Shown here piece by piece: positions 1 to 64,000 of a DNA stretch of 64,000 bases. The DNA comes from Nocardia sp. MH4. Lineage in GTDB: Bacteria > Actinomycetota > Actinomycetes > Mycobacteriales > Mycobacteriaceae. Location of the stretch: NCBI RefSeq assembly GCF_019266065.1, contig NZ_LPNR01000112.1, positions 372,001 through 436,000 on the forward strand. The letters run 5' to 3'. The position numbers and the translations under genes were made by a program. Every line of letters begins with the position of its first letter. The first letter of the stretch is position 1. The notes beneath the pieces were generated by a model. That model made no database searches, was not told the DNA's origin, and was given only the letters and a program-made list of their open reading frames with translations.

Positions 1-15
1 CGGTACCGCGCAGGT

Positions 16-36
16 GGTTCGGCCGTCTGCCGAACC
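16..36 (+). terminator. Hairpin, probable terminator of the gene left of the window
   Basis: Two perfect 8-bp arms (GGTTCGGC / GCCGAACC) enclose a 5-nt loop. There is no U-tract, as is usual in actinobacteria. It lies just before the promoter of the glycosylase gene, so it most likely ends an upstream transcript whose gene is outside the window. Confidence 0.5.
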
Positions 37-44
37 CCGCCGAC

Positions 45-50
45 TAGACT
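45..50 (+). promoter_or_regulatory. Candidate -10 box of a leaderless promoter
   Basis: TAGACT fits the actinobacterial -10 pattern TANNNT. It ends 6 nt before the ATG at 57, so transcription would begin at or next to the start codon. No Shine-Dalgarno sequence precedes the ATG, which agrees with a leaderless mRNA. No clear -35 box is visible. Confidence 0.45.
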
Positions 51-56
51 GGGCCG

Positions 57-830
57 ATGGCCGGCGACGCCCCGGAAACCGCACCGCTCGCGGCAGAAGA
101 TGCCCGGAGCGTCGCCGACCTCGACAGCCTGATCTGCACCTGCCGCGCCTGCCCCCGCCTCGTCGCCTGGCGCGAGGAAGTGGCCCGCGTCAAACGCGCC
201 GCCTACCGCGACGAGGACTACTGGGCCCGCCCCGTCCCCGGCTTCGGCCCCGACGACGCCGAGATCCTCGTCGTCGGCCTGGCGCCTGCCGCCAACGGCG
301 GCAACCGCACCGGCCGCATGTTCACCGGCGACCGCAGCGGCGACGTTCTCTTCGCCGCGCTGCACGCCGTCGGCCTGGCGACCGGTGCGCAGCCGGTCAG
401 CGTGGACGACGGCATCGAACTCCTGAACACGCGCTTGACCGCACCCGTGCACTGCGCACCCCCGGAGAACAAGCCGACCAGCGAGGAACGCCACCGGTGC
501 GCCCCCTTCCTCAGCAGAGAACTGGAACTGCTCGCGCCGACGGTGAAAGTCATCGTCGTCCTGGGCGCCTTCGGCTGGCAGGCGCTGTTCACCGTGCTCA
601 CCGGCGGCGGCTGGACCGTCCCCCGCCCACGACCACGCTTCGACCACGGCGCCGAAGTCACCCTCGCCCATCCGGACGGCCGCACGATCACCATCCTCGG
701 CTGCTACCACGTCAGCCCGCACAACACCTTCACCGGCCGACTCACCCCGGCCATGATCGAAGACGTCTTCCGCACCGCCCAGTTGATCGCCGAGTCCGGA
801 CCCACTGCTGACCAACCCCTCCTGTCCTGA
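57..830 (+). CDS. Uracil-DNA glycosylase, family 5 (UdgB type)
   Basis: This 257-aa protein should remove uracil and other deaminated bases from DNA in base-excision repair, which matters in a GC-rich genome where cytosine deamination is frequent. Motif 1 of the family reads GLAPAANGGNRTGRMFTGD (about residues 79-97), and the C-terminal motif reads HVSPHNTFTGRLT (about residues 222-234). The N-terminal cluster C27-x-C29-x2-C32 and two later cysteines in the segment with CAPPENKP supply candidate [4Fe-4S] ligands, as known for this family. The length is typical for the family. The ATG is preceded by a -10 box rather than a ribosome binding site. The gene is convergent with the unknown gene at 1086-1871. 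Confidence 0.9.
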   Translation: MAGDAPETAPLAAEDARSVADLDSLICTCRACPRLVAWREEVARVKRAAYRDEDYWARPVPGFGPDDAEILVVGLAPAANGGNRTGRMFTGDRSGDVLFAALHAVGLATGAQPVSVDDGIELLNTRLTAPVHCAPPENKPTSEERHRCAPFLSRELELLAPTVKVIVVLGAFGWQALFTVLTGGGWTVPRPRPRFDHGAEVTLAHPDGRTITILGCYHVSPHNTFTGRLTPAMIEDVFRTAQLIAESGPTADQPLLS

Positions 831-1085
831 GCTTCTTTTGAAAGGGTGGGTGACGCGGTCGGGCAAGGTATCCGACAGGGATGACATTCATTCTTAGATG
901 CGCATATCTACGTCTCCTAATGTTCGAGATGAGTTCAGGGAAGCAGGCCAAGACCCGGATCCGGGCGATCGTTCCCGAGCGCGCCGCCGACACTCCCCTC
1001 GCCTGCCGTCGGTGGCTCGCACTCGCTCCGCTCCCCCACCGTCTTGTCGACTCACCGGCGACCCCTCCCCCGCCCCCGCATTCGG
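831..1085. other. Intergenic gap with an AT-rich patch
   Basis: This gap lies between two convergent genes. Positions about 880-935 are strikingly AT-rich for this genome and include an interrupted palindrome at 895-910 (TAGAT / ATCTA arms). I see no convincing gene, terminator hairpin or RNA in it. The short open frames that cross it have arginine- and proline-rich shadow composition. Confidence 0.4.
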
Positions 1086-1871
1086 TCAACCGCGATCGAG
1101 CACCGCATGGATCTCCGAGAGAAGCTCCAGAGTGTTCGGATCGTCCGCGCGCTCGAAGGCCGCGACAACGGCACCGAGCGCCGCACCACCGTTGAGCCAG
1201 TCGACCAGCTCGCCGTAATCCCCCGACCCCTTGTCCCAGTAGGCATTCGAGGGAACCGTGACATCACCTTTCCTCCGGCAGTGCTGCGAGACGAATTCGT
1301 GCAGCCGCTGCACCCCCGCATGGCCCGCAAGTTCACCCCACTCGATCAACCGAGCCGCGACAGTGCCCTGTGCCGACCCGAGCGCACACAGCACAGTGCC
1401 GATCGACACCTCCGGCCTGCCATCGGTGAACTGGTCCCGCCACAGCGCATCCATCACCGCGGTGATCGCTTCCGCTTCCGGCCAGCTCTGCCAGCCCGCT
1501 CGGCCCAATTTCCCGTAGACCACCTCCAGGTCCGGCATCGCCGCGTCGTGCGTATGCGAGAGCTGCAGGATTCTCCCTGCCAGGTACCGAAAGTCCGTCG
1601 CCGAGCCCACCGTCGTCAGAGCGCGGTAGGTGTAGGCGCCCAGATCCGATCCCGTCAGGTCACGGCGCCGACGACGCAGCAGGATCGCGTAGTCGCCGGA
1701 ATGACGGCAGCACGGACACGCCGCGATCGACGCGGGCGCAGGTACCCGGGCGAACGCCTCGTCGAGGGCCGACAACGCGGTGGCCGGCGACTGTGCCTCG
1801 TTTTCCCCGTCGATCACCGCGACGACGTTACGTCGGGCACACGCAGTTTCGCACGAGGAATTCGAAGCCAC
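1086..1871 (-). CDS. Hypothetical protein, 261 aa
   Basis: I do not recognise a family. The protein is soluble, with no signal peptide or membrane segment. A small cysteine group, CPCC followed by RH, lies near residue 53 and could bind a metal. The rest is rich in tryptophan and aromatic residues and looks alpha-helical. The GTG at 1871 is the longest start, with a weak CCGGA element in front of it. A second in-frame GTG, about 18 codons later, is possible. It lies 51 bp downstream of the SRPBCC gene in the same direction and may be the last gene of the long minus-strand block, though nothing links its function to that block. Confidence 0.6.
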   Translation of the reverse strand: MASNSSCETACARRNVVAVIDGENEAQSPATALSALDEAFARVPAPASIAACPCCRHSGDYAILLRRRRRDLTGSDLGAYTYRALTTVGSATDFRYLAGRILQLSHTHDAAMPDLEVVYGKLGRAGWQSWPEAEAITAVMDALWRDQFTDGRPEVSIGTVLCALGSAQGTVAARLIEWGELAGHAGVQRLHEFVSQHCRRKGDVTVPSNAYWDKGSGDYGELVDWLNGGAALGAVVAAFERADDPNTLELLSEIHAVLDRG

Positions 1872-1922
1872 TCCGGCTGCCGCCCCTCCGTCGGCGAGAT
1901 GCGGGCAGCCGGAGCAACGAAG

Positions 1923-2420
1923 TCAGTGCACCTGGGCTTCGACCTTCCCGACGATGCCCCGGGCGATGGACCCCGTGAGGCGGGTCGTGATCGGGCCGGA
2001 CAGGCGCAGCAGCGGGCGCAGGGCGGGGCCGCCTTCGAGAGCGAAAGTCCAGGTCAGCCTGGTACCGGTGGCGGTGGGGGTGAGCTGGATGTCCTCGGCG
2101 AAGCGGCGGAGGCCGGGAATGGAGGCCGCGTCGACGGTGAAGGTCATCCGGCGCTCGTCGTCCCAGCGGTAGAAACGTTCGGTCAGCGCCGCGGCGCCCG
2201 CGAGGGTGACGACCCGGGTGGACCCGACACCGAAGGGCGGCGGGGAGATCCAACGCATCCCGGTGACGGCCGCCGACCACGACACCAGCGCGTCGTCGGC
2301 GGTCAGCGCGCGCCAGACGGCGCTGGGCGGCGCCGCGATGTCGACCACGTGCACGTAGCGGTCGGTGGCCGTCGCGAGGAAGGTGTCATCGGATTCGTGC
2401 AGGGCAAAGGACGGTGACAT
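1923..2420 (-). CDS. SRPBCC (START-like) family protein
   Basis: This 165-aa protein has the polyketide-cyclase/SRPBCC pattern. It opens with beta strands carrying IAAPPSAVWRALT (about residues 28-40), has a middle stretch around GMRWISPPPFGVGSTR, and ends in a long helix. Such proteins form a deep hydrophobic pocket and bind or transform lipids and polyketides. The exact ligand cannot be read from sequence. The start lies 39 bp after the TetR gene in the same orientation, so the two are probably co-transcribed. A lipid or acyl-CoA ligand would suit the beta-oxidation genes upstream, but that is inference. Confidence 0.75.
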   Translation of the reverse strand: MSPSFALHESDDTFLATATDRYVHVVDIAAPPSAVWRALTADDALVSWSAAVTGMRWISPPPFGVGSTRVVTLAGAAALTERFYRWDDERRMTFTVDAASIPGLRRFAEDIQLTPTATGTRLTWTFALEGGPALRPLLRLSGPITTRLTGSIARGIVGKVEAQVH

Positions 2421-2459
2421 AGCTGTTCGATCCGTTCAGTCGGTGGCGACGGTGATCGC

Positions 2460-3152
2460 TCACGCCGATCGCTTGTCGTAGTGGGTGTTCGCCCGGTCGA
2501 GCCTGCGCTCGTACCCGGCCAATCCGGTCCAGCACAGGGCGGCGGCGACCTCGACGGCGTCCTGTTTGGGTATCGGCCTGCCCGCGTCGAGCCAGTGGCG
2601 GGCAGCCAGATGGCTGGAGCCCACCAGGCTCCAGGCATACATATCGGCCGGTGCGGCGCCGACCCCGACCGCGCGGAGTTCGGCGGCGACGAGATCGGCG
2701 CACGCGCGCATCGCGCTGCGCACCCGCCACTCGATACTCGGTTCGCTCGGCACCGGTGACTCGAAGACCAGCACGTGGCCGCCGGGATCCTCGTCGACGA
2801 AGTCGAAGTACGCCGACACGGCCACCCGCACCCGGGCGCGCGGTGTGGTCTCGGCCGCGACCGCGGCGCGGACCCCGTCGACCATCCGGTCCAGATACTG
2901 TTGCAGCACCGCCAGATACAGGTCCAGCTTGTTCGCGAAGTGGTCGTAGAGCACCGGTTTGCTGATCCCGGCGCGCGCACCGATCTCCGCCATGCGCGCG
3001 CCGTGATAGCCGTTGGTGACGAACACGTCCCGAGCCGCGGCGACAACCGCGCGCCTGCGGTGCGCGCGTCTGCCGTCGCCGCGCACCCCGCGCGCGGAGG
3101 TCACCCCCGCGCCCGGCAGCACCGGAGGCCGGGAAGTCGTGTCCGTCGTCAT
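2460..3152 (-). CDS. TetR/AcrR family regulator of the fatty-acid/valine block
   Basis: The 230-aa protein has an N-terminal helix-turn-helix (about residues 35-80), with the signature AEIGARAGISKPVLYDHF typical of TetR proteins. The C-terminal ligand domain contains Y-F-D-F-V-D-E-D and W-S-L-V-G-S segments common to regulators near fatty-acid genes. I chose the ATG at 3152 because the reading frame extends far upstream without TetR homology and this ATG sits 5 bp after the fadB stop. Its place inside the operon suggests that it controls the operon and itself, probably in response to an acyl-CoA. Candidate operators are the palindromes at 11997-12084. Confidence 0.85.
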   Translation of the reverse strand: MTTDTTSRPPVLPGAGVTSARGVRGDGRRAHRRRAVVAAARDVFVTNGYHGARMAEIGARAGISKPVLYDHFANKLDLYLAVLQQYLDRMVDGVRAAVAAETTPRARVRVAVSAYFDFVDEDPGGHVLVFESPVPSEPSIEWRVRSAMRACADLVAAELRAVGVGAAPADMYAWSLVGSSHLAARHWLDAGRPIPKQDAVEVAAALCWTGLAGYERRLDRANTHYDKRSA

Positions 3153-3157
3153 GACGC

Positions 3158-5323
3158 TCAGCCGAGCGTTTCCCCGGCGGCGGCCTTGGTCCGCAACGAC
3201 TCCGGCACCTCGAACCGATCGCCGTAGGCGGCCCGCAACTCGTCGGCACGGGCGACGAACCCGGCGAGCCCACCCGCGTACTGGTTGATGTACTGGACGA
3301 CGCCGCCGGTCCACGCCGGGAACCCGATGCCGAAGATGGAGCCGATGTTCGCGTCCGGCACCGTGCGCAGCACGCCTTCGTCGAAACACCGCACAGTGTC
3401 GAGGGATTCGGCGAAAAGCATCCGTTCCTGCATGTCGACGAACGGGATGCCGTGATCGTCGCGGGTGTACTTCTCGACCAGGCCCGGCCACAAACCCAGC
3501 TTCTTGCCCTCGGCGTCGTAGTCGTAGAAGCCGCGACCCTCGAGCCGGCCGGGCCGGTCGAAGTCGTCGACCATGGCGTCGACCAGCGGATACGCCCTGG
3601 ACTCGGTCCAGCGCTTGCCCTCGGCGAGCAGGTTCTCCTCGAGGCTGCGCCGGATCTTCTGCGCCAGTTTCATATTGATCTCGTCGGCCAGCGCCAGCGC
3701 GCCCACCGGATAACCGGCCTGGGTGGCGGCCTGTTCCACCGACGCCGGGTGCACGCCTTCGGCGACCAGCGCGATCGCCTCGTCCATGAACTGGCCGATG
3801 ACCCGGCTGGTGAAGAAGCCGCGGCTGTCGTTCACCACGATCGGGGTCTTCTTGATCGCCAGGGTGTAGTCGATGGCCCTGGCGATCGCCTCGTCGCTGG
3901 TCTGCTCGCCGACGACGATCTCGACCAGCGGCATCTTGTCCACCGGCGAGAAGAAGTGCAGACCGATGAAGTCCTGCTGCCGCTGCACGCCGGTGGCCAG
4001 ATCGGTGATCGGCAGCGTGGAGGTGTTGGAGCCGAGCAGGGCGTCCGGGTTCACCAGCGCTTCGATCTCGCCGAACACCTTCTGCTTCAGGCCCGGATCC
4101 TCGAACACGGCCTCGACGACGAAGTCGCAGCCCGCGGCGTCGGCCGGGTCGGCACTCGGGTGGATGCGGCCGAGGATCCGGTCGTACTCGTCCTGGCTGA
4201 TCGCGCCCCTGCGCAGCGCCTTGTCGAGCAGCTTGCGCGAGTAGTCCTTACCGCGCTCGGCCGCCTCGATCGTGACGTCCTTCAGCACGACCTGCATGCC
4301 GGCGCGGGCCTGCACATAGGCGATGCCCGCGCCCATCATGCCCGCGCCGAGCACGAGGACCTTCTCCGGCGTGCGCACGGGGAAGCCTTCGGGGCGGCTG
4401 CCGCCCTTGTTGATCGTCCCCAGGTCGAAGAACAGGGACTTGATCATGTTGGTCGAGATCTGGCCGCAGATCAGGTTGGTGCAGTAGCGGGTCTCGATCG
4501 CGAACGCGGTATCGATATCGACCTGCGCGCCCTCGACGGCCGTGGCCAGCACCGCGATCGGCGCCGGCATCGGGGCGCCCTTGAGCTGCTTGCGGACGTT
4601 GGCCGGGAACGCGGGCAGGTTGGCCGCCAGCGCCGGGCTCGACGGGGTGCCGCCGGGGAGCTTGTAGCCCTTCACATCCCACGGTTGCGCCGCCTCGGGG
4701 TTGGCCGCGATCCAGGCGCGGGCCTTGTCGAACATCTCCGCGCGGGTGGCGGCGATCTCGTGGATGATCCCGACCTGCAGGGCCTTCGCGGGCTTCATCC
4801 GCTGGCCCTGGCCGACGACGTTGAGCACCGCGTCGGTGATGCCGAGCAGTCGCACGGTCCGGGTGACGCCACCCGCGCCGGGCAGCAGCCCGAAGGTGAC
4901 CTCGGGCAGGCCGAGCAGACTGCCTTTGGCGTCGAGCGCGATGCGGTGGTGGGTGGCCAGGGCGACTTCGAAGCCGCCGCCGAGCGCGGTGCCGTTGATC
5001 GCGGCGACCACCGGCTTGCCCAGCGTCTCGAGCCGGCGGAACGCGGCCTTGTAGGTGTCGAGGCCGAGGGCTATGTCGGGCGCGGTCGCCGGCGTGGCGT
5101 TCATCAGCAGGTTCAGGTCACCACCGGCGAAGAAGGTGTCCTTGCCGGAGGTGAGGATCACGCCGTCGTAGGTGTCCTTCTCGGCCTCGAGCCGGTCGAC
5201 CGTGGCGGTGAGGTCACGCGCGAACGCCTCGGTCATGGTGTTGGTCGACTGGTTCGGGTCGTCGATGGTGAGCACGAGCACCCGGTCGGCGCCGAGGTCC
5301 CAGGCGATCATGGTGTCGGTCAT
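3158..5323 (-). CDS. fadB: FadB-type 3-hydroxyacyl-CoA dehydrogenase / enoyl-CoA hydratase
   Basis: A 721-aa fusion that hydrates enoyl-CoA and then oxidises the 3-hydroxyacyl-CoA with NAD, two steps of beta-oxidation. The crotonase domain covers about residues 1-270 and includes GTALGGGFEVALA and LPEVTFGLLPGAGG. The NAD-binding fold begins near residue 320 with VLVLGAGMMGAGIAY. The dehydrogenase catalytic histidine lies in GLHFFSPVDKMPLVEIV, with the matching glutamate in VVEAVFED. Two C-terminal dehydrogenase helical repeats follow. The ATG at 5323 lies 2 bp after the thiolase stop, so the pair forms the classic FadAB trifunctional unit. Confidence 0.93.
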   Translation of the reverse strand: MTDTMIAWDLGADRVLVLTIDDPNQSTNTMTEAFARDLTATVDRLEAEKDTYDGVILTSGKDTFFAGGDLNLLMNATPATAPDIALGLDTYKAAFRRLETLGKPVVAAINGTALGGGFEVALATHHRIALDAKGSLLGLPEVTFGLLPGAGGVTRTVRLLGITDAVLNVVGQGQRMKPAKALQVGIIHEIAATRAEMFDKARAWIAANPEAAQPWDVKGYKLPGGTPSSPALAANLPAFPANVRKQLKGAPMPAPIAVLATAVEGAQVDIDTAFAIETRYCTNLICGQISTNMIKSLFFDLGTINKGGSRPEGFPVRTPEKVLVLGAGMMGAGIAYVQARAGMQVVLKDVTIEAAERGKDYSRKLLDKALRRGAISQDEYDRILGRIHPSADPADAAGCDFVVEAVFEDPGLKQKVFGEIEALVNPDALLGSNTSTLPITDLATGVQRQQDFIGLHFFSPVDKMPLVEIVVGEQTSDEAIARAIDYTLAIKKTPIVVNDSRGFFTSRVIGQFMDEAIALVAEGVHPASVEQAATQAGYPVGALALADEINMKLAQKIRRSLEENLLAEGKRWTESRAYPLVDAMVDDFDRPGRLEGRGFYDYDAEGKKLGLWPGLVEKYTRDDHGIPFVDMQERMLFAESLDTVRCFDEGVLRTVPDANIGSIFGIGFPAWTGGVVQYINQYAGGLAGFVARADELRAAYGDRFEVPESLRTKAAAGETLG

Positions 5324-5325
5324 GG

Positions 5326-6537
<1,212 letters not shown>

Positions 6538-6568
6538 GGTTCCTCGAAACTGTGTCGTCGTTGACAGG

Positions 6569-7345
6569 TCAGCGATGGGTGAACTGTGCGGTGCGCTTGT
6601 CGACGAAGGCGTTCATGCCTTCCTTCTGGTCCTCGATCGCGAACAGCGAATGGAAGACGCGGCGCTCGAAGCGGATACCCTCGGCGAGGGTGGTCTCGAA
6701 GGACCGGTTCACCGCCTCCTTGGCGATCATGGTGACCGGCAGCGACTTGGCCGCGATGGTCTCGGCGACCTCCGCGGCGACCCCGAGCAGGTCGTCGGCG
6801 GGCACGATGCGTGACACGAGTCCGGCCCGTTCGGCCTCCTCGGCGCCCATGTTCCGACCGGTCAACACCAGGTCCATCGCCTTGGCCTTGCCGACCGCCC
6901 TGGTGAGGCGCTGCGAACCACCGATGCCGGGGATCACGCCCAGCTTGATCTCGGGCTGCCCGAACTGCGCGGTGTCGGCGGCGATCAAAATGTCGCAGAG
7001 CATGGCCAGCTCGCAGCCGCCGCCGAGGGCGTACCCCGCAACCGCGGCGACGGTGGGCTTGCGGAACTGGGCCAGCCGGTCCCAGCGGGCGAAGAAGTCG
7101 TCCATGAACATGTCCATGTAGGACTTGGGCTGCATCTCCTTGATGTCGGCGCCCGCGGCGAACGCCTTGGCCGAGCCGGTGATCACCACCGCGCCGATCT
7201 CGTCGTCGCGTTCGAGCTCGTCCAGGGCGGCGACGATGTCGTCGAGGACCTGGGTGTTGAGCGCGTTGAGGGCCTTGGGCCGGTTCAGGGTGATCCAGCC
7301 GACCCGGTTCTTGCGCTCGAGCAGGATCGTCTCGTACGTGGTCAT
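6569..7345 (-). CDS. Enoyl-CoA hydratase (EchA8-like)
   Basis: A 258-aa crotonase of canonical length that adds water to trans-2-enoyl-CoA. Oxyanion-hole residues are in AFAAGADI and [12 protein letters not shown]. The two catalytic glutamates are in GGGCELA and [11 protein letters not shown]. Its ATG overlaps the mmsB stop by 4 bp. In this operon the likely substrate is methacrylyl-CoA in valine breakdown, since the neighbours supply the steps before and after. General short-chain enoyl-CoA hydratase activity is also expected of this family. Confidence 0.9.
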
Positions 7346-8238
7346 TCGGTGCCCTCCCCGGAACGCTCCCGGATGTCGGTGACGATCGCCGAGAAGTCCC
7401 GGCGCGCGTCGGTCTGGTTGAACCGCTCGTAGATGGCGGCGGCGAGCTCGCCGAGTTGTCCGTCGATACCGTTGGCGCGCAGAGCGTTCGCGGCCAGGGT
7501 GAGGTCCTTCGACATCAGCGCGGTCGCGAAACCGGGCTGATAGTCGTTGTTGGCCGGGCTCGCGGGAACCGGGCCGGGGACCGGGCAGTAGCTGGTCAGC
7601 GCCCAGCTCTGGCCCGACGCCGTGGAGACCACGTCGAAGAACGACTGATGGCTCAGGCCGAGCCGTTCACCGAGCACCAGCGCCTCGGACAGCCCGATCA
7701 TCGAGATGCCGAGCAGCATGTTGTTGCAGATCTTCGCGGCTTGGCCGACACCGGCGTCACCGCAGTGCACGACCTTGCCGCCCATCACGTCGAGAACCTC
7801 GCGCGCCTCGGCGAAGTCGGCGGCCGCACCGCCCACCATGAAGGTCAGCGTGCCGGCCGTCGCGCCGGCCACACCACCGGAGACCGGGGCGTCCAACGGC
7901 CGGTGACCGGCCGCCACCGCTTGCGCGGCAGCGGCTTTCGCGTCGGCGACGTCGATGGTCGAACAGTCGATGAACAGCGTGCCCGGCGCCGCGGCCGCCA
8001 GTAGTTCCGCGTACACGTCGAGCACGAGCTTGCCGTTGGGCAGCATGGTGATCACCACGTCCCGGTCGACGGCCGCGTCGGCGGCGCGCTCGACCACGGT
8101 CGCGCCGTCGGCGCGCGCCTGGTCCTGCGCGGCGGGCACCGGATCGAAGGCGAGCACGTCGTGTCCGGCGCGCACCAGGTTCGCCGCCATCGGCGCGCCC
8201 ATGTGGCCGAGTCCGAGAAAACCGATCTTCTTGCTCAT
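7342..8238 (-). CDS. mmsB: 3-hydroxyisobutyrate dehydrogenase
   Basis: The 298-aa protein oxidises 3-hydroxyisobutyrate to methylmalonate semialdehyde with NAD. The Rossmann motif is [13 protein letters not shown] (about residues 8-20). The substrate motif [16 protein letters not shown] and the catalytic lysine in [13 protein letters not shown] are both present. The ATG at 8238 overlaps the hydrolase stop (ATGA), and its own stop overlaps the next start in the same way. Family members that act on tartronate semialdehyde are similar, but the flanking mmsA and hydrolase genes make the valine role most likely. Confidence 0.93.
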
Positions 8239-9305
8239 CGCCGTGCCTCCTGCGTGGTCGCGCCGAGTTCCTTGTCGCCCAGTTCGGCGAAGTACGCCGC
8301 GACCTGCGCGTCGTCGACCTCGGCCAGGGTCGCGGGCAGCCACCGCGGGTTGCGGTCCTTGTCGATGACCTGGGCGCGGATCCCCTCGACCAGGTCGTGC
8401 GAGCGCAGCGAGGCGATCGAGACCCGGTACTCCTGATCGAGCACCGCCTCGAGGCTCGGCAGATCCCGCGCCGCTCGCAGCGAGCGCAGCGTGACCTTCA
8501 GCGAGACCGGCGATTTGGCCAGCATCTCCTCGGCGGCCTTGGTCGCCTCGGGTGAGTCGGCGGTCTGCAGGCGGGCCGCGATCTCCTCGACGGTGTCGGC
8601 GCTGTGGCAGGCGTCGATCCAGCTCCGCTGGGCGAGCAGCTCCGACGACGGCGCCGGTTCGGCGAACTTCTCGATCGCGGCGTCGACATCGGTCGTGCGC
8701 AACGCGTCGAGCAGCGCCGGGAGGGCGCCGGACGGGACGTAGTGGTCGGCGAAGCCGGCCGCGATCGCATCGCCCGCGCTCATCCGCGCGGTGGTCAGCG
8801 CGACATGCGTGCCGATCTCGCCCGGTGCTCGCGAGAGCAGGTAGGTACCGCCGACATCGGGGACGAAACCGATCCCGACCTCGGGCATGCCGATTCGGGA
8901 CCGCTCGGTGACGATACGGTGGCTGCCGTGGCCGGACAGGCCGACACCGCCACCCATCACGATGCCGTCCATGATCACCACGTACGGCTTGGTATAGCGG
9001 CCGATCAGCGCGTTGAGGTGGTATTCGTCGCGCCAGAACACCCCGGTCGGTGAATCGGCATTCGCCGCACCGCCTTGCGCGTCGGCGTGGATGGCGACGA
9101 TGTCGCCGCCCGCGCACAGACCGCGCTCACCGGCGCCGGTGACGACGACCGCGCGCACCGCGTCGTCGTCGGCCCATGCCCGCAGGGCGTCCGTGATGGC
9201 CAGTGCCATCGGATGATTCAGCGCGTTGATGGCCTTGGGCCGGTTCAGGGTGATGAGGCCGAGGCCGTCGGCGACGGCGATCAGCACTTCGGGTTCGTCG
9301 GTCAT
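8235..9305 (-). CDS. 3-hydroxyisobutyryl-CoA hydrolase (crotonase family)
   Basis: This 356-aa protein is about 100 residues longer than a simple enoyl-CoA hydratase, as is usual for 3-hydroxyisobutyryl-CoA hydrolases. The motif MDGIVMGGGVGLSGHG and the catalytic glutamate and aspartate in MPEVGIGFVPDVGG match that subgroup. It releases free 3-hydroxyisobutyrate, the substrate of MmsB encoded next. The start at 9305 overlaps the upstream dehydrogenase stop by 4 bp. Automatic annotation often calls such genes enoyl-CoA hydratase. Confidence 0.88.
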   Translation of the reverse strand: MTDEPEVLIAVADGLGLITLNRPKAINALNHPMALAITDALRAWADDDAVRAVVVTGAGERGLCAGGDIVAIHADAQGGAANADSPTGVFWRDEYHLNALIGRYTKPYVVIMDGIVMGGGVGLSGHGSHRIVTERSRIGMPEVGIGFVPDVGGTYLLSRAPGEIGTHVALTTARMSAGDAIAAGFADHYVPSGALPALLDALRTTDVDAAIEKFAEPAPSSELLAQRSWIDACHSADTVEEIAARLQTADSPEATKAAEEMLAKSPVSLKVTLRSLRAARDLPSLEAVLDQEYRVSIASLRSHDLVEGIRAQVIDKDRNPRWLPATLAEVDDAQVAAYFAELGDKELGATTQEARR

Positions 9306-10441
9306 GCCGCTCCTGTCAGGGTGCGGGCGACGACCACCCGCATGATTTCGTTGGTGCCCTCGAGGATCTGATGCACCCGCAGGTCGCGGACGATCTTCTC
9401 CAGGCCGTATTCGTGCAGGTAGCCGTAGCCGCCGTGCAACTGCAGAGCCTTGTTGGCGACCTCGAAGCCGGCGTCGGTGGCGAAACGCTTGGCCATCGCG
9501 CACAGTTCGACCTTGTCCGGCGCCCCGGCGTCGAGCGCGGCCGCGGCCCGCCACAGCAGAGTCCGTGCCGCTTCGAGCTCGGTGCGCATGTCGGCCAGGT
9601 CGAACTGCAGGGCCTCGTTGCGCGCCAGCGGCTTGCCGAAGGCGTGCCGTTCGGCGAGGTAGGGCACGGTCTTGTCGAGCGCCGCCTGCGCGCCGCCGAT
9701 CGAGCAGGCGGCGATATTGAGTCTGCCGCCGTTGAGCCCGTTCATCGCGATCGCGAAGCCGTCGCCCTCGGCGCCGAGCCGGTTGGCCACCGGCACGCGG
9801 GCGTCCTCCAGGATCACCTGGCGGGTCGGCTGGGCGTTCCAGCCCATCTTGCGCTCGTTCGGCCCCACTGTCAGGCCGGGGGTGTCGGCCGGGACGATCA
9901 GCGCCGAGATGCCGCGCGCGCCCGCGCCGCCGGTACGCACCATCATCACGTACACGTCGTTGGCGCCGGCACCCGAGATGAACTGCTTGGCACCGTTGAG
10001 GACGTAGTCGTCGCCGTCGCGCACGGCTCTGGTGCTCAGGGCCGCCGCGTCGGATCCGACCCCCGGTTCGGTGAGGGCGTAGCTGCCGAGCAGCTCCATC
10101 GACGCCATACCCGGCACCCAGCGGTGCCGCTGTTCGTCGGTGCCGTAGGCGTCGATCATCCAGGTCGCCATGTTGTGGATCGAGATGTAGGCCGCCACCG
10201 CGGGGCACCCGGTGGCCAGTTCCTCGAAGATCCGCACGGCGTCGAGCCTGCGCAGGTGCGAACCACCGACGTCCTCGCGCACATAGATGCCGCCCAGGCC
10301 GACCGGGCCCGCTTTGCGGAGCACGTCGACCGGGAAGTGTTTGCGCTCATCCCATTCCAGCGCGTTCGGCGCGAGGAACTCGTCGGCGAACTGCCGCGCG
10401 GTCTCGCCGATCGCGCGTTCGTCGTCGTTGAGAGTGAACAC
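9302..10441 (-). CDS. Acyl-CoA dehydrogenase, probably isobutyryl-CoA type
   Basis: A 379-aa FAD enzyme. The flavin/substrate loop reads LTEPGVGSDAAAL, and the C-terminal segment LHGGYGYLHEYGLEKIVRD is characteristic. The catalytic glutamate is in ILEGTNEIMR near residue 364, the short/branched-chain position. The operon contains every later valine step, so oxidation of isobutyryl-CoA to methacrylyl-CoA is the best assignment. 2-methylbutyryl-CoA from isoleucine is another possible substrate. The gene lies 6 bp after mmsA and overlaps the hydrolase gene. Confidence 0.9.
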   Translation of the reverse strand: MFTLNDDERAIGETARQFADEFLAPNALEWDERKHFPVDVLRKAGPVGLGGIYVREDVGGSHLRRLDAVRIFEELATGCPAVAAYISIHNMATWMIDAYGTDEQRHRWVPGMASMELLGSYALTEPGVGSDAAALSTRAVRDGDDYVLNGAKQFISGAGANDVYVMMVRTGGAGARGISALIVPADTPGLTVGPNERKMGWNAQPTRQVILEDARVPVANRLGAEGDGFAIAMNGLNGGRLNIAACSIGGAQAALDKTVPYLAERHAFGKPLARNEALQFDLADMRTELEAARTLLWRAAAALDAGAPDKVELCAMAKRFATDAGFEVANKALQLHGGYGYLHEYGLEKIVRDLRVHQILEGTNEIMRVVVARTLTGAA

Positions 10442-10447
10442 GGCCGC

Positions 10448-11947
10448 TCAGTCCATCGTCGGGATGACGAAGGCGTTGGACTCCTTCAGCCCCGCGGGCC
10501 AGCGCTGAGTCACCGTCTTGGTCTTGGTGTAGAAGCGGATCGAGTCCGGGCCGTGCTGGTTGAGATCGCCGAAGCCCGACCGCTTCCAGCCACCGAAGGT
10601 GTAGTAGGCGATCGGCACCGGGATCGGCACGTTGATGCCGACCATGCCGACCTGCACGCGCGCGGCGAAGTCGCGGGCGGTGTCGCCGTCGCGGGTGAAG
10701 ATGGCCACGCCGTTGCCGTACTCGTGCTCGTTGGCCAGGCGCAGACCCTCCTCGTAGTCCTCGGCGCGGACCACGGTCACCACGGGACCGAAGATCTCCT
10801 CCCGGTAGATCCGCATGTCGGCGGTGACCCTGTCGAACAGGCTCGCGCCGACGAAGTAGCCGTCCTCGGCGCCTTCGACGACCAGGCCGCGGCCGTCGAC
10901 GACCAGCTCGGCGCCCTCGTCGACACCGATCTGGACGTAATTGTTCACCCGGTCCACGCCGTCGCGCCCCACCAGCGGGCCGAAGTCGGCGCCCGGGTCG
11001 TCGGAGCGGCCGACGTTGAGCTTGTGCACCCGCTCGGTCAGCTTCGCGACCAGCCGATCGGCGGTCTCCTCCCCCACCGGCACGGCCACCGAGATCGCCA
11101 TGCAGCGCTCGCCCGCCGAGCCGTAACCCGCGCCGATCAGCTGGTCGGCGACATCGTCGAGGTCGGCGTCGGGCATGACGATCGCGTGGTTCTTGGCGCC
11201 GCCGAAGCACTGGGCACGCTTGCCGTTGGCGGTCGCGGTCTCGTAGATGTACTGCGCGATCGGGGTCGAGCCGACGAAGCCGACGGCCTTGATCCGCGGA
11301 TCGTGCAGGATCGTGTCGACGGCTTCCTTGCCGCCGTTGACCACGTTGAACACCCCCGGCGGCAGACCCGCCTCGAGGAACAGCTCGGCCAGGCGCAGCG
11401 GCACCGACGGGTCGCGCTCGGAGGGCTTGAGCACGAAGGCGTTGCCACAGGCCAGCGCCGGACCGGCCTTCCACAGCGGAATCATGGCCGGGAAGTTGAA
11501 CGGGGTGATGCCGGCGACGACGCCGAGCGGCTGCCGCATCGAGTACACGTCGATGCCGGTGCCCGCGCTCTCGGTGTACTCACCCTTGAGCAGGTGCGGG
11601 ATGCCGACGGCGAACTCGATGACCTCGAGGCCACGCTGGATGTCGCCCTTGGCGTCGGCGATGGTCTTGCCGTGCTCGGACGACAGCAGGGCCGCCAGGC
11701 TGTCGATCTCGTCGTTGACCAGGGTCAGGAACTTCATCAGCACCCTGGCGCGCTTCTGCGGGTTGAACGCCGCCCACCCGGGCTGCGCGGCGGCCGCGTT
11801 GGCGATCACCGCCTCGACCTCGGCGGTGTTCGCCAGCGGAACCGTGGCCTGCACTTGCCCGGTGTTCGGATCGAACACCTCACCGAACGCGCCCGAGGCG
11901 CCCTTGACGTGCTGTCCGTCGATGAAGTGGGTGAGTTCGCGAACCAT
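10448..11947 (-). CDS. mmsA: CoA-acylating methylmalonate-semialdehyde dehydrogenase
   Basis: The 499-aa aldehyde-dehydrogenase-fold enzyme converts methylmalonate semialdehyde to propionyl-CoA, CO2 and NADH. The catalytic cysteine is in GSAGERCMAIS near residue 283. The usual general-base motif (ELGGK) is replaced by GGAKNHAIVMPD, which is diagnostic of this CoA-dependent subgroup. The frame is open upstream, but the ATG at 11947 has an AAGGA ribosome binding site 5 nt before it and gives the family's N-terminus. This is the first gene of the minus-strand block. Confidence 0.93.
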   Translation of the reverse strand: MVRELTHFIDGQHVKGASGAFGEVFDPNTGQVQATVPLANTAEVEAVIANAAAAQPGWAAFNPQKRARVLMKFLTLVNDEIDSLAALLSSEHGKTIADAKGDIQRGLEVIEFAVGIPHLLKGEYTESAGTGIDVYSMRQPLGVVAGITPFNFPAMIPLWKAGPALACGNAFVLKPSERDPSVPLRLAELFLEAGLPPGVFNVVNGGKEAVDTILHDPRIKAVGFVGSTPIAQYIYETATANGKRAQCFGGAKNHAIVMPDADLDDVADQLIGAGYGSAGERCMAISVAVPVGEETADRLVAKLTERVHKLNVGRSDDPGADFGPLVGRDGVDRVNNYVQIGVDEGAELVVDGRGLVVEGAEDGYFVGASLFDRVTADMRIYREEIFGPVVTVVRAEDYEEGLRLANEHEYGNGVAIFTRDGDTARDFAARVQVGMVGINVPIPVPIAYYTFGGWKRSGFGDLNQHGPDSIRFYTKTKTVTQRWPAGLKESNAFVIPTMD

Positions 11948-11996
11948 GCCAGTCCTTGTCGTGGGTCGGTGCGCCGGGGCGCAGGTGAAAGGAGCT

Positions 11997-12084
11997 CCAA
12001 TAGTTGGATGTCCAATCAATTGATACCATGGCAGCACTATTGGCGGTTTGTCAACATCTGATCGTTCTATTGACAGAACGCCAA
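11997..12084. promoter_or_regulatory. Divergent control region with two palindrome groups
   Basis: The gap between mmsA and the divergent acyl-CoA dehydrogenase gene is much more AT-rich than its surroundings. At 11997-12024 overlapping palindromes occur: CCAA-TAG-TTGG, TTGGA-TG-TCCAA and the perfect ATCAATTGAT. At 12040-12084 two 15-bp arms match as an inverted repeat at 13 of 15 positions, separated by 15 bp. Inside it is a perfect 6-bp inverted repeat at 12063-12080 (CGTTCT / AGAACG). The repeat also places TTGACA-like words facing both genes. Likely role: shared operator and divergent promoters; the regulator is unknown. Confidence 0.65.
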
Positions 12085-12134
12085 CAACTGCTCACTCTGG
12101 TGCGCAGCCCATCGACATCAGGGAGAGGAACCCG

Positions 12135-13292
12135 ATGACCACCGCCGAAACCGACCGCGGCACCGACGCCGAGTCGGAGCTGCAAGGCCTGTCCGAACTG
12201 GCCCGCACCTTCTTCGCGAACACCGTCGCGCCGCATCGTGAGGAGTTCGCCGCGCAGGGCTTCCCGAGCCGGGAGGTCTACCGGCAGGCCGGCGAACTCG
12301 GGCTGCTGTGCATGTCGATTCCCGAGGAATACGGCGGCGGCGGTGGCACTTTCGCCCACGAGGCCGTGCTGTTCACCGAGCAGGTCAGGGGCGGCGATTC
12401 CGCCATGCAGCTCGGCGTGCACACCGGCATCGTGCCGCACTACATCCTCGCCTACGCCTCGGAGGAGAACAAGAAGCGCTGGCTGCCCAAGCTCGCCTCC
12501 GGCGAGTGGATCGGCGCCATCGCCATGACCGAGCCCGGCACCGGCTCCGACCTGCAGAACATCGCCACCAAGGCGGTCAAGGACGGCGACGACTACGTCA
12601 TCACCGGCGCCAAGACGTTCATCTCCAACGGCCGCAACTGCGACCTGCTGATCATCGCCGTCAAGACCGACCCGACCCAGGGCGCCAAGGGCGTGTCCCT
12701 GGTGGTCGCCGAGGTCGCCGACGATACCCCCGGCTTCGAGCGCGGCAGGCTGCTCAAGAAGATCGGCCAGAAGGGCCAGGACACCACCGAGCTGTTCTTC
12801 GACGGGCTGCGCGTGCCGCAGGCCAACCTGCTCGGCGCCGAGGGCGAGGGCTTCATCCAGCTCATGCAGCAGTTGCCCCAGGAGCGGCTGATCTGCGGCG
12901 TCGCGGCCGCCGCGGCGATCGAGGCCGCCGTCGCCGAGACGCTGGCCTATGTCAAGCAGCGCAACGCTTTCGGCAAGCCGCTGTTCGCCATGCAGAACAC
13001 CCGCTTCGAGCTGGCCGAGTGCGCGACGATCGCCGAGGTGGTGCGCACCTTCGTCGACGCCGCGGTCGAGAAGCACTTGCGCGGCGCGCTGGACGTCAAG
13101 ACCGCCGCGATGGTCAAGTACTGGACCACCGATCAGCAAACCCAGGTGATCGACCGTTGCGTCCAGCTCCACGGTGGCTACGGCTACATGGAGGAGTACC
13201 CGATCGCCCGGATGTGGGCCGACGGCCGCATCTCGCGCATCTACGCCGGCGCCAACGAGGTCATGAAAGACCTCATCGCCCGCTTCCTCTGA
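12135..13292 (+). CDS. Acyl-CoA dehydrogenase, long-chain/isovaleryl-like class
   Basis: A 385-aa FAD-dependent dehydrogenase. TEPGTGSDLQNI is the flavin loop and LHGGYGYMEEYPIARM the C-terminal signature. The C-terminal position that carries the catalytic glutamate in short-chain enzymes reads IYAGANEVMK, with Ala-Gly instead. The glutamate near residue 250 in QLPQERLICG fits the alternative base used by long-chain and isovaleryl-CoA dehydrogenases. The ATG at 12135 has an AGAGGA ribosome binding site. It is divergent from mmsA and probably shares its regulator. The substrate is not certain. Confidence 0.88.
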   Translation: MTTAETDRGTDAESELQGLSELARTFFANTVAPHREEFAAQGFPSREVYRQAGELGLLCMSIPEEYGGGGGTFAHEAVLFTEQVRGGDSAMQLGVHTGIVPHYILAYASEENKKRWLPKLASGEWIGAIAMTEPGTGSDLQNIATKAVKDGDDYVITGAKTFISNGRNCDLLIIAVKTDPTQGAKGVSLVVAEVADDTPGFERGRLLKKIGQKGQDTTELFFDGLRVPQANLLGAEGEGFIQLMQQLPQERLICGVAAAAAIEAAVAETLAYVKQRNAFGKPLFAMQNTRFELAECATIAEVVRTFVDAAVEKHLRGALDVKTAAMVKYWTTDQQTQVIDRCVQLHGGYGYMEEYPIARMWADGRISRIYAGANEVMKDLIARFL

Positions 13293-13309
13293 CACCCGGA
13301 GCTGATCGA

Positions 13310-13340
13310 GCCCGTGACACCGACCGGCGGCGTCACGGGC
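13310..13340 (+). terminator. Hairpin after the acyl-CoA dehydrogenase gene
   Basis: Perfect 9-bp arms (GCCCGTGAC / GTCACGGGC) surround a 13-nt loop, 17 bp after the stop codon and before pepN. There is no U-tract. Confidence 0.55.
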
Positions 13341-13362
13341 CTCGGGCTGGCAGGATCGACGC

Positions 13363-15840
13363 GTGACTACCGCGAACCTGACCCGTTCCGAGACCGCCGC
13401 GCGATCGGCCGCGGTCACCGTCCGCGACTACCGCGTCGACCTCGACCTGTCCGGCGCCACCGACCACGCCGGGGACACCTTCGCCACCACGACCACCGTC
13501 GAGTTCGACGCGACCGTGGACGCAACCTGGCTCGACTTCCTCGGCGCCTCGGTCGAATCGGTGACGGTGAACGGGCAGGACGCAGCCGTCGACTACGACG
13601 GGGCCCGGCTCGTGATCGGCCATCTCGCCGAGACGAATACGGTCGTCGTGCGCGCCACGGGCCGGTACAGCCGCTCCGGAGAGGGCCTGCACCGATTCCT
13701 GGACCCGGCCGACGGCGCGACCTACCTCTACACCCAGTACGAGCCCGCCGACGCGCGTCGCGTGTTCGCGTGCTTCGAACAGCCGGACATGAAGGCGCCC
13801 TTCACCTTCGTGGTGACAGCGCCCGCCGGCTGGGAAGTGGTGTCGAACCGGCCGATCGCCGCGACCGAGGACGGCGAGTCCTGGCAATGGGTCGAGTTCT
13901 CCCCCACCCTGCCGATCTCCACCTACATCACCGCGATCGCGGCCGGTCCGTATCACCGCGTCGAATCCTCGTGGACGCGAAACGAACTCACGATCCCGCT
14001 CGGCGTCCTCTGCCGCGCCTCCCTGGCAGGCCACCTCGACGCCGACACGATCCTCGAGGTGACCGAGCAGGGCTTGGACTTCTTCGCCGAACACTTCGGC
14101 TACCCGTACCCCTGGGGCAAGTACGACCAGATCTTCGTGCCCGAATACAACCTCGGCGCCATGGAGAACCCCGGCCTGGTCACCTTCACCGAGGCCTACG
14201 TCTTCCGCGGCGCGGCCACCGCCGCCCAGTACGAGGGCCGGGCCAACACGATCCTGCATGAGATGGCGCACATGTGGTTCGGCGATCTCGTGACGATGGT
14301 GTGGTGGGACGACCTGTGGCTCAAGGAGTCCTTCGCCGACTACATGGGCGCGCTCGCCAGTGCCGAGGCCACCGAGTGGACCGACGCCTGGGTGGCCTTC
14401 GCCAATCGCCGGAAAGCGTGGGCGTATTCGCAGGACCAGCTCCCGACGACGCACCCGATCGTCGCCGATATCGGCGACCTCGAGGCCGCCAAACTCAACT
14501 TCGACGGCATCACCTACGCCAAGGGCGCCAGCGTACTCAAGCAGCTGGTCGCCTATGTCGGCCGCGAGGAGTTCTTCACCGGCGTGCGCCGGTACTTCCG
14601 CACGCACGCGTTCGGCAATACGACGTTGGCCGAGCTGCTGACCGAACTGTCCGCGGATTCGGGTCGCGATCTGGCCGGCTGGGCCCGGGCCTGGCTGCAG
14701 ACGACCGGGATGTCGACGCTGACGCTCGACGGCGGCGAGATCGTGCAGACCGACCCGCGTCCGCATCGGCTCGCCGTCGGACTCTACGACTTCGACGTCG
14801 CCGGCGATCTGGTGCGCCGCGATCGGGTGGAGCTCGACATCGTCGCCGACCGGACGCCGCTCACCCTCGATCCCGCGCCGCTGCGCCTGCTCAACGACGG
14901 CGATCTCACCTACGCCAAGGTCCGTCTCGACGCCGAATCGCTGGCCACCGTGGAACGGTCACTGGACCGGGTCATCGACCCGCTGGCCCGCGGATTGATC
15001 TGGTCGGCACTGTGGAACGCCGCGCGCGACGGCGAGCTCGAGGTCGAGCGGTATCTGCGGATGGCCCGCGATTTCGCGCCCGCCGAGTCGAACACCGCAC
15101 TGCTCGCCGCGGTGCTGGCGAACGCGTCCTTCGCCATCGGCCACTACCTGCCCGCGGCGGACCGCGACCGATGGCGCGGTGACTGGCTCGAATCCTGCTG
15201 GGCCACCCTGCATTCGGCGGCACCGGGTTCCGGTGACCAGCTGGCCTGGGCGCGGGCCACCGCCACCGCCGCCACCGTCGACGGGCGCCGTGCCGCCGAC
15301 ATCCGGGGCATCCTCCTCGGGGCGACGCCCGCACCGGACGGTCTGGCCCTCGATCCCGACCTGCGCTGGCTGCTGTGGACCGCACTCGCCACCACGGGCG
15401 ACGCCACCGAGGCCGACCTGGACACCGAACTCGCGAGCGACGGCACCGCCTCGGGCCGGACCGCGCACCGCCGGGCCCTGGCCGCCCGCCCGGAACCGGA
15501 GGTGAAGGCCGCCGACTGGGCCGCGGCGCTCGGCGACACCACGCTGACCAACGATCACCTCGACGCCGTCATCGACGGGTTCCGCGCGGGGCAGCGCCGT
15601 GATCTCATCGCCCGCTACGACGCCGAGTACTTCGCGGTGCTGCGGGAGGTCTGGGAGCAGCGCAGCATCGAGATCGCTCGGCGCATCGTCCTCGGCCTGT
15701 TCCCCGCCACCGACTCTCTCGACCAGGTCGACGCCTGGCTGGCCGCGAACGCCGACGCGCCGGGTGCGTTGCGCCGTTTGGTGGTCGAACAACGCGACCA
15801 TCTCGCGCGCGATCTGCGAGTGCGCGCGGGCGGCCGGTAA
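13363..15840 (+). CDS. pepN: Aminopeptidase N (M1 family metallopeptidase)
   Basis: The 825-aa cytosolic enzyme removes N-terminal amino acids from peptides. The exopeptidase motif is NLGAMENPG near residue 263. The zinc site is HEMAHMWFGD, with ligands H299, H303 and the downstream E322 in LWLKESFADY. The size and the long helical C-terminal domain (ERAP1-like) match actinobacterial PepN. Translation starts at a GTG preceded by CAGGA. No signal peptide is present. It stands alone between two hairpins. Confidence 0.95.
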   Translation: MTTANLTRSETAARSAAVTVRDYRVDLDLSGATDHAGDTFATTTTVEFDATVDATWLDFLGASVESVTVNGQDAAVDYDGARLVIGHLAETNTVVVRATGRYSRSGEGLHRFLDPADGATYLYTQYEPADARRVFACFEQPDMKAPFTFVVTAPAGWEVVSNRPIAATEDGESWQWVEFSPTLPISTYITAIAAGPYHRVESSWTRNELTIPLGVLCRASLAGHLDADTILEVTEQGLDFFAEHFGYPYPWGKYDQIFVPEYNLGAMENPGLVTFTEAYVFRGAATAAQYEGRANTILHEMAHMWFGDLVTMVWWDDLWLKESFADYMGALASAEATEWTDAWVAFANRRKAWAYSQDQLPTTHPIVADIGDLEAAKLNFDGITYAKGASVLKQLVAYVGREEFFTGVRRYFRTHAFGNTTLAELLTELSADSGRDLAGWARAWLQTTGMSTLTLDGGEIVQTDPRPHRLAVGLYDFDVAGDLVRRDRVELDIVADRTPLTLDPAPLRLLNDGDLTYAKVRLDAESLATVERSLDRVIDPLARGLIWSALWNAARDGELEVERYLRMARDFAPAESNTALLAAVLANASFAIGHYLPAADRDRWRGDWLESCWATLHSAAPGSGDQLAWARATATAATVDGRRAADIRGILLGATPAPDGLALDPDLRWLLWTALATTGDATEADLDTELASDGTASGRTAHRRALAARPEPEVKAADWAAALGDTTLTNDHLDAVIDGFRAGQRRDLIARYDAEYFAVLREVWEQRSIEIARRIVLGLFPATDSLDQVDAWLAANADAPGALRRLVVEQRDHLARDLRVRAGGR

Positions 15841-15848
15841 CTCACGGC

Positions 15849-15873
15849 CCCGACCTCGCACACCGAGGTCGGG
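15849..15873 (+). terminator. Strong hairpin after pepN
   Basis: Perfect 10-bp arms (CCCGACCTCG / CGAGGTCGGG) enclose a 5-nt loop, 8 bp after the pepN stop. It is a U-less actinobacterial-type terminator. Confidence 0.65.
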
Positions 15874-15933
15874 ACCGCCGCCGCCCGACGTACGCTGGGT
15901 GCGCGGACGGACCGACCAGCGGAGGAGACCGGC

Positions 15934-16620
15934 GTGACGACGAGTTCGGCGCCCCAGACCACGGTGGACGAGGTGCTGGCCGAGCTGGCCACCTTGGCCG
16001 ACCCGAAGATCCTCGCGGTCAACGAACGGCACGGCGACGATCATGCGGTCAACCTGACCAAGCTGCGCGCGGTGGCGAAGGCGCTCAAAACCCGGCACGA
16101 GCTAGCCGGTGACCTCTGGGCGACCGGCGACACCGCGGCCCGGCTCGTCGCGATCCTGATCAGCCGCCCCAAGGCCTACACCGCGGCCGAGCTCGACGCC
16201 ATGCTGCGCGACGCCCGCGTCCCGAAGGTGCGCGATTGGCTCGTCAACTACATCGTGAAGAAGAATCCTCACGTCGAGGAACTGCGCACCCGCTGGTTCG
16301 CGGACCCCGACCCTGTCGTCGCCGCCGCGGGCTGGGCGCTGACCAGCGACCGCGTCGCGAAAACCCCCGACGGACTCGACCTCCCGCACCTGCTCGACCT
16401 CATCGAGCAGCAGATGAAGGACGCCCCTGACCGCCTCCAGTGGGCCATGAACGAATGTCTGGCGACCATCGGCATCCACCACCCCGACCTGCGCCCCCGC
16501 GCCATCACCATCGGCGAAACCCTCCGCGTCCTCGAGGACTACCCCACCCCGCCCCACTGCACCTCCCCCTACGCCCCGATCTGGATCACCGAAATGGTCC
16601 GCCGCCGTACCCGGACCTAG
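15934..16620 (+). CDS. DNA alkylation repair (AlkD-like HEAT-repeat) protein
   Basis: The 228-aa all-helical protein resembles the AlkD/AlkC superfamily. Features are the N-terminal helix NERHGDDHAVNLTKLRAVAK, repeats with SRPKAYTAAELDAML and VRDWLVNYIVKK, and the tryptophan and aspartate residues of the HEAT repeats (W near 102, W near 122). Such proteins recognise alkylated bases and may excise them, although many homologues have no proven activity. The GTG start at 15934 has a perfect GGAGGAG ribosome binding site. It follows the pepN terminator and appears to be its own transcription unit. Confidence 0.75.
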   Translation: MTTSSAPQTTVDEVLAELATLADPKILAVNERHGDDHAVNLTKLRAVAKALKTRHELAGDLWATGDTAARLVAILISRPKAYTAAELDAMLRDARVPKVRDWLVNYIVKKNPHVEELRTRWFADPDPVVAAAGWALTSDRVAKTPDGLDLPHLLDLIEQQMKDAPDRLQWAMNECLATIGIHHPDLRPRAITIGETLRVLEDYPTPPHCTSPYAPIWITEMVRRRTRT

Positions 16621-16669
16621 TCGCGGGCAAACCCCACCAGAACTGGAATCACCCTGGTTCACTTAAGGC

Positions 16670-16849
16670 GTGATCCATCGCCACCTCAGCGCCACCCTGA
16701 TCCTCACCGCCGCCGTCGTGACCGCCCTCGGCGCCCCGGCCGCCGCCCAGACGCCCTCCTCGGGCAGCGCCACCGGCTCGAGCGACCTACTGAACTCCGT
16801 CACCTGCCTGATCCTGAAGCCCACCTGGCCCTACGCCAACTGCCCCTGA
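16670..16849 (+). CDS. Small secreted protein, 59 aa
   Basis: A short open frame begins with GTG at 16670. Residues 1-27 form a typical signal peptide: a basic start (IHRH), a hydrophobic core (LILTAAVVTALGA) and an AAA cleavage motif. The mature part of about 32 residues is serine/threonine-rich and then carries two cysteines near the C-terminus (VTCLILK and YANCP), which could form one disulfide. Actinobacteria of this type encode many such tiny exported proteins of unknown function. Codon use is strongly GC3-biased, which supports real coding. Confidence 0.65.
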   Translation: MIHRHLSATLILTAAVVTALGAPAAAQTPSSGSATGSSDLLNSVTCLILKPTWPYANCP

Positions 16850-16871
16850 TCGTCGCAACCCGCCGGTCACC

Positions 16872-17498
16872 TCACCCGGCGGAGTCCCGGCCTGTCACGC
16901 CGAGACGAATGATCAAGCGGGACAGCCAGTCCCGGGCGGCGGGCTGGTCGTTGTCGAGCAGGAGCTGGACGGTGACGCCGTCGTAGGCGGCGACGACCGA
17001 GTGGGCGAGTTCGGCGATCGAGCCGAGTTCCGGGGGCACGGTGAATCCGCTCGCGGCGAGTTTGTCGGCGATGGCCGCGCGCAGCTGGGCGCGGTGGGTG
17101 ATCAGCCGGGCGGCGATCTCAGGACGGCGGGCGGCGTGCGTGAGGAAATCGGTCTTCACCAGGAGCCAGTCGCGGTCGAGGAGCAGGGTGGCCGCGAGGC
17201 GGTCGACGAACCCGCGCACGTCGGCGGGATCGTCGACCGCGGCCAGCGCGGCGCGCACCTGCTCGGTGATCAAGGTGGCGCGCTGGTCGTAGAGGACGAA
17301 GAACAGCTCCTCGAGGCTGTCGAACTGGGAGTAGAACGCACCCCGGGTGTATCCCGCCGCACCGCACACGTCCTCGATGCGGACCAGCCCGAAACCCTTC
17401 TCGGCGAACACGGCGAATGCGGCCTCGAGCAGGCGCGCTCTGGTCTCGGCCCGGCGCCGGGTCACGCGGGGTGGCTTGGCCGTCTCGGTCGTGTTCAC
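16872..17498 (-). CDS. TetR family regulator, divergent from the FAD-dehydrogenase
   Basis: A 208-aa protein with an N-terminal HTH (about residues 15-62), including IEDVCGAAGYTRGAFYSQF, and a TetR ligand domain. The open frame extends antisense through the next gene, but homology begins at the GTG at 17498 (NTTETAKPP). It faces the flavoprotein gene across an 84-bp gap that holds a clean palindrome, the standard layout of a local TetR repressor. The ligand is unknown. Confidence 0.85.
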   Translation of the reverse strand: MNTTETAKPPRVTRRRAETRARLLEAAFAVFAEKGFGLVRIEDVCGAAGYTRGAFYSQFDSLEELFFVLYDQRATLITEQVRAALAAVDDPADVRGFVDRLAATLLLDRDWLLVKTDFLTHAARRPEIAARLITHRAQLRAAIADKLAASGFTVPPELGSIAELAHSVVAAYDGVTVQLLLDNDQPAARDWLSRLIIRLGVTGRDSAG

Positions 17499-17519
17499 GG
17501 ATTGACGATACCTCTCATC

Positions 17520-17543
17520 ATCCGATGCATTAGCGTATCGGAT
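17520..17543. promoter_or_regulatory. Candidate TetR operator
   Basis: Perfect 7-bp arms (ATCCGAT / ATCGGAT) flank a 10-bp centre in the gap between the divergent TetR and FAD-dehydrogenase genes. The 24-bp span and position suit a TetR dimer site that would control both promoters. Confidence 0.65.
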
Positions 17544-17582
17544 ACAGCAGTGAAGCTTTTGCGGAGAGTGGAGGTAGTCCGG

Positions 17583-19250
17583 ATGGATGCCGATGTCATC
17601 GTGGTCGGTGCGGGCCTGGCCGGTCTGGTCGCGACCCACGAGCTGACGCGCCGGGGCAAGCGCGTCCTGGTGGTCGACCAGGAGAACGCGGCCAACCTCG
17701 GCGGGCAGGCATTCTGGTCCTTCGGCGGGATCTTCCTGGTCGACAGTCCCGAGCAGCGCCGATTGGGCATCCGGGACTCGCTGGAGCTGGCCTGGAACGA
17801 CTGGTCCGGCAGCGCCGGATTCGACCGGCTCGACGACGAGGACAGCTGGGCCGCCCGCTGGGCCCGCGCCTACGTCGAGTTCGCCGCGGGCGAGAAGCGT
17901 TCGTACCTCACCGATCTCGGTATCGGATTCGTGCCGTCGGTCGGCTGGGCCGAGCGCGGCGATCTGCGCGCCGACGGCCACGGCAACTCGGTCCCCCGCT
18001 TCCACGTGGCCTGGGGCACCGGTACCGGCGTGGTCGGGCCGTTCACCGAGTCCGCGCTGCGCGCCGCGGACCAGGGACTGGTGACCTTCCGGCATCGGCA
18101 CCGCGTCGACGATCTGGTGTGCACCGACGGCGCGGTCACCGGCGTGCGCGGGGCGATCCTGGCCGACGACGACGCCGACCGCGGCGCACCGTCCAACCGC
18201 GACGTGATCGGCGAGTTCGAATTCCGCGCCGCCGCGGTCGTGCTCGCCACGGGCGGCATCGGCGGCAACCACGAGACCGTCCGGCGACACTGGCCCACGC
18301 GCCTCGGCGCGCCGCCGGCGACCATGATCACGGGCGTGCCCGCCTATGTCGACGGGCGCATGCTGGACATCGCCGCCGACGCCGGTGTCCGGCTGGTCAA
18401 CCGGGATCGCATGTGGCACTACACCGAAGGCATCCGCAACTGGAACCCGGTCTGGCCCGAGCACGCGATCCGGATCCTGCCCGGTCCGTCGTCGTTGTGG
18501 TTCGACGCGCTGGGCCGGCGCCTGCCCGCTCCCTACCTGCCCGGCTACGACACCCTGGGCACGCTGCGCTACCTGCGCACCACCCCCGACCTGGCCGCGC
18601 ACGACCATTCCTGGTTCGTCACCACGCAGCGGATCGTCGCCAAGGAGTTCGCGCTGTCGGGGTCGGAGCAGAATCCCGACATCACCGCGAAGAACCGGGT
18701 CGGCATGATCCGGGAGCGCGTCTTCAGCAAGGGTGCGCCCGCGCCGGTGGAGGCGTTCAAGGAGCACGGCGCGGACTGGGTGGTCGCCGACACTCTCGAC
18801 GAGCTGGTCGCGAAGATGAACACGCTCACCGCGCAGCCCCTGCTCGACCCGAACCGACTCCGGGAGCAGATCGTCGCCCGGGATCTGCAGGTCGACAACG
18901 CCTTCAGCAAAGACGCCCAGATCCAAGGCATCCACAACTCGCGCCGCTACCTCGGCGACCGGATCACCCGCACCACCGCACCGCACCGCATCCTCGATCC
19001 GGCGGCCGGGCCGCTGATCGGCGTGAAACTCCATGTCCTGACGCGCAAGTCGCTCGGCGGCATCCAGACCGACCTCCACTCGCGGGCACTCGGCGCCGAC
19101 GGCACCCCGATCCCCGGCCTGTTCGCGGCGGGTGAGGCCGCGGGCTTCGGCGGTGGCGGCGTGCACGGCTACAACGCCCTCGAGGGCACCTTCCTCGGCG
19201 GGTGCATCTTCTCCGGGCGGTCGGCGGGCCGGGCGGCCGCCGACGCCTGA
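17583..19250 (+). CDS. FAD-binding dehydrogenase (KstD/fumarate-reductase-like flavoprotein)
   Basis: This 555-aa protein starts with the dinucleotide motif VIVVGAGLAGLVATHELTRR (about residues 5-24). The FAD-binding segment GGQAFWSFGGIFLVD follows, and the C-terminal motif GGGGVHGYNALEGTFLGG is typical of the FAD_binding_2 family. It resembles the mycobacterial 'FAD-binding dehydrogenase' group of about 560 aa; the physiological substrate is unknown, and steroid-like ketones are a possibility rather than a conclusion. The ATG at 17583 has a GGAGG ribosome binding site, and the reading frame upstream is antisense to the TetR gene. A perfect terminator follows. Confidence 0.85.
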   Translation: MDADVIVVGAGLAGLVATHELTRRGKRVLVVDQENAANLGGQAFWSFGGIFLVDSPEQRRLGIRDSLELAWNDWSGSAGFDRLDDEDSWAARWARAYVEFAAGEKRSYLTDLGIGFVPSVGWAERGDLRADGHGNSVPRFHVAWGTGTGVVGPFTESALRAADQGLVTFRHRHRVDDLVCTDGAVTGVRGAILADDDADRGAPSNRDVIGEFEFRAAAVVLATGGIGGNHETVRRHWPTRLGAPPATMITGVPAYVDGRMLDIAADAGVRLVNRDRMWHYTEGIRNWNPVWPEHAIRILPGPSSLWFDALGRRLPAPYLPGYDTLGTLRYLRTTPDLAAHDHSWFVTTQRIVAKEFALSGSEQNPDITAKNRVGMIRERVFSKGAPAPVEAFKEHGADWVVADTLDELVAKMNTLTAQPLLDPNRLREQIVARDLQVDNAFSKDAQIQGIHNSRRYLGDRITRTTAPHRILDPAAGPLIGVKLHVLTRKSLGGIQTDLHSRALGADGTPIPGLFAAGEAAGFGGGGVHGYNALEGTFLGGCIFSGRSAGRAAADA

Positions 19251-19260
19251 CAGCGAAACA

Positions 19261-19295
19261 GGCACGGCGCCTCCGAATTCCGGAGGCGCCGTGCC
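19261..19295. terminator. Perfect 15-bp stem, bidirectional terminator
   Basis: Arms GGCACGGCGCCTCCG and CGGAGGCGCCGTGCC pair without a mismatch around the loop AATTC. It sits 10 bp after the flavoprotein stop and 17 bp before the stop of the convergent membrane gene, so it can serve both. Confidence 0.85.
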
Positions 19296-19312
19296 GCTAC
19301 CGCGTCGGCCGA

Positions 19313-19759
19313 TCAGGCGTCGCGCACCGCCGTGACGATCGCGACCACCGCCGCGGACAGCGCGGCGATCACGACTCCGGCGAGGACGACCGCCGCGCCG
19401 AAGATCGCGAACTGCGCCCAGCCCACCATGAGGGCGGCCACACCCAGGATCACCACGGCCGCGTCGACGACCACCGCGGCCAGCACGAGATCATCGCGGT
19501 CCAGCAGGCGCGGGGTCAGCGCGACGGTGGCCAGGCCCAGCAGGACCGATACCAGCCCGGCCGCGACGAAGACCGGAACGGCCATTCCGGTGCCGACGTC
19601 GGCTCCCAGGATCAGCGCGGCGAAGAGGACGATGCCGTACAGGACGCGAATCGCGCCCACTCCGCGCAGCGTCCACGAGGGCACATCGACGGGGGCTCCC
19701 CCGGTGGTGGAGGTCTGGGTCGCGTACGCCATGCGCACGGTTGCCACCTGGCTGGTCAT
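19313..19759 (-). CDS. Four-helix membrane protein, 148 aa
   Basis: About 28 polar N-terminal residues precede four hydrophobic segments: near residues 35-55, 60-82, 90-110 and 115-140, with IVLFAALILGADVG in the first. There are no charged catalytic residues or known motif, so the function cannot be assigned. A pronounced palindrome lies just upstream (19776-19813). A related word lies before the next TetR gene, which suggests that this TetR represses the membrane protein gene. Confidence 0.75.
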   Translation of the reverse strand: MTSQVATVRMAYATQTSTTGGAPVDVPSWTLRGVGAIRVLYGIVLFAALILGADVGTGMAVPVFVAAGLVSVLLGLATVALTPRLLDRDDLVLAAVVVDAAVVILGVAALMVGWAQFAIFGAAVVLAGVVIAALSAAVVAIVTAVRDA

Positions 19760-19775
19760 ATCCGCTCCTTCGACA

Positions 19776-19813
19776 TTTTCACACCTGCGTGCAATTGCAC
19801 GCTATTGTGAAAA
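19776..19813. promoter_or_regulatory. 38-bp palindrome upstream of the membrane protein gene
   Basis: The two 19-bp half sites match at 16 of 19 positions. The centre GCGTGCAATTGCACGC (19787-19802) is a perfect 16-bp palindrome, and the outer TTTTCACA / TGTGAAAA arms are also perfect. It lies 16 bp before the start codon, where a bound repressor would block transcription or the promoter itself. Confidence 0.7.
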
Positions 19814-19946
19814 TACGCCCGGTGCACAAGCGTGTGCAAGCGGTCGTGGGGGGACTCACAGACCCCCGGCTGCGTGCCCGACAGCACACCCGGATCTCCT
19901 CGCGGACAGCGTGTTTCGAGGTGCGATCGCTGCCGCGAGACCGCGG

Positions 19947-20573
19947 TCAGTGCCGCGCGGCGATGTGCGCGATCTCGGCGGCCGCGCGGCGATCGACGCC
20001 CGTCGCGAGCAGGCACGCCAGGGCCGCGTCCCGCGCGGCGTCCGCATCGACCCACTCACCGTCGCTGTGCGCGTTCAGCAAGGCGAGCACCAGCGCCGTG
20101 AGTACCCTGGACACCGCCGCGGGCGGAAGGTGGTCGGCGAAGGTTCCGTCGGCTTGACCAGCGGCTATCAAGGTGACCAGGCGGGCGCGAACGGGCGCGA
20201 GCCGGTCGGTCATCCGCGCCCGCGACCCGGCTTCCTCCAGGCGGAGCAGCAGCTGGAACCCGTCACCGACGGCCCACAGCGCGACCGCCATATCGGCGAT
20301 CGCCCTGGCGGGCGGTTGCGCGGTGTCGATACTGTCCAGCGCCCGATCGACCTGCTCGAAGGCTTCGTCGAGCATGCCGTCGATCAACGCTTCCCTGGTG
20401 GGGAAATGACCGTAGAGGGTGCGCCGGACCATGCCCGCGGCGGCGGCGATGTCTTCCATGCTCGCCAGCGGATTACGCAACAACTCGTCCCCGGCCACAG
20501 CGATGATCCGTCGCCGGTTGGCCAGTGCGCGCGGCCCGAGGCCTGCGGTGGTCGAGTGCGTCGTCGCAGTCAC
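19947..20573 (-). CDS. TetR family regulator
   Basis: A 208-aa TetR protein. The HTH lies at about residues 25-65 and includes MEDIAAAAGMVRRTLYGHF. The C-terminal half is hydrophobic and alanine-rich, ending in a helix with DRRAAAEIAHIAARH. The GTG at 20573 has an AAGGA ribosome binding site; the frame upstream lacks homology. Palindromic words occur on both sides (19776-19813 and 20605-20624). This suggests autoregulation and control of the neighbouring membrane protein gene, and perhaps of the divergent methyltransferase operon. Confidence 0.85.
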   Translation of the reverse strand: MTATTHSTTAGLGPRALANRRRIIAVAGDELLRNPLASMEDIAAAAGMVRRTLYGHFPTREALIDGMLDEAFEQVDRALDSIDTAQPPARAIADMAVALWAVGDGFQLLLRLEEAGSRARMTDRLAPVRARLVTLIAAGQADGTFADHLPPAAVSRVLTALVLALLNAHSDGEWVDADAARDAALACLLATGVDRRAAAEIAHIAARH

Positions 20574-20604
20574 GTACGTCCTTTCACCCACCACCCTCCC
20601 ACAT

Positions 20605-20624
20605 CTGCGCAAAGGTGTGCAAAA
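20605..20624. promoter_or_regulatory. Candidate second site for the 19947-20573 TetR
   Basis: Read on the minus strand, this 20-mer starts TTTTGCACACC and continues into TTTGCGCAG, close to the half site TTTTCACACCTGCG of the 19776-19813 palindrome. It lies 31 bp before the TetR start, in the gap shared with the divergent methyltransferase operon. Confidence 0.45.
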
Positions 20625-20728
20625 TTGTGGCGGCAGCGGACCGAGCCGTCCTGTGCTGATTACCCCGGCGCTCTCGGGGCATTCGGTCCACATGACCCGA
20701 ATTCGCCGACCCGTCGCGGAGCGCTGAC

Positions 20729-21400
20729 GTGCTGGTTGTGCGCGCTCCGCGCGTGTACCGCCCGCAGGCCGACACCTGGTTGCTGTGCCGAGCGCTGCGC
20801 GAGCTGTCACCGGTGGGCGGTGGACGCGTGCTGGACGTCTGCGCCGGCACCGGCGTGCTGAGCCTGGCCGCCGCCGCGGCGGGGGCGCACAGTGTCACAG
20901 CGGTCGACCTGTCCTGGCCCGCGCTGATGTCGACCTGGCTGAACTGTCGCCTCCGTGGCGTCACGGTGCAACTGCTGCACGGCGATTTCACCGCCGCACT
21001 GCGGCTGGCGCGATTCGACCTCGTGCTGGCCAACCCGCCGTATGTCCCCTCCGCGGCGCACACCGCCCGCGGCGCCGCGCTCGCCTGGGACGCGGGACCC
21101 GACGGCAGGAATGTGCTCGACCGGTTGTGCGCGACGCTGCCCGATCTGCTCACCGAACGCGGCGTCGGGTTGATCGTGCACTCGGTGATGAGCGATACCG
21201 ACCGCAGTCTGGCGCAGCTGCGCGATCGCGGTGTCGATGCCAGGGTGGTCACCTCCGACACCATCCCGTTCGGGCCGGTCCTGCGCTCGCGCGCCGGTTG
21301 GCTGGCCGCGCAGGGCCATCTCGCGCCCGGACAGCGTCACGAGGAATTGGTGGTGATCCGTGTCGACCGAACATCGTGTCCCGTCGGTGACCACTCCTGA
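20729..21400 (+). CDS. HemK2/MTQ2-like SAM-dependent methyltransferase
   Basis: The 223-aa protein has a class I methyltransferase fold. Motif I is VLDVCAGTGVLSLAA (about residues 34-48), and the active-site NPPY tetrad sits at residues 102-105 in LVLANPPYVPS. NPPY is typical of amide-nitrogen methylation on glutamine, as in the release-factor modifying enzymes HemK/PrmC and MTQ2, or of adenine N6 methylation. It lacks the extra N-terminal domain of PrmC. It is the first gene of an overlapping trio with a CDGSH protein and a diiron protein, which suggests a substrate other than a release factor. Confidence 0.85.
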   Translation: MLVVRAPRVYRPQADTWLLCRALRELSPVGGGRVLDVCAGTGVLSLAAAAAGAHSVTAVDLSWPALMSTWLNCRLRGVTVQLLHGDFTAALRLARFDLVLANPPYVPSAAHTARGAALAWDAGPDGRNVLDRLCATLPDLLTERGVGLIVHSVMSDTDRSLAQLRDRGVDARVVTSDTIPFGPVLRSRAGWLAAQGHLAPGQRHEELVVIRVDRTSCPVGDHS

Positions 21401-21599
21401 GCCGAGGCGCGTCGTCCTCGTCGACAGCGGCCCCGCGTTGATCGACGGTCCGGTCGATCTGGTCACCCCCGACGGCAGCGTGCTGCACTGCGATCGGTTC
21501 CGGGTCGCGCTGTGCCTGTGCAAGCGCTCCTCGATCTACCCGCTGTGCGACACCAGCCATCGCCTGCGCCGTCGGCGCGAACAGGCGGACTCGGCGTGA
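21360..21599 (+). CDS. CDGSH iron-sulfur protein, 79 aa
   Basis: A small protein with a single CDGSH-type motif: C52-x-C54-x2-S57-x3-P61-x-C63-D64-x2-H67, which provides the three cysteines and one histidine that hold a [2Fe-2S] cluster in this family. The usual glycine after the aspartate is a threonine here. There is no membrane anchor. The GTG at 21360 overlaps the methyltransferase gene by 41 bp; another in-frame GTG at 21387 would shorten the overlap to 14 bp. Likely role: electron donor or acceptor for the diiron protein encoded next, with which it shares a 4-bp GTGA overlap. Confidence 0.85.
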   Translation: MSTEHRVPSVTTPEPRRVVLVDSGPALIDGPVDLVTPDGSVLHCDRFRVALCLCKRSSIYPLCDTSHRLRRRREQADSA

Positions 21600-22630
21600 G
21601 GACCGTCGACGTCGCGCCCCACCGCCAGTTGCCCGCACCGCGCGGTGACCTTTCCGCCGGGGTCGTCGAATTGCTGACACTCCCACCGGGTTCCACCGCG
21701 CCGACCGGCGCCGGGCACGACCCCTACGGCGACGATCTGCTGCTGGCCCTGCACACCTGCTACGAACTGCACTATCACGGCTTCGCCGGTGTCGACGACG
21801 ACTGGGAGTGGGATCCGGGCCTGCTGCGCTTGCGCGCGACCCTGGAGGCGGACCTGCTCGCGGCCCTGCGCGCCGATGTTCCCGGCGGCGCCGATGTCAC
21901 CGGCGAACTCGACCGCCTCCTGGAACCGTCACCCGAGGGCGTCGGCATCGCCGGATTCCTCGCCGAGCAGGGCACCGCCGATCACCTGCGCGAGTACTTC
22001 GTCCACCGCTCGATCTACCACCACATCGAAGCCGACCCCTACGCCTGGGTGATCCCGCGGCTGCGCGGGACGGCGAAGGCGGCGCTGGTCGCGGTGGAGT
22101 TCGACGAGTTCGGCGGCGGCCGAGGCGAGCGCGTCCACGCGCGGCTCTACGCCGACCTGCTCGCCGGCGCCGGGCTCGATCCCCGCTATCTGCACTACCT
22201 GGATGTGGTGCCCGCGCCGATGCTGGCATTGGTCGACATGATGTCGCTGTTCGGGCTGCATCGTGGCCTGCGGGCCGCCTCGATCGGGCATTTCGCGACC
22301 GCCGAGATCACCTCGTCGCCGGCCTCGCGCCGCTTCGCCGAGCTCGCCCGCACCCTGCTGCCGGACCCCGCGTGCGCGCACTTCTACGCCGAGCATGTCG
22401 AAGCCGACGCCGTGCACGAGCAGGTGATGCGCCACGACGTCATCGGCGCGCTGCTCGATGCCGAACCCGACGCCGCCGCCGTCGTCGTGTTCGGCATCCA
22501 GGCGACCTCGCTGCTCGAGGACCGCTTCGCCGACCACGTGCTGAGCTGCTGGGCGGCGGAGCGGACATCGCTGATCGCGGGGCGGGATCAGTCGATCGGC
22601 GGCCTGACCGCGTCGTCGACGCAGGTGTAG
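21596..22630 (+). CDS. Haem-oxygenase-like diiron redox enzyme (HDO type)
   Basis: The 344-aa helical protein matches the 'iron-containing redox enzyme' family (Haem_oxygenas_2 fold). Candidate iron ligands are grouped on three helices: E57-L-H59-Y-H61; H142, H143 and E145 with E168/E171; and H267, D271, H274 and E275 in EHVEADAVHEQVMRHD. Such enzymes use a labile diiron site and O2 to oxidise or cleave small carboxylates or amines in biosynthesis. I chose the GTG at 21596 because it overlaps the CDGSH stop (GTGA); the frame runs further upstream inside that gene. The 3' end overlaps the convergent STAS gene by 43 bp. Confidence 0.82.
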   Translation: MRTVDVAPHRQLPAPRGDLSAGVVELLTLPPGSTAPTGAGHDPYGDDLLLALHTCYELHYHGFAGVDDDWEWDPGLLRLRATLEADLLAALRADVPGGADVTGELDRLLEPSPEGVGIAGFLAEQGTADHLREYFVHRSIYHHIEADPYAWVIPRLRGTAKAALVAVEFDEFGGGRGERVHARLYADLLAGAGLDPRYLHYLDVVPAPMLALVDMMSLFGLHRGLRAASIGHFATAEITSSPASRRFAELARTLLPDPACAHFYAEHVEADAVHEQVMRHDVIGALLDAEPDAAAVVVFGIQATSLLEDRFADHVLSCWAAERTSLIAGRDQSIGGLTASSTQV

Positions 22631-23001
22631 TAGCGAAACAGCTGGCGGACACCGACCAGTTCCAGTGCGCGTTCGGCCGCCGCACCGCCGGTGACCAGGC
22701 GCAGTTCGATCCCGTGCCGCCAGGCGTCGGCTTTGATCTCGGCGAGCGAGGCGGCGACGCGAATGCTCAGGAATTCGGTCTCGCGCAGATCGAGGACCAT
22801 CACCCGGGTTCCGGAACTCCGCGTGCGATCCAGCAGTGCCCGCAGGTGGGGTCGATGGGCGGCATCGAGCTCACGACCGGCGAACAGGACCCAGCAGCCG
22901 GGCCGACCGGCACGTCGCAATCGCCGCGCCACCCACCCACGCGACGATCCGAGGTACCAGCGCAACCGGCTCGCATGCCGACGACCAGCGACGACAGCCA
23001 T
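22588..23001 (-). CDS. STAS-domain protein (anti-sigma antagonist-like)
   Basis: A 137-aa protein with an arginine-rich N-terminal tail (about 30 residues) and a STAS fold: WVLFAGRELDAAHRPHLRALL, then VMVLDLRETEFLSIRVAA. In classical antagonists the loop reads FLDS with a phosphorylatable serine. Here it reads FLSI, so regulation by phosphorylation may be altered. It lies downstream of the SigF-type sigma factor gene and its anti-sigma gene in the same direction, which suggests that it releases or tunes that sigma factor. The ATG at 23001 has a GGGAGG ribosome binding site. Confidence 0.8.
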   Translation of the reverse strand: MAVVAGRRHASRLRWYLGSSRGWVARRLRRAGRPGCWVLFAGRELDAAHRPHLRALLDRTRSSGTRVMVLDLRETEFLSIRVAASLAEIKADAWRHGIELRLVTGGAAAERALELVGVRQLFRYYTCVDDAVRPPID

Positions 23002-23110
23002 GGGGCCTCCCGCTCGAGAGGGCATTACGGACCGCCGCGAGGCTCCGCGACGGACCGGGGTGGCTGGACGTCTCAACCTGGATTGATTCTGGCACGCGCG
23101 TGCACCGCTG

Positions 23111-23947
23111 TCACTGCGCGGGCATCGGCTCCTCGCCGAGGGCCTGCTCTCGCAGCGACCCCAAGGTGCGCGCGAGGATTCGCGAGACCTGCATCTGGGA
23201 GACCCCCAGGCGCCGCGCGATCTCGCTCTGCGTCAGATTCTCGTAGAACCGCATCACCAGCACGCGGCGCTCCTCGCTCGGCAGCGCGGCGATCAGCGGG
23301 CGGACCGCGATCGCGTCCTCGGTCAGCTGATAGCACGGCTCGTCGGCACCGAGGGTGTCGGTGATCGGCTGGGCGGAGTTGTCGCGATCGTCCTGGGTGA
23401 ACCCGTCGATCGAGTTGGTCTGGTAGCCGTTGCTCGCGACGAGCGCCCTGGTGACCTCGACGAGGTCGACATCGAGTTCGGCGGCGAGCTCCTGGGCGTT
23501 GGGGACGCGGCCCAGGCGCTGGGACAGGTCCTCGGTGGCCGGGCCGATCAGCTGCTGGATCTCCTTGAGCCTGCGCGGGACGTGCACGGCCCAGGTGCGG
23601 TCCCGGAAATGCCTGCGGACCTCCCCCATGATCGTGGGGATCGCGAAGGACAGGAAGGTATAGCCGCGGGTGACGTCGAACCGGTCAACAGCCAGCAGGA
23701 GTCCGACCCGAGCGGTCTGCTCCAGATCGTCGAACTGCTCCCCGCGGCCGGTGAATTTCCGGGCGATGTGATCGGCCAGCGGCAGACACAGGCGGATGAC
23801 TTCGGCCCGGACGGCCGCGTAGTTCTCGTCACCGGGCGGCAGTGCTCGCATCTTCTCGAACCAGGGTTCGATGTTGTCGTAGCTGTCACCACGCGAATGG
23901 GATCGCTGGGCGGTCGAGTGTTCGGCTGTGGGGGCTTCCAATGTCAT
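23111..23947 (-). CDS. sigF: RNA polymerase sigma factor, SigF/SigB group
   Basis: A 278-aa group 3 sigma factor. Region 2 carries FDDLEQTARVGLLLAVDRFD and the DNA-melting segment YTFLSFAIPTIMGEVRRHFRD. Region 3 includes VPRRLKEIQQL. Region 4 ends in the HTH LTQSEIARRLGVSQMQVSRI, which reads the -35 element. The partner anti-sigma gene lies just upstream (76-bp gap), as in usfX-sigF of mycobacteria. Expected role: stationary-phase, stress or envelope response with promoters of the type GTTT-N15-GGGTA. Two such promoters occur within 1 kb. Confidence 0.88.
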   Translation of the reverse strand: MTLEAPTAEHSTAQRSHSRGDSYDNIEPWFEKMRALPPGDENYAAVRAEVIRLCLPLADHIARKFTGRGEQFDDLEQTARVGLLLAVDRFDVTRGYTFLSFAIPTIMGEVRRHFRDRTWAVHVPRRLKEIQQLIGPATEDLSQRLGRVPNAQELAAELDVDLVEVTRALVASNGYQTNSIDGFTQDDRDNSAQPITDTLGADEPCYQLTEDAIAVRPLIAALPSEERRVLVMRFYENLTQSEIARRLGVSQMQVSRILARTLGSLREQALGEEPMPAQ

Positions 23948-24023
23948 CGCCAGTTGCCTCGCTTCCGGGCGGTGTTCTCGGATATCTCCGGTATACCCCT
24001 TCCGGCGGGAAACTATGCGTGGA

Positions 24024-24461
24024 TCAGGACGCCGCTGGTCCGCGCACCCGGCGGATCCAGCCGAATTCGACGGCGGTCGGGTAGCCGTTGCCGCGCGGAT
24101 CGAAGTCTTCGTAGTGGGTGCTCAGCGCGTCGGTCAGGGTGGCGACGACGTGCCAGCCGAAGGCGTTCTCGTCGATCGCCACCGGGGTGCGGGCGTGGGT
24201 GGCGATGCGGGCACCGAGCGCGCCGTCGCCGCCGGTCAGCGTGCATTCGATGACGGCCGCCGGCGCGGCGACCAACACCAGGGCGGTGACCACCTCGTCC
24301 ACCGCCAGCAGCAGATCGGTGATCTCGTCGAGGGCGAAACCCTCGACGAGCAGAACGGTCTCGGCCAGCGCGTGCGCCATGGTCAATTGATCGAGTTCGG
24401 CCTGGACCTGGAATCCGACCGTTCTCGATCGCGGCGTCGTCTCACGATCTTCGTCTCGCAC
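24024..24461 (-). CDS. Anti-sigma factor, RsbW/UsfX type
   Basis: The 145-aa protein has a degenerate HATPase_c fold. The N-box helix reads LLLAVDEVVTALVLVA (about residues 50-65), and a glycine-containing segment near the C-terminus resembles mycobacterial RsbW (UsfX). Such proteins hold the SigF-type factor inactive and can phosphorylate STAS antagonists. The GTG at 24461 is preceded by GGGAGG. It should be co-transcribed with the sigma factor gene downstream. Confidence 0.78.
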   Translation of the reverse strand: MRDEDRETTPRSRTVGFQVQAELDQLTMAHALAETVLLVEGFALDEITDLLLAVDEVVTALVLVAAPAAVIECTLTGGDGALGARIATHARTPVAIDENAFGWHVVATLTDALSTHYEDFDPRGNGYPTAVEFGWIRRVRGPAAS

Positions 24462-24545
24462 GCGCCGCCTCCCTCGCACACCTCCACCGAATGGTCGCAG
24501 ACTACCCCGCGTCCGCTGCCCTTCTCGCACAGGACAATCCGGGCA

Positions 24546-24662
24546 TCACTTCGGGTCGTTCCCGGTCGACTCCGGTTCGTCGGGCCGCTTCGGGGACCGT
24601 CTTCGGTTCAGCAGAACTACCGCGACGACGACAACGAGCGCAATGATCAGCAGGACCTCCAT
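24546..24662 (-). CDS. Single-pass mini membrane protein, 38 aa
   Basis: A very short open frame encodes a hydrophobic helix at residues 2-18 (EVLLIIALVVVVAVVLL), followed by a basic NRRRSPKR stop-transfer segment and an acidic tail ending in DPK. This is the layout of a small N-out/C-in membrane peptide. It lies directly upstream of the anti-sigma gene on the same strand. A SigF-like promoter (24672-24696) precedes it at suitable distance. No family is recognised. Confidence 0.55.
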   Translation of the reverse strand: MEVLLIIALVVVVAVVLLNRRRSPKRPDEPESTGNDPK

Positions 24663-24671
24663 ACGGCGCGC

Positions 24672-24696
24672 GTACCCACCACCGCCGACCTCAATC
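24672..24696 (-). promoter_or_regulatory. SigF-like promoter, minus strand
   Basis: On the minus strand the sequence reads GATT, a 15-bp spacer, then GGGTAC, ending 9 bp before the ATG of the 38-aa membrane protein. It matches the GTTT-N15-GGGTA pattern of SigF-type promoters except for one -35 base. Confidence 0.45.
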
Positions 24697-24787
24697 GCGA
24701 TGGATCACGCGAAGTACTTCGCCGGGTCACGAAGGCATCGATGACCCGAGCACGGGAGTCCCGCGCGGGAATCCGTGGCCACGCGCT

Positions 24788-24812
24788 GTTTCCCCCTCCC
24801 GACGCCGGGTAC
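24788..24812 (+). promoter_or_regulatory. SigF-like promoter, plus strand
   Basis: GTTT at 24788-24791, a 15-bp spacer and GGGTAC at 24807-24812 give a full match to the actinobacterial SigF-type consensus. It lies 45 bp before the ATG of the small basic protein gene at 24858. The sigma factor gene itself lies about 1 kb away. Confidence 0.65.
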
Positions 24813-24857
24813 GGCCACGATGAACGAGATCGGACCTCACCGCAGGAGGGAGCGGTC

Positions 24858-25190
24858 ATGCCGCAGCAGGCGTGGAGCGACAAGCGCGAACGCCAGTACC
24901 AGCACATCAAGCAATCCCAGCGCGACCGTGGCGTCGGCGAGGACAGGGCAGAGGAGGTCGCCGCCCGCACCGTCAACAAGGAGCGCGCCCGCGCGGGGGA
25001 ATCGAAGACGTCGAGCAGACTGTCCCGGACGGATATGTCCTCCGGGCGACGCGGTGGTCAGCGTGCGCACCGGAAGGGACCGCGCGGGCTCACCCGCGAT
25101 CAGCTCTACGAGGAAGCCCGGAACCGCAATATCGAGGGCCGCTCGAAGATGAACAAGAAGCAGCTGGCCCACGCGCTGGGCCGGGACTGA
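24858..25190 (+). CDS. Small basic stress-type protein ('plasmid stabilization' family)
   Basis: A 110-aa highly charged protein. It starts QAWSDKRERQYQHIKQS and continues with EEVAARTVNKERARAG, then a glycine/arginine linker. The C-terminal motif is LTRDQLYEEARNRNIEGRS-KMNKKQLAHAL, which resembles a Rho-N/SAP helix-extension-helix that binds nucleic acid. The family is often labelled plasmid stabilization protein, without strong evidence, and is common on actinobacterial chromosomes. GGAGG precedes the ATG, and a SigF-like promoter lies upstream, so a stress role under SigF is plausible. Confidence 0.75.
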   Translation: MPQQAWSDKRERQYQHIKQSQRDRGVGEDRAEEVAARTVNKERARAGESKTSSRLSRTDMSSGRRGGQRAHRKGPRGLTRDQLYEEARNRNIEGRSKMNKKQLAHALGRD

Positions 25191-25199
25191 CCCCTCGCG

Positions 25200-26801
25200 T
25201 CAGCTCCCCCGCAGGGCCACGCTGTGCACGCCCGCGCGGCGACCGGAGAAGACGCAGTCGGCCAGCGACAGTCCGCTGACATAGGAGTTCGAACAGATGC
25301 CGACCGCGGCGCGTCCCGCCGCGAACAGACCCGGCACGATTCCGCCCGCCTCGGCCCGGACCGCGCCGGTGTCCTCGTCGACCAGCAGGCCGCCGAGGGT
25401 GAGCATCGGCATCGGGTAGGTCAGCCGGGCGCTGAACGAGATGTCGAGCAGGGTGAAGGGTCCGGTGCGGAGCGGGCGGCGGATGTCGTCGGGCTTCCCG
25501 AGGGGATCGGGCAGATCGTGGTCGATAGCGCGGTTGTGGGCGTCTACCGTCTCGCGCAGCGCGGCCGCGTCGACGCCCGCGCGGGTGGCCGCCTCTTCGA
25601 CGGTCCGGCCGCGGGCGCGCCCCATCCGCAGCAATCGCTCGGTCTGCATGCGCTGGAACCACACCGACTGCGGTCCGATCTGGGCGCGCGCCTCGGCTTC
25701 GAGTTCCGCGTCGACCAGCAGCCATGCCCGGTGGCCGGGACTCGTGGCCACGGCCGCGCCGAGCGCGGCGCCGTAGCGGGATTCGTCGATCATGCGCTGA
25801 CCCAGCGCATTCACGGCGATCGCGCCGAACAGGGCGCTGGGTGGGGCGATGAAGCGCCAGGTCGACAGCGCGTCCATCTTGCCGCTGGCGGCGCCGATCG
25901 CCTGGGCCATGGTGATGCCGCTGCCGTCGTCGCCCGCGGTGCCCAGCGGCAGGCCCTGCGACCACGGGTAGTCGGGGGCGTGCTGGGCGACCATCGCGCC
26001 GTTGGCGATGAATCCGCCCGTGGTGAGCACGACGCCGGACTTCGCCTGGATCCGCACCGGCGTGCCGTGTTTGCGTTCGATCCGGGCCAGCAGCGCTTCC
26101 ATCGCGTTGCGCAGACCCGGGTGGTACACGCCGGGTTTCGCCGAGATCCGGGCCAGGGCGGCGAAGCGGCGGCGCACGGCCGCGGGCGCACCGTCGAGGG
26201 TGACCGCCTCGATGCCGGTCACCTGGCCGTCCTCGACGACGAGCCGGGTCGCCCGGGTTCCGGTCCGGACGCGCACACCGTGCCTGGCCGCCGAGGCGGC
26301 CAGCGGCCCGAACAACGCCTTGCCCGACACACCGGGACCGTGAGCGCGGTGACCACGCTGACGTGGTTTCGCGAGATCCCGGTATCCGCCGGAGTTCTCG
26401 CTGCCGGAGTAGTACAGGTAGTAGTCGTCGGACGGGTAGGAGGTCTTGAAGGGACACAGCGACGCCTGGAAGGGCACGCCGTGCCCGGTCAGCCAGTCGA
26501 TCATCGCCGGCGATTGCTCGCAGAAGCGGCGCAGGGTCGCGGCGCTCACCGCGTCCCCGACCTCGGCTTCCAGGTAGGCGAGCATGGTGTCGACGTCGTC
26601 ATCGATGCCGGCGTCGCGTTGCACCCAGGTCCCGCCACCGGCGTAGACGATGCCGCCGGACAGCGCCGTCGCCCCACCGCCGAGATACCGGTCGATCGCC
26701 AGTACGTCGGCGCCCGCTTCCCGCGCGGTCAGCGCCGCGGCCACCCCCGCCCCGCCGTACCCGACGACCACGACATCGGCCGCACAGTCCCAAGCCCGCA
26801 C
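25200..26801 (-). CDS. KstD-like FAD-dependent oxidoreductase
   Basis: A 533-aa flavoprotein of the FAD_binding_2 family. It has the N-terminal motif VVVVGYGGAGVAAALTAREAG, the loop GGGATALSGGIVYAGGG, and a C-terminal ICSNSYVSGLSLADCVFSG segment where 3-ketosteroid dehydrogenases also carry a tyrosine-glycine pair. It probably dehydrogenates a cyclic ketone or steroid-like compound. I prefer the GTG at 26801 (RAWDCAADVV) because a GGAAGGTGGA ribosome binding site precedes it; the frame is open to 26894. A KstR-consensus operator lies 52 bp upstream, which supports a sterol link. It is convergent with the basic protein gene. Confidence 0.82.
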   Translation of the reverse strand: MRAWDCAADVVVVGYGGAGVAAALTAREAGADVLAIDRYLGGGATALSGGIVYAGGGTWVQRDAGIDDDVDTMLAYLEAEVGDAVSAATLRRFCEQSPAMIDWLTGHGVPFQASLCPFKTSYPSDDYYLYYSGSENSGGYRDLAKPRQRGHRAHGPGVSGKALFGPLAASAARHGVRVRTGTRATRLVVEDGQVTGIEAVTLDGAPAAVRRRFAALARISAKPGVYHPGLRNAMEALLARIERKHGTPVRIQAKSGVVLTTGGFIANGAMVAQHAPDYPWSQGLPLGTAGDDGSGITMAQAIGAASGKMDALSTWRFIAPPSALFGAIAVNALGQRMIDESRYGAALGAAVATSPGHRAWLLVDAELEAEARAQIGPQSVWFQRMQTERLLRMGRARGRTVEEAATRAGVDAAALRETVDAHNRAIDHDLPDPLGKPDDIRRPLRTGPFTLLDISFSARLTYPMPMLTLGGLLVDEDTGAVRAEAGGIVPGLFAAGRAAVGICSNSYVSGLSLADCVFSGRRAGVHSVALRGS

Positions 26802-26852
26802 CAGTCCACCTTCCGAGCCGACGCCGACCCCGTCGTCACCGTCCGACCCAAC

Positions 26853-26866
26853 TATAACGTGTTCTA
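26853..26866. promoter_or_regulatory. KstR-consensus operator
   Basis: TATAACGTGTTCTA matches TNNAACNNGTTNNA, the published KstR recognition pattern for cholesterol-catabolism genes, at every fixed base. The flanking C and G extend the symmetry to 16 bp. It sits 52 bp before the KstD-like gene in an AT-rich spot. Confidence 0.6.
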
Positions 26867-26894
26867 GAAATCTGGCCGGGTGGGTTCCCCGCAC

Positions 26895-27497
26895 CTATCC
26901 GTGGACGCGCACCCGCCCGCCGGTCAGTCGCGCGGCGACATGGTCGATCGCCGCCACCGGCTGATCGAGAATGCGCACGGCGGTCCGCAATCCCCGCGTG
27001 CCGGCGACCTTCTTGCGCAGCATGCGCTGCACATCGGGGTGGTCGAGCCCGCGCACTCCCACGGTCTGCGGCCCCACTCCCGGGAACAGATCGACCACGA
27101 GCAGGTCGTGACCCATCCGACGGTGCAGGCGCAATCCCTGGACGGTGTCCCACGGCAAGAAGACCGAATCCGCCGCGGCGTCGATGCTCAATCGCAGTCC
27201 GGCGGGTGAGAGCCGCATCGATGTCGATGGCACCCCCTGGGCCTGCCAAGTCGTCCGCATCTCGCGCAGGCGACGCAGTCTGCGCACCCCGTCGACACCG
27301 AAGATCAGCACGACGGGCAACTCCATCAGACCGATCGGCCCCGCCAGCCAAACCAGCAGTGCGGTCATGCCCGCGACGAACACCGCGACCGCCACCTCCA
27401 CCCAGGCCGACACCGCGGACAGCGTCAGCATCGATGCGCGCGACCGCTGGACAGCGGCGACATCCACCCCGACGACGAACTCCCCCACCGTTTCCAT
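26895..27497 (-). CDS. Membrane protein with a PH-like C-terminal domain, 200 aa
   Basis: Two hydrophobic helices are adjacent (about residues 25-65, including VAVAVFVAGMTALLVWLAG and LMELPVVLIFGV). A cytoplasmic part of about 125 residues follows, with a beta-rich stretch containing RLSPAGLRLSI and VFLPWDTVQGLRL. That pattern resembles bacterial PH-like domains. No catalytic residues are seen. The start is uncertain: ATG at 27497 is used here, and a GTG at 27506 would add three residues. It is divergent from the AccD gene across about 220 bp with no evident palindrome. Confidence 0.6.
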   Translation of the reverse strand: METVGEFVVGVDVAAVQRSRASMLTLSAVSAWVEVAVAVFVAGMTALLVWLAGPIGLMELPVVLIFGVDGVRRLRRLREMRTTWQAQGVPSTSMRLSPAGLRLSIDAAADSVFLPWDTVQGLRLHRRMGHDLLVVDLFPGVGPQTVGVRGLDHPDVQRMLRKKVAGTRGLRTAVRILDQPVAAIDHVAARLTGGRVRVHG

Positions 27498-27721
27498 CTC
27501 CGGCACGCTACCCGTCTCGACGGCGCAATGTCCTTGCACGGAGTGCATGAGTGCAGACACTGCCACGAAGGTCTCGGCGGCTCGCGTACCCAACGGTCGG
27601 AGGGCATTTCGTGGTCGATCACAAACCCGGACACCACCGGTGCGTGGTGGGCACCGGTACTGTGACTAGCGCCCACCGGACGCGGTGCCGGCGTTCCACT
27701 GCGACAACCTGGATGTAATCG

Positions 27722-29266
27722 ATGAGTGCTACTGCCGAAAAGCTTGCCGACCTGCGAGAGAAGCTGGAGCTCGCGCAGGAACCGGCCGGAGAGGCGGGAG
27801 CCGCCAAGAGAGCGCGCAAGGGCATACCTTCGGCCCGCGACCGCATCAACATGCTCATGGACCCGGGCACCTTCGTCGAGATCGGCGCCCTCGTGCGCAA
27901 CCCTACCGACAAGAACGCTCTCTACGGTGATGGCGTGGTGACCGGACACGGTCTGGTCGACGGCAGGCCGGTGGCGGTGTTCTCGCACGACCAGACCGTC
28001 TACGGCGGCACCATCGGCGAGATGTTCGGCCGCAAGGTCGCCGCCATCATGGGCCTCGCGGGCAAGATGGGCTGTCCCCTCGTCGGCATCAACGACTCCG
28101 GCGGCGCGCGCGTGCAGGAGGCGGTGTCCTCGCTGCGCTGGTACGGCGAGCTGGCGACCATGATGGAACCGCTGTCGGGCGCGGTGCCGATGGTCTCGCT
28201 CATCCTGGGCAACTGTGCCGCGGGCGCGGTGTATCAGCCGATCTGCACCGATGTCGTGGTCGCGACCGAGAGCGCGCACATGTTCGTCACCGGTCCCAAG
28301 ATCATCGAGGACGCCATCGGCGAGAAGGTCGACATGGAGGAGCTGGGCGGTGTCTACAACCAGGCCGCCTACGGCAATATCCACCACATCGCCAAGGACG
28401 AACCCGCCGCGTTCGAGTGGGTGCGCAACTACCTGAGCTACCTGCCGTCGAGCTCCACCGAGCTCCCGCCGATCGTCAATCCCGGCCTCGAGCCGGACAT
28501 CACCGAGTCCGACCTCATGCTGGACAAGCTGGTCCCCGACTCCGACAACATGGTCTACGACATGCACGATGTGCTGCTGCGGATCTTCGACGACGGCGAG
28601 TTCCACGAGATCGGCGCGGCCGCCACCGAGAACATCATCACCGGCTTCGCCCGCGTCGACGGCAGGCCCGTCGGTGTGGTCGCCAACCAGCCGACCGTGC
28701 TGGCCGGCGCGCTCGACGCCAAGGCCAGTGACAAGGCCTCGCACTTCATCCACATCTGCAACGCCTTCGAGATCCCGCTGGTGCTCGTCGTCGACACCCC
28801 CGGCTTCCTGCCCGGCGTGGAGCAGGAGAAGGCGGGCGTGATCAAGCGCGGTGGCCGGTTCCTGTTCGCCTACGTCGAGGCCACCGTGCCCAAGGTGACC
28901 GTGGTGATCCGCAAGGCCTACGGCGGCGGCTGGGCCGTGATGGGCGCCAAGGCCCTGGGCTGTGACGCCTACCTGGCGTGGCCGACCGCGCGGATCGCGG
29001 TGATGGGCGCGGAGAGCGCTGTCGGCCTGACCCAGCGCAAGGTGCTCGAGGCGACGCCCGAGGAGCAGCGCGGCGCGATCCGTCAGCAGATGATCGACTT
29101 CTACAACGCGACGATCGCGACGCCGTGGATCGCGGCCGAGCGTGGCTACATCGACCGCGTGATCGAGCCGTCGACCACCCGCCTCGAGATCCGTCGCGCC
29201 CTGCACCTGCTGCGGGACAAGAAGGTCGTGCGCTACCCGCGCAAGCACCACCTGCTGCCGCTGTGA
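27722..29266 (+). CDS. Acyl-CoA carboxylase beta subunit (propionyl-CoA carboxylase type)
   Basis: A 514-aa carboxyltransferase that moves CO2 from biotin to an acyl-CoA, probably propionyl-CoA to methylmalonyl-CoA. The N-terminal half has [17 protein letters not shown] and [18 protein letters not shown] (oxyanion site and biotin pocket). The C-terminal half has [12 protein letters not shown] and [15 protein letters not shown]. It corresponds to the AccD4/AccD5 group of mycolic-acid bacteria. It needs an alpha subunit and biotin carrier encoded elsewhere. Functionally it follows mmsA, whose product is propionyl-CoA. No ribosome binding site of note precedes the ATG. Confidence 0.92.
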
Positions 29267-29269
29267 CCC

Positions 29270-29295
29270 GGTGCGGGCGGCTGCCCGCCCGCACC
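29270..29295. terminator. Bidirectional terminator hairpin
   Basis: Perfect 11-bp arms (GGTGCGGGCGG / CCGCCCGCACC) close a 4-nt loop in the 29-bp gap between the convergent accD and hydrolase genes. Confidence 0.8.
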
Positions 29296-30924
29296 TCACT
29301 TCCCGTCGCGCAGAACGGACCGCAGCCGCTCGGTGTCGGCCGCGGTCCAGCCGGGCGGTGCGAGGATCGCCGCCCAGGCGTTGGCGATGTCGGCCTGGAA
29401 GGTGTGCCCGTGCCCGTCGGGCACGTCGGTCGAGACCGCCATGTCGGCCGAGATCTGTAGGAATGTCACCACCGGGAGCCACCGGGTGCTGGGCAGGACA
29501 TCGGGTCCGCGCGGCTCGCGCAGCCAATCCGGTTGCCGGAACAGCAGTGTCGGCGTCCACCAGGTGATCGGGTCGGAGGCGTGCTGCAGGTAGACCACCC
29601 GCGCGGACGGCCACGGCGCGTCGGGGCGGGTCAGATCGGGCGCGCTCGCGACGAAGCGCGCGGTGTGGCCGTCACGGTAGACCGGCAGCCATTCCGGCGA
29701 GCCGGGGTCACGGCGCATCGTGGCGTCACGCCAGACCGGGTTGGTGGCGGTCGGTCCGACGAACAGCACGCCGTCGGTGCGGGCGGCCATGTCCTGCACG
29801 CTGGAGAACGCCGCTTCACCGCCGAAGGATCCGAGGCTCTCGCCGAAGACCACCAGCTTCGGCCGCCGCTGCGGCGGCAGCGTGTCCCACACCGCGTGCA
29901 CCGCTTCGAACAGGGCTTGTCCGGCATGGCGGGCCCGTTCCTGGTCGACGATGAACGACAGCCAGCTGGGCAGGAACGAGTACTGCATGCTGACCAGCGC
30001 GCTGTCGCCGTTGGCGAGGTACTCCAGGGCCGAGGCGGTGGATTCGTTGATCCACCCGGTGCCCGTCGTGGTCGCGACCCCGAGCACGGCCCGCTCGAAG
30101 CCGCCGGCCCGCCGCAGCTCGGCGACCGCGAGTTCGGCTTCGGCCTCGACGGTTTCAGCGGAATCGAGCCCCGTGTAGACCCGGATCGGTGGCCGCGCGG
30201 GCCGGCCGTTGAACGCGGTCAGGTCGGCCTCGGTCGGGCCGTTGGACACGAAGATCCGGCCCTGCCTGCCGAGCGAATCCCAGCTCACCAGTGAGCCGGG
30301 TCCGCCGGACCGCTCCGGCGACGCGGGCTCGGGTGTGTCCGCGGACGTCTCGTCGTTGACCGCCTCGAACGTCGCGTTCAGCATCGACATCGACGCGCTC
30401 GCCACCACACCGTTGAGCAGCGCGATCACCACCGCCACGACGACGATTCCGCCCAGCAGCGCGGCCACCCGTGCCGGCAGGACCCGGCCGAGCAGACCAC
30501 CGGCCCAGCCCACCAGCGCCCGGCCCCCACGCACGACCCCCAGCAGCACCCCGAAGACGAGCACCCCGATCACCGCCATGATGGGATAGGCCGACCACGA
30601 CAACCCCGCCACACCCATCAGGTCGCGCAGCTCCCGCTGCCAGTCCGCGTACCAGATCAGTGCCACCACGGTGCCCGCGAGCGCCACGATCCCCAGACCC
30701 CAGCGCAGCGGGCCCGGCATCGGTGCCGGTTCGCGTTCGAGCACCCACCACAGCAGCGCGGCGAGCGCGACGCCGAGCCCGTAACCGAGCGCGGCCGCCG
30801 CGCCGGACACGACGCCTTGGAACAGCGGCCCGCGCGGCAACAACGACGGGGTCAACGACAGCCACACCAGGATCAGCGCACCGGTCAGCCCACCGAAACC
30901 GTGTCCTCGTGGCGTGGAATTCAT
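29296..30924 (-). CDS. Membrane-anchored alpha/beta-hydrolase family protein
   Basis: The 542-aa protein starts with about five hydrophobic segments (residues 12-190), including LTGALILVWLSLTPSLLPRG, followed by a large domain with the serine nucleophile motif VVFGESLGSFGGE near residue 366. The architecture and the conserved SLTPSLLPR segment match the actinobacterial alpha/beta-hydrolase family formerly called DUF2319 (PF10081). Members are membrane-anchored; their substrate is unknown, and lipids or cell-wall esters are plausible. It is a single-gene unit. Confidence 0.82.
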   Translation of the reverse strand: MNSTPRGHGFGGLTGALILVWLSLTPSLLPRGPLFQGVVSGAAAALGYGLGVALAALLWWVLEREPAPMPGPLRWGLGIVALAGTVVALIWYADWQRELRDLMGVAGLSWSAYPIMAVIGVLVFGVLLGVVRGGRALVGWAGGLLGRVLPARVAALLGGIVVVAVVIALLNGVVASASMSMLNATFEAVNDETSADTPEPASPERSGGPGSLVSWDSLGRQGRIFVSNGPTEADLTAFNGRPARPPIRVYTGLDSAETVEAEAELAVAELRRAGGFERAVLGVATTTGTGWINESTASALEYLANGDSALVSMQYSFLPSWLSFIVDQERARHAGQALFEAVHAVWDTLPPQRRPKLVVFGESLGSFGGEAAFSSVQDMAARTDGVLFVGPTATNPVWRDATMRRDPGSPEWLPVYRDGHTARFVASAPDLTRPDAPWPSARVVYLQHASDPITWWTPTLLFRQPDWLREPRGPDVLPSTRWLPVVTFLQISADMAVSTDVPDGHGHTFQADIANAWAAILAPPGWTAADTERLRSVLRDGK

Positions 30925-31174
30925 CTGTGTCCCCTACGGTTCGATCAGCGACCACCGGCTAGCGCAGGTGCTACACGTTCACCGGAACGCAGGACCAGCA
31001 GGTCCCCGCACGGACACCTGAAACTGTACGACCGGCGACGATGCCGCCGCCGGATCCGCTGCGACGCTGCTCCGAATCGTGATCCGGTCCCGATCCGGGT
31101 CGCCGACGGCGCGGAGAGCCGGGTGTGGCGCGTCGTAGCCGGGAGTTCGCTGTCCGGCGCGCACACTGGAGGTC

Positions 31175-31501
31175 ATGGGATCGTTGTGGATTCTGCTCGG
31201 ATCGGGTGCGATTCGCGCCGACGAGGTGTCCGAGATCGCGGTCGTGAAGACCGGCCGCGTGGTGGGTGGCCGGGTCGGCCGGGAACAGTACGCGGTCGTC
31301 GTGCGCTCGTTCCGCGGCTCCCCGACCGCCGGGCGCGCGCTGTCGCGCACCGTCTGGAGCACCGCGCAGGAGTCCCGGGCCGACACGGTCGCCCGCGCCC
31401 TGCTCGACCAGTTGATCGCCAGGGCCGACACCGCGGGCACCCTGACCGTCGGCGCCTCGGGCACGGTCGAATTCGCGGGTCCGTCCGCCGGAACATCGTG
31501 A
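31175..31501 (+). CDS. Hypothetical protein, 108 aa
   Basis: I do not recognise this protein. It is predicted soluble, has a glycine-rich middle, and ends SAGTS. A GGAGG sequence lies only 2-3 nt before the ATG, closer than usual. The 250-bp gap before it shows a small GGACC / GGTCC hairpin near 31000 and little else. The antisense frames are also open, as often in GC-rich DNA, so this call rests on amino-acid composition and the start region. Confidence 0.4.
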   Translation: MGSLWILLGSGAIRADEVSEIAVVKTGRVVGGRVGREQYAVVVRSFRGSPTAGRALSRTVWSTAQESRADTVARALLDQLIARADTAGTLTVGASGTVEFAGPSAGTS

Positions 31502-31605
31502 CCGCCCGCCCGACGCCGCGCCGCTCGCTTCGCGCAGCACTACCTAGCCTCGCGGCGCACTGTCCTCCGCCTCCGCCGCCGCGCCACACGGATAACCGAG
31601 GTCGA

Positions 31606-32250
31606 TCAGAAGGGATACTCCACGCACAGTTCGCCCGCGAACCTGCGCGTGGCGTGCTCGCGCATGCGCCGCCCGTAGACCGGGTCGGCGGCCAGGTCGG
31701 TGTAGGTCTCGAACGCACATCGCACCAGGCCCGCCGCCTCGGCCGCGTAGACGTCGAATCCCGGGAACATCAGCCCGGCGTAGGGCATGTCGTCCACGTC
31801 AAGGGCCAGCACCGGGTATTCGCCCACCGAATCCGGCTCACCCACCGCCAGCACGCGCCGGGAATCCGAGCCGCCGGGCAGCAGGAAACACTCCGGGAAC
31901 TGCCCGGCCAGCGGCTCGTAGAGCTCTCCCCACGGTGGTCCCAGTTCGTCGTCGACCAGCTGGTCCAGACCGCGCGGGGCGAAGCCGCCGTCGGCCGCGA
32001 ACCACCCGTGCCGCTCGAACAGGCCGCGGTCGAAGGCCAGCCAGGCCCGCAGGCTCGGTGACAGCGGACGTCCCGACGGGAACACCGTGGCCGCCACCGC
32101 GTCCGCCGACATCGGTCGAGGCGCACCGTCGACCCACGGCGTGTGACCGACCCACGCGACCGGCTCGAACATCGACCGGCCCGGATCCGACCGCACCACG
32201 TCGAGGACCCGTCGCGTCAGACCGACACCGTGTTCGACCTCTACTCTCAT
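31606..32250 (-). CDS. Hypothetical protein, possibly SUKH-like, 214 aa
   Basis: A soluble protein rich in aromatic and acidic residues. The segment GEYPVLALDVDDMPYAG recalls the core of SMI1/KNR4 (SUKH) proteins, which occur as immunity proteins, but similarity is weak and no toxin gene is adjacent. Tryptophans in VAWVGHTPWVDG and HGWFAADGG are notable. The ATG at 32250 is used; an upstream TTG at 32259 is possible. Divergent from the AI-2E family gene. Confidence 0.55.
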   Translation of the reverse strand: MRVEVEHGVGLTRRVLDVVRSDPGRSMFEPVAWVGHTPWVDGAPRPMSADAVAATVFPSGRPLSPSLRAWLAFDRGLFERHGWFAADGGFAPRGLDQLVDDELGPPWGELYEPLAGQFPECFLLPGGSDSRRVLAVGEPDSVGEYPVLALDVDDMPYAGLMFPGFDVYAAEAAGLVRCAFETYTDLAADPVYGRRMREHATRRFAGELCVEYPF

Positions 32251-32394
32251 GGCGCGCAACGTAACAGGCCACCCCGACAGCCGCTAGAACGCCGATGCCG
32301 GTATCACCCCGGTGCAGTGGGCGGCCGGAGCCGGACACGAGTCGGGCCGCGTCGGTGCCGAACTGTGGGCACCCGCGGGGCGACACTGGGATCC

Positions 32395-33561
32395 GTGGAC
32401 ACCGACTCCCCGGGAACTGCCGCGCCGTCGACCGCACGGGCCAGAATGCCCGAGTGGCTACCGCGGGCGATGGTGCTGGCCTTCGTCCTGTTCGGGTTGT
32501 TCCTGCTCGCCGACTGGGCGTTTCGCCGGCTGCTCGGACTGCTGATCGTCCTGCTGGTCGCGTTCTTCGTCTCGCTGGCGATGGAACCGGCCGTCGGCGC
32601 GCTGGCCCGGCGGGGTGTGCCACGAGGCCTGGCCACCGCGCTGGTCTTCCTCGGCACCTTCGCGTGCGTGCTGGCCTTCCTCGCGGCGCTGGTGACCCTG
32701 CTCGTGGAAACCACGACCAACCTGGCCCACGAAACCCCCCGGCTGCTCGACGAGGGCATCGATCGGGTCAACCGGGCCTTCGGCCAGCACTTCACGATGC
32801 ACGATCTGAGCCAGCGGCTCCTGCGCGAGTCCGACCTGATCGAGGGCTACGCCCGCACCGCCGCCGACAATGTCTGGGGCGTGTCGACCACCGTGCTGGG
32901 CGGGCTCGTCCAGCTCCTCACCATCGCGCTGTTCAGCATCTACCTCACCGCGGGCGGACCGCGGGTCCGGCGGACCGTGTGCTCGCTGCTGCCACCGTCG
33001 CGCCAGCAGACCTTCCTGCACGCCTGGGATCTCGCCATCGACAAGACCGGCGGCTACCTGTATTCGCGGGTGCTGCTGGCCATCGTCTCGGCGATCGCGC
33101 ACGGGGTCTTCCTGGCCGTCCTCGGTATCCCGAATCCGATCGCCCTCGGCGTGTGGTTCGGCGTGATCTCCGCGTTCATCCCGACCATCGGCACCTACAT
33201 CGCCGCGATCCTCCCGGTGCTCGTCGCCCTGACGGTGGACCCGCTCGACGCGGTCTGGATCATCGTGTTCGCGGTGCTGTACCAGTGGTTCCAGGACTAT
33301 CTGCTCCAGCCCCGGATCACCGCGCGCACCGTCGATGTGAACGCCGCGATCGCGCTGCTGGCGGTCCTGGCCGGTGGTGCGCTGCTCGGCGCGGTGGGGG
33401 CGCTGCTGGCGATCCCGGCCACCGCGACGGTACAGGCTTTCCTGTCCGAATACGTCAAACACTATGCGGTGACCGAGGATCCGCGCATCGAGCAGACGGC
33501 CTCGCGCCGGAAACGGGCGCCGAAGGCGCCGGCGCCGACCGCCGACGAGGACACCGAGTAG
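32395..33561 (+). CDS. AI-2E family membrane transporter
   Basis: A 388-aa protein with about seven to eight hydrophobic helices: two near the N-terminus ([19 protein letters not shown] and [18 protein letters not shown]), a soluble amphipathic middle, and several C-terminal ones. The signature segments [20 protein letters not shown] and [12 protein letters not shown] are diagnostic of this family (formerly UPF0118 or PerM). Substrates vary and autoinducer export is proven only for a few members. The GTG at 32395 was chosen since the upstream frame lacks membrane character. The C-terminal tail is basic and alanine/proline-rich. Confidence 0.88.
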
Positions 33562-33583
33562 GGCCGTTCTCAGGGACATCCCG

Positions 33584-34644
33584 ATGTACGCACTCGGAGT
33601 CCTCGCGCCGCTCGCCGACGTGGGAACCGGTGTCGCACTGGGTCGTCCCACGCCGATCGTGTCGCTGTCGGTCCTGGTGATCGCCCTGATCACCCGGAGC
33701 GTCCGCTCCCGGCGGACAGGTCGGCCCGCGGCTGCGCGGCAGCACACGCGCGCCTGCACCATCGAGCGGGTCACCACACTCACGCCGGCGGTCGTCCGGG
33801 TGCGCATCGCCTGCGCGGCCGAGCCGTGGGCACCGGGCGCCCACATCGATCTGGTACTGCCCTCCGGCAAGACCCGGCAGTACTCCCTGTGCGGCGACCC
33901 CACCGACCGGACCGGGTACGAGATCGCGGTTCTGCGCGACGACGACGGACGCGGCGCCTCCCGGGAGATCCACGCGCGCTCGTGGCGGGCGACCCGGTGC
34001 GCGTGAGCGCCCCACGCGACAACTTCCCCCTCGTCGACGCGCCCGCGTATCTGTTCGTCGCGGGCGGCATCGGGATCACCCCGTTCCTGCCCATGATCGC
34101 CCACCTCGACGAGCTCGGCCTGCCCTGGCAGTTGATCTACCGCGGCCGCTCCCGCGCCACCATGCCCTTCGCCGAGGAGTTGCTCCACCGCTACGGCGCC
34201 CGCGTGAGCGTGCTGCCCGCGGACACGACCCCGCGTCCCGGCCTCGCCCGGCTCGTCGCCGATCAACCCGACGGCACCGCCGTCTACTGCTGCGGTCCGG
34301 CGAGCCTGGCCGAGGCCATGGCCGAACAGGCCGGACCCGCACTGCATCTCGAACGTTTCACCCCGCCCAAACGTCACGACACACCCGCCACCGAGTTCGA
34401 CCTGTACCTGACGCGCACCCGTCGCCTGGTCCACGTCCCCGCCACGACGAGCGCCCTCGACGCCCCGCGCACGGCAGTTCCCTCGGCCCCCGGATCGTTC
34501 GAGAACGGGCTGTGTGGCAGCTGTGTTCTCCGCGTCGAGGCCGGGTGCCCCGACCACCGCACCGACGTCCCGGCGAACGTCGCGGGGATCTTCCACCCGT
34601 GCGTGTCGCGTTCCCGCGACCCACTCCTGGTGGTCGATGCCTGA
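33584..34644 (+). pseudogene. PDR/VanB-family ferredoxin-dependent oxidoreductase, frameshifted
   Basis: The two halves of one oxygenase-reductase gene lie in different frames. The first part (33584 to about 33979) holds the flavin motif RQYSLCGDP and ends in [11 protein letters not shown]. From about 33980 the next frame continues with [20 protein letters not shown], then GGIGITPFLPMIAHLDELG (NAD site), YCCGPASL, and a C-terminal [2Fe-2S] domain. One C missing between 33979 and 33980 restores a continuous protein of about 350 aa. In the Fe-S loop the first cysteine of C-x4-C-x2-C is Phe (TTC at 34498-34500), leaving three of four ligands. Two independent defects suggest true decay rather than only a sequencing error. 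Confidence 0.8.
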
Positions 34645-34772
34645 TCTCGGCCGTAGGAGGCCACCGACCGGAGTGAATCTTGTACTGTCACAACAGATCA
34701 GCAGCTGCCCACTGCCAGCACCGCTCGCCCCGGGTAGCTGACGCCGTAGAACTCTGCTGAGGAGCCAGGTTC

Positions 34773-35570
34773 ATGACCGAAACCGACACCCCGGTGATCC
34801 GGACCGATATCCCCCACTCGGCCCGGATCTGGAACTACTGGATGGGTGGCCAGGACAACTACGAAATCGACCAGATCGCCGGTGACGCCGGGCTGGCCGT
34901 CGACCCCGACATCTCCACGATGGCCGTGCAATCGCGCCAGTTCCTGATCCGCGCCGTGGGCTTCCTCGCCCGCGAACGCGGCATCCGGCAGTTCCTCGAC
35001 ATCGGCACCGGCCTGCCGACCATGCAGAACACCCACGAGGTCGCCCAGAGCATCACCGCCGACGCGCGCATCGTCTACGTCGACAACGACCCGCTGGTGC
35101 TCACCCACGCTCGCGCCCTGCTGCGCAGCACCACCCCGGAAGGCGTCACCACCTACATCGACGCCGACTTCCACAACCCCGAGCAGATCGTCGCCGACGC
35201 GCGCAATGTCCTCAACTTCAACGAGCCGATCGCGGTGATGTTCATGGGCGTGCTCGGCCATGCCCGTACCTACGAGGACCTGCTCCGGATCGTGCGCACC
35301 GTGGTCGGCGAGGTGCCCTCGGGCAGCTACCTGATCATGTGGGACGGCACCGACGACAGCCAGGCCTACGTCACGCTGTGCGAGAACTACACCGGTACCG
35401 GCGGCACCCCGTACATCCCGCGCCCGCAGGCGCAGATCCGCGCCGTGTTCGACGGCCTGGAACTGGTCGACCCCGGCTTCGTGTCGATCACCCAGTGGCG
35501 CCCCGACACCGTCGAGGTGGGCGAGGTGCTGCCGATCTCGGCCTACGGCGCCGTAGCGCGCAAACCCTGA
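34773..35570 (+). CDS. SAM-dependent methyltransferase (DUF574/PF04672 family)
   Basis: A 265-aa protein of a family greatly expanded in actinobacteria. The N-terminal signature HSARIWNYWMGGQDNYEID is typical. The SAM motif QFLDIGTGLPTMQNTHEVAQ and acidic loop VYVDNDPLVLTHARALL follow, with VMFMGVLGHA as post-motif. The biochemical substrate of the family is unknown. RBS GAGGAG lies before the ATG. It is bordered by a decayed reductase and a TetR fragment. Confidence 0.9.
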   Translation: MTETDTPVIRTDIPHSARIWNYWMGGQDNYEIDQIAGDAGLAVDPDISTMAVQSRQFLIRAVGFLARERGIRQFLDIGTGLPTMQNTHEVAQSITADARIVYVDNDPLVLTHARALLRSTTPEGVTTYIDADFHNPEQIVADARNVLNFNEPIAVMFMGVLGHARTYEDLLRIVRTVVGEVPSGSYLIMWDGTDDSQAYVTLCENYTGTGGTPYIPRPQAQIRAVFDGLELVDPGFVSITQWRPDTVEVGEVLPISAYGAVARKP

Positions 35571-35652
35571 TCACTCCCCCGCCGCACCGGCAGAGCGACA
35601 CGCCGCACCAGCCACTCTGCCGGTCGGGACGGGGATAGTCTCGACCGGATGG

Positions 35653-35967
35653 ATGCCACACAGCCGGTCCCCCGGCGGCGGCGTCCTGCGCGCCGTGCTG
35701 AGCGAGACCCACCGCCGTCCCGCCCTCCTGGCGGCCCTGCGCGAGTCGCTCTTCGATCCCCGCGCCGCCGAACTGCGCACACTGGTGCGCGCCGCGGCCG
35801 CGGGCGAGATCCGGGCCGAGGCCGTCGCGACCCCGGCCGCCACCCGCGGCCCGGAACTGGTGATGTTCCGCTTCCTGACCGAGGGCAGCCCGGTCGCCGA
35901 CATCATGATCACCGAGATCGTCGACGACGTCGTCCTGCCGCTGCTCACCCGCATCCCGACCGAATAG
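35653..35967 (+). pseudogene. TetR regulator remnant lacking the DNA-binding domain
   Basis: The 104-aa frame resembles only the C-terminal ligand domain of TetR regulators: LRAVLSETHRRPALLAALRE, then FDPRAAELRTLVRAAAAGEI and ELVMFRFLTEG. No helix-turn-helix is encoded upstream in any frame before the methyltransferase gene, which ends 82 bp earlier. It is therefore read as a 5'-truncated gene. A stand-alone ligand domain acting as a decoy cannot be excluded. Confidence 0.65.
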
Positions 35968-35985
35968 TGTTTCGGCACAGAAACA
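35968..35985 (+). terminator. Short hairpin after the TetR remnant
   Basis: 6-bp arms TGTTTC / GAAACA with a 6-nt loop begin directly after the stop codon. Weak stem, possible terminator. Confidence 0.35.
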
Positions 35986-36138
35986 TTCACGTGACATCCG
36001 AGAGCCGCGGTAGCGAACGCCGCGTGCCGGACGCAAAGATGAGGAGACCGCCGACTCGCCCACCGGGACGGTCCGGGAGTCGAGCGCCACCGACGCCGCG
36101 CTGGAGCGAGATCGCTTATGCCGCAAGGGAGTTCGCCG

Positions 36139-36993
36139 GTGAGCCGAGCATTCTTTCACACGACAGTCGATCCACGAACGCAGACCGAGATCCTGCTGCC
36201 GCAGCCCGAGGCGGTCGCCGGTTGGGAGGGCGGCCAATTGCGCGGGATGGCCGTCGGCGCGGCGCTGGCACGCGCGGTGGAACGCGAGGTCGCCGCCGCC
36301 GGCCGGGCCGACCTGCGCCCGGTCCGGTGGACCCTCGACATGTTCCGCCCGGTCTTTCTGCGCCCCTGCCGGATTCGCGTCACCGTGGTGCGCGACGGGC
36401 GCAGGCTCGCGCTCTTCGACGCCGTCCTGATCCAGGACGATCGACCGGTCGCCCGCGCAGGCGCGCTGTACCTCCGTCCCGGCGCCGATCCGGCGGGCGT
36501 CTGCTGGTCGCCCGGCACCACCGCCGATCCCCCGCCGATCGACCGGCTCCCGGAACCCGGTCGCGATCGGGTGTACTTCAGTGAAGACGCGGGCTGGGGG
36601 CCGGACCCGCGCACTCACCACAACGTGGGCCGCACGGGGATCTGGCATCATCCGATCGCGGTCGTCGCCGACGAGGAACCGACGCCGTTCCAGTTCGTCG
36701 CTGGACTGGCCGACGTGACCAATGTGATCGCCCATCTCGGCAGCAACGGCCTCGAGTACATCAACGCCGACGCCACCCTCACGCTGACCCGCCTGCCGGA
36801 GGGCAACGAGGCCGGGCTGATCTGTCTGGATCGGCTGGCCGAGGACGGCATCGCGATCGGCACGGCCGCCGTCTACGACCGCAAGGGGGTGTTCGGCACC
36901 ACGACGGTCAGTTCGCTGGCCAATGCGCGAGGCGCCGCCGATCTGAGTGTCATCGGGACCCTGGCGCGGGTGGGCGCCGCCCAGGCGGGCTGA
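36139..36993 (+). CDS. Acyl-CoA thioesterase family protein (double hotdog)
   Basis: The 284-aa protein has two hotdog halves, as in TesB-like and 4HBT_3 thioesterases. The first contains GGQLRGMAVGAALARAVERE and WTLDMFRPVFLRPCRIRV. The second contains VGRTGIWHHPIAVVADEEP and EYINADATLTLTRLPEG. It likely hydrolyses acyl-CoA. GTG 36139 is preceded by AAGGGAG with ideal spacing; an ATG at 36118 in frame is an alternative. The 3' end faces the acyl-CoA ligase gene, 9 bp away and convergent. Confidence 0.82.
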   Translation: MSRAFFHTTVDPRTQTEILLPQPEAVAGWEGGQLRGMAVGAALARAVEREVAAAGRADLRPVRWTLDMFRPVFLRPCRIRVTVVRDGRRLALFDAVLIQDDRPVARAGALYLRPGADPAGVCWSPGTTADPPPIDRLPEPGRDRVYFSEDAGWGPDPRTHHNVGRTGIWHHPIAVVADEEPTPFQFVAGLADVTNVIAHLGSNGLEYINADATLTLTRLPEGNEAGLICLDRLAEDGIAIGTAAVYDRKGVFGTTTVSSLANARGAADLSVIGTLARVGAAQAG

Positions 36994-37002
36994 TCCGGTC
37001 GA

Positions 37003-38538
37003 TCACGGCGCGGCGCGCAGTTCCCGCCTGTACAGCTTGCCGGAGTCGTCGCGCGGAAGCTCGGCCACGATGCTGATCCGCGAGGGCAGTTTGTAGGCGG
37101 CGAGTTGCTCGGCCAGCGCGGCCGCGACCTGATCGGGAGCGAGCTCGTGGCGGGGCCGGGCGACGAGATAGAGCTCGAGTGCCTCGCCGAGGTCGTCGCC
37201 GGAGGGCACGCCGATCGCGGCGGCGTCCTCCACCCCGGGCAGCGCCATCGCCGCGTTCTCGATCTCGGCCGGGTAGATGTTCACTCCGCCGCGGATCACC
37301 ACCTCGCTCGATCGCCCGGTCAGGAACAGGTACCCGTCGGCATCGAGGTAGCCGGTGTCGCCGACCCACAGCAGATCGCCGCGGGTGACCGCCGAGCCCG
37401 CCCGGTGCAGGTACTCGAAGCGCGGCCAGTAGTCGGCTCCCCGGACGAACACCCGCCCGGGCTGCCCGGCGGGCAATTCCGCGCCGTCCTCGTCCAGGAT
37501 CGCGACCGCGGACCCGTCGGCCGGGCGCCCGACGCTGCCGGGCCGCGCCAGCCATTCCGTGGCGCCGATCCAGGTGATGGTGCCGGTCTCGGTACTGCCG
37601 AAGTACTCGATCACCGCGTCGCCGAACCAGTCGATCGCCGCTCGTTTGATCGCGGGCGGGCACGGCGCCGCCGAATGGATCAAATGGGTCAGGCTGCCGG
37701 TGTCGTAGCGCTCGCGCACCTCGGCGGGCAGCGACAGCAGCCGCGACAGCATCGTCGGCACGATCTTGGCCTGCTGGATCCGGTGCTGATGCACCAGTCG
37801 CAGGAACCGTTCACTGTCCCAGCGCGGCATGATGGTGATGTCGGTGCCCATCCGCAGCGCCAGCACCGCCACCGCGTTCGGCGAGGTGTGATACATCGGC
37901 CCGGCCACCAGCATCCGCCCACCGGGCGCCAACCCCATCCGCCGCGCGATGCCGCCCGCGATGGACAGCAGTTGATGTGGCGTCATCCGTTCCCGCAGTA
38001 CGCCTTTGGGAGTCCCGGTGGTGCCGGAGGTGTAGATCAGTCCCATCGAATCGGCCACCGCGCCTTCGAGATAGCCGACCGGCTCGTCTTGGTCGGCGAT
38101 CCATTCCTCGAGGAGCGGATGCCGCCCCGTGGGCACGGACAGGGCCTGGTCGAGCCCGGCCTCGACGAGTGTCGGCGCGGGCATGGCGATCTCGACGATC
38201 CGGGCTGAGCTGCCCGCGCGGTCGCGGGCATCCTCGACGGTGGCGACGAACTCGGTGTGCGCGAAGATCACGCGCGGCGCGCAATCGGCGAGCACATGGG
38301 CGATCTCCCCCGCGCGCCAGCGGGTGTTGATCGGTACCGGGTTCGCCCCTGCCGAGGCGATGGCCAGTGAGACCTCGAGGAATTCGATGTCGTTGCGGGC
38401 CAGGACCGCGACGCGGTCGCCGCGCCCGACGCCGGCGGCGAGCAGGGCCGAGGCGAGGCGGCCCGCGCGGTCGTGCGCATCGGTGTGGGCGCGCACCCGT
38501 TCGCCGCAGCGGATGATCGGAGTCGGGGAGTCGGCCAT
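37003..38538 (-). CDS. AMP-dependent acyl-CoA synthetase (FadD-like)
   Basis: A 511-aa ANL-superfamily enzyme that activates a carboxylic acid as acyl-AMP and then forms the CoA thioester. The P-loop motif is IYTSGTTGTPKGVL, the A5 motif YFGSTETGTITW, and the A7/A8 region GDTGYLDADGYLFLTGRSSE then VIRGGVNIYPAEIEN. The catalytic lysine lies in DDSGKLYRREL near the C-terminus. All are intact. The ATG at 38538 follows GAAGG. The acid substrate cannot be read; with the nearby thioesterase and broken acyl-CoA dehydrogenase gene, a fatty or aromatic acid is plausible. Confidence 0.9.
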   Translation of the reverse strand: MADSPTPIIRCGERVRAHTDAHDRAGRLASALLAAGVGRGDRVAVLARNDIEFLEVSLAIASAGANPVPINTRWRAGEIAHVLADCAPRVIFAHTEFVATVEDARDRAGSSARIVEIAMPAPTLVEAGLDQALSVPTGRHPLLEEWIADQDEPVGYLEGAVADSMGLIYTSGTTGTPKGVLRERMTPHQLLSIAGGIARRMGLAPGGRMLVAGPMYHTSPNAVAVLALRMGTDITIMPRWDSERFLRLVHQHRIQQAKIVPTMLSRLLSLPAEVRERYDTGSLTHLIHSAAPCPPAIKRAAIDWFGDAVIEYFGSTETGTITWIGATEWLARPGSVGRPADGSAVAILDEDGAELPAGQPGRVFVRGADYWPRFEYLHRAGSAVTRGDLLWVGDTGYLDADGYLFLTGRSSEVVIRGGVNIYPAEIENAAMALPGVEDAAAIGVPSGDDLGEALELYLVARPRHELAPDQVAAALAEQLAAYKLPSRISIVAELPRDDSGKLYRRELRAAP

Positions 38539-38604
38539 CGCTACCTTCGGTCGGGAGTCGGTGCCCCTCAGCGTATGCGGCACCGCGCGCCTCGGCCGAG
38601 CTGC

Positions 38605-39150
38605 TCAGATGTCCAAGTCGATCGCGACGGCCCGCCCCGTGCGGAACCAGTAGTCGTGCAGGGCACGGATCTTCGCGCGGGAGGGCACCCCGCGCAGGTG
38701 GATCGCGCACTCACCGAAATCGACCGGGACGACGGTGTCGCACAGCAGCGCGCGGGCGACGGCGAGTTCCGCCGGATCGGTGATCTCCCTGGCCGTCCCG
38801 TGCAACGCCCCGTCGCGCAGTTCCAGGGTGACGCGCGGATCGGCCCGGATATTGCGCAGCCACGCGTTGACCGCCTGCGGCTGGTCGAGGGCGATCTGCG
38901 GCGGCATCAACTGCACCAGATAGGCCCGGTCACCCGCCCGCATCACCCGCACGCACTTCGGGCGCGGCAGACCGGTCTTGCGCCCGGTGGTGGTGAGGAT
39001 GCCGTAGCCGCGCGGAACACGCAGCCGGAACCACGGCAGCATCGCCGCGCTGAGCCACTTGCCGTCGCGCCGGCGGCGGATCAGCCGACCGTGTCTGCCG
39101 ACTTCGGCCTGCGCCGCCGCGCGCCGGGCCCGCTGGTCTGCGTCGTCCAT
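38605..39150 (-). CDS. Deazaflavin-dependent nitroreductase-family protein
   Basis: A 181-aa split-beta-barrel protein resembling Ddn-type enzymes that use cofactor F420. The family pattern GILTTTGRKTGLPRPKCVRV (about residues 49-68) supplies the phosphate-binding region, and PQAVNAWLRNIRADPRVTLEL is the conserved second motif. Reactions range from nitroimidazole to quinone reduction; the substrate here is unknown. Start ATG 39150; it follows the disrupted PucR gene by 47 bp in the same direction. Confidence 0.82.
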   Translation of the reverse strand: MDDADQRARRAAAQAEVGRHGRLIRRRRDGKWLSAAMLPWFRLRVPRGYGILTTTGRKTGLPRPKCVRVMRAGDRAYLVQLMPPQIALDQPQAVNAWLRNIRADPRVTLELRDGALHGTAREITDPAELAVARALLCDTVVPVDFGECAIHLRGVPSRAKIRALHDYWFRTGRAVAIDLDI

Positions 39151-39197
39151 CTGTCCATGATGCGCCCGTCGGCACCGGACCGTCGCCGCTTGGCAGG

Positions 39198-40078
39198 TCA
39201 GCGTGACGGCGGCGAGTCGCGGTGCAGGAGCCACCACGCGACGATGAGATCGTCGGTTCGGCCGAGATCGAGGCCGGTGAGCTCGGCGAAGCGCGTGAGC
39301 CGATTGCGGACGGTATTGCGGTGCAGAACCAGCGTGGCCGCCGTGTCGTCGATGCGCTGGTCGCAATCGCGGTAGGTCGCGACGGTGCCGAGGATCTCCT
39401 CGGCGCCGCTGCGGTTGCCCAGCGGCGCCAGGTGCCTGTCGGCGAGCAGTCGCGCAATGTCCTCGGCCTCCGCGAGCAGCGGCAGCGGACCCAGCGACCC
39501 GAGATCGACCAGGCCCGATCTGCCGTGGCGAATCGCGAGATCGAACGCGCCTGCCGATACGACGCCGCGGCGTCACCGAGCAGCATCGCCGATCCCACGG
39601 CGACCACGCTGCCCGTGGGCAGCGCGTCCGGGGTGCGTGGCAGCAGGGCGACCAGATGCTGGTCAACGACCGTGTCGACGACCGGCAGCCTTGCTGTCGA
39701 TCCCCGGGCGCGCAGCGCGGCGAGCAGGTCGGTCGCGGCGGCGGTGCCGTTCCACGCGGCGCAGGCGATCCGGTAGCGATGCTCGGGGTCGAGCCCGTGG
39801 TTGCGGGCCTCTGCGCGCAGGACGGCGGGCGCGACTGTGCCGTCGACGAGACTGCGCAGGAAATCGGCGCGGTGCGCGGCCCCCGCCATCGCCCGCTCCT
39901 GCAGCACTCGGTGGACCGCGGTAGCGGACGCGGTCGCCCATTCCCAGGTGAGGTCCTGCATCTCGTCGATCTCGCCGGCGCTGACCCCGTGCGCGGCGGC
40001 GCGGCGGCGGATCAGCTCGAGCGCGGGCACCGGCCTGCTGGTGTGCATGCGCACAGTCAACTCGGTTGGCGCTCCCAT
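39198..40078 (-). pseudogene. CdaR/PucR-type helix-turn-helix regulator, frameshifted
   Basis: From the ATG at 40078 the frame encodes an N-terminal sensing domain (ERAMAGAAHRADFLRSLVDG, HRYRIACAAWNG, VVAVGSAMLLGDAAASYRQA). Near 39548-39552 homology moves to another frame and continues with AFDLAIRHGRSGLVDLGSLG, then DDTAATLVLHRNTVRNRLTR, the PucR-type C-terminal HTH, to a stop at 39198. One missing base restores a protein of about 293 aa. As it stands, translation from 40078 runs without the HTH into the next gene. A real lesion or a sequencing error are both possible. Confidence 0.75.
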
Positions 40079-40161
40079 TTAAACGCCGCCGACCGGGCAG
40101 CAGAATGGCATGTGCACAGGAAGCGCTGCAGTGAGCGGCGCTCGATCGCTGGGAGGTACGC

Positions 40162-41178
40162 ATGGTCGTCGGTGGTCGGTCCGGTCCCCGGATGACGCCG
40201 GTTCGCTGGTCACCGCCGACAGCGACACCGCGCGCCGGGCAACGCCGCAGCACCCCGCCGATGCCCGCGGTACGGCGGATCGAACTGCCCGGCGTCGGTC
40301 CCGAGGACGTGGTTATCGGCGCCGACGGCCTCGTCTACACCGGAATCGCCGATGGCCGGATCCTGCGGGTCGACATCGCCACCGGGGCCGTCGAAACGGT
40401 CGCGAATACCGGCGGCCGCCCACTGGGTCTGTGCGCGGGCGCCGACGGTTCGCTGCTCGTCTGCGACGCCCATCGCGGCCTGCTGCGCTGGTCCGGAACC
40501 GACGTCGAGGTCCTGGTGGATGCCGTCGACGACGGACCCCTGAACATGGCCAGCAATGTCGTCGAGGATCCGCGCGACGGCACCGTCTACTTCACGGCCT
40601 CGTCGCGTCGCTGGCCCCTGGACCTGTGGATGGGCGATCTGCTCGAGCACTCCGGTACCGGTCGGCTGTTCCGGTACTCCCATGACGGCCGAACCGAGTC
40701 CCTGCTGGATGGCCTCCAGTACGCCAACGGTGTCGCGTTCGCGCCCGATCAGGCATCACTGATCGTCGCCGAGACGGCCGCGTATCGGCTCAGCCGCTAC
40801 TGGTTGCATGGCCCGAAGGCCGGCACGTGCGAGGTGCTGATCGACAATCTGCCCGGCTTCCCCGACAACCTCGCCCTCGGCTCCGACGGACTGATCTGGG
40901 TCACGCTGGCCTCGCCCCGCAATCCCCTGCTCGATCTGCTGCTCCCCATGCCGACTCTCGCGCGAAAGCTGTTGTGGCGGATACCCGATCGGCTCAAGCC
41001 GCGCCCCGTCCGCACCGCCTGGGTGCTCGCCGTCGACGACCACGGGACCGTCGTCCACGATCTACAGCGCGACGGCGCGGACTACGCGATGGTCACCGGC
41101 GTCGCCGAGGCGCACGGCACCCTGGTGCTGGGCAGCCTCGACGAATCCGCGATCGCACTCACCCACCTCCCGTCCTGA
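40162..41178 (+). CDS. Strictosidine-synthase-like / SMP-30 family six-bladed propeller protein
   Basis: A 338-aa protein. Blade repeats include LPGVGPEDVVIGADGLVYTG, GGRPLGLCAGADGSLLVCDA, QYANGVAFAPDQASLIVAET and LPGFPDNLALGSDGLIWV, a pattern shared by strictosidine-synthase-like proteins and gluconolactonases. Most bacterial members are probably lactonases or esterases rather than alkaloid synthases. The ATG at 40162 has a GGGAGG ribosome binding site. It is divergent from the disrupted PucR gene, which may once have controlled it. Confidence 0.82.
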   Translation: MVVGGRSGPRMTPVRWSPPTATPRAGQRRSTPPMPAVRRIELPGVGPEDVVIGADGLVYTGIADGRILRVDIATGAVETVANTGGRPLGLCAGADGSLLVCDAHRGLLRWSGTDVEVLVDAVDDGPLNMASNVVEDPRDGTVYFTASSRRWPLDLWMGDLLEHSGTGRLFRYSHDGRTESLLDGLQYANGVAFAPDQASLIVAETAAYRLSRYWLHGPKAGTCEVLIDNLPGFPDNLALGSDGLIWVTLASPRNPLLDLLLPMPTLARKLLWRIPDRLKPRPVRTAWVLAVDDHGTVVHDLQRDGADYAMVTGVAEAHGTLVLGSLDESAIALTHLPS

Positions 41179-41225
41179 ACCCGGCTATCGCCTGCCGCCG
41201 TCACCCTTCCACCGAAAGCACAGCC

Positions 41226-41425
41226 ATGGACTTCGCTCCCAGCGCCCGCGCCACCGATCTCGTCGCCCGAGTGCGCGCCTTCGTCGCCGAGGAGATCGCC
41301 CCGATCGAGGCCGACTACCACCGCAGCGTGGCCACGCTGCGCGAGACCGGCGGCGATCCGTGGGATCCCCTGCCCGTGCTCGGTGAGCTGCGTGCGAAGG
41401 CACGCGCGGCGGCCATCGGGCCGAC
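41226..41425 (+). pseudogene. Acyl-CoA dehydrogenase N-terminal stub
   Basis: Only about 65 residues of an acyl-CoA dehydrogenase remain (MDFAPSARATDLVARVRAFV, then WDPLPVLGELRAKARAA). The rest, more than 300 codons with the flavin and catalytic sites, is missing, and the sequence runs straight into phosphotransferase remains. A deletion that fused two neighbouring genes explains it. Confidence 0.72.
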
Positions 41426-42113
41426 GGCGCACACGACATGGCCCGCGAGTACCGCGTGCAATCCGCCCTCGGCCCGGTATTCGACTACGCGCCGTCGACG
41501 GTGGCGTTGTGCGAGGACTAGACGGTCCTCGGTTCGCCGTTCTATCTGATGGAACGGCTCGACGGAACAATCCCCCGCAGGGAACTCCCACCCGAATCCT
41601 GCTGGACACCACCGCGCGTGCGCGCCCATCATGTCCTGGCCGGCCGCCCACCAGCCGCCCGATCGCCCAGCGGTACTGATCCACAACGATTTCCGCTTCG
41701 ACAACATCGTGCTCGACCCCACCGACCCCACCCGGCCGATCGGTTTGCTCGACTGGGAGATGGCCACCATCGGCGACCCACTCATGGATCTCGGCGCCGC
41801 CCTCGCCTACTGAGTCCAGGCCGACGACAACCTCGCCGTCAAGTTCTTCCGGCGCCAGCCGACGCACGCCCCAGGCATGCTGACCCGCGACGACGTGGTC
41901 GAATACTATTGCCGCCATGCCGGAATCGGTCTCACCGGCCGCGAATGGGCGTTCTACGAAGTCTTCGGCCTGTTCCGTCTGGCGGTGATCTGCCAGCAGA
42001 TCTACTACCGCTATTCTCACCGCCAGACCACCAACCCGGCCTTCCGCTCCTTCGGCCTGGCCGTCCGGCTCTTGGAATGGCGCTGCCGGGCTGTCATCCG
42101 CGGCATCGGGTAG
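41426..42113 (+). pseudogene. Phosphotransferase (APH/FadE36-like) remnant with several lesions
   Basis: Translated pieces match the phosphotransferase family that usually neighbours acyl-CoA dehydrogenase genes. In one frame AHDMAREYRVQSALGPVFDY continues to an in-frame TAG at 41519 and then FYLMERLDGTIPRREL. After a gap and frame change the catalytic segment LIHNDFRFDNIVLDP and DWEMATIGDPLMDLGAALAY follows, interrupted by TGA at 41811-41813, where tryptophan is expected. It then goes on as VQADDNLAVKFF to VRLLEWRCRAVIRGIG. The N-terminal ATP lobe is lost. This is clearly nonfunctional. Confidence 0.82.
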
Positions 42114-42212
42114 GCACGCCGGGTTCCAGCCGCCGGCGATTCAGCTTTTCGACGCCCGGGCGTACGATCAGCAAACACACTGAGGCGGGGTAGTCCAACG
42201 AGGTGATGTCGC

Positions 42213-43856
42213 ATGGTCGAGACGGATGTCCTGGTCGTGGGCGCCGGTCCGGTGGGCACGGCGGCCGCGGTCGAACTGGTCCGGCGCGGGGTCCGCTGCC
42301 GGATCGTCGATTCGCAGGCCCACCCGCCGCGCTATGCGAAAGCGGTCGGCATCCAGCCTCGCACGCTGGAGCTGTTCGAGCAGATGGGCATTCTCCGCGA
42401 CGTTCTCGACGCCTCGATCCTGATGCGCGGCCAGCTCGTCTTCGTCAACGGTGTCGAGTCGGGCCGGCTCGATCTCACGCTGCCCCCCGAGGTGCCGTTC
42501 GGGTTCGTCGGGCTCCCCCAGTACGAGACCGAGCGCATCCTGTGGAACCGCCTGGCATCGCTGGGCACGCACGTCGAACGCGGGGTCACGGTGACCGGGT
42601 TCACCCAGGACGACGACGGGGTCGACGCGGTGCTCGCCGGACCGGACGGGGAAGACACCGTGCGGGCGCGATATCTCGTCGGCTGCGACGGCGCGCACAG
42701 CATCGTCCGTAAGACCCTCGGGCTGACCTTCGAGGGCGCGGCCTTCACCGACCAGTACATGCTCGGCGATGTCGAACTGGATTGGTCACAGCCGCGCGGG
42801 TACGCCATCCGGGCGATGCACCAGACCGACGGCGTCACCGACGACACGCTGGCGTGCATCCCGCTGCCCGGCCGTCATCGGTACCGCGTCTCCATGCGGG
42901 TGCCGCCGGAGCTCGAGATAGGCACGGGCGGCGACGGCGTGGCACACGGCTTCGGCAGTGGTCCGGCCCCCGAATTGGCGCACCTCCAGGCGGTGCTGGA
43001 CCGGTTGTCGCCGGAGCCGACGACGGCCTCGCACCTGCGCTGGTCCTCGGTGTTCCGGATCAGCCACCGCATCGTCGACGCCTATGGGCGCGGGCGGGTC
43101 TTCGTCGCCGGCGATGCGGCCCATATCCACCCGCCCACCGGCGCGCAAGGCATGAACACCGGCATCCAGGACGCCCACAACCTGGCCTGGAAACTGGCCC
43201 TGGCGGTCGCCGGGCTGGCCGCCTCGCCACTGCTGGCCAGCTACGACGCCGAGCGCCGACCCGTCGGCGAAGAGGTCGTCGGCCGCACCGTGCGTCATGC
43301 CCGAGACGGGATCGGCGCCGGTGACCCCGACCCCGAACGGGCACTGCTGCGCGAAGCCCAGTTGCTCATCGACTATCGGGACAGTCCCCTGGTGTTCGCT
43401 TCTCCCGCCGGTTCCCCCGCGCCGACCGCGGGCAGTCGCGCTCCGGACGCGACCGGCCTGACCCGCGACGCGGTGGCCTCACCCTTCCGACTGTTCCCGC
43501 TGCTCGCGGGCCCGGACCACACGCTGCTGTGCTACGCGGACAGCACCTGCGACGCCGCGACGCTCGACGAGATCGAGAGCCGCGTCGACCTGCTCCGGGA
43601 ACTCAGCGACGACCGGCTCGACGCCTACCTCGTCGCCGCGCCCGGCGCCGCGATCGGACCGACCGTGCTGCCGGTGATCCACGACCGCGACGGCGACTTC
43701 GCCCGGCAGTACCGTCCCGGCCCCGGCGCGGTGTATGTCGTGCGGCCCGACGGCTATCTCGGGTATGCCGCGTCTCCGGCGTCGTCGCACGATCTCGCCC
43801 GCTACTTCGGCGCGATCTTCGCCACCGCGCCGGAGGGCGTGGCCGGGACCGCCTGA
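42213..43856 (+). CDS. FAD-dependent aromatic-type monooxygenase (PheA/TfdB family)
   Basis: A 547-aa class A flavoprotein hydroxylase. The three family motifs are intact: VLVVGAGPVGTAAAVELVRR near the N-terminus, the DG motif YLVGCDGAHSIVRK near residue 157, and the GD motif VFVAGDAAHIHPPTGAQGMN near residue 300. A thioredoxin-like C-terminal domain (from about residue 400) is present, as in phenol hydroxylases. It should hydroxylate a phenolic or polyketide ring with NAD(P)H and O2. It stands just after the decayed phosphotransferase and is convergent with a VOC gene. Confidence 0.88.
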   Translation: MVETDVLVVGAGPVGTAAAVELVRRGVRCRIVDSQAHPPRYAKAVGIQPRTLELFEQMGILRDVLDASILMRGQLVFVNGVESGRLDLTLPPEVPFGFVGLPQYETERILWNRLASLGTHVERGVTVTGFTQDDDGVDAVLAGPDGEDTVRARYLVGCDGAHSIVRKTLGLTFEGAAFTDQYMLGDVELDWSQPRGYAIRAMHQTDGVTDDTLACIPLPGRHRYRVSMRVPPELEIGTGGDGVAHGFGSGPAPELAHLQAVLDRLSPEPTTASHLRWSSVFRISHRIVDAYGRGRVFVAGDAAHIHPPTGAQGMNTGIQDAHNLAWKLALAVAGLAASPLLASYDAERRPVGEEVVGRTVRHARDGIGAGDPDPERALLREAQLLIDYRDSPLVFASPAGSPAPTAGSRAPDATGLTRDAVASPFRLFPLLAGPDHTLLCYADSTCDAATLDEIESRVDLLRELSDDRLDAYLVAAPGAAIGPTVLPVIHDRDGDFARQYRPGPGAVYVVRPDGYLGYAASPASSHDLARYFGAIFATAPEGVAGTA

Positions 43857-43863
43857 GCGCGCG

Positions 43864-44250
43864 TCAGCTCCGCGCGGCCTCGATGCGGCGGCGCAGCAGG
43901 CAGAATTCGTTCCCTTCGGGATCGGCCAGGACATGCCAGGACTCCTCGCCGGTCTGCCCGATCTCGACCGGACGCGCTCCCGCGGCGAGCAGCCTGCGCA
44001 GTTCCGCGTCCTGATCGCGGTCGGTCGGATTGACGTCCAGGTGCAGGCGCAACTTCTCGCGTTTCGGTTCCGTGCTGCGGCTCAACAACAGGGTGGGCTG
44101 GGGTCCGCCGAATACTGTTCCGGGAGCGCCGATCTGGATATCGCCCTCGTCTCGGTCGAGTTCGACGAAGCCGAGCACCTCGCACCAGAAGTCCGCCAGC
44201 AGTTGCGGATCGGCGCAGTCGAGGACGAGTTCGGTGATCCGGCAGGCCAT
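43864..44250 (-). CDS. VOC (glyoxalase/bleomycin-resistance fold) family protein
   Basis: A 128-aa protein with two beta-alpha-beta-beta-beta modules. ELVLDCADPQLLADFWCEVL is the first and RLHLDVNPTDRDQDAELRRL the second, ending SWHVLADPEGNEFCLL. Candidate metal ligands are histidines in RLHLDV and SWHVL with the glutamate in GNEF. The substrate is unknown. Divergent from the TetR gene at 44354. Confidence 0.85.
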   Translation of the reverse strand: MACRITELVLDCADPQLLADFWCEVLGFVELDRDEGDIQIGAPGTVFGGPQPTLLLSRSTEPKREKLRLHLDVNPTDRDQDAELRRLLAAGARPVEIGQTGEESWHVLADPEGNEFCLLRRRIEAARS

Positions 44251-44353
44251 GCCTGCGACCCTACGCGCGCGCCGCGGGCACAACCAGGGACGACGCCCGA
44301 TCCGCGGTCGACGAGACGATAAGCTGACGCGTGCAGGCGACAGGAAGGCGACC

Positions 44354-44980
44354 ATGACCCCCAGGGCCGAGGACCCGCGACCGACCGCGCCGGTGTCCAA
44401 GCGCAAAGCGGCGGCGGCCGGGCGCGCGGCACGCAGGCTCGGGGTCGAGGACTGGACGAACGCGGCGCTCGGCGTGCTCTTGCGCGACGGGGTCGCCGGC
44501 ATCACGATCGCCAAGCTGTGCGAGGAACTCGGGGTCACCAAGGGCAGCTTCTACTGGCATTTCGACGGCATCGATCAGCTGCTGGAGACGACGGCGCAAT
44601 TCTGGTGCGCCGATCAGAACGACGCGGCACGCGGGTTCCAGGGCCTCGAGGAATTGCCGCCCCGGGAGCGGCTGGCGCGGATGGGCGAGCTGCTCACCGC
44701 GGAGCGGGTGTGGCAGATCGAGCTCGCGGTGCGGGACTGGGCGCGCACCAACGCCAAGGTGGCCGAGGCGGTCAAGGCGCTGGATCAGCGGATCTTTCAC
44801 GCGCTGTCCGACACCCTCGTCGACATGGGATTCTCCGCCGATCAGGCCGAGATGCGCGCGGGCCTGATGTGTTTCGCCGGCATCGGCTTCGTGCACGGCA
44901 ACCAGAATCTCCCGGTGCCGACCGAGGATCAGCGCCGGGAGTTCTTCCGATTCGTCACCAGCAAGGAGTCCGGCGACTGA
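44354..44980 (+). CDS. TetR family regulator
   Basis: A 208-aa TetR protein with HTH segment ITIAKLCEELGVTKGSFYWH (about residues 58-77), after a basic N-terminal arm (SKRKAAAAGRAARR). AGGAAGG precedes the ATG. It is convergent with the CrtC-like gene, 7 bp away, and divergent from the VOC gene. It is the nearest regulator to the multicopper oxidase / MpaB genes and a candidate binder of the repeated element at 47416 and 49316, but that is inference. Confidence 0.87.
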   Translation: MTPRAEDPRPTAPVSKRKAAAAGRAARRLGVEDWTNAALGVLLRDGVAGITIAKLCEELGVTKGSFYWHFDGIDQLLETTAQFWCADQNDAARGFQGLEELPPRERLARMGELLTAERVWQIELAVRDWARTNAKVAEAVKALDQRIFHALSDTLVDMGFSADQAEMRAGLMCFAGIGFVHGNQNLPVPTEDQRREFFRFVTSKESGD

Positions 44981-44987
44981 GGCCGGG

Positions 44988-46049
44988 TCAGGCCAAGGCG
45001 ACCAGTTCGTGCAGGGTCGTCCCGCTGCGGCGCTGCGTTCCCGACGGGGTACGCACGGTCAGCGCGAAGGTGGACTCGAACCGGAAGTAGCCCGGGTGCC
45101 CGACCAGCCGGTGCACGAGCGGTTTGATCAGCCGTGAGCGCGCCACCGGCACATCGTCGAGCAGGTCGTGGGCGTGGATGACGCGCACGACGTCCAGGCG
45201 CAGGTCGAGGCTGCCCGGCACGGTCAGCTCCACCCACTCGGGGTAGGTCCGGCCCGCGGTGGCGTCGAAGCGCGCAGGTCCCTCGGTGAGGACGGTTTCG
45301 CCGGTGGACAGCACGATCTGGTCGTGGTGGGCGAGCATCAGCGGGCTGATCTCGTGGCCGCCCCGGCGCTGCTGGGTCAGGACCGAGGCGAACAGCAGGG
45401 AGTAGTCCTCGACGTAGAGCCGTCCCCAGTGCCAGCGCTCGATGATCTTCTTCATGTCGCCGACGCCCCAGTTGTGGTCGTGGTAGCCACGTCCGGTGAC
45501 CTCGTGACGCACGCCGTCGAGCTCGATCGCCCCGCTCACCCGTGCGCGTGGGGCGCCGACCATCCAGCCGAAGGAATCCCGGGCACCGAAGCGGGTTTCG
45601 CCCTTGCCCGGCATCCAGCTGGGCACTTCGTTGTGGAACCGCAGGTCGAAGACGATGCCGTCCTCGGCCATCCAGAGGTGATGGATCGGCAGGCCGTCGG
45701 CACCGGCTTCGGTGCGCGCGGTGTTGTGGCCGACACGCACGTCGCAGGCGTCGGCCGAGAACGACGTCGCGGAGCGCGGATAGCGCCGCGACACCTGGCG
45801 GCGGGTGCCGTCGGGGGCGTAGACCATCATCTCCACCCACGGGCGTGCGGTCGGCAGGTCCTCGGGCCTGCGTTTGGTGAGGAAGCCGATCACCACGTGC
45901 CCGGTGTCGAGGTGGGCGTCGAAGTACCAGTGTTCGAAGGCGAGCCTGCTGGGCGAGGGATGTAATCCGTTGTGCCGCGGTTCGACCGGTGTCAGGACAC
46001 CGTCGCGGCGTCCCGGTCCGTTCCACACTTCGACGATGTCGGTACTCAT
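44988..46049 (-). CDS. CrtC/AttH-like lipocalin-type protein
   Basis: A 353-aa beta-rich protein. The pattern GHVVIGFLTKRRPEDLPTAR, then GWMVGAPRARVSGAIELDG and the histidine-rich VTGRGYHDHNWGVGDMKK and RWHWGRLYVEDYSLLFA match the hydroxyneurosporene-synthase (CrtC)/AttH group, a two-lipocalin fold that hydrates or isomerises carotenoid- or terpenoid-like substrates. Metal or substrate binding by the YHDHNWG segment is likely. Start at ATG 46049, 17 bp after the MpaB-type oxygenase stop, so both are co-transcribed. Confidence 0.75.
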   Translation of the reverse strand: MSTDIVEVWNGPGRRDGVLTPVEPRHNGLHPSPSRLAFEHWYFDAHLDTGHVVIGFLTKRRPEDLPTARPWVEMMVYAPDGTRRQVSRRYPRSATSFSADACDVRVGHNTARTEAGADGLPIHHLWMAEDGIVFDLRFHNEVPSWMPGKGETRFGARDSFGWMVGAPRARVSGAIELDGVRHEVTGRGYHDHNWGVGDMKKIIERWHWGRLYVEDYSLLFASVLTQQRRGGHEISPLMLAHHDQIVLSTGETVLTEGPARFDATAGRTYPEWVELTVPGSLDLRLDVVRVIHAHDLLDDVPVARSRLIKPLVHRLVGHPGYFRFESTFALTVRTPSGTQRRSGTTLHELVALA

Positions 46050-46066
46050 GGCTGCTCTCGGTCGGT

Positions 46067-47398
46067 TCATCGGCGCAGAGCGCCGCTGGCGTCGAAGGCC
46101 GCTTCCCGGCCCTGCATCTGGGCGCGATACCAGTTCTCGCGATGCCACAACATCAGCTTCTCGTGCGCCCGCGCGAACGGGGGGCAGAGGCGGCGCGCGA
46201 GTTCCATGACGGTGATCAGCGGGAACCGGACGATCGGAATGGCGATCCACGGGAACGCCGGCGGCATCGTGTAACGACGGCGGGTGCCGGGCGCCATGTA
46301 CATCGCGGAGTACACGGAATTGATCCGGTAGTTGTACCTTTCGCGCAGCCGGGTCAGACCGCGATGACCATCGCGCGGGGCGAAGGCCGCCGGATAGGAC
46401 TCGATCAATTCCGTTCCGTGCTGCCCCGCGTCGTAGGACCGCGAGGCGATCGTCATGGCCAGCACCCGCAGCGCGTCCCGCACGGTCTCCGGGTACCAGC
46501 GCAATCGCACGCCCAGCAGGTGGCCCATGTACTTCTGGAAGTGCAGCAGCGCACGGATTTCCGACGGAGTCGTCTGGTAGCCCAGCGCCCACAGTCCCAG
46601 GCCGGGAGTCACGCTGCCGGCCAGCAGGGTCAGCAGCTGGTAGGTCTGACTGATCGGCAGACCCCACCGCTCGGTGTCCCATTCGGGGTGCGCGGCGACC
46701 TTCGCCCGCACCGAGACGTGCATGACCCGCACCTTCAGCGCGGTCGCGCGGCCCGCCGAGCCCGGGGTCAGCAGCGCGTCGCGGGCCGAGACATCCATCC
46801 AGAAGCGGGTGGTCTCCAGGAACCGGCGCAGGGCGCTGTCGCCGGCGTAGCCGCCCGCGAGCGACAGCGGGGTCGCGACCGCCGCCTCGGTGTACATCTC
46901 GAGCGTCTCGGCGCCGGCGAAGCTGAACAGCATGGTGCCCCAGCGCCGCCAGATCGCCGCGCCCTGTTCCACCAGCTCGGGTACCACCCAGTCGGGCACC
47001 GTCTCGAACTCGGCGAACAGCGCGCGCATGGAGTCCGGGGCATCGGGCACCGCGTCGATACCCTCGGCCAGCGCCTGCTCCAGCATGCGGCGCCCGGCCT
47101 TCGCCCCGATCTCGCCGTGCATCACCTCGGCGACGAACCGTTCGGCCACCGGGTCTCCGGCGAACAGGTCCGCGCACAGCGCCGCGGCCTGTTCGTCACT
47201 GGGAAACAGCGACTGTCGGGTCACCGTGGTGAACAGACGCTCGATCCGGCGCACCGTCGCGGTGCCGCGCGCCTCCCAGTAGCGGAAGGCGGTGGGGCAC
47301 CGCACCGGTGGCTGCTCGGCCGACCGGGACGCGTCGGGCCGGACCCGACTTTCGACGAATTCGGCCAATGCCGGTCTCCTGACGTGAAACTCGCTCAC
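46067..47398 (-). CDS. MpaB-family (DUF2236) oxygenase
   Basis: A 443-aa all-helical protein of the DUF2236 group, to which the haem b latex-clearing rubber oxygenases and MpaB belong. Conserved points are GTMLFSFAGAETLEMYTEAA, the RFLETTRFW segment, and KVRVMHVSVRAKV, whose histidine fits the axial haem ligand of the family. These enzymes cleave or oxidise prenyl or polyisoprene chains. I start at GTG 47398. The ATG at 47422 lies inside a 32-bp element that is repeated in noncoding DNA before the multicopper oxidase gene, so it is probably promoter rather than coding. Neither start has a clear ribosome binding site. Confidence 0.78.
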   Translation of the reverse strand: MSEFHVRRPALAEFVESRVRPDASRSAEQPPVRCPTAFRYWEARGTATVRRIERLFTTVTRQSLFPSDEQAAALCADLFAGDPVAERFVAEVMHGEIGAKAGRRMLEQALAEGIDAVPDAPDSMRALFAEFETVPDWVVPELVEQGAAIWRRWGTMLFSFAGAETLEMYTEAAVATPLSLAGGYAGDSALRRFLETTRFWMDVSARDALLTPGSAGRATALKVRVMHVSVRAKVAAHPEWDTERWGLPISQTYQLLTLLAGSVTPGLGLWALGYQTTPSEIRALLHFQKYMGHLLGVRLRWYPETVRDALRVLAMTIASRSYDAGQHGTELIESYPAAFAPRDGHRGLTRLRERYNYRINSVYSAMYMAPGTRRRYTMPPAFPWIAIPIVRFPLITVMELARRLCPPFARAHEKLMLWHRENWYRAQMQGREAAFDASGALRR

Positions 47399-47415
47399 CG
47401 TGTGTCGTGACAGGC

Positions 47416-47447
47416 CGACCATACTACGAAGAACATTATTCCGTACC
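47416..47447 (-). promoter_or_regulatory. Repeated 32-bp upstream element, copy 1
   Basis: This sequence and 49316-49347 are identical at 23 of 32 positions, with conserved ends CGACCATAC and GTACC. On the minus strand each copy contains TATGGT, a good -10 box. A further 7-bp inverted repeat (CCATACT / AGTATGG, 47419-47458) surrounds this copy. It lies in the intercistronic gap between the oxidase and oxygenase genes. Confidence 0.55.
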
Positions 47448-47469
47448 CGAAAGTATGGAAAGCGGGGCG

Positions 47470-49272
47470 TCACGGCACGATGCGGTATTTGAGCATCATG
47501 TCGTGGTCCTCGTGATCGAGCAGGTGGCAGTGCCACACGTAGCCCTGCAACTCCGCGGACGAGCGGCCCGCGTGGTCACCGGTGCGGTGCCCGCCGTGGG
47601 AATCCGCGCCGCGCAACTCGGTCGCGATCCGGCGGGGGAAGGTCGCGTCGGGATCGAAGCCGAGTTCCGCCGCGGTCGGGAATCGGACGATGATGCTGGT
47701 CACGGTGCCGCCGTCGACCCGCACGATGTCCTTCCAGCCCGCCTCCCACGGCTGGGGCGGCACCATCGGACCCGCCAGGAACCCGTCGGCCGCCGGCGCC
47801 CACCGCTGCCCGATCGGCGGCTGGGGATGCGCCAGCTGATAGTCGACCGTGCGCAGGGGTGCGCGTCCGAGAATCCGGAAGGTCACCAGGTGCAGGTGGA
47901 TCGGGTGCGGGTCGGGCGTGATGTTGATGATGTTCCACTGCTCGACGGTGCCCTGCCGCGGACGCTCGATCTCCGGGCTGGCGAAGGTGAGGTTGTTGAG
48001 CGACATGATCGCGGGCGGCACCCGCAGCTCGTAGGGCTGACTCACCGTGACATCGCGGCGCACGGTCGGTGTGGCGAGCGGCGGCAGCACCGGTGGCCGA
48101 ACGGGGCCGCCGCGCAACCGTTCCGGCACGCCGCCCGTGAAGCCGGGCCGATCCTGCACGCGGAACTGACAGAACACCGGCATCGCGACCTCGCCGAGGA
48201 TCGCCGCCTGGAAGACCGGCGCCTCGTCGTTGCGCAGTTCGACGGTCTCCCCCGGCGCGAGCCCGGCGAAGTCGACCAGCACGTCCACCCGTTCACCGGG
48301 TGCCAGGCGCAGCTCGTGCACCGTGACCGGCGCGTCCAGCAGTCCGTGATCGTTCCCGATCACCCAGAACCGCATCCGGTTGCCGAAGAACAGATTCCAC
48401 ACACTGAACGACGCCGCGTTGAGCAGCCGGAAGCGGTAGAGACCGCGGGCGACCGGCAGGTGGGGCCAGATCTTGCCGTTGACCACCCCGACGTCCCCGA
48501 CCGCCCCACCTTCCCAGGCCCCCTGCGGGACGACCGGCGTCGACCGGACCGACTGGCGCCCCTCGGCGGTGAACAGCTTCTCCTGCAATACCAGCGGCAC
48601 CTCGAACTCCCCGGCGGGCAGGCCCAGCGGGTTCCCGGGCGCACCGGTGTCGAATTCATCTCGGAGCAGCAGCAATCCGGCCAGTCCGGCGTAGACGTTG
48701 ATACGGGTGATGCCCATCGCGTGGTCGTGATACCAGAGGTGTCCGGCGTCCTGCGCCAGCGGGAAATCGTGGTCGAGGTCGCCACCGGGATGGACCAGCT
48801 GCTCCGGATGCCCGTCGCTGTCGGGCGGGGTCACCCCACCGTGTAGGTGCAGCGAGGACGGCGGCGAGGTCCGGAAGCTCTCGTCGACGCCGTGCAGGGT
48901 GGTGTCCATGTCGGCGGCCAGCGGATGGGTCGTCATCCGGTTCGCGAACCGCAGGCGCAGCGGCGTGCCCGCCCGGTGTTCGACAGTCGGCCCCAGATAG
49001 GTCATCCCGTTGTAGCCCAGCGCCGGTGACGGCGGCAGATCGCGATGGAAGCGATGGATGGTGGTCGAGGCGACGACGTCGAGCCGGTCACCACGCACCA
49101 CCGGCAACCGGGGCAGCTCGTCCACGAACGGCTCGACCGCCGGGGACGCGAAGAGCAGCGGACCACGCGCCGGCGCCGGGGTCGCGGCGGCGGAGGTCTC
49201 GAACAGCGCCGCGCCGAGCAGTCCCGCCCCGGCGGCACGCAGGAACCCACGACGTTCGATCGGATATCCCAT
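47470..49272 (-). CDS. Secreted multicopper oxidase
   Basis: The 600-aa protein begins with a Tat-type signal (RRGFLRAAGAGLLGAAL). All copper sites are visible: HLHGG near residue 142, LWYHDHAMG near residue 186, HPIHLHLVTF near residue 458, and WHCHLLDHEDHDMM near the C-terminus, which combines type 1, 2 and 3 ligands with an axial methionine. It is of the CotA/bilirubin-oxidase-like class, oxidising phenols, metals or pigments in the envelope. GGAAAGG precedes the ATG at 49272, and the longer frame start at 49308 lacks this. Confidence 0.92.
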   Translation of the reverse strand: MGYPIERRGFLRAAGAGLLGAALFETSAAATPAPARGPLLFASPAVEPFVDELPRLPVVRGDRLDVVASTTIHRFHRDLPPSPALGYNGMTYLGPTVEHRAGTPLRLRFANRMTTHPLAADMDTTLHGVDESFRTSPPSSLHLHGGVTPPDSDGHPEQLVHPGGDLDHDFPLAQDAGHLWYHDHAMGITRINVYAGLAGLLLLRDEFDTGAPGNPLGLPAGEFEVPLVLQEKLFTAEGRQSVRSTPVVPQGAWEGGAVGDVGVVNGKIWPHLPVARGLYRFRLLNAASFSVWNLFFGNRMRFWVIGNDHGLLDAPVTVHELRLAPGERVDVLVDFAGLAPGETVELRNDEAPVFQAAILGEVAMPVFCQFRVQDRPGFTGGVPERLRGGPVRPPVLPPLATPTVRRDVTVSQPYELRVPPAIMSLNNLTFASPEIERPRQGTVEQWNIINITPDPHPIHLHLVTFRILGRAPLRTVDYQLAHPQPPIGQRWAPAADGFLAGPMVPPQPWEAGWKDIVRVDGGTVTSIIVRFPTAAELGFDPDATFPRRIATELRGADSHGGHRTGDHAGRSSAELQGYVWHCHLLDHEDHDMMLKYRIVP

Positions 49273-49315
49273 GGCCGAGCCCTTTCCGGGCTGCACCGTC
49301 GCACGCACCGCCGGG

Positions 49316-49347
49316 CGACCATACCATTAGGTACAGTTATCAGTACC
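49316..49347 (-). promoter_or_regulatory. Repeated 32-bp upstream element, copy 2
   Basis: Partner of 47416-47447. This copy also holds an inverted repeat of 6-bp arms (AGGTAC at 49329-49334 and GTACCT at 49343-49348). It lies about 45 bp before the multicopper oxidase start. The remainder of the gap to 49556 contains no other clear structure. Confidence 0.55.
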
Positions 49348-49556
49348 TCGTCGAATGTCACCCAGCGCCCACCGATCGCCGCGTCGCCGGGCAGGACACC
49401 GGGCCGATCGACCGCCCCGCGGCCTCGGGCGCATCAGCGTGCCGCCGTACGGAATCGTTCTTGTCGCATCGAATGCCGGTGCGCGCACCAGGACACACGA
49501 CAGGGCGTCGACCTGCCGCTCGCGCGAGAGTCCACCCGCCGGTCTCGGCGACTGCG

Positions 49557-50534
49557 CTACTCGATCAGGCGCTCGCTCTTCAACCAGTCGTAGGCCACAT
49601 CGGCCGGGTCCTCGCCGTCGATGTCGACGCGACCGTTGAGCTCCTGCATCAGCTCGTCGGTGAGGCGCTCGGAGACGGTGCCGAGCAGGGCGCGGAGTTC
49701 GGGATGGTTCTCGATGACCACGCCCCGGACCACGGCCGTGCCGCTGTAGGGCAGGAAGAACTTCTTGTCGTCGTCGAGGACGGTCAGGTTCAGGTTCTTG
49801 ACGCGGCCGTCGGTTGTGTAGACCATCCCGAAATTGCAGGGCTGACTCTTGGCGGTCGCGGTGTAGACGACGCCGGCGTCCATCCTGGTGACATTGCCCG
49901 AGGGCACGCCGTTCGGATCGTTGTAGGGGATCCCGTATTTCTGCAGCATCGGCAGGAAACCGTCGGAGCGGCTGAAGAATTCGTCGTCGACACAGAAGGT
50001 GCGCTCGGCCACGGGCAGGGCGGCGACGTCGCTCAGCGACCGCACACCCAAGCGCTGGGCGGTCGGCGCGGACGCGGCGAAGGCGTAGGTGTCGTTGAAG
50101 TTGGCCGGGGCCAGCCATTCGAGGTCGTAGTCGCGCTTCTCGATGTCGTGGACGCGCTGCCACAGCTCCTGCGGGTCGGCGATCGTCTCGGTCTGGTTGT
50201 GGTAGTTCACCCAGCCGGTGCCCGTGTACTCCCAGAGCACATCGGCGTCACCGTTGAGCTGGGCCTGACGCGACGAGGCCGACCCCGGCGCGCCGGTCAG
50301 GTCGGTGACCGAGGCGCCCGCCGCGGCCAGGTAGGTCGCGGTGATCTTGCCGAGCAGGACCCCTTCGGTGAAGCTCTTCGACGTCACCACGATGGCGGCG
50401 CCGTCGAGCGGGCGTTCGCCGCCGGGCAGACTGGCGTCGTGGAAGGTGCCCGAGGAGCTCACCAGCCCACATCCGCCGAGCAGGGCCAGCGTCGCGACGA
50501 GCGCGGACACCATCGGGACCAGCCGTCGCCTCAT
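49557..50534 (-). CDS. Glycine betaine/choline-type ABC substrate-binding lipoprotein
   Basis: The 325-aa protein has a lipoprotein signal with lipobox LLGGC (Cys near residue 22). It continues with the OpuAC/ProX-like fold: IVVTSKSFTEGVLLGKITA, DVLWEYTGTGWVNYH, TYAFAASAPTAQRLGVRSL and SDVAALP. It binds quaternary amines such as glycine betaine, carnitine or choline outside the membrane. It is the last gene of a four-gene operon and overlaps its permease gene by 4 bp. Confidence 0.9.
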   Translation of the reverse strand: MRRRLVPMVSALVATLALLGGCGLVSSSGTFHDASLPGGERPLDGAAIVVTSKSFTEGVLLGKITATYLAAAGASVTDLTGAPGSASSRQAQLNGDADVLWEYTGTGWVNYHNQTETIADPQELWQRVHDIEKRDYDLEWLAPANFNDTYAFAASAPTAQRLGVRSLSDVAALPVAERTFCVDDEFFSRSDGFLPMLQKYGIPYNDPNGVPSGNVTRMDAGVVYTATAKSQPCNFGMVYTTDGRVKNLNLTVLDDDKKFFLPYSGTAVVRGVVIENHPELRALLGTVSERLTDELMQELNGRVDIDGEDPADVAYDWLKSERLIE

Positions 50535-51268
50535 GAGATACCTCGCGGGGTCGCGGCCAGTTCGACGAGCCGGCCGAGCCAATCGATGATCAGCGCCAGC
50601 AGCCCGACCAGGATCGCGCCGGAGATCAGCAGCTTGGGCAGGAACAGGGTGACACCGGTGGTGATCAGGGTGCCCAGGCTGGTCGCGCCGATGAACGTCG
50701 ACAGCGTCGCGGTGCCGACCAGGATGACCAGCGCGGTGCGCACGCCGTTGAGGATCACCGGCACCGCGAGCGGCAGCTCGACCTGGACCAGCGTGCGCGC
50801 CGCGGACAAGCCGATGCCGCGCGCCGCTTCGATCGTGCGTTGGTCCACCTGCCGCAGACCAACGATCGTGTTCTGCAGAATCGGCAGCACCGCGTACACC
50901 ACCAAACCCACGATCGCCGTGCGGAACCCGGTGCCGAGCCAGAACGTGAACAGCACGAGCAGGCCGACGGCGGGCGCGGCCTGACCGATATTGGCGATAT
51001 TGACCGCGATCGGCTCGAAGCGCATCAGCGCCGGCCTGGTCAGCGCGATGCCGAGCGGTATCGCCACCACCACCACGATCACCGTGGCGACCACGGTCAG
51101 CCGGATGTGTGCACCGATGGTGCTCTGCAGATTGGACCAGCCGAGCGAGGCCTGCTCGGTGGCGGTGAAGGTCGTCGACCGGTACCAGAGCAGATAGCCG
51201 ACGCCGATCACCACGATGATGATCGGTTCGAACCACACGTCGATCGGCACGCGGCGCAGCCGGCTCAT
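50531..51268 (-). CDS. Osmoprotectant ABC permease (second)
   Basis: A 245-aa membrane component with about six helices. The ABC-coupling EAA-like loop reads TIEAARGIGLSAARTLVQVE. It has the family segments NIGQAAPAVGLLVLF and GTATLSTFIGATSLG. Compared with its partner permease it has an additional N-terminal helix (EPIIIVVIGVGYLLWY). Start and stop both overlap neighbours as ATGA. Confidence 0.92.
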   Translation of the reverse strand: MSRLRRVPIDVWFEPIIIVVIGVGYLLWYRSTTFTATEQASLGWSNLQSTIGAHIRLTVVATVIVVVVAIPLGIALTRPALMRFEPIAVNIANIGQAAPAVGLLVLFTFWLGTGFRTAIVGLVVYAVLPILQNTIVGLRQVDQRTIEAARGIGLSAARTLVQVELPLAVPVILNGVRTALVILVGTATLSTFIGATSLGTLITTGVTLFLPKLLISGAILVGLLALIIDWLGRLVELAATPRGIS

Positions 51269-52545
51269 GACGGTTCGGCCGTCGCGGTGTCGTCGGCGGC
51301 GGCAACGACCGGCGTCGGTGTCGGGTCGGACCCGTCGACATAGGTCTCGTAGGACGGCGCGGCCTCCGCGGCGTGGTTCTCGGCCAGCTTGGTCTGGATC
51401 ACGTCGGTCACCGACCCGATGCTCAGCGACCCGACGACCGCGCCACGACCGTCGGTGACGAGCGTGGCGCCCTGACTGGCGGCCAGCATCGCGTCGAGCG
51501 CGTCGTTGAGGGTGGAGGACTGCGCGACCACCGGCAGTCTGCGATCCAGATAGTCGGAGACCTCGGGCTTGCTGGCCACCTCGGTGAGCGAGGGCCACGA
51601 GCGCGGGCGGCCCGCCGCGTCGACGACCACGACCCAGGTGTGCCCGGCCGCCTTCGCCCGCTCGATCACCGTCTGCGCCGGTTCGCCGATCCGTGCCGTG
51701 GTGACCGGGTCGTAGTCGACATCACGCACCCGCGAGACCGTCAGATACGCCAGCTTCGCGCCGGATCCGACGAACTCCTCCACGAACGGTGTCGCCGGAT
51801 CGGTGAGGATCTCCTCCGGGCGCGCGTACTGCTCGACGTGCCCGCCCTCGGACAGGATGAGCACCTTGTCGCCGAGTTTGGTGGCTTCCTCGAAATCGTG
51901 GGTGACGATCACGATGGTCTTGCCGAGTTCGTGCTGGATCGCGATCAGGCTGTCCTGCAAGCGAACCCGGGTGATCGGGTCGACCGCGCCGAACGGTTCG
52001 TCCATCAGCAGCACCGGCGGATCGGCGGCCAGGGCACGGGCCACACCGACGCGCTGCTGCTGACCGCCGGACATGTCCTTGGGCAGCCGGTCGGCGAAGG
52101 TGGCGGGGTCGAGACCGACCAGATCCAGCAGGTACTCGGTGCGTTCGGCGATGCGCTTCTTATCCCAGCCGAGCACCCGGGGAATGGCGCCGATGTTCTT
52201 GGCCACCGACCAGTGCGGGAACAGGCCACCGGACTGGATCACGTAGCCGATCGACTGGCGCAGCTTGTCGGGGTCTTCCCTGGTGACGTCGCGGCCGCCG
52301 ATGAAGATCCGGCCCTCGGTCGGCTCGATCAGCCGGTTGATCATCTTCAGCGTCGTGGTCTTGCCGCAGCCCGAGGGCCCGACGAACGCCACGATCTCGC
52401 CGGCGTCGATCTCCAGATCGAGCCGCTGCACCGCGGCCTTGTCCTGCCCCTTGTATCGCTTGACGACCCCGTCGAGCGTGATCGACGCCCCGGTCACATT
52501 GCGCTCCGGCGTCACCGGGGCGGGCTGGCTGGTCACATCGGTCAT
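51265..52545 (-). CDS. Osmoprotectant ABC transporter ATP-binding protein with CBS domains
   Basis: A 426-aa ATPase of the ProV/OpuA type. Walker A is GPSGCGKTTTLKMI, the signature DMSGGQQQRVGVARALA, Walker B VLLMDEPFGAVDP, and the H-loop VTHDFEEATKLGD. From about residue 270 two CBS motifs follow (VVVVDAAGRPRSW and ATLVTDGRGAVVGSLSI), which in this family sense ionic strength. A C-terminal alanine/proline-rich tail closes it. It overlaps both permease genes by 4 bp. Confidence 0.94.
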   Translation of the reverse strand: MTDVTSQPAPVTPERNVTGASITLDGVVKRYKGQDKAAVQRLDLEIDAGEIVAFVGPSGCGKTTTLKMINRLIEPTEGRIFIGGRDVTREDPDKLRQSIGYVIQSGGLFPHWSVAKNIGAIPRVLGWDKKRIAERTEYLLDLVGLDPATFADRLPKDMSGGQQQRVGVARALAADPPVLLMDEPFGAVDPITRVRLQDSLIAIQHELGKTIVIVTHDFEEATKLGDKVLILSEGGHVEQYARPEEILTDPATPFVEEFVGSGAKLAYLTVSRVRDVDYDPVTTARIGEPAQTVIERAKAAGHTWVVVVDAAGRPRSWPSLTEVASKPEVSDYLDRRLPVVAQSSTLNDALDAMLAASQGATLVTDGRGAVVGSLSIGSVTDVIQTKLAENHAAEAAPSYETYVDGSDPTPTPVVAAADDTATAEPS

Positions 52546-53186
52546 GTCAGTCCTTTGGCGATCGTGAGCCGTCCGAGCAGGACGAGGAGCGCGTCGAACA
52601 CCAACGCGATCGCGACGATGAGCAGAGTGCCGGTCAGTGCCATCTCCAGGGCATTGGCCCCGCCGAGCCGCGACAGGCCGTTGAAGATGAGCGAGCCGAG
52701 CCCCGGGCCGAGCACGTAGGCGACGATGGCCGCGACGCCGACGATCATCTGGGTCGAGACCCGGATGCCGGTGAGGATCACCGGCCAGGCGATCGGGAAT
52801 TCGACGGTCAGCAGGATCCGCCAGCGCGACAACCCGATTCCGCGCGCGGATTCGATCACCGAGGGGGGTACCGACCGCAGGCCGACGATGGCGTTGCCGA
52901 TCACCGGCAGCGCCGCGAAGAACGCCAGCATGATGAACGACGGCACGACCCCGAGCCCGAACGGCACCAGCAGCAGCGCCAGCAGGGCCAGCGAGGGAAT
53001 CGTCAGCGCGACCCGGCTCGAGGTGAGGGTGAGCGCCGAGGCCAGCGGAAGGCGATAGACGGCCACCGCCACGAGGACGGCGACGACGGTACCCACCAGC
53101 ACGGTCTGGAAGGCCAGTGAGGCGTGCTGGTAGGTGAGGAAGGTCAGCACCTCCCCCCGCCCCCGGACATAACTCCACAGGTTCAC
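52542..53186 (-). CDS. Osmoprotectant ABC permease (first)
   Basis: A 214-aa permease with six hydrophobic stretches and the coupling loop VIESARGIGLSRWRILLTVE. TIPSLALLALLLVPFGLG is the family signature. It is the first gene of the operon. The 140-bp gap upstream carries a perfect ACGTACGT palindrome and no clear promoter. Confidence 0.92.
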   Translation of the reverse strand: MNLWSYVRGRGEVLTFLTYQHASLAFQTVLVGTVVAVLVAVAVYRLPLASALTLTSSRVALTIPSLALLALLLVPFGLGVVPSFIMLAFFAALPVIGNAIVGLRSVPPSVIESARGIGLSRWRILLTVEFPIAWPVILTGIRVSTQMIVGVAAIVAYVLGPGLGSLIFNGLSRLGGANALEMALTGTLLIVAIALVFDALLVLLGRLTIAKGLT

Positions 53187-53326
53187 GGGAATCCCATCGT
53201 CGGGCCGGGCCGGTCAGGGCCTGTGCGCGCGTGATCACCGGACGTACGTGCCGTCGAAGGGTAATCCATGACCTGCGTTCGGCCGGGGACCCGCAGCTCT
53301 GGAGGTGTTGCGGTGGCGGCCAATTC

Positions 53327-54262
53327 CTAGGCCGCGCGCTTCGGCGGGGCACTCGCGTAGTCGGCGGCGTCGCCCGCGATCACCGTGCTGGTCGTGCCGT
53401 CGACACCCACCGGGACCGCGCCGGCCAGGGTGATGCGGGTGAGCCTGCGATGCTCGCTGCCGTCGTAGTCGTCGACCGCGTAGTGCTGGGTGGCGCGGTT
53501 GTCCCAGATGGCGACGTCGCCGAGCGACCAGTCCCAGCGGGTGGTGTGTTCGAGGCGGGTGACCCGATCCTGGAACATCCGCAACAGCGCCCGCGATTCG
53601 GAGCTCGACAGCCCGGCGATCTCCTTCACGAAGCAGCCGAGCAGCAGAGCGCGTTCGCCGGTCTCGGGGTGGACCTCCACGACCGGATGCTCGGTCTCGA
53701 AGTAGGTCGACTCGAACTCGCTGCGGTAGGTGCGATCCCGGTCGTCGGGCCGGTCCTCGATGTCGGCGGCGTAGTCGTACCGATTGGTGTGCCGCGCGCG
53801 CAGGTTCTCGGCCAGCAGCTTGAGTGGCGCGGGCAGCGCGTCGTAGGCGGCGACGGTCGAGGCCCAGGTGGTCGAGCCGCCGTAGCTGGGCAGCGCGACG
53901 GCACGCAGGATCGAGGCGCTGGGCACCCGGTCGACGAAGGTGACATCGGTGTGCCAGACGTTGGAACGGGTCTGATGTGAGTCGATGGCCAGGCTCTTCG
54001 CGCCCGCCGAGGTGACGGTGGGGTGCGGCGTGGTCGGGGTGCCGAGCAGCTGCGCGAACTCGTACTGCCCGTCTTCGGTGAGGTGGTGCTGACCGCGGAA
54101 GAAGATCACCTTGTGCTCGTGCAGCGCGGCAACCACGGTCGCGACGGTCCTGGCGTCGAGCTCGCCACCGAGCCGCACGCCCTCGATCCGTGCCCCCAGG
54201 TGCGCACCGAGCTTGACCACCCGCACCCCGGTCGCGGGGACGGCTGCGTCATCGACGGACAT
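53327..54262 (-). CDS. TauD/TfdA-family 2-oxoglutarate dioxygenase
   Basis: The 311-aa iron(II)/2-oxoglutarate enzyme has the facial triad H-x-D in [12 protein letters not shown] (about residue 107) and the distal histidine in [20 protein letters not shown], whose arginine binds 2-oxoglutarate. It opens with [15 protein letters not shown] as in TauD. Likely substrates are a sulfonate, aryloxyacid or quaternary amine. The placement beside betaine genes could suggest trimethyllysine- or betaine-like substrates, but nothing in the sequence proves it. A GCGAAAGG ribosome binding site precedes ATG 54262. Confidence 0.85.
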
Positions 54263-54282
54263 ACGGAGGCCTTTCGCTCGAA

Positions 54283-54296
54283 CCGGGACGTTCCGG
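54283..54296. promoter_or_regulatory. Palindrome between the TauD- and ALDH-type genes
   Basis: CCGGGACGTTCCGG matches its own complement at 12 of 14 positions and lies 20 bp before the dioxygenase start in the divergent gap. Possible operator for both genes. Confidence 0.4.
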
Positions 54297-54451
54297 ATCA
54301 CACGAAACCATCCGCGCACCGGCGCGACCAGGATTGAACTCAGCGCGAGCAGAACCCGTATCGCTCGCCCACAGCCCGTGGACGTGGCTCTTTCCGGCGT
54401 CGCGTACCTTGGTCCGCGCACCCCGGCTCGAGCGAGAGGCAAGACTCCCGA

Positions 54452-55954
54452 ATGGTCCTCACCGACGAGCCGCTCCTGCGCTCCCCCGGCCTCTACCTGG
54501 ACGGGCGCTGGGCGCGGCCGGTCCACGGCGGCACGAGGGCCGTCCACGATCCGGCCGACGGCGGCGTGCTCACCATCGTCGACGAAGCGGGCCCCGAGGA
54601 CGTGGCGGCGGCGATCGCGGCGGCCCGCGCCGCCTTCGCGACCGGCGAGTGGCCCGCGACCCCGAAAGCCGAGCGCTCCGCGCTGCTGGTGCGCGTCGCC
54701 GAACTGCTCGACGCCCATCGCGACGACCTGGCCCGGATCGAGACGGCCGACACCGGCAAGACCCTGCGCGAGAGCTACCTCGACATCGACGACGTGATCG
54801 CGGTGTTCCGCTACTACGCGCACCTGGTCACCACCGACACCGACCGTCTCGTCGACACCGGGAACCCGGCGGTGATCAGCCGCGTCGTGCACGAGCCGGT
54901 CGGGGTGTGCGCGCTCATCGCGCCATGGAACTATCCGCTGCTGCAGCTGTCGTGGAAGATCGCGCCCGCGCTGGCGGCCGGCTGCACCGTGGTGGTCAAG
55001 CCCAGCGAGGTCACCCCGCTGTCGACGATCGCGCTGGTGCGCTTGCTCGACCGGGCCGGGGTACCCGCCGGCGTGGTGAATCTCGTGCTGGGCAGCGGCG
55101 ATGTGGTGGGCGCCACGCTCACCGACAGCCCGGACGTCGACCTGATCTCGTTCACCGGCGGCGCGAGCACGGGGGCGGGGATCGCGAGCCGGGCGGCCCG
55201 GCACATCACGCGCGTCGCGCTGGAGCTCGGTGGCAAGAACCCGCACCTCGTCTTCGCCGACGCCGAATTCGACAGCGCCGTCGACGCGGTACTCACCGGT
55301 GCCTTCCTGCACTCCGGTCAGGTGTGTTCGGCGGGCACGCGGCTCATCGTGCACGCGTCGATCGCCGACGAGTTCGTGGCCGAGCTCGCCCGGCGCGCGT
55401 CCGCGATCCGGGTGGGTCCCGGCAGGGATCCGTCGTCACAGATCGGCCCGCTGGTCTCCCCCGAGCATCGTGCGAAGGTGGAAGCGTATGTCGCGCTGGG
55501 CCTCTCGGAGGGCGCGCGGCTGATCGCCGGTGGCCGGCGCCCGGACGATCCCGCGCTGGCCGCGGGCAGTTACTACCCGCCCACCATTTTCGACGACTGC
55601 GATCGGTCGATGCGCATCGTCCGCGAGGAAACCTTCGGGCCCATTCTCACCGTGGAGCGCTTCACCACCGAGGCCCAGGCCGTCGCCCTCGGCAACGACA
55701 CCGCCTACGGATTGGCCGCCGGTGTCCGCACCGCCGATCCGGCCCGTGGCGAACGGGTGGTCCGTGCCCTGCGGCACGGCACGGTGTGGCTCAACGATTT
55801 CGGTGTCTACACCCCGGCCGCGGAATGGGGCGGCTTCGGCCGCTCCGGCATCGGCCGCGAACTCGGACCCACCGGCCTGGCCGAATACCAGGAGACCAAA
55901 CACCTCTGGCACAACACCGCACCGGCGGTCGGCGGGTGGTTCTCGGCGGGGTGA
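54452..55954 (+). CDS. Betaine-aldehyde-dehydrogenase-like ALDH
   Basis: A 500-aa NAD(P) aldehyde dehydrogenase. The catalytic cysteine is C292 in [11 protein letters not shown]; the general base is in ALELGGKNP near residue 260; the coenzyme motif [12 protein letters not shown] and [20 protein letters not shown] are intact. The combination with WK-IAPAL and KPSEVTP resembles BetB-type enzymes. With the quaternary amine transporter next to it, oxidation of betaine aldehyde to glycine betaine is the best guess, though other aldehydes are possible. Confidence 0.85.
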
Positions 55955-55966
55955 GCGCGCGATGTC

Positions 55967-57628
55967 CTACTTGGCGTCGCCATAGCACTGCACCACCGCT
56001 GTGGTGAAGGGGAAGCGCACCGGCGTCGGGCCGAAGGCCAGTCGGCCCGCGGTGTCGGCGGCCGCGGCGATCGCGGCGACGATCGTCGCGGACTCCTCCT
56101 CCGGACAGTGCACGATCACCTCGTCGTGCTGGAAGAAGACCATCTCGGCGCGCAGCCCGGCCTGCGCGATCGTCTGGCGGATGGCGGCCAGGACCAGCAG
56201 GGCCCAGTCGGCGGCGCTGCCCTGGACCACGAAGTTGCGGGTGAACCGGCCGCGTGCTCGCGCCGCGGGTGTCCCCGCGAAGCCCGCGCCGTTCTCGGCG
56301 AAATCCGGGGCGGTGGCCTCGACCGGCGGGCAGGTGCGGCCCAGCCAGGTGCGCACCAGACGACCTTCCTCCCCGGCGTGCGCCGCGTCGTCGACGTAGG
56401 CGACCGCGGCGGGATACTGCCGGCGCAGCGCCGCCATGTGTGTGAGGGCATCGCCGGAGGTCTGACCGTAGATGGCGCCCAACAGCGCGAGTTTGGCCTG
56501 GGCGCGGTCACCGCCGAAGCCGCGGGCCGCCAGATCGGCGTACAGGTCCTCGCCGCGACCGGCCACCTCCATCAGGGCCGGGTCGCGCGAGATCGCGGCC
56601 AGGATGCGCGGTTCCATCTGATCGGCGTCGGCGACGACCAGCGACCAGCCCGGGTCGGCGCGGATCGCCTGCCGGATCACCTTCGGGATCTGCAGGGCGC
56701 CACCACCATTGGTCGTCCAGCGGCCCGAGACCGTGCCGCCGGGCAGATACTCGGGCCGGAAGCGGCCACCGTGCACCCACTGCTCGAGCCAGGACCAGCC
56801 GTGCGCGGTGTGCACGCGGTACAGCGACTTGTAGGCCAGCAGCGGCGCGACGGCGGGATGGTCGATCTGCTGCAGTTCCCACTTCCGGGTGGAGGACACC
56901 AGAATGCCGGCCCGGGAAAACGCCTTGATGATGTCGTTGGGCAGATCGGGCCGCACCCGGACTCCGCCGCCGAAGGCTCGCGAGACCTCGTCGGCCAGTT
57001 CCGCCATCCGGCGGGGTTCGAGCGTGCCCGGAAACCGTTCGCCCAGCATCGTGTCCAGCAGCGCCCGATGGATGTCGGCCCGCCACGGAATCCCGGACCG
57101 GCCCATCTCCGCGGCGACGAGCATGCCCGCCGACTCGGCCGCCAGCAGCAGCCGCATCCGATCCGGGTGCTCGGTGCGCGCGGTCCGGGCGACCTGTCGC
57201 TCGTAGACCGCCACCAGCGCCGCGAACTCGTCGGTGCCGGGCGGCAGCGGCACCGGGCCCGAATCGAACAGCGACGGCTGGGTTTCGGCGGCCCGCACGG
57301 GAGCGTCCGGCGGGACGGCCAGCCCGTGCAGACGGGCCCACGCCGCCGCCAGCGACCGGGCCTGCCCGACCTGCCCCTCCTCGTGCCCGATCAGCAGCGC
57401 CTCGGCGGCCTCCACGTCGTAACAGCGCTCGACCCGCACCCCGGCGGCGAGCAGGGGCCGGTAGATCTCGGCGGTCGATCGCCACACCCACCGCTCGACG
57501 TCCGGGCGCGAGCGCACGGCCTCGATCAACGAGGGTTCGTCGACGATCGGTCCCGCGGGTCTGCCGTCGGCGTCCAGCGGACACAGACGCGCGCCACCCT
57601 CACCCGTCTCCGCCACTGCCCATCGCAC
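55967..57628 (-). CDS. Bifunctional 3'-5' exonuclease/DNA polymerase (family A-like)
   Basis: A 553-aa stand-alone family A polymerase-like protein found in many actinobacteria. Polymerase motif A is VVADADQMEPRILA, motif B is AKLALLGAIYGQTSG, and motif C is FFQHDEVIVHCP with the catalytic HDE. The N-terminal part (residues 1-190) is a degenerate exonuclease domain. It is much shorter than PolA and lacks its 5' nuclease. Role: probably repair or translesion synthesis, not established. GTG start at 57628. Confidence 0.88.
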   Translation of the reverse strand: MRWAVAETGEGGARLCPLDADGRPAGPIVDEPSLIEAVRSRPDVERWVWRSTAEIYRPLLAAGVRVERCYDVEAAEALLIGHEEGQVGQARSLAAAWARLHGLAVPPDAPVRAAETQPSLFDSGPVPLPPGTDEFAALVAVYERQVARTARTEHPDRMRLLLAAESAGMLVAAEMGRSGIPWRADIHRALLDTMLGERFPGTLEPRRMAELADEVSRAFGGGVRVRPDLPNDIIKAFSRAGILVSSTRKWELQQIDHPAVAPLLAYKSLYRVHTAHGWSWLEQWVHGGRFRPEYLPGGTVSGRWTTNGGGALQIPKVIRQAIRADPGWSLVVADADQMEPRILAAISRDPALMEVAGRGEDLYADLAARGFGGDRAQAKLALLGAIYGQTSGDALTHMAALRRQYPAAVAYVDDAAHAGEEGRLVRTWLGRTCPPVEATAPDFAENGAGFAGTPAARARGRFTRNFVVQGSAADWALLVLAAIRQTIAQAGLRAEMVFFQHDEVIVHCPEEESATIVAAIAAAADTAGRLAFGPTPVRFPFTTAVVQCYGDAK

Positions 57629-57664
57629 GTGCCGAGTCTCGCATCGGGGTCCGACACAGCGCGG

Positions 57665-58870
57665 TCACCGTCCGGCGGCGGTGAGCTGGTGGTCGGCCTC
57701 GAGCAGCATCCACGCGCTCAGCTGCACCGACAGATCGCGGCTCAGGTTCGCCGCCGACGCGGTCTCGGGCCCTTCGAGATGCAGCAGCGAGCTCGGATAC
57801 CGCACCTCGGCGATCGGGCGGGTCCAGTCCATGCCGAACAGCGGCAGCCCGTCGACCTCGGCGCGGTGTTCCCAGGCCGCCCGCGCCGACGCGTGCACGA
57901 TGGCCGCGGCGGTGGTATCGCCCAGGGCGAGCGCGGTTTCGGCGAGGTAGCGCGCGAGGACACCCATGAACAACCCGGAATCGTTCGCGGCGGCCGCGAG
58001 GATCACGCCTCCGTCCGTCAGCTCGGTGCCGGTGGCCGCGACCAGTGCCGCCGCGCGGTCCCGGTGCGCGGCGTCGCCGGTGCGCACCGCCAATTCGGTT
58101 TCCAGCCCGATCGCCACGCCCTGGCAGTAGGTGTGGACGGTCCGGTCGACCCGTCCGTCGGGCTCGTGGACGCCGTCGAGGGTCACGCCGCTGACAGGAT
58201 CGCGCAGGCGGGTGTGCAGGAAGTCGGCGAGCCGGCGCGCGCGGGTGAGATCGCCCAGCCGGGCCAGCGCGATCCCGGCGGGGCCGACCGCCGGGGTGTT
58301 GTAGTAGCCGTCGCCCGCTCGCCACGGGATCGCGCCGAGCTCGGCGTTCCAGCCGTCGAGCAGGGCGGATCGCAGGTCGTCGACCGCGTGGCCGAACCGG
58401 ATGTCGAGCAGCCGGTCGGCGCGCTCGAGTGCCAGCGCCAGCCACGCCATGTCGTCGTAGTACCGGTTGGTCCAGCCGGTGACATTGCGGGTGCGGATCC
58501 CGAGCGCGAGGGCCGCGACCCGGTCCTTGCGGGCCGGCGTCGGATCACGGTGGGCGGCGTCGATCGCGCAGTCGACCAGGTGCGCCTGCCACCAGTAGCA
58601 CCAGCGTCCGAACGACTGTTCCACCGGCGACGCGGGCCACACCAGCGCGCCCAGGCTCCGCCGCGGCACCCCCCACAGCGAGCGCACGTGCCGTGCCACG
58701 ATCGCCCGTTCCGCCAGCTCCGCCCGCTGCCCGGCCCCGACCGCACCGACGGTCGCGGGACGCCGGATCGTGCCCGCCCGCGGCGGTTGACCCAGCACCC
58801 CGACACCGATCGCGGCGCCCGCCGCGATCAGCGCACCGCGCCGGCTGATGCCCTCGTTCCGGCGAACCAT
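57665..58870 (-). CDS. Secreted glycoside hydrolase family 76 protein
   Basis: The 401-aa protein starts with a Tat signal (SRRGALIAAGAAIGVGVL, about residues 9-26). The GH76 catalytic pair of aspartates is in NRYYDDMAWLALALERAD. Further conserved blocks are GWNAELGAIPWRAGDGYYNT and VHTYCQGVAIGLETELA. GH76 enzymes are alpha-1,6-mannanases. In mycolic-acid bacteria they could act on lipomannan or lipoarabinomannan backbones, or on fungal mannan. ATG 58870 chosen because it gives the signal peptide. Confidence 0.87.
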   Translation of the reverse strand: MVRRNEGISRRGALIAAGAAIGVGVLGQPPRAGTIRRPATVGAVGAGQRAELAERAIVARHVRSLWGVPRRSLGALVWPASPVEQSFGRWCYWWQAHLVDCAIDAAHRDPTPARKDRVAALALGIRTRNVTGWTNRYYDDMAWLALALERADRLLDIRFGHAVDDLRSALLDGWNAELGAIPWRAGDGYYNTPAVGPAGIALARLGDLTRARRLADFLHTRLRDPVSGVTLDGVHEPDGRVDRTVHTYCQGVAIGLETELAVRTGDAAHRDRAAALVAATGTELTDGGVILAAAANDSGLFMGVLARYLAETALALGDTTAAAIVHASARAAWEHRAEVDGLPLFGMDWTRPIAEVRYPSSLLHLEGPETASAANLSRDLSVQLSAWMLLEADHQLTAAGR

Positions 58871-58943
58871 CCGCTCGGACTCTCCTTCCGCACGACGACG
58901 TCCGAGCCGGGAACCGTACCGCTGGGGCGTCGGTCCGCGGTGG

Positions 58944-58964
58944 CCGGAACTTGAACTGTTCCGG
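58944..58964. terminator. Perfect 7-bp inverted repeat before the GH76 gene
   Basis: Arms CCGGAAC / GTTCCGG surround TTGAACT. It lies 73 bp after the monooxygenase stop and 73 bp before the GH76 start on the minus strand, so it may end the upstream transcript or act as an operator. Confidence 0.4.
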
Positions 58965-59037
58965 TGTACCGCGAGAACGTTCGGCGGAGCCGGAGGCTGC
59001 CCGGCCGGTGTCGGCCGAGCAGTCCCGGCGGGGTCGA

Positions 59038-60864
59038 TCAGCTCAGATGGTGAACCTCCTGCTTTCCGTACACCGGTGTCGGGATCTGCTCGAAGCGGGC
59101 CTTCAACTGGAGCGCCAGATACAGCGAGTAGTGCCGGGACTGGTGCAGGTTGCCGCCGTGGAACCACAGGCCCTGCTGCTGGGTCGGCTTCCACATATTG
59201 CGCAGCTCCCCTTCCCATGGTCCGGGATCCTTGGCCGTACCGGAACCGTATCCCCAGCATTTGCCGACGGCGTCGGCGACATCCTGGCCGATCAGATCGG
59301 CGGCCCAGCCGTTCATCGAGCCGTAGCCCGTGGCGTAGACGACCAGGTCGGCGGGCAGTTCGGTGCCGTCGTCGAGGATCACCGCGTCCTCGGTGAGTTC
59401 CCTGACCTGGCCGTGGGCCAAGCCGATCTCGCCGTCGGCGACGAGTTCGGCGGCGCCGACGTCGATGTAGTAGCCGGAGCCGCGCCGCAGGTACTTCATG
59501 AACAGCCCGGAGCCGTCGTCGCCCCAGTCGAGGTCGAACCCCGCGCGTTCCAGCCGCGCGTAGAAGTCGGCGTCGCGTTCGCGGATGGCGTCGTAGACCG
59601 GAATCTGGAACTCGGGCATGATCCGGTACGGCAGCGAGGCGAAGGTGAGATCGGCCTTGTGCGTCGTCATCCCGGCCGCCAGCGCCCGCTCGGAGTACAG
59701 GTCGCCCAATCCGAGTTCCATCAGCGAATCCGACTTCACGATGTGGGTGGACGATCGTTGCACCATGGTGACCTCGGCGCCGGCCTCCCACAGCGCCGCG
59801 CAGATGTCGTGCGCCGAATTGTTGGCGCCGATCACCACCGCGCGCTTGCCCGCGTACCGGTCCGGTCCGGGATGCCCGCTCGAGTGGTGCTGGTCGCCGC
59901 GGAAGCGTTCCCTGCCGGGGAAATCCGGGATGTTCGGCTTGCCCGACATGCCCGTGGCCAGCACCAGGTGCCGCGGGCGCAGCACCACCGGTTCGCCGTC
60001 ACGCTCGAGCTCGACCGTCCAGGCGCCCGAGGCGTCGTCGTAGCGCGCCGAGGTGCAGGTGGTCTTGGTCCAGTAGGGCACCTCCATCACCTTCGTGTAC
60101 ATCTCGAGCCAGTCGCCGACCTTGTCCTTGGGCGCGAACACCGGCCAGTTGTCGGGGAACGGCAGATACGGCAGATGGTCGTACCAGACCGGATCGTGCA
60201 AGCACAGCGACTTGTAGCGCTTGCGCCACTGGTCACCGGGCCGGTCGTGCTTGTCGACGACGAGCGCGGGAACGCCGAGCTGGCACATCCGCGCGCCGAG
60301 CGCGATGCCGCCCTGTCCACCGCCGACGATCAGGACATACGGCTGCCGGGTGTAGCCGAGTTCCCGCTCTTCGCGTTCGCGCTGCTCGGACCAGGTCACC
60401 CGCTCCCGGTCGGCGCCGTGGCGCACGCCCTTGGGCCTGCGGGTCCCCTTGCCCTCCTCGTGGCCCTTCAGCTCCTGCAACGCGGTCAGCATCGTCCACG
60501 CGCCCGCGTCGGTGAGTCGCAGATGACCGACGCCGCGGCCAGCGCCGGTCTCGAAACCGATCCACGCGCTGATCACCCCGTCGGCCTCGGTGGGCGGTTC
60601 GGTGGTGTGGAATCCGGACGGATCGGTATCGGCGAGCTGGGCCCGCAGCAGGTCGGCCACGCCGGCGCGGCCCTCGACGGTCTTGATGTTCCAGGTGAAC
60701 GCGACCAGGTCGCGCCAGAAGCTGTCGATGGCGAACATGCTTGCCGCCGTATCGATATCGCGTGCGGCCAGCGCCGCCTCGAACGCCGTCAGCCAGGCGT
60801 CCACCCGCTGCCGCGGATCTGCCGCGTCCGATCCGCACACCGCGGGATCGAGTGTCTGGGTCAT
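59038..60864 (-). CDS. NTF2-like domain fused to a flavin-containing monooxygenase
   Basis: A 608-aa fusion. Residues about 20-140 form an NTF2/SnoaL-like domain (RVDAWLTAFEAALAARDID and FWRDLVAFTWNIKTVEG). The rest is an FAD/NADPH monooxygenase: FAD motif LIVGGGQGGIALGAR, the Baeyer-Villiger/FMO fingerprint region FPGRERFRGDQHHSSGHPGP, NADPH motif VVIGANNSAHDICAALW, and DLVVYATGYGSMNGWAAD. It should insert oxygen into a ketone or heteroatom. GGAGGAGG precedes the ATG. The divergent GAF regulator gene probably controls it. Confidence 0.88.
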   Translation of the reverse strand: MTQTLDPAVCGSDAADPRQRVDAWLTAFEAALAARDIDTAASMFAIDSFWRDLVAFTWNIKTVEGRAGVADLLRAQLADTDPSGFHTTEPPTEADGVISAWIGFETGAGRGVGHLRLTDAGAWTMLTALQELKGHEEGKGTRRPKGVRHGADRERVTWSEQREREERELGYTRQPYVLIVGGGQGGIALGARMCQLGVPALVVDKHDRPGDQWRKRYKSLCLHDPVWYDHLPYLPFPDNWPVFAPKDKVGDWLEMYTKVMEVPYWTKTTCTSARYDDASGAWTVELERDGEPVVLRPRHLVLATGMSGKPNIPDFPGRERFRGDQHHSSGHPGPDRYAGKRAVVIGANNSAHDICAALWEAGAEVTMVQRSSTHIVKSDSLMELGLGDLYSERALAAGMTTHKADLTFASLPYRIMPEFQIPVYDAIRERDADFYARLERAGFDLDWGDDGSGLFMKYLRRGSGYYIDVGAAELVADGEIGLAHGQVRELTEDAVILDDGTELPADLVVYATGYGSMNGWAADLIGQDVADAVGKCWGYGSGTAKDPGPWEGELRNMWKPTQQQGLWFHGGNLHQSRHYSLYLALQLKARFEQIPTPVYGKQEVHHLS

Positions 60865-60924
60865 CGAATCCTCCTCCACATTCTGTGACCTAGAGCACAC
60901 GCCACCGGGGGCTGGTGGCACAAT

Positions 60925-60941
60925 CGTTGCAGTGCGTTGCA
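60925..60941. repeat. Direct repeat CGTTGCA x2, 10-bp period
   Basis: Two copies of CGTTGCA start at 60925 and 60935, one helical turn apart, in the 109-bp gap between the divergent monooxygenase and GAF genes. A GCCACC / GGTGGC hairpin lies beside it (60901-60919). Candidate activator site. Confidence 0.45.
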
Positions 60942-60973
60942 CCGCCGCTCGACCGGATGAAGGGGTGAGAATC

Positions 60974-62257
60974 GTGAGCGATTTCGGCGCGGTCGAACCC
61001 GGCACCGATCTGTCGGGCTACGCGCGCGATCTCATCCGGATGCACGAGGCCGTCATCGGCGGCGGCCGCTCGCCGTTGCGGCCGCGGCCACTGGTCGCGC
61101 GCTCGTGGTCGCGGGTACTGGCGGCCGGTCTCGTGCCCGATCGGCCCCGGGCCCGCACGATGCTCGGCGTGGACGACGTCGAACGGCGGCGCCGCGCATC
61201 CTCGCTCACCACGGTGATCTCGGAGCTGACGCAGACGGTGTCGTGCCTGGCCGAGGCCAGCTCGCAGCTGATGCTCGTCGTCACCGACGCCGAGGGCGTG
61301 GTGCTGTGGCGGCACGGTTCGGCGAAGGTCCGCCATCGCGCGGATTCGCTGGGGTTCCGCGAGGGCGCACGCTGGACCGAGGAGGCGGTCGGCACCAACG
61401 CGATCGGCACGGCGCTCACCGAAGCCGCTCCGGTGCAACTGTTCTCGGGCGAACACTTCGAGCAGTTCCAGCACCCCTGGTACTGCACCGCGGCACCGAT
61501 CCACGACCCGCGCACCGGTGAACTCCTCGGCATCGTCGACATCAGCGGCCCCGCCCTGACCCTGCATCCGGCCGTCACCGCCCTGGTCGCCACCGGCGTG
61601 CGGCTCGCGGAGGCACAGCTGTGGCGTCATCACGAGGACCGGCTCGCCCGGCTGCGCGCCGCCGCCGCGCCCGCCCTGGTCGCCCTCACCGGGCCCGCCG
61701 TGTTGGTCGACGAGCACGGCTGGGTCGCCCAGGCGATCGGCGTCACCGCCACCCGCCGGGTCGCGGCACCGCACGCCGAGCGCGCGATCACCGTCCCTGG
61801 GCTCGGCCCGTGCGTCGCCGAACAGCTCGCCGACGGCTGGCTGATCCGGCCGGACTCCGGCTCCCGCAGCACCCGGCTCGAACTCGATCTGTCCGGGCCG
61901 CCGACGATCAGCGTGCACGGCGGCGAATCCGGGTGGCGCAGTGCGCTCTCGGCCCGCCACGCCGAGATCCTGCTACTCCTGCACCTGTCCGGCCGACACG
62001 GGATGACGGTGCTCCAGCTGAGCAACGCCCTGTTCGGCGATCCGGACCACGCGGTCGCGGTCCGGGCGGAGGTCTCCCGGTTGCGGCGGGTGCTCGGCGC
62101 CGTGCTGACCAGTCGCCCCTACCGATTCACCGAATCCGTCGAGCTGACCGTCGAGCTGGGCAACGCCGAGCACCTGGCGGACTGCGACTTCGTTCGCCAC
62201 ACCGCGGGCCCGGCGTTGCGCGCCCTGTGTGATCCCCGGTCCGCGGCTCAGTCCTGA
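60974..62257 (+). CDS. GAF-domain transcriptional regulator
   Basis: A 427-aa regulator. Its N-terminal part (RMHEAVIGGGRSPLRPRPLV, ARSWSRVLAAGLVPD) and GAF domain (QLMLVVTDAEGVVLWRHGSA, WTEEAVGTNAIGTALTEAAP, HPWYCTAAPIHDPRTGELLG) match the AcoR-like GAF class. It lacks the AAA+ and FIS domains of AcoR. The C-terminal part reads LSARHAEILLLLHLSGRHG and VAVRAEVSRLRRVLG, a winged-helix-like domain. It probably senses an acid or ketone and activates the divergent monooxygenase gene. GTG 60974 has AAGGGG upstream. The 3' end overlaps the convergent crotonase gene by 10 bp. Confidence 0.85.
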   Translation: MSDFGAVEPGTDLSGYARDLIRMHEAVIGGGRSPLRPRPLVARSWSRVLAAGLVPDRPRARTMLGVDDVERRRRASSLTTVISELTQTVSCLAEASSQLMLVVTDAEGVVLWRHGSAKVRHRADSLGFREGARWTEEAVGTNAIGTALTEAAPVQLFSGEHFEQFQHPWYCTAAPIHDPRTGELLGIVDISGPALTLHPAVTALVATGVRLAEAQLWRHHEDRLARLRAAAAPALVALTGPAVLVDEHGWVAQAIGVTATRRVAAPHAERAITVPGLGPCVAEQLADGWLIRPDSGSRSTRLELDLSGPPTISVHGGESGWRSALSARHAEILLLLHLSGRHGMTVLQLSNALFGDPDHAVAVRAEVSRLRRVLGAVLTSRPYRFTESVELTVELGNAEHLADCDFVRHTAGPALRALCDPRSAAQS

Positions 62258-63273
62258 TGCCCGGGCGTGCCTCGTTTGTGGTCGCCGAAGGGCTCGTCGC
62301 GTTCCCGCACGGCCTCTCGGAATCCGACAGTGGCCGAACGGAGTTGGAAGGCGTAGCCCTCGCGGGTGTGCCGGGAGATGCCGTCGAAGACGGTGCTGAC
62401 CATGCCGGAGGTGGCGACGCCCTGGGCCAGCAGACTGGAGTTGAGGGCCAGCTTGGCCATCATCAACTGGTTGACCGGCATTCGCGCGATCCGCTCCACC
62501 AGTTCCTCGGTGCGCGCGTCGAGTTGGTCGGCGGGCCAGGACTCCACCGCCAGGCCCCATTCGGCGGCCTGCTTGCCGGTCAGGCAGTCGCCGGTGAACA
62601 GCAGGCGCTTGGCGCGCTGGTCGCCGAGGCGGTGCGCCCACATGCCCGCGGCCGGGATGCCCCAGACCCGGGTGGGCGGGTAGCCGATCTTGGTGTCGTC
62701 GGCGCAGATGATCTGGTCACTGTAGAGGGCGATATCGGTTCCGCCTGCCACGGCGAAGCCGTGCAGCTTGGCCACCGTGGGTTTGTTCGCGTGCAGCAGG
62801 CTGGCGAAGCCGCGATTGAACCGGCTCATCATGGCGTAGTCGAGCATCGGGTCCCAGGTGCCCCACGGATTGTGGTTGACCGCCTGCGCGACCGGATCGA
62901 TCGCGGTGCCGGTGACCTCGTCGGAACCGCCGGCACTCGCGAAACCCTGTTCGGCGAACATATCCAGGTCGTATCCGCCGCAGAAACCCTTGCCGCGGCC
63001 GGAGACCAGGATGACGTGCACGCGGGGATCGAGATCGGCCCGCTCGACGGCGTGCGCGAGATCCACCGGCGTATCCGGGGTGATCGCGTTGCCCTTGTCC
63101 GGCCGGTCGAAGGTGATGCGCGCGATGCGGCCGTCCCGCTCGTAGGTCAGCGTGCGGTACTCCCGCTCGGCACCGGGGTCGGGCCGGTCTCGCCACGGGG
63201 AATCGGGGCCCTCGGTCCAGTTCTCGTACCATGCCGCGGGCCGCTGACCCGCGTGGGAATCGTAGTCGGGCAC
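62248..63273 (-). CDS. Crotonase / enoyl-CoA hydratase family protein, long form
   Basis: A 341-aa crotonase with an unusual N-terminal extension of about 40 residues (AWYENWTEGPDSPWRDRPDP). Core motifs are VSGRGKGFCGGYDLDMFAEQ and KLHGFAVAGGTDIALYSD. The second catalytic glutamate position (canonical PE) reads GYPPTRVWGIP, with proline and threonine, so classical hydratase chemistry may be lost. Isomerase, hydrolase or ring-opening activity is possible. Confidence 0.8.
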   Translation of the reverse strand: MPDYDSHAGQRPAAWYENWTEGPDSPWRDRPDPGAEREYRTLTYERDGRIARITFDRPDKGNAITPDTPVDLAHAVERADLDPRVHVILVSGRGKGFCGGYDLDMFAEQGFASAGGSDEVTGTAIDPVAQAVNHNPWGTWDPMLDYAMMSRFNRGFASLLHANKPTVAKLHGFAVAGGTDIALYSDQIICADDTKIGYPPTRVWGIPAAGMWAHRLGDQRAKRLLFTGDCLTGKQAAEWGLAVESWPADQLDARTEELVERIARMPVNQLMMAKLALNSSLLAQGVATSGMVSTVFDGISRHTREGYAFQLRSATVGFREAVRERDEPFGDHKRGTPGHQD

Positions 63274-63350
63274 GGTGACCTCCTGAGGACGCGGAACGTG
63301 ACGGCCAGCCCGATGCTATCGGCAGGCCGACGCGGGCCCGGCGGGATCGG

Positions 63351-64000
63351 CTAGGCCGGGTAGGTGCGGATCTCGGTCGCCTTGACCGAGGCCCACAGCG
63401 TCGTCCCGCCGTGCAGGCGCAATTCGGCGACCGTCGCGGGGGTGACCTCGGCCAGCACCGGGGGCGCGCCGTCGAGCCGCACCCTGGTGAGGTGCGCGTG
63501 CTGTTCGATCCCGGTCACCGTGGTCTGCCAGGTGTTGCGCGGACTGCCGACGGGCGGCTCGGGGTACAGGCTCACCGCGTGCGGGGCGAACGCGAGATGG
63601 ACTGCGCCCGAAGCGGGTTCGGCGATCGTGAGCGCACCGCCGCCGTCGAGCCGGACCGTCGTGCCGTCGGCGGTGCCGCGATAGAGGTTCAGCCCCACCA
63701 GCTGGGCGACGTAGTCGGTGCGTGGTCGCTGGGCGACCTCGCGCGGCACGCCTTCCTGCACGACGCGGCCGTTCTCGATGATGACCAGGCGGTCGGCCAG
63801 GATCATCGCGTCCAGCGGGTCGTGGGTCACCAGGACGGTGTGGCCGGTGAATTCGCCGAGATGACGGGCGAGTTCGGCGCGCACCTGGAGCCGGGTGGCG
63901 GCGTCGAGCGCGGCCAGGGGTTCGTCGAGCAGCAGCAGCGCGGGCTCGGTGGCCAGCGCGCGGGCCAGCGCGACGCGTTGGGCCTGGCCGCCCGAGAGCG
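63351..64000 (-). CDS. ABC transporter ATP-binding protein, molybdate type (5' end beyond window)
   Basis: The C-terminal 215 or so residues of an ATPase. The signature [19 protein letters not shown], Walker [13 protein letters not shown] and H-loop [16 protein letters not shown] are present; the Walker A lies beyond the right edge. From about 130 residues before the stop a TOBE domain follows ([19 protein letters not shown] and [16 protein letters not shown]), typical of ModC/CysA-type oxyanion importers. Molybdate is the best guess; sulfate or iron are possible. Confidence 0.85.

Follow-up and report, generated by a model that had tools for sequence, protein, structure and literature searches.

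A recurrent gene pair of a putative N-oxygenase-type haem-oxygenase-like diiron oxidase and a CDGSH protein, accompanied in one clade by a HemK2-type methyltransferase, in Nocardia and other actinobacteria

Three overlapping genes and their surroundings

The window (the whole analysed stretch of 64,000 nucleotides, from a Nocardia genome of 7.18 Mb) carries on its + strand three consecutive genes: a HemK2/MTQ2-family SAM-dependent methyltransferase of 223 aa (20729-21400), a CDGSH (NEET-type) protein of 79 aa (21360-21599) and a haem-oxygenase-like diiron oxidase (HDO) of 344 aa, putatively of the N-oxygenase type (21596-22630). The overlaps of 41 bp (methyltransferase/CDGSH) and 4 bp (GTGA; CDGSH/HDO) described in the initial annotation are borne out by the ORF coordinates, and its three family calls all lie above the respective cut-offs (TIGR00537, 117.2 bits vs. 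87; PF09360, zf-CDGSH, 52.9 bits vs. 29.5; PF14518, Haem_oxygenas_2, 179.1 bits vs. 28.9). The stretch CLCKRSSIYPLCDTSH and the NPPY motif of the methyltransferase (codons at 21032-21043, + strand) are seen directly in the sequence. The genome contains one match each for the HDO and the CDGSH protein, and its further matches to the methyltransferase are distant (38.5 bits at most). A search with PADLOC returned a partial mad2 match (72.5 bits) and a weak type I methyltransferase match for the methyltransferase, and no defence match for the CDGSH protein or HDO of the window.

Downstream, on the - strand, lie two genes that we regard as non-core, a STAS gene convergent with the trio (22588-23076; PF01740, 36.8 bits), with a 43-bp overlap between its end and the 3' end of the HDO gene, and a gene for a SigB/SigF/SigG sigma factor (23111-23947; TIGR02980, 280.3 bits vs. 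a cut-off of 234.35). Both are conserved in close relatives: the same STAS neighbour is found in loci L031-L037 and L098, and the same sigma factor neighbour in L031-L037. The next gene (24024-24530, - strand), listed for context only, is a candidate for an RsbW-like anti-sigma protein by its position and a related family; the part of its product that was searched gave no Pfam match at 1e-6. Genes for FAD_binding_2 oxidoreductases flank the region on both sides (17001-19250 and 25200-26894).

A TetR-family gene (19947-20573, - strand; PF00440, TetR_N, 34.9 bits) is indeed present and divergent at the promoter side of the trio, as initially annotated, but it is not conserved there: a comparison with 110 loci (30 loci with only ~1.5 kb flanks) matched its own locus and gave one weak hit of 30 bits. 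A role as a conserved regulator of the trio was therefore rejected, and the gene looks incidental; the TetR-family gene found close to the trio in L083 is a different one.

No pattern of the SigF-type promoter consensus, which we take to be GTTT-N-GGGTA, was found upstream of the window's trio, and a sigma-70 promoter scan likewise found none before it. Two SigF-like patterns do occur elsewhere in the window (16608-16632, - strand, and 24788-24811, + strand; 0.12 expected), neither of them before the trio. Across the collected loci, the strict pattern precedes 19/64 trio heads vs. 96/623 control heads in named loci and 6/80 vs. 30/504 in the others, and a looser pattern 25/64 vs. 159/623 and 26/80 vs. 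59/504, respectively, a mixed enrichment. Eleven Amycolatopsis loci (among L082-L097) have GTTT-N15-GGGTA, which resembles a SigF-type promoter, at about -72 to -92 upstream of the methyltransferase; matches are, however, also frequent among control genes from these regions. An alignment of 11 sequences revealed no apparent promoter common to the DNA upstream of the methyltransferase. Patterns of the GTTT-N-GGGTA form are tabulated in a passage of PMC4694148.

Conservation, gene order and history

A contig scan found 125 HDO relatives, and among the best 80 of these 125, which were kept, the closest named ones belong to Nocardia. A total of 144 loci (80 named, 60 from other genomes and 4 plasmid records), collected by HDO similarity and related by descent, was then scanned with profiles built from the loci. 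Of the 144 loci, 132 have a CDGSH gene no more than 5.5 kb from the HDO, and a methyltransferase gene is present in 94 (77 and 73 of the 80 named loci; 55 and 21 of the other 64), the carriers including Nocardia, Amycolatopsis, Saccharothrix, Streptomyces and others. Co-conservation of the three families in actinobacterial genomes, on which the initial annotation had staked its proposal, is thus observed. Read along the HDO strand, the order is HDO, methyltransferase, CDGSH in 40 loci, HDO with convergent CDGSH and methyltransferase in 38, HDO with convergent CDGSH only in 26, the window's own methyltransferase, CDGSH, HDO in 12, HDO followed by CDGSH in 9 and the reverse in 3, with five single arrangements. 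In the remaining 11 loci, including Rhodococcus L109 and L106 (one of three Actinopolymorpha loci), the HDO stands alone, and adjacency to CDGSH is therefore not obligatory. Chance is no reasonable account of the three-gene adjacency, since the same families adjoin in many genomes and in several gene orders.

Of 131 genomes sampled from the order, 78 contain an HDO match (some of them weak), mostly one per genome. A phylum-wide sample of 149 genomes contains PF14518 in 49 and PF09360 in 53; by coordinates read off in this sample, a CDGSH match lies within 3 kb of 20/24 PF14518 matches scoring 178 bits or more vs. 0/40 weaker ones, and the pairing with CDGSH thus largely belongs to this HDO subfamily. 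HDO distances correlate with CDGSH distances (r 0.81 for 59 loci, with the species tree not taken into account).

In a tree of 67 HDO rows (66 dereplicated loci and the window) built by a quick method, in which support is poor for 29 of the 64 inner branches, a branch with an SH-aLRT value of 100 separates 41 rows, 35 of which have the methyltransferase, from 26 rows, of which one does. Presence of the methyltransferase changes 7 times on this tree vs. a mean of 22.5 in shuffles, and gene order changes 7 times among the methyltransferase-bearing rows. The wider unit is HDO plus CDGSH, and the methyltransferase is a mark of one clade. We infer that the pair is older and was joined by the methyltransferase close to the base of the large group; as the tree is midpoint-rooted, it does not itself give this direction. 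The originally proposed functional unit is supported by conservation across changing gene orders and by the overlapping frames.

Neighbours within 5 kb of the HDO were counted in the 66 dereplicated loci and named by Pfam matches of the query proteins or their relatives (the RsbW-like name being the least sure). The families are GCS2 (17 loci), SigF-type sigma factors (15), GT2-like (10), luciferase-like oxidoreductases (8), STAS (8), RsbW-like (6), catalase, SDR, FMN reductase and GAF/ANTAR (5 each), Orn/Lys/Arg decarboxylase (4), hemerythrin (3) and DDAH (1). Across 41 genomes of the order there are 107 GCS2 and 96 SigF matches, from which ~0.3 loci each would be expected; tail probabilities serve only as a guide, as thresholds differ somewhat between loci and background and the loci share descent. 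A GCS2 gene has the orientation of the HDO and lies at most 200 bp from it in 12/66 loci, and a GT2-like gene does so in 8/66, a spacing and orientation which suggest that they form operons with the HDO. The annotated plasmid regions (5 of 11; the other 6 carry no annotation) contain, among others, gas vesicle, CsbD, STAS, SpoIIE, sigma factor and GAF/ANTAR genes.

Several individual arrangements were also observed. The GCS2 (glutamate-cysteine-ligase-like) gene lies directly upstream of the HDO in L083, L086, L088, L091, L137, L140 and others, and in the methyltransferase-free loci L116, L119, L121, L122, L124 and L162 the gene that adjoins or overlaps the HDO is a weakly recognised GT2-like one. 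The Orn/Lys/Arg decarboxylase occurs within 5 kb in 26 of the 80 named loci, many of them from Nocardia (e.g., L041:6990-8450). A Kitasatospora plasmid (L112) encodes an annotated dimethylargininase (5139-5915) 62 bp from the HDO, a single case that hints at arginine derivatives.

The diiron site and its two partners

By alignment, residues E145, E171, H181, E237, H267, D271 and H274 of the Haem_oxygenas_2 domain (21989-22516, + strand; PF14518 match) correspond, with identical spacing, to E189, E215, H225, E281, H311, D315 and H318 of SznF. Six of these residues are conserved in all 145 sequences, among them the extra Glu of auxiliary helix 2 (E145, counterpart of SznF E189), and D271 in 144, with a gap in the remaining one. 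Judged by this alignment, the core of three His and three carboxylates (E171, H181, E237, H267, D271, H274) is complete, and the whole set is of the seven-ligand 3H/4C type of SznF and RohS, estimated to be carried by ~25% of HDOs (PMC13108848). The initial annotation had tied its diiron assignment to a full ligand set in the predicted structure of the 344-aa protein, and such a set is present by sequence. In SznF, activity is abolished by substitution of E215, H225, E281, H311, D315 or H318 (PMC11705231), and SznF E189 and RohS E93 are Fe1 ligands contributed by the auxiliary helix (PMC11611611).

A haem-oxygenase-like fold is predicted for the HDO by an AlphaFold2 model from 48 sequences (pLDDT 93.8, pTM 0.92), and its best PDB matches are HDOs. 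In the PDB, a profile of 52 sequences matched SznF (2e-19), HrmI (4e-16) and RohS (9e-16 to 2e-15). In structural alignments of the model by VIA-align, HrmI came first (Z 32.6; 302 residues, 2.4 A), followed by SznF (29.6; 309, 2.9 A), RohS (27.6; 281, 3.4 A), FlcD (25.0; 295, 3.5 A), CADD (22.9; 208, 2.5 A) and both UndA and BesC (18.0; 218 and 205 residues), and Foldseek ranked SznF and HrmI at the top with RohS next. The description as an N-oxygenase-type HDO is better supported than generic O2 chemistry, because the seven SznF ligands are kept and the predicted fold is nearest to HrmI, SznF and RohS. The ligand set alone does not prove N-oxygenation and leaves the reaction undefined, since HrmI, itself an N-oxygenase, has a 3H/3C set (PMC13108848); function can diverge among HDOs with identical primary ligands.

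All cluster ligands of the C-x-C-x2-(S/T)-x3-P-x-C-D-x2-H pattern are kept in 132/132 CDGSH partners (in the window with S, at 21513-21560, + strand), and the nearest solved chain is 3tbm (8.4e-18). The name-giving CDGSH reads CDTSH in the window (21546-21560, residues 63-67) and in 91 of the 94 methyltransferase-bearing loci. Among the 39 CDGSH partners of methyltransferase-free loci, 28 read CDGTH or CDGSH and 8 CDTSH; 11 more such loci are without CDGSH. The methyltransferase has human N6AMT1/HemK2 as its closest solved structures by sequence, and its NPPY motif is invariant among 29 aligned sequences and present in 94/94 overall.

Proposed role, alternatives and known systems

We read the cassette, with a probability of about one half, as a module for small-molecule oxidation whose core is a stable pair of an N-oxygenase-type HDO and a dedicated CDGSH protein. 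The HDO would bind two irons, form a peroxo intermediate with O2 and hydroxylate a nitrogen of an amino-acid-like substrate; the CDGSH protein would hand electrons back to the diferric centre, perhaps from reduced flavin, or aid iron loading; and the HemK2-type enzyme would N-methylate either that substrate or a protein. The GCS2-family carboxylate-amine ligase that some relatives encode just upstream of the HDO could supply the substrate or cap the product. As the module often lies amid SigF/STAS-type stress regulators, it probably serves the cell in stationary phase or under stress. The route from flavin via CDGSH to HDO is plausible by analogy, given the need of characterised HDOs (except FlcD; CADD is single-turnover) for a reducing system in multiple turnovers (2024, PMC11363339) and the precedents of MboB and of mitoNEET, which takes up electrons from FMNH2 generated by flavin reductase and delivers them to O2 or ubiquinone (PMC9490426). 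A bolder and tentative version would see here a widespread actinobacterial HDO-CDGSH pair, the first NEET-served HDO, which together with a later N-methyltransferase makes an N-oxygenated, N-methylated metabolite in the general stress response.

The best surviving alternative concerns the CDGSH protein, which might, rather than carrying electrons, donate iron or a [2Fe-2S] cluster for assembly or repair of a labile diiron centre. The lability of the diiron cluster in many HDOs (PMC13108848), the similarly labile NEET clusters with their links to iron and Fe-S handling (PMC6006223) and the strict retention of the cluster ligands among the CDGSH partners are all consistent with such a donor; the aforementioned reductant requirement and the example of MboB, a dedicated HDO partner that is a redox partner (PMC13185094), make it possible but rather unlikely.

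Somewhat more doubtful is stress protection in place of a pathway, where the HDO would curb the damage done by H2O2 or O2 to cells in a dormant or dried state, the CDGSH protein would sense or buffer redox state and iron, and the methyltransferase would modify translation factors. The SigF-type sigma, STAS and catalase genes near the HDO and the gene content of the annotated plasmid loci agree with this, as does the precedent of DtpC of Acinetobacter baumannii, a predicted HDO co-transcribed with the catalase KatE: either protein alone suffices in desiccation, the double mutant survives poorly, and metal-ligand mutants of DtpC fail to complement (PMC13232832). However, the likeness to DtpC is one of predicted fold, a site among stress genes is silent on enzyme activity, and the GCS2 or GT2-like genes in apparent HDO operons suggest metabolism. 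The originally suggested oxidative tailoring, if placed in a classical natural-product cluster with the TetR as pathway regulator, appears improbable: characterised HDOs mostly serve natural products (PMC13108848) and a methyltransferase with an HDO has a precedent in SznE and SznF (PMC11705231), but the recurrent identified neighbours are sigma factors, stress genes and single enzymes with no assembly line among them, the TetR gene is not conserved, and the HDO mostly occurs once per genome. That three unrelated stress genes merely share an island, of the kind that gathers such genes, is very improbable in view of the overlapping frames, the correlated HDO and CDGSH distances (the species tree aside) and a proximity that survives order changes and spans two deep groups.

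The families themselves are already known, and in public annotation the three products appear by name next to each other, with no function assigned to the set. Among the literature matches listed, with subscription papers mostly outside the coverage, no description of the HDO-CDGSH pair or of the trio was found, and as far as these matches show both are new. Full-text searches found no paper on CDGSH with heme-oxygenase-like and none on CDGSH with SigF, and the listed matches for CDGSH with diiron had no HDO in title or abstract; CDGSH does not occur in the main texts of the mycobacterial SigF papers PMC4694148, PMC7390352 and PMC7693655. In a passage of PMC11854999, alkane monooxygenase genes are described as having CDGSH and GAF/ANTAR genes nearby. 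Most characterised HDOs depend on an external reductant, and many bind their irons only loosely; the conserved pair makes the supply of electrons and iron to HDOs directly testable, offers a possible missing redox partner of the HDO class and provides a concrete partner for a group of bacterial CDGSH proteins. For the genera that carry it, the trio points to a small-molecule pathway yet to be characterised.

Overall, partial counterparts of the cassette exist in several known systems. MitoNEET/CISD and bacterial CDGSH proteins share the full 3Cys-1His motif, whereas the window type reads CDTSH rather than CDGSH/CDGTH; HemK2/MTQ2 (N6AMT1) shares the TIGR00537 match, whereas the window methyltransferase is bacterial and tied to an HDO. 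DtpC-KatE likewise has an HDO in a stress setting, with an adjacent catalase, and CDGSH does not occur in the main text of that study (PMC13232832). MboA-MboB of mangotoxin biosynthesis also has an HDO and an Fe-S redox partner dedicated to it, and was described in 2026 as possibly the first HDO pair of this kind; MboB is, however, a flavin-[2Fe-2S] NAD(P)H reductase, and MboA makes an alkyne and has a 3-His/3-carboxylate site in 3/4 chains (PMC13185094). HrmI and RohS, among the best structural matches of the window HDO, show 18% identity to it, and no CDGSH partner was found reported for either. SznF/StzF of the streptozotocin pathway shares all seven HDO ligands at the same spacing and is accompanied there by the N-methyltransferase SznE/StzE, and we know of no CDGSH protein in this system. 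It differs in its identity to the window HDO (18-20%), in its C-terminal cupin, absent from the window HDO (PF14518 being the sole Pfam domain found in the 344 aa), and in that SznE is an arginine guanidino-methyltransferase rather than of the HemK2 type. In that pathway arginine is N-methylated by SznE and then N-hydroxylated by SznF, whose cupin makes the N-N bond (PMC11705231), and it is this succession that, by analogy, the combination of a methyltransferase with a seven-ligand HDO recalls.
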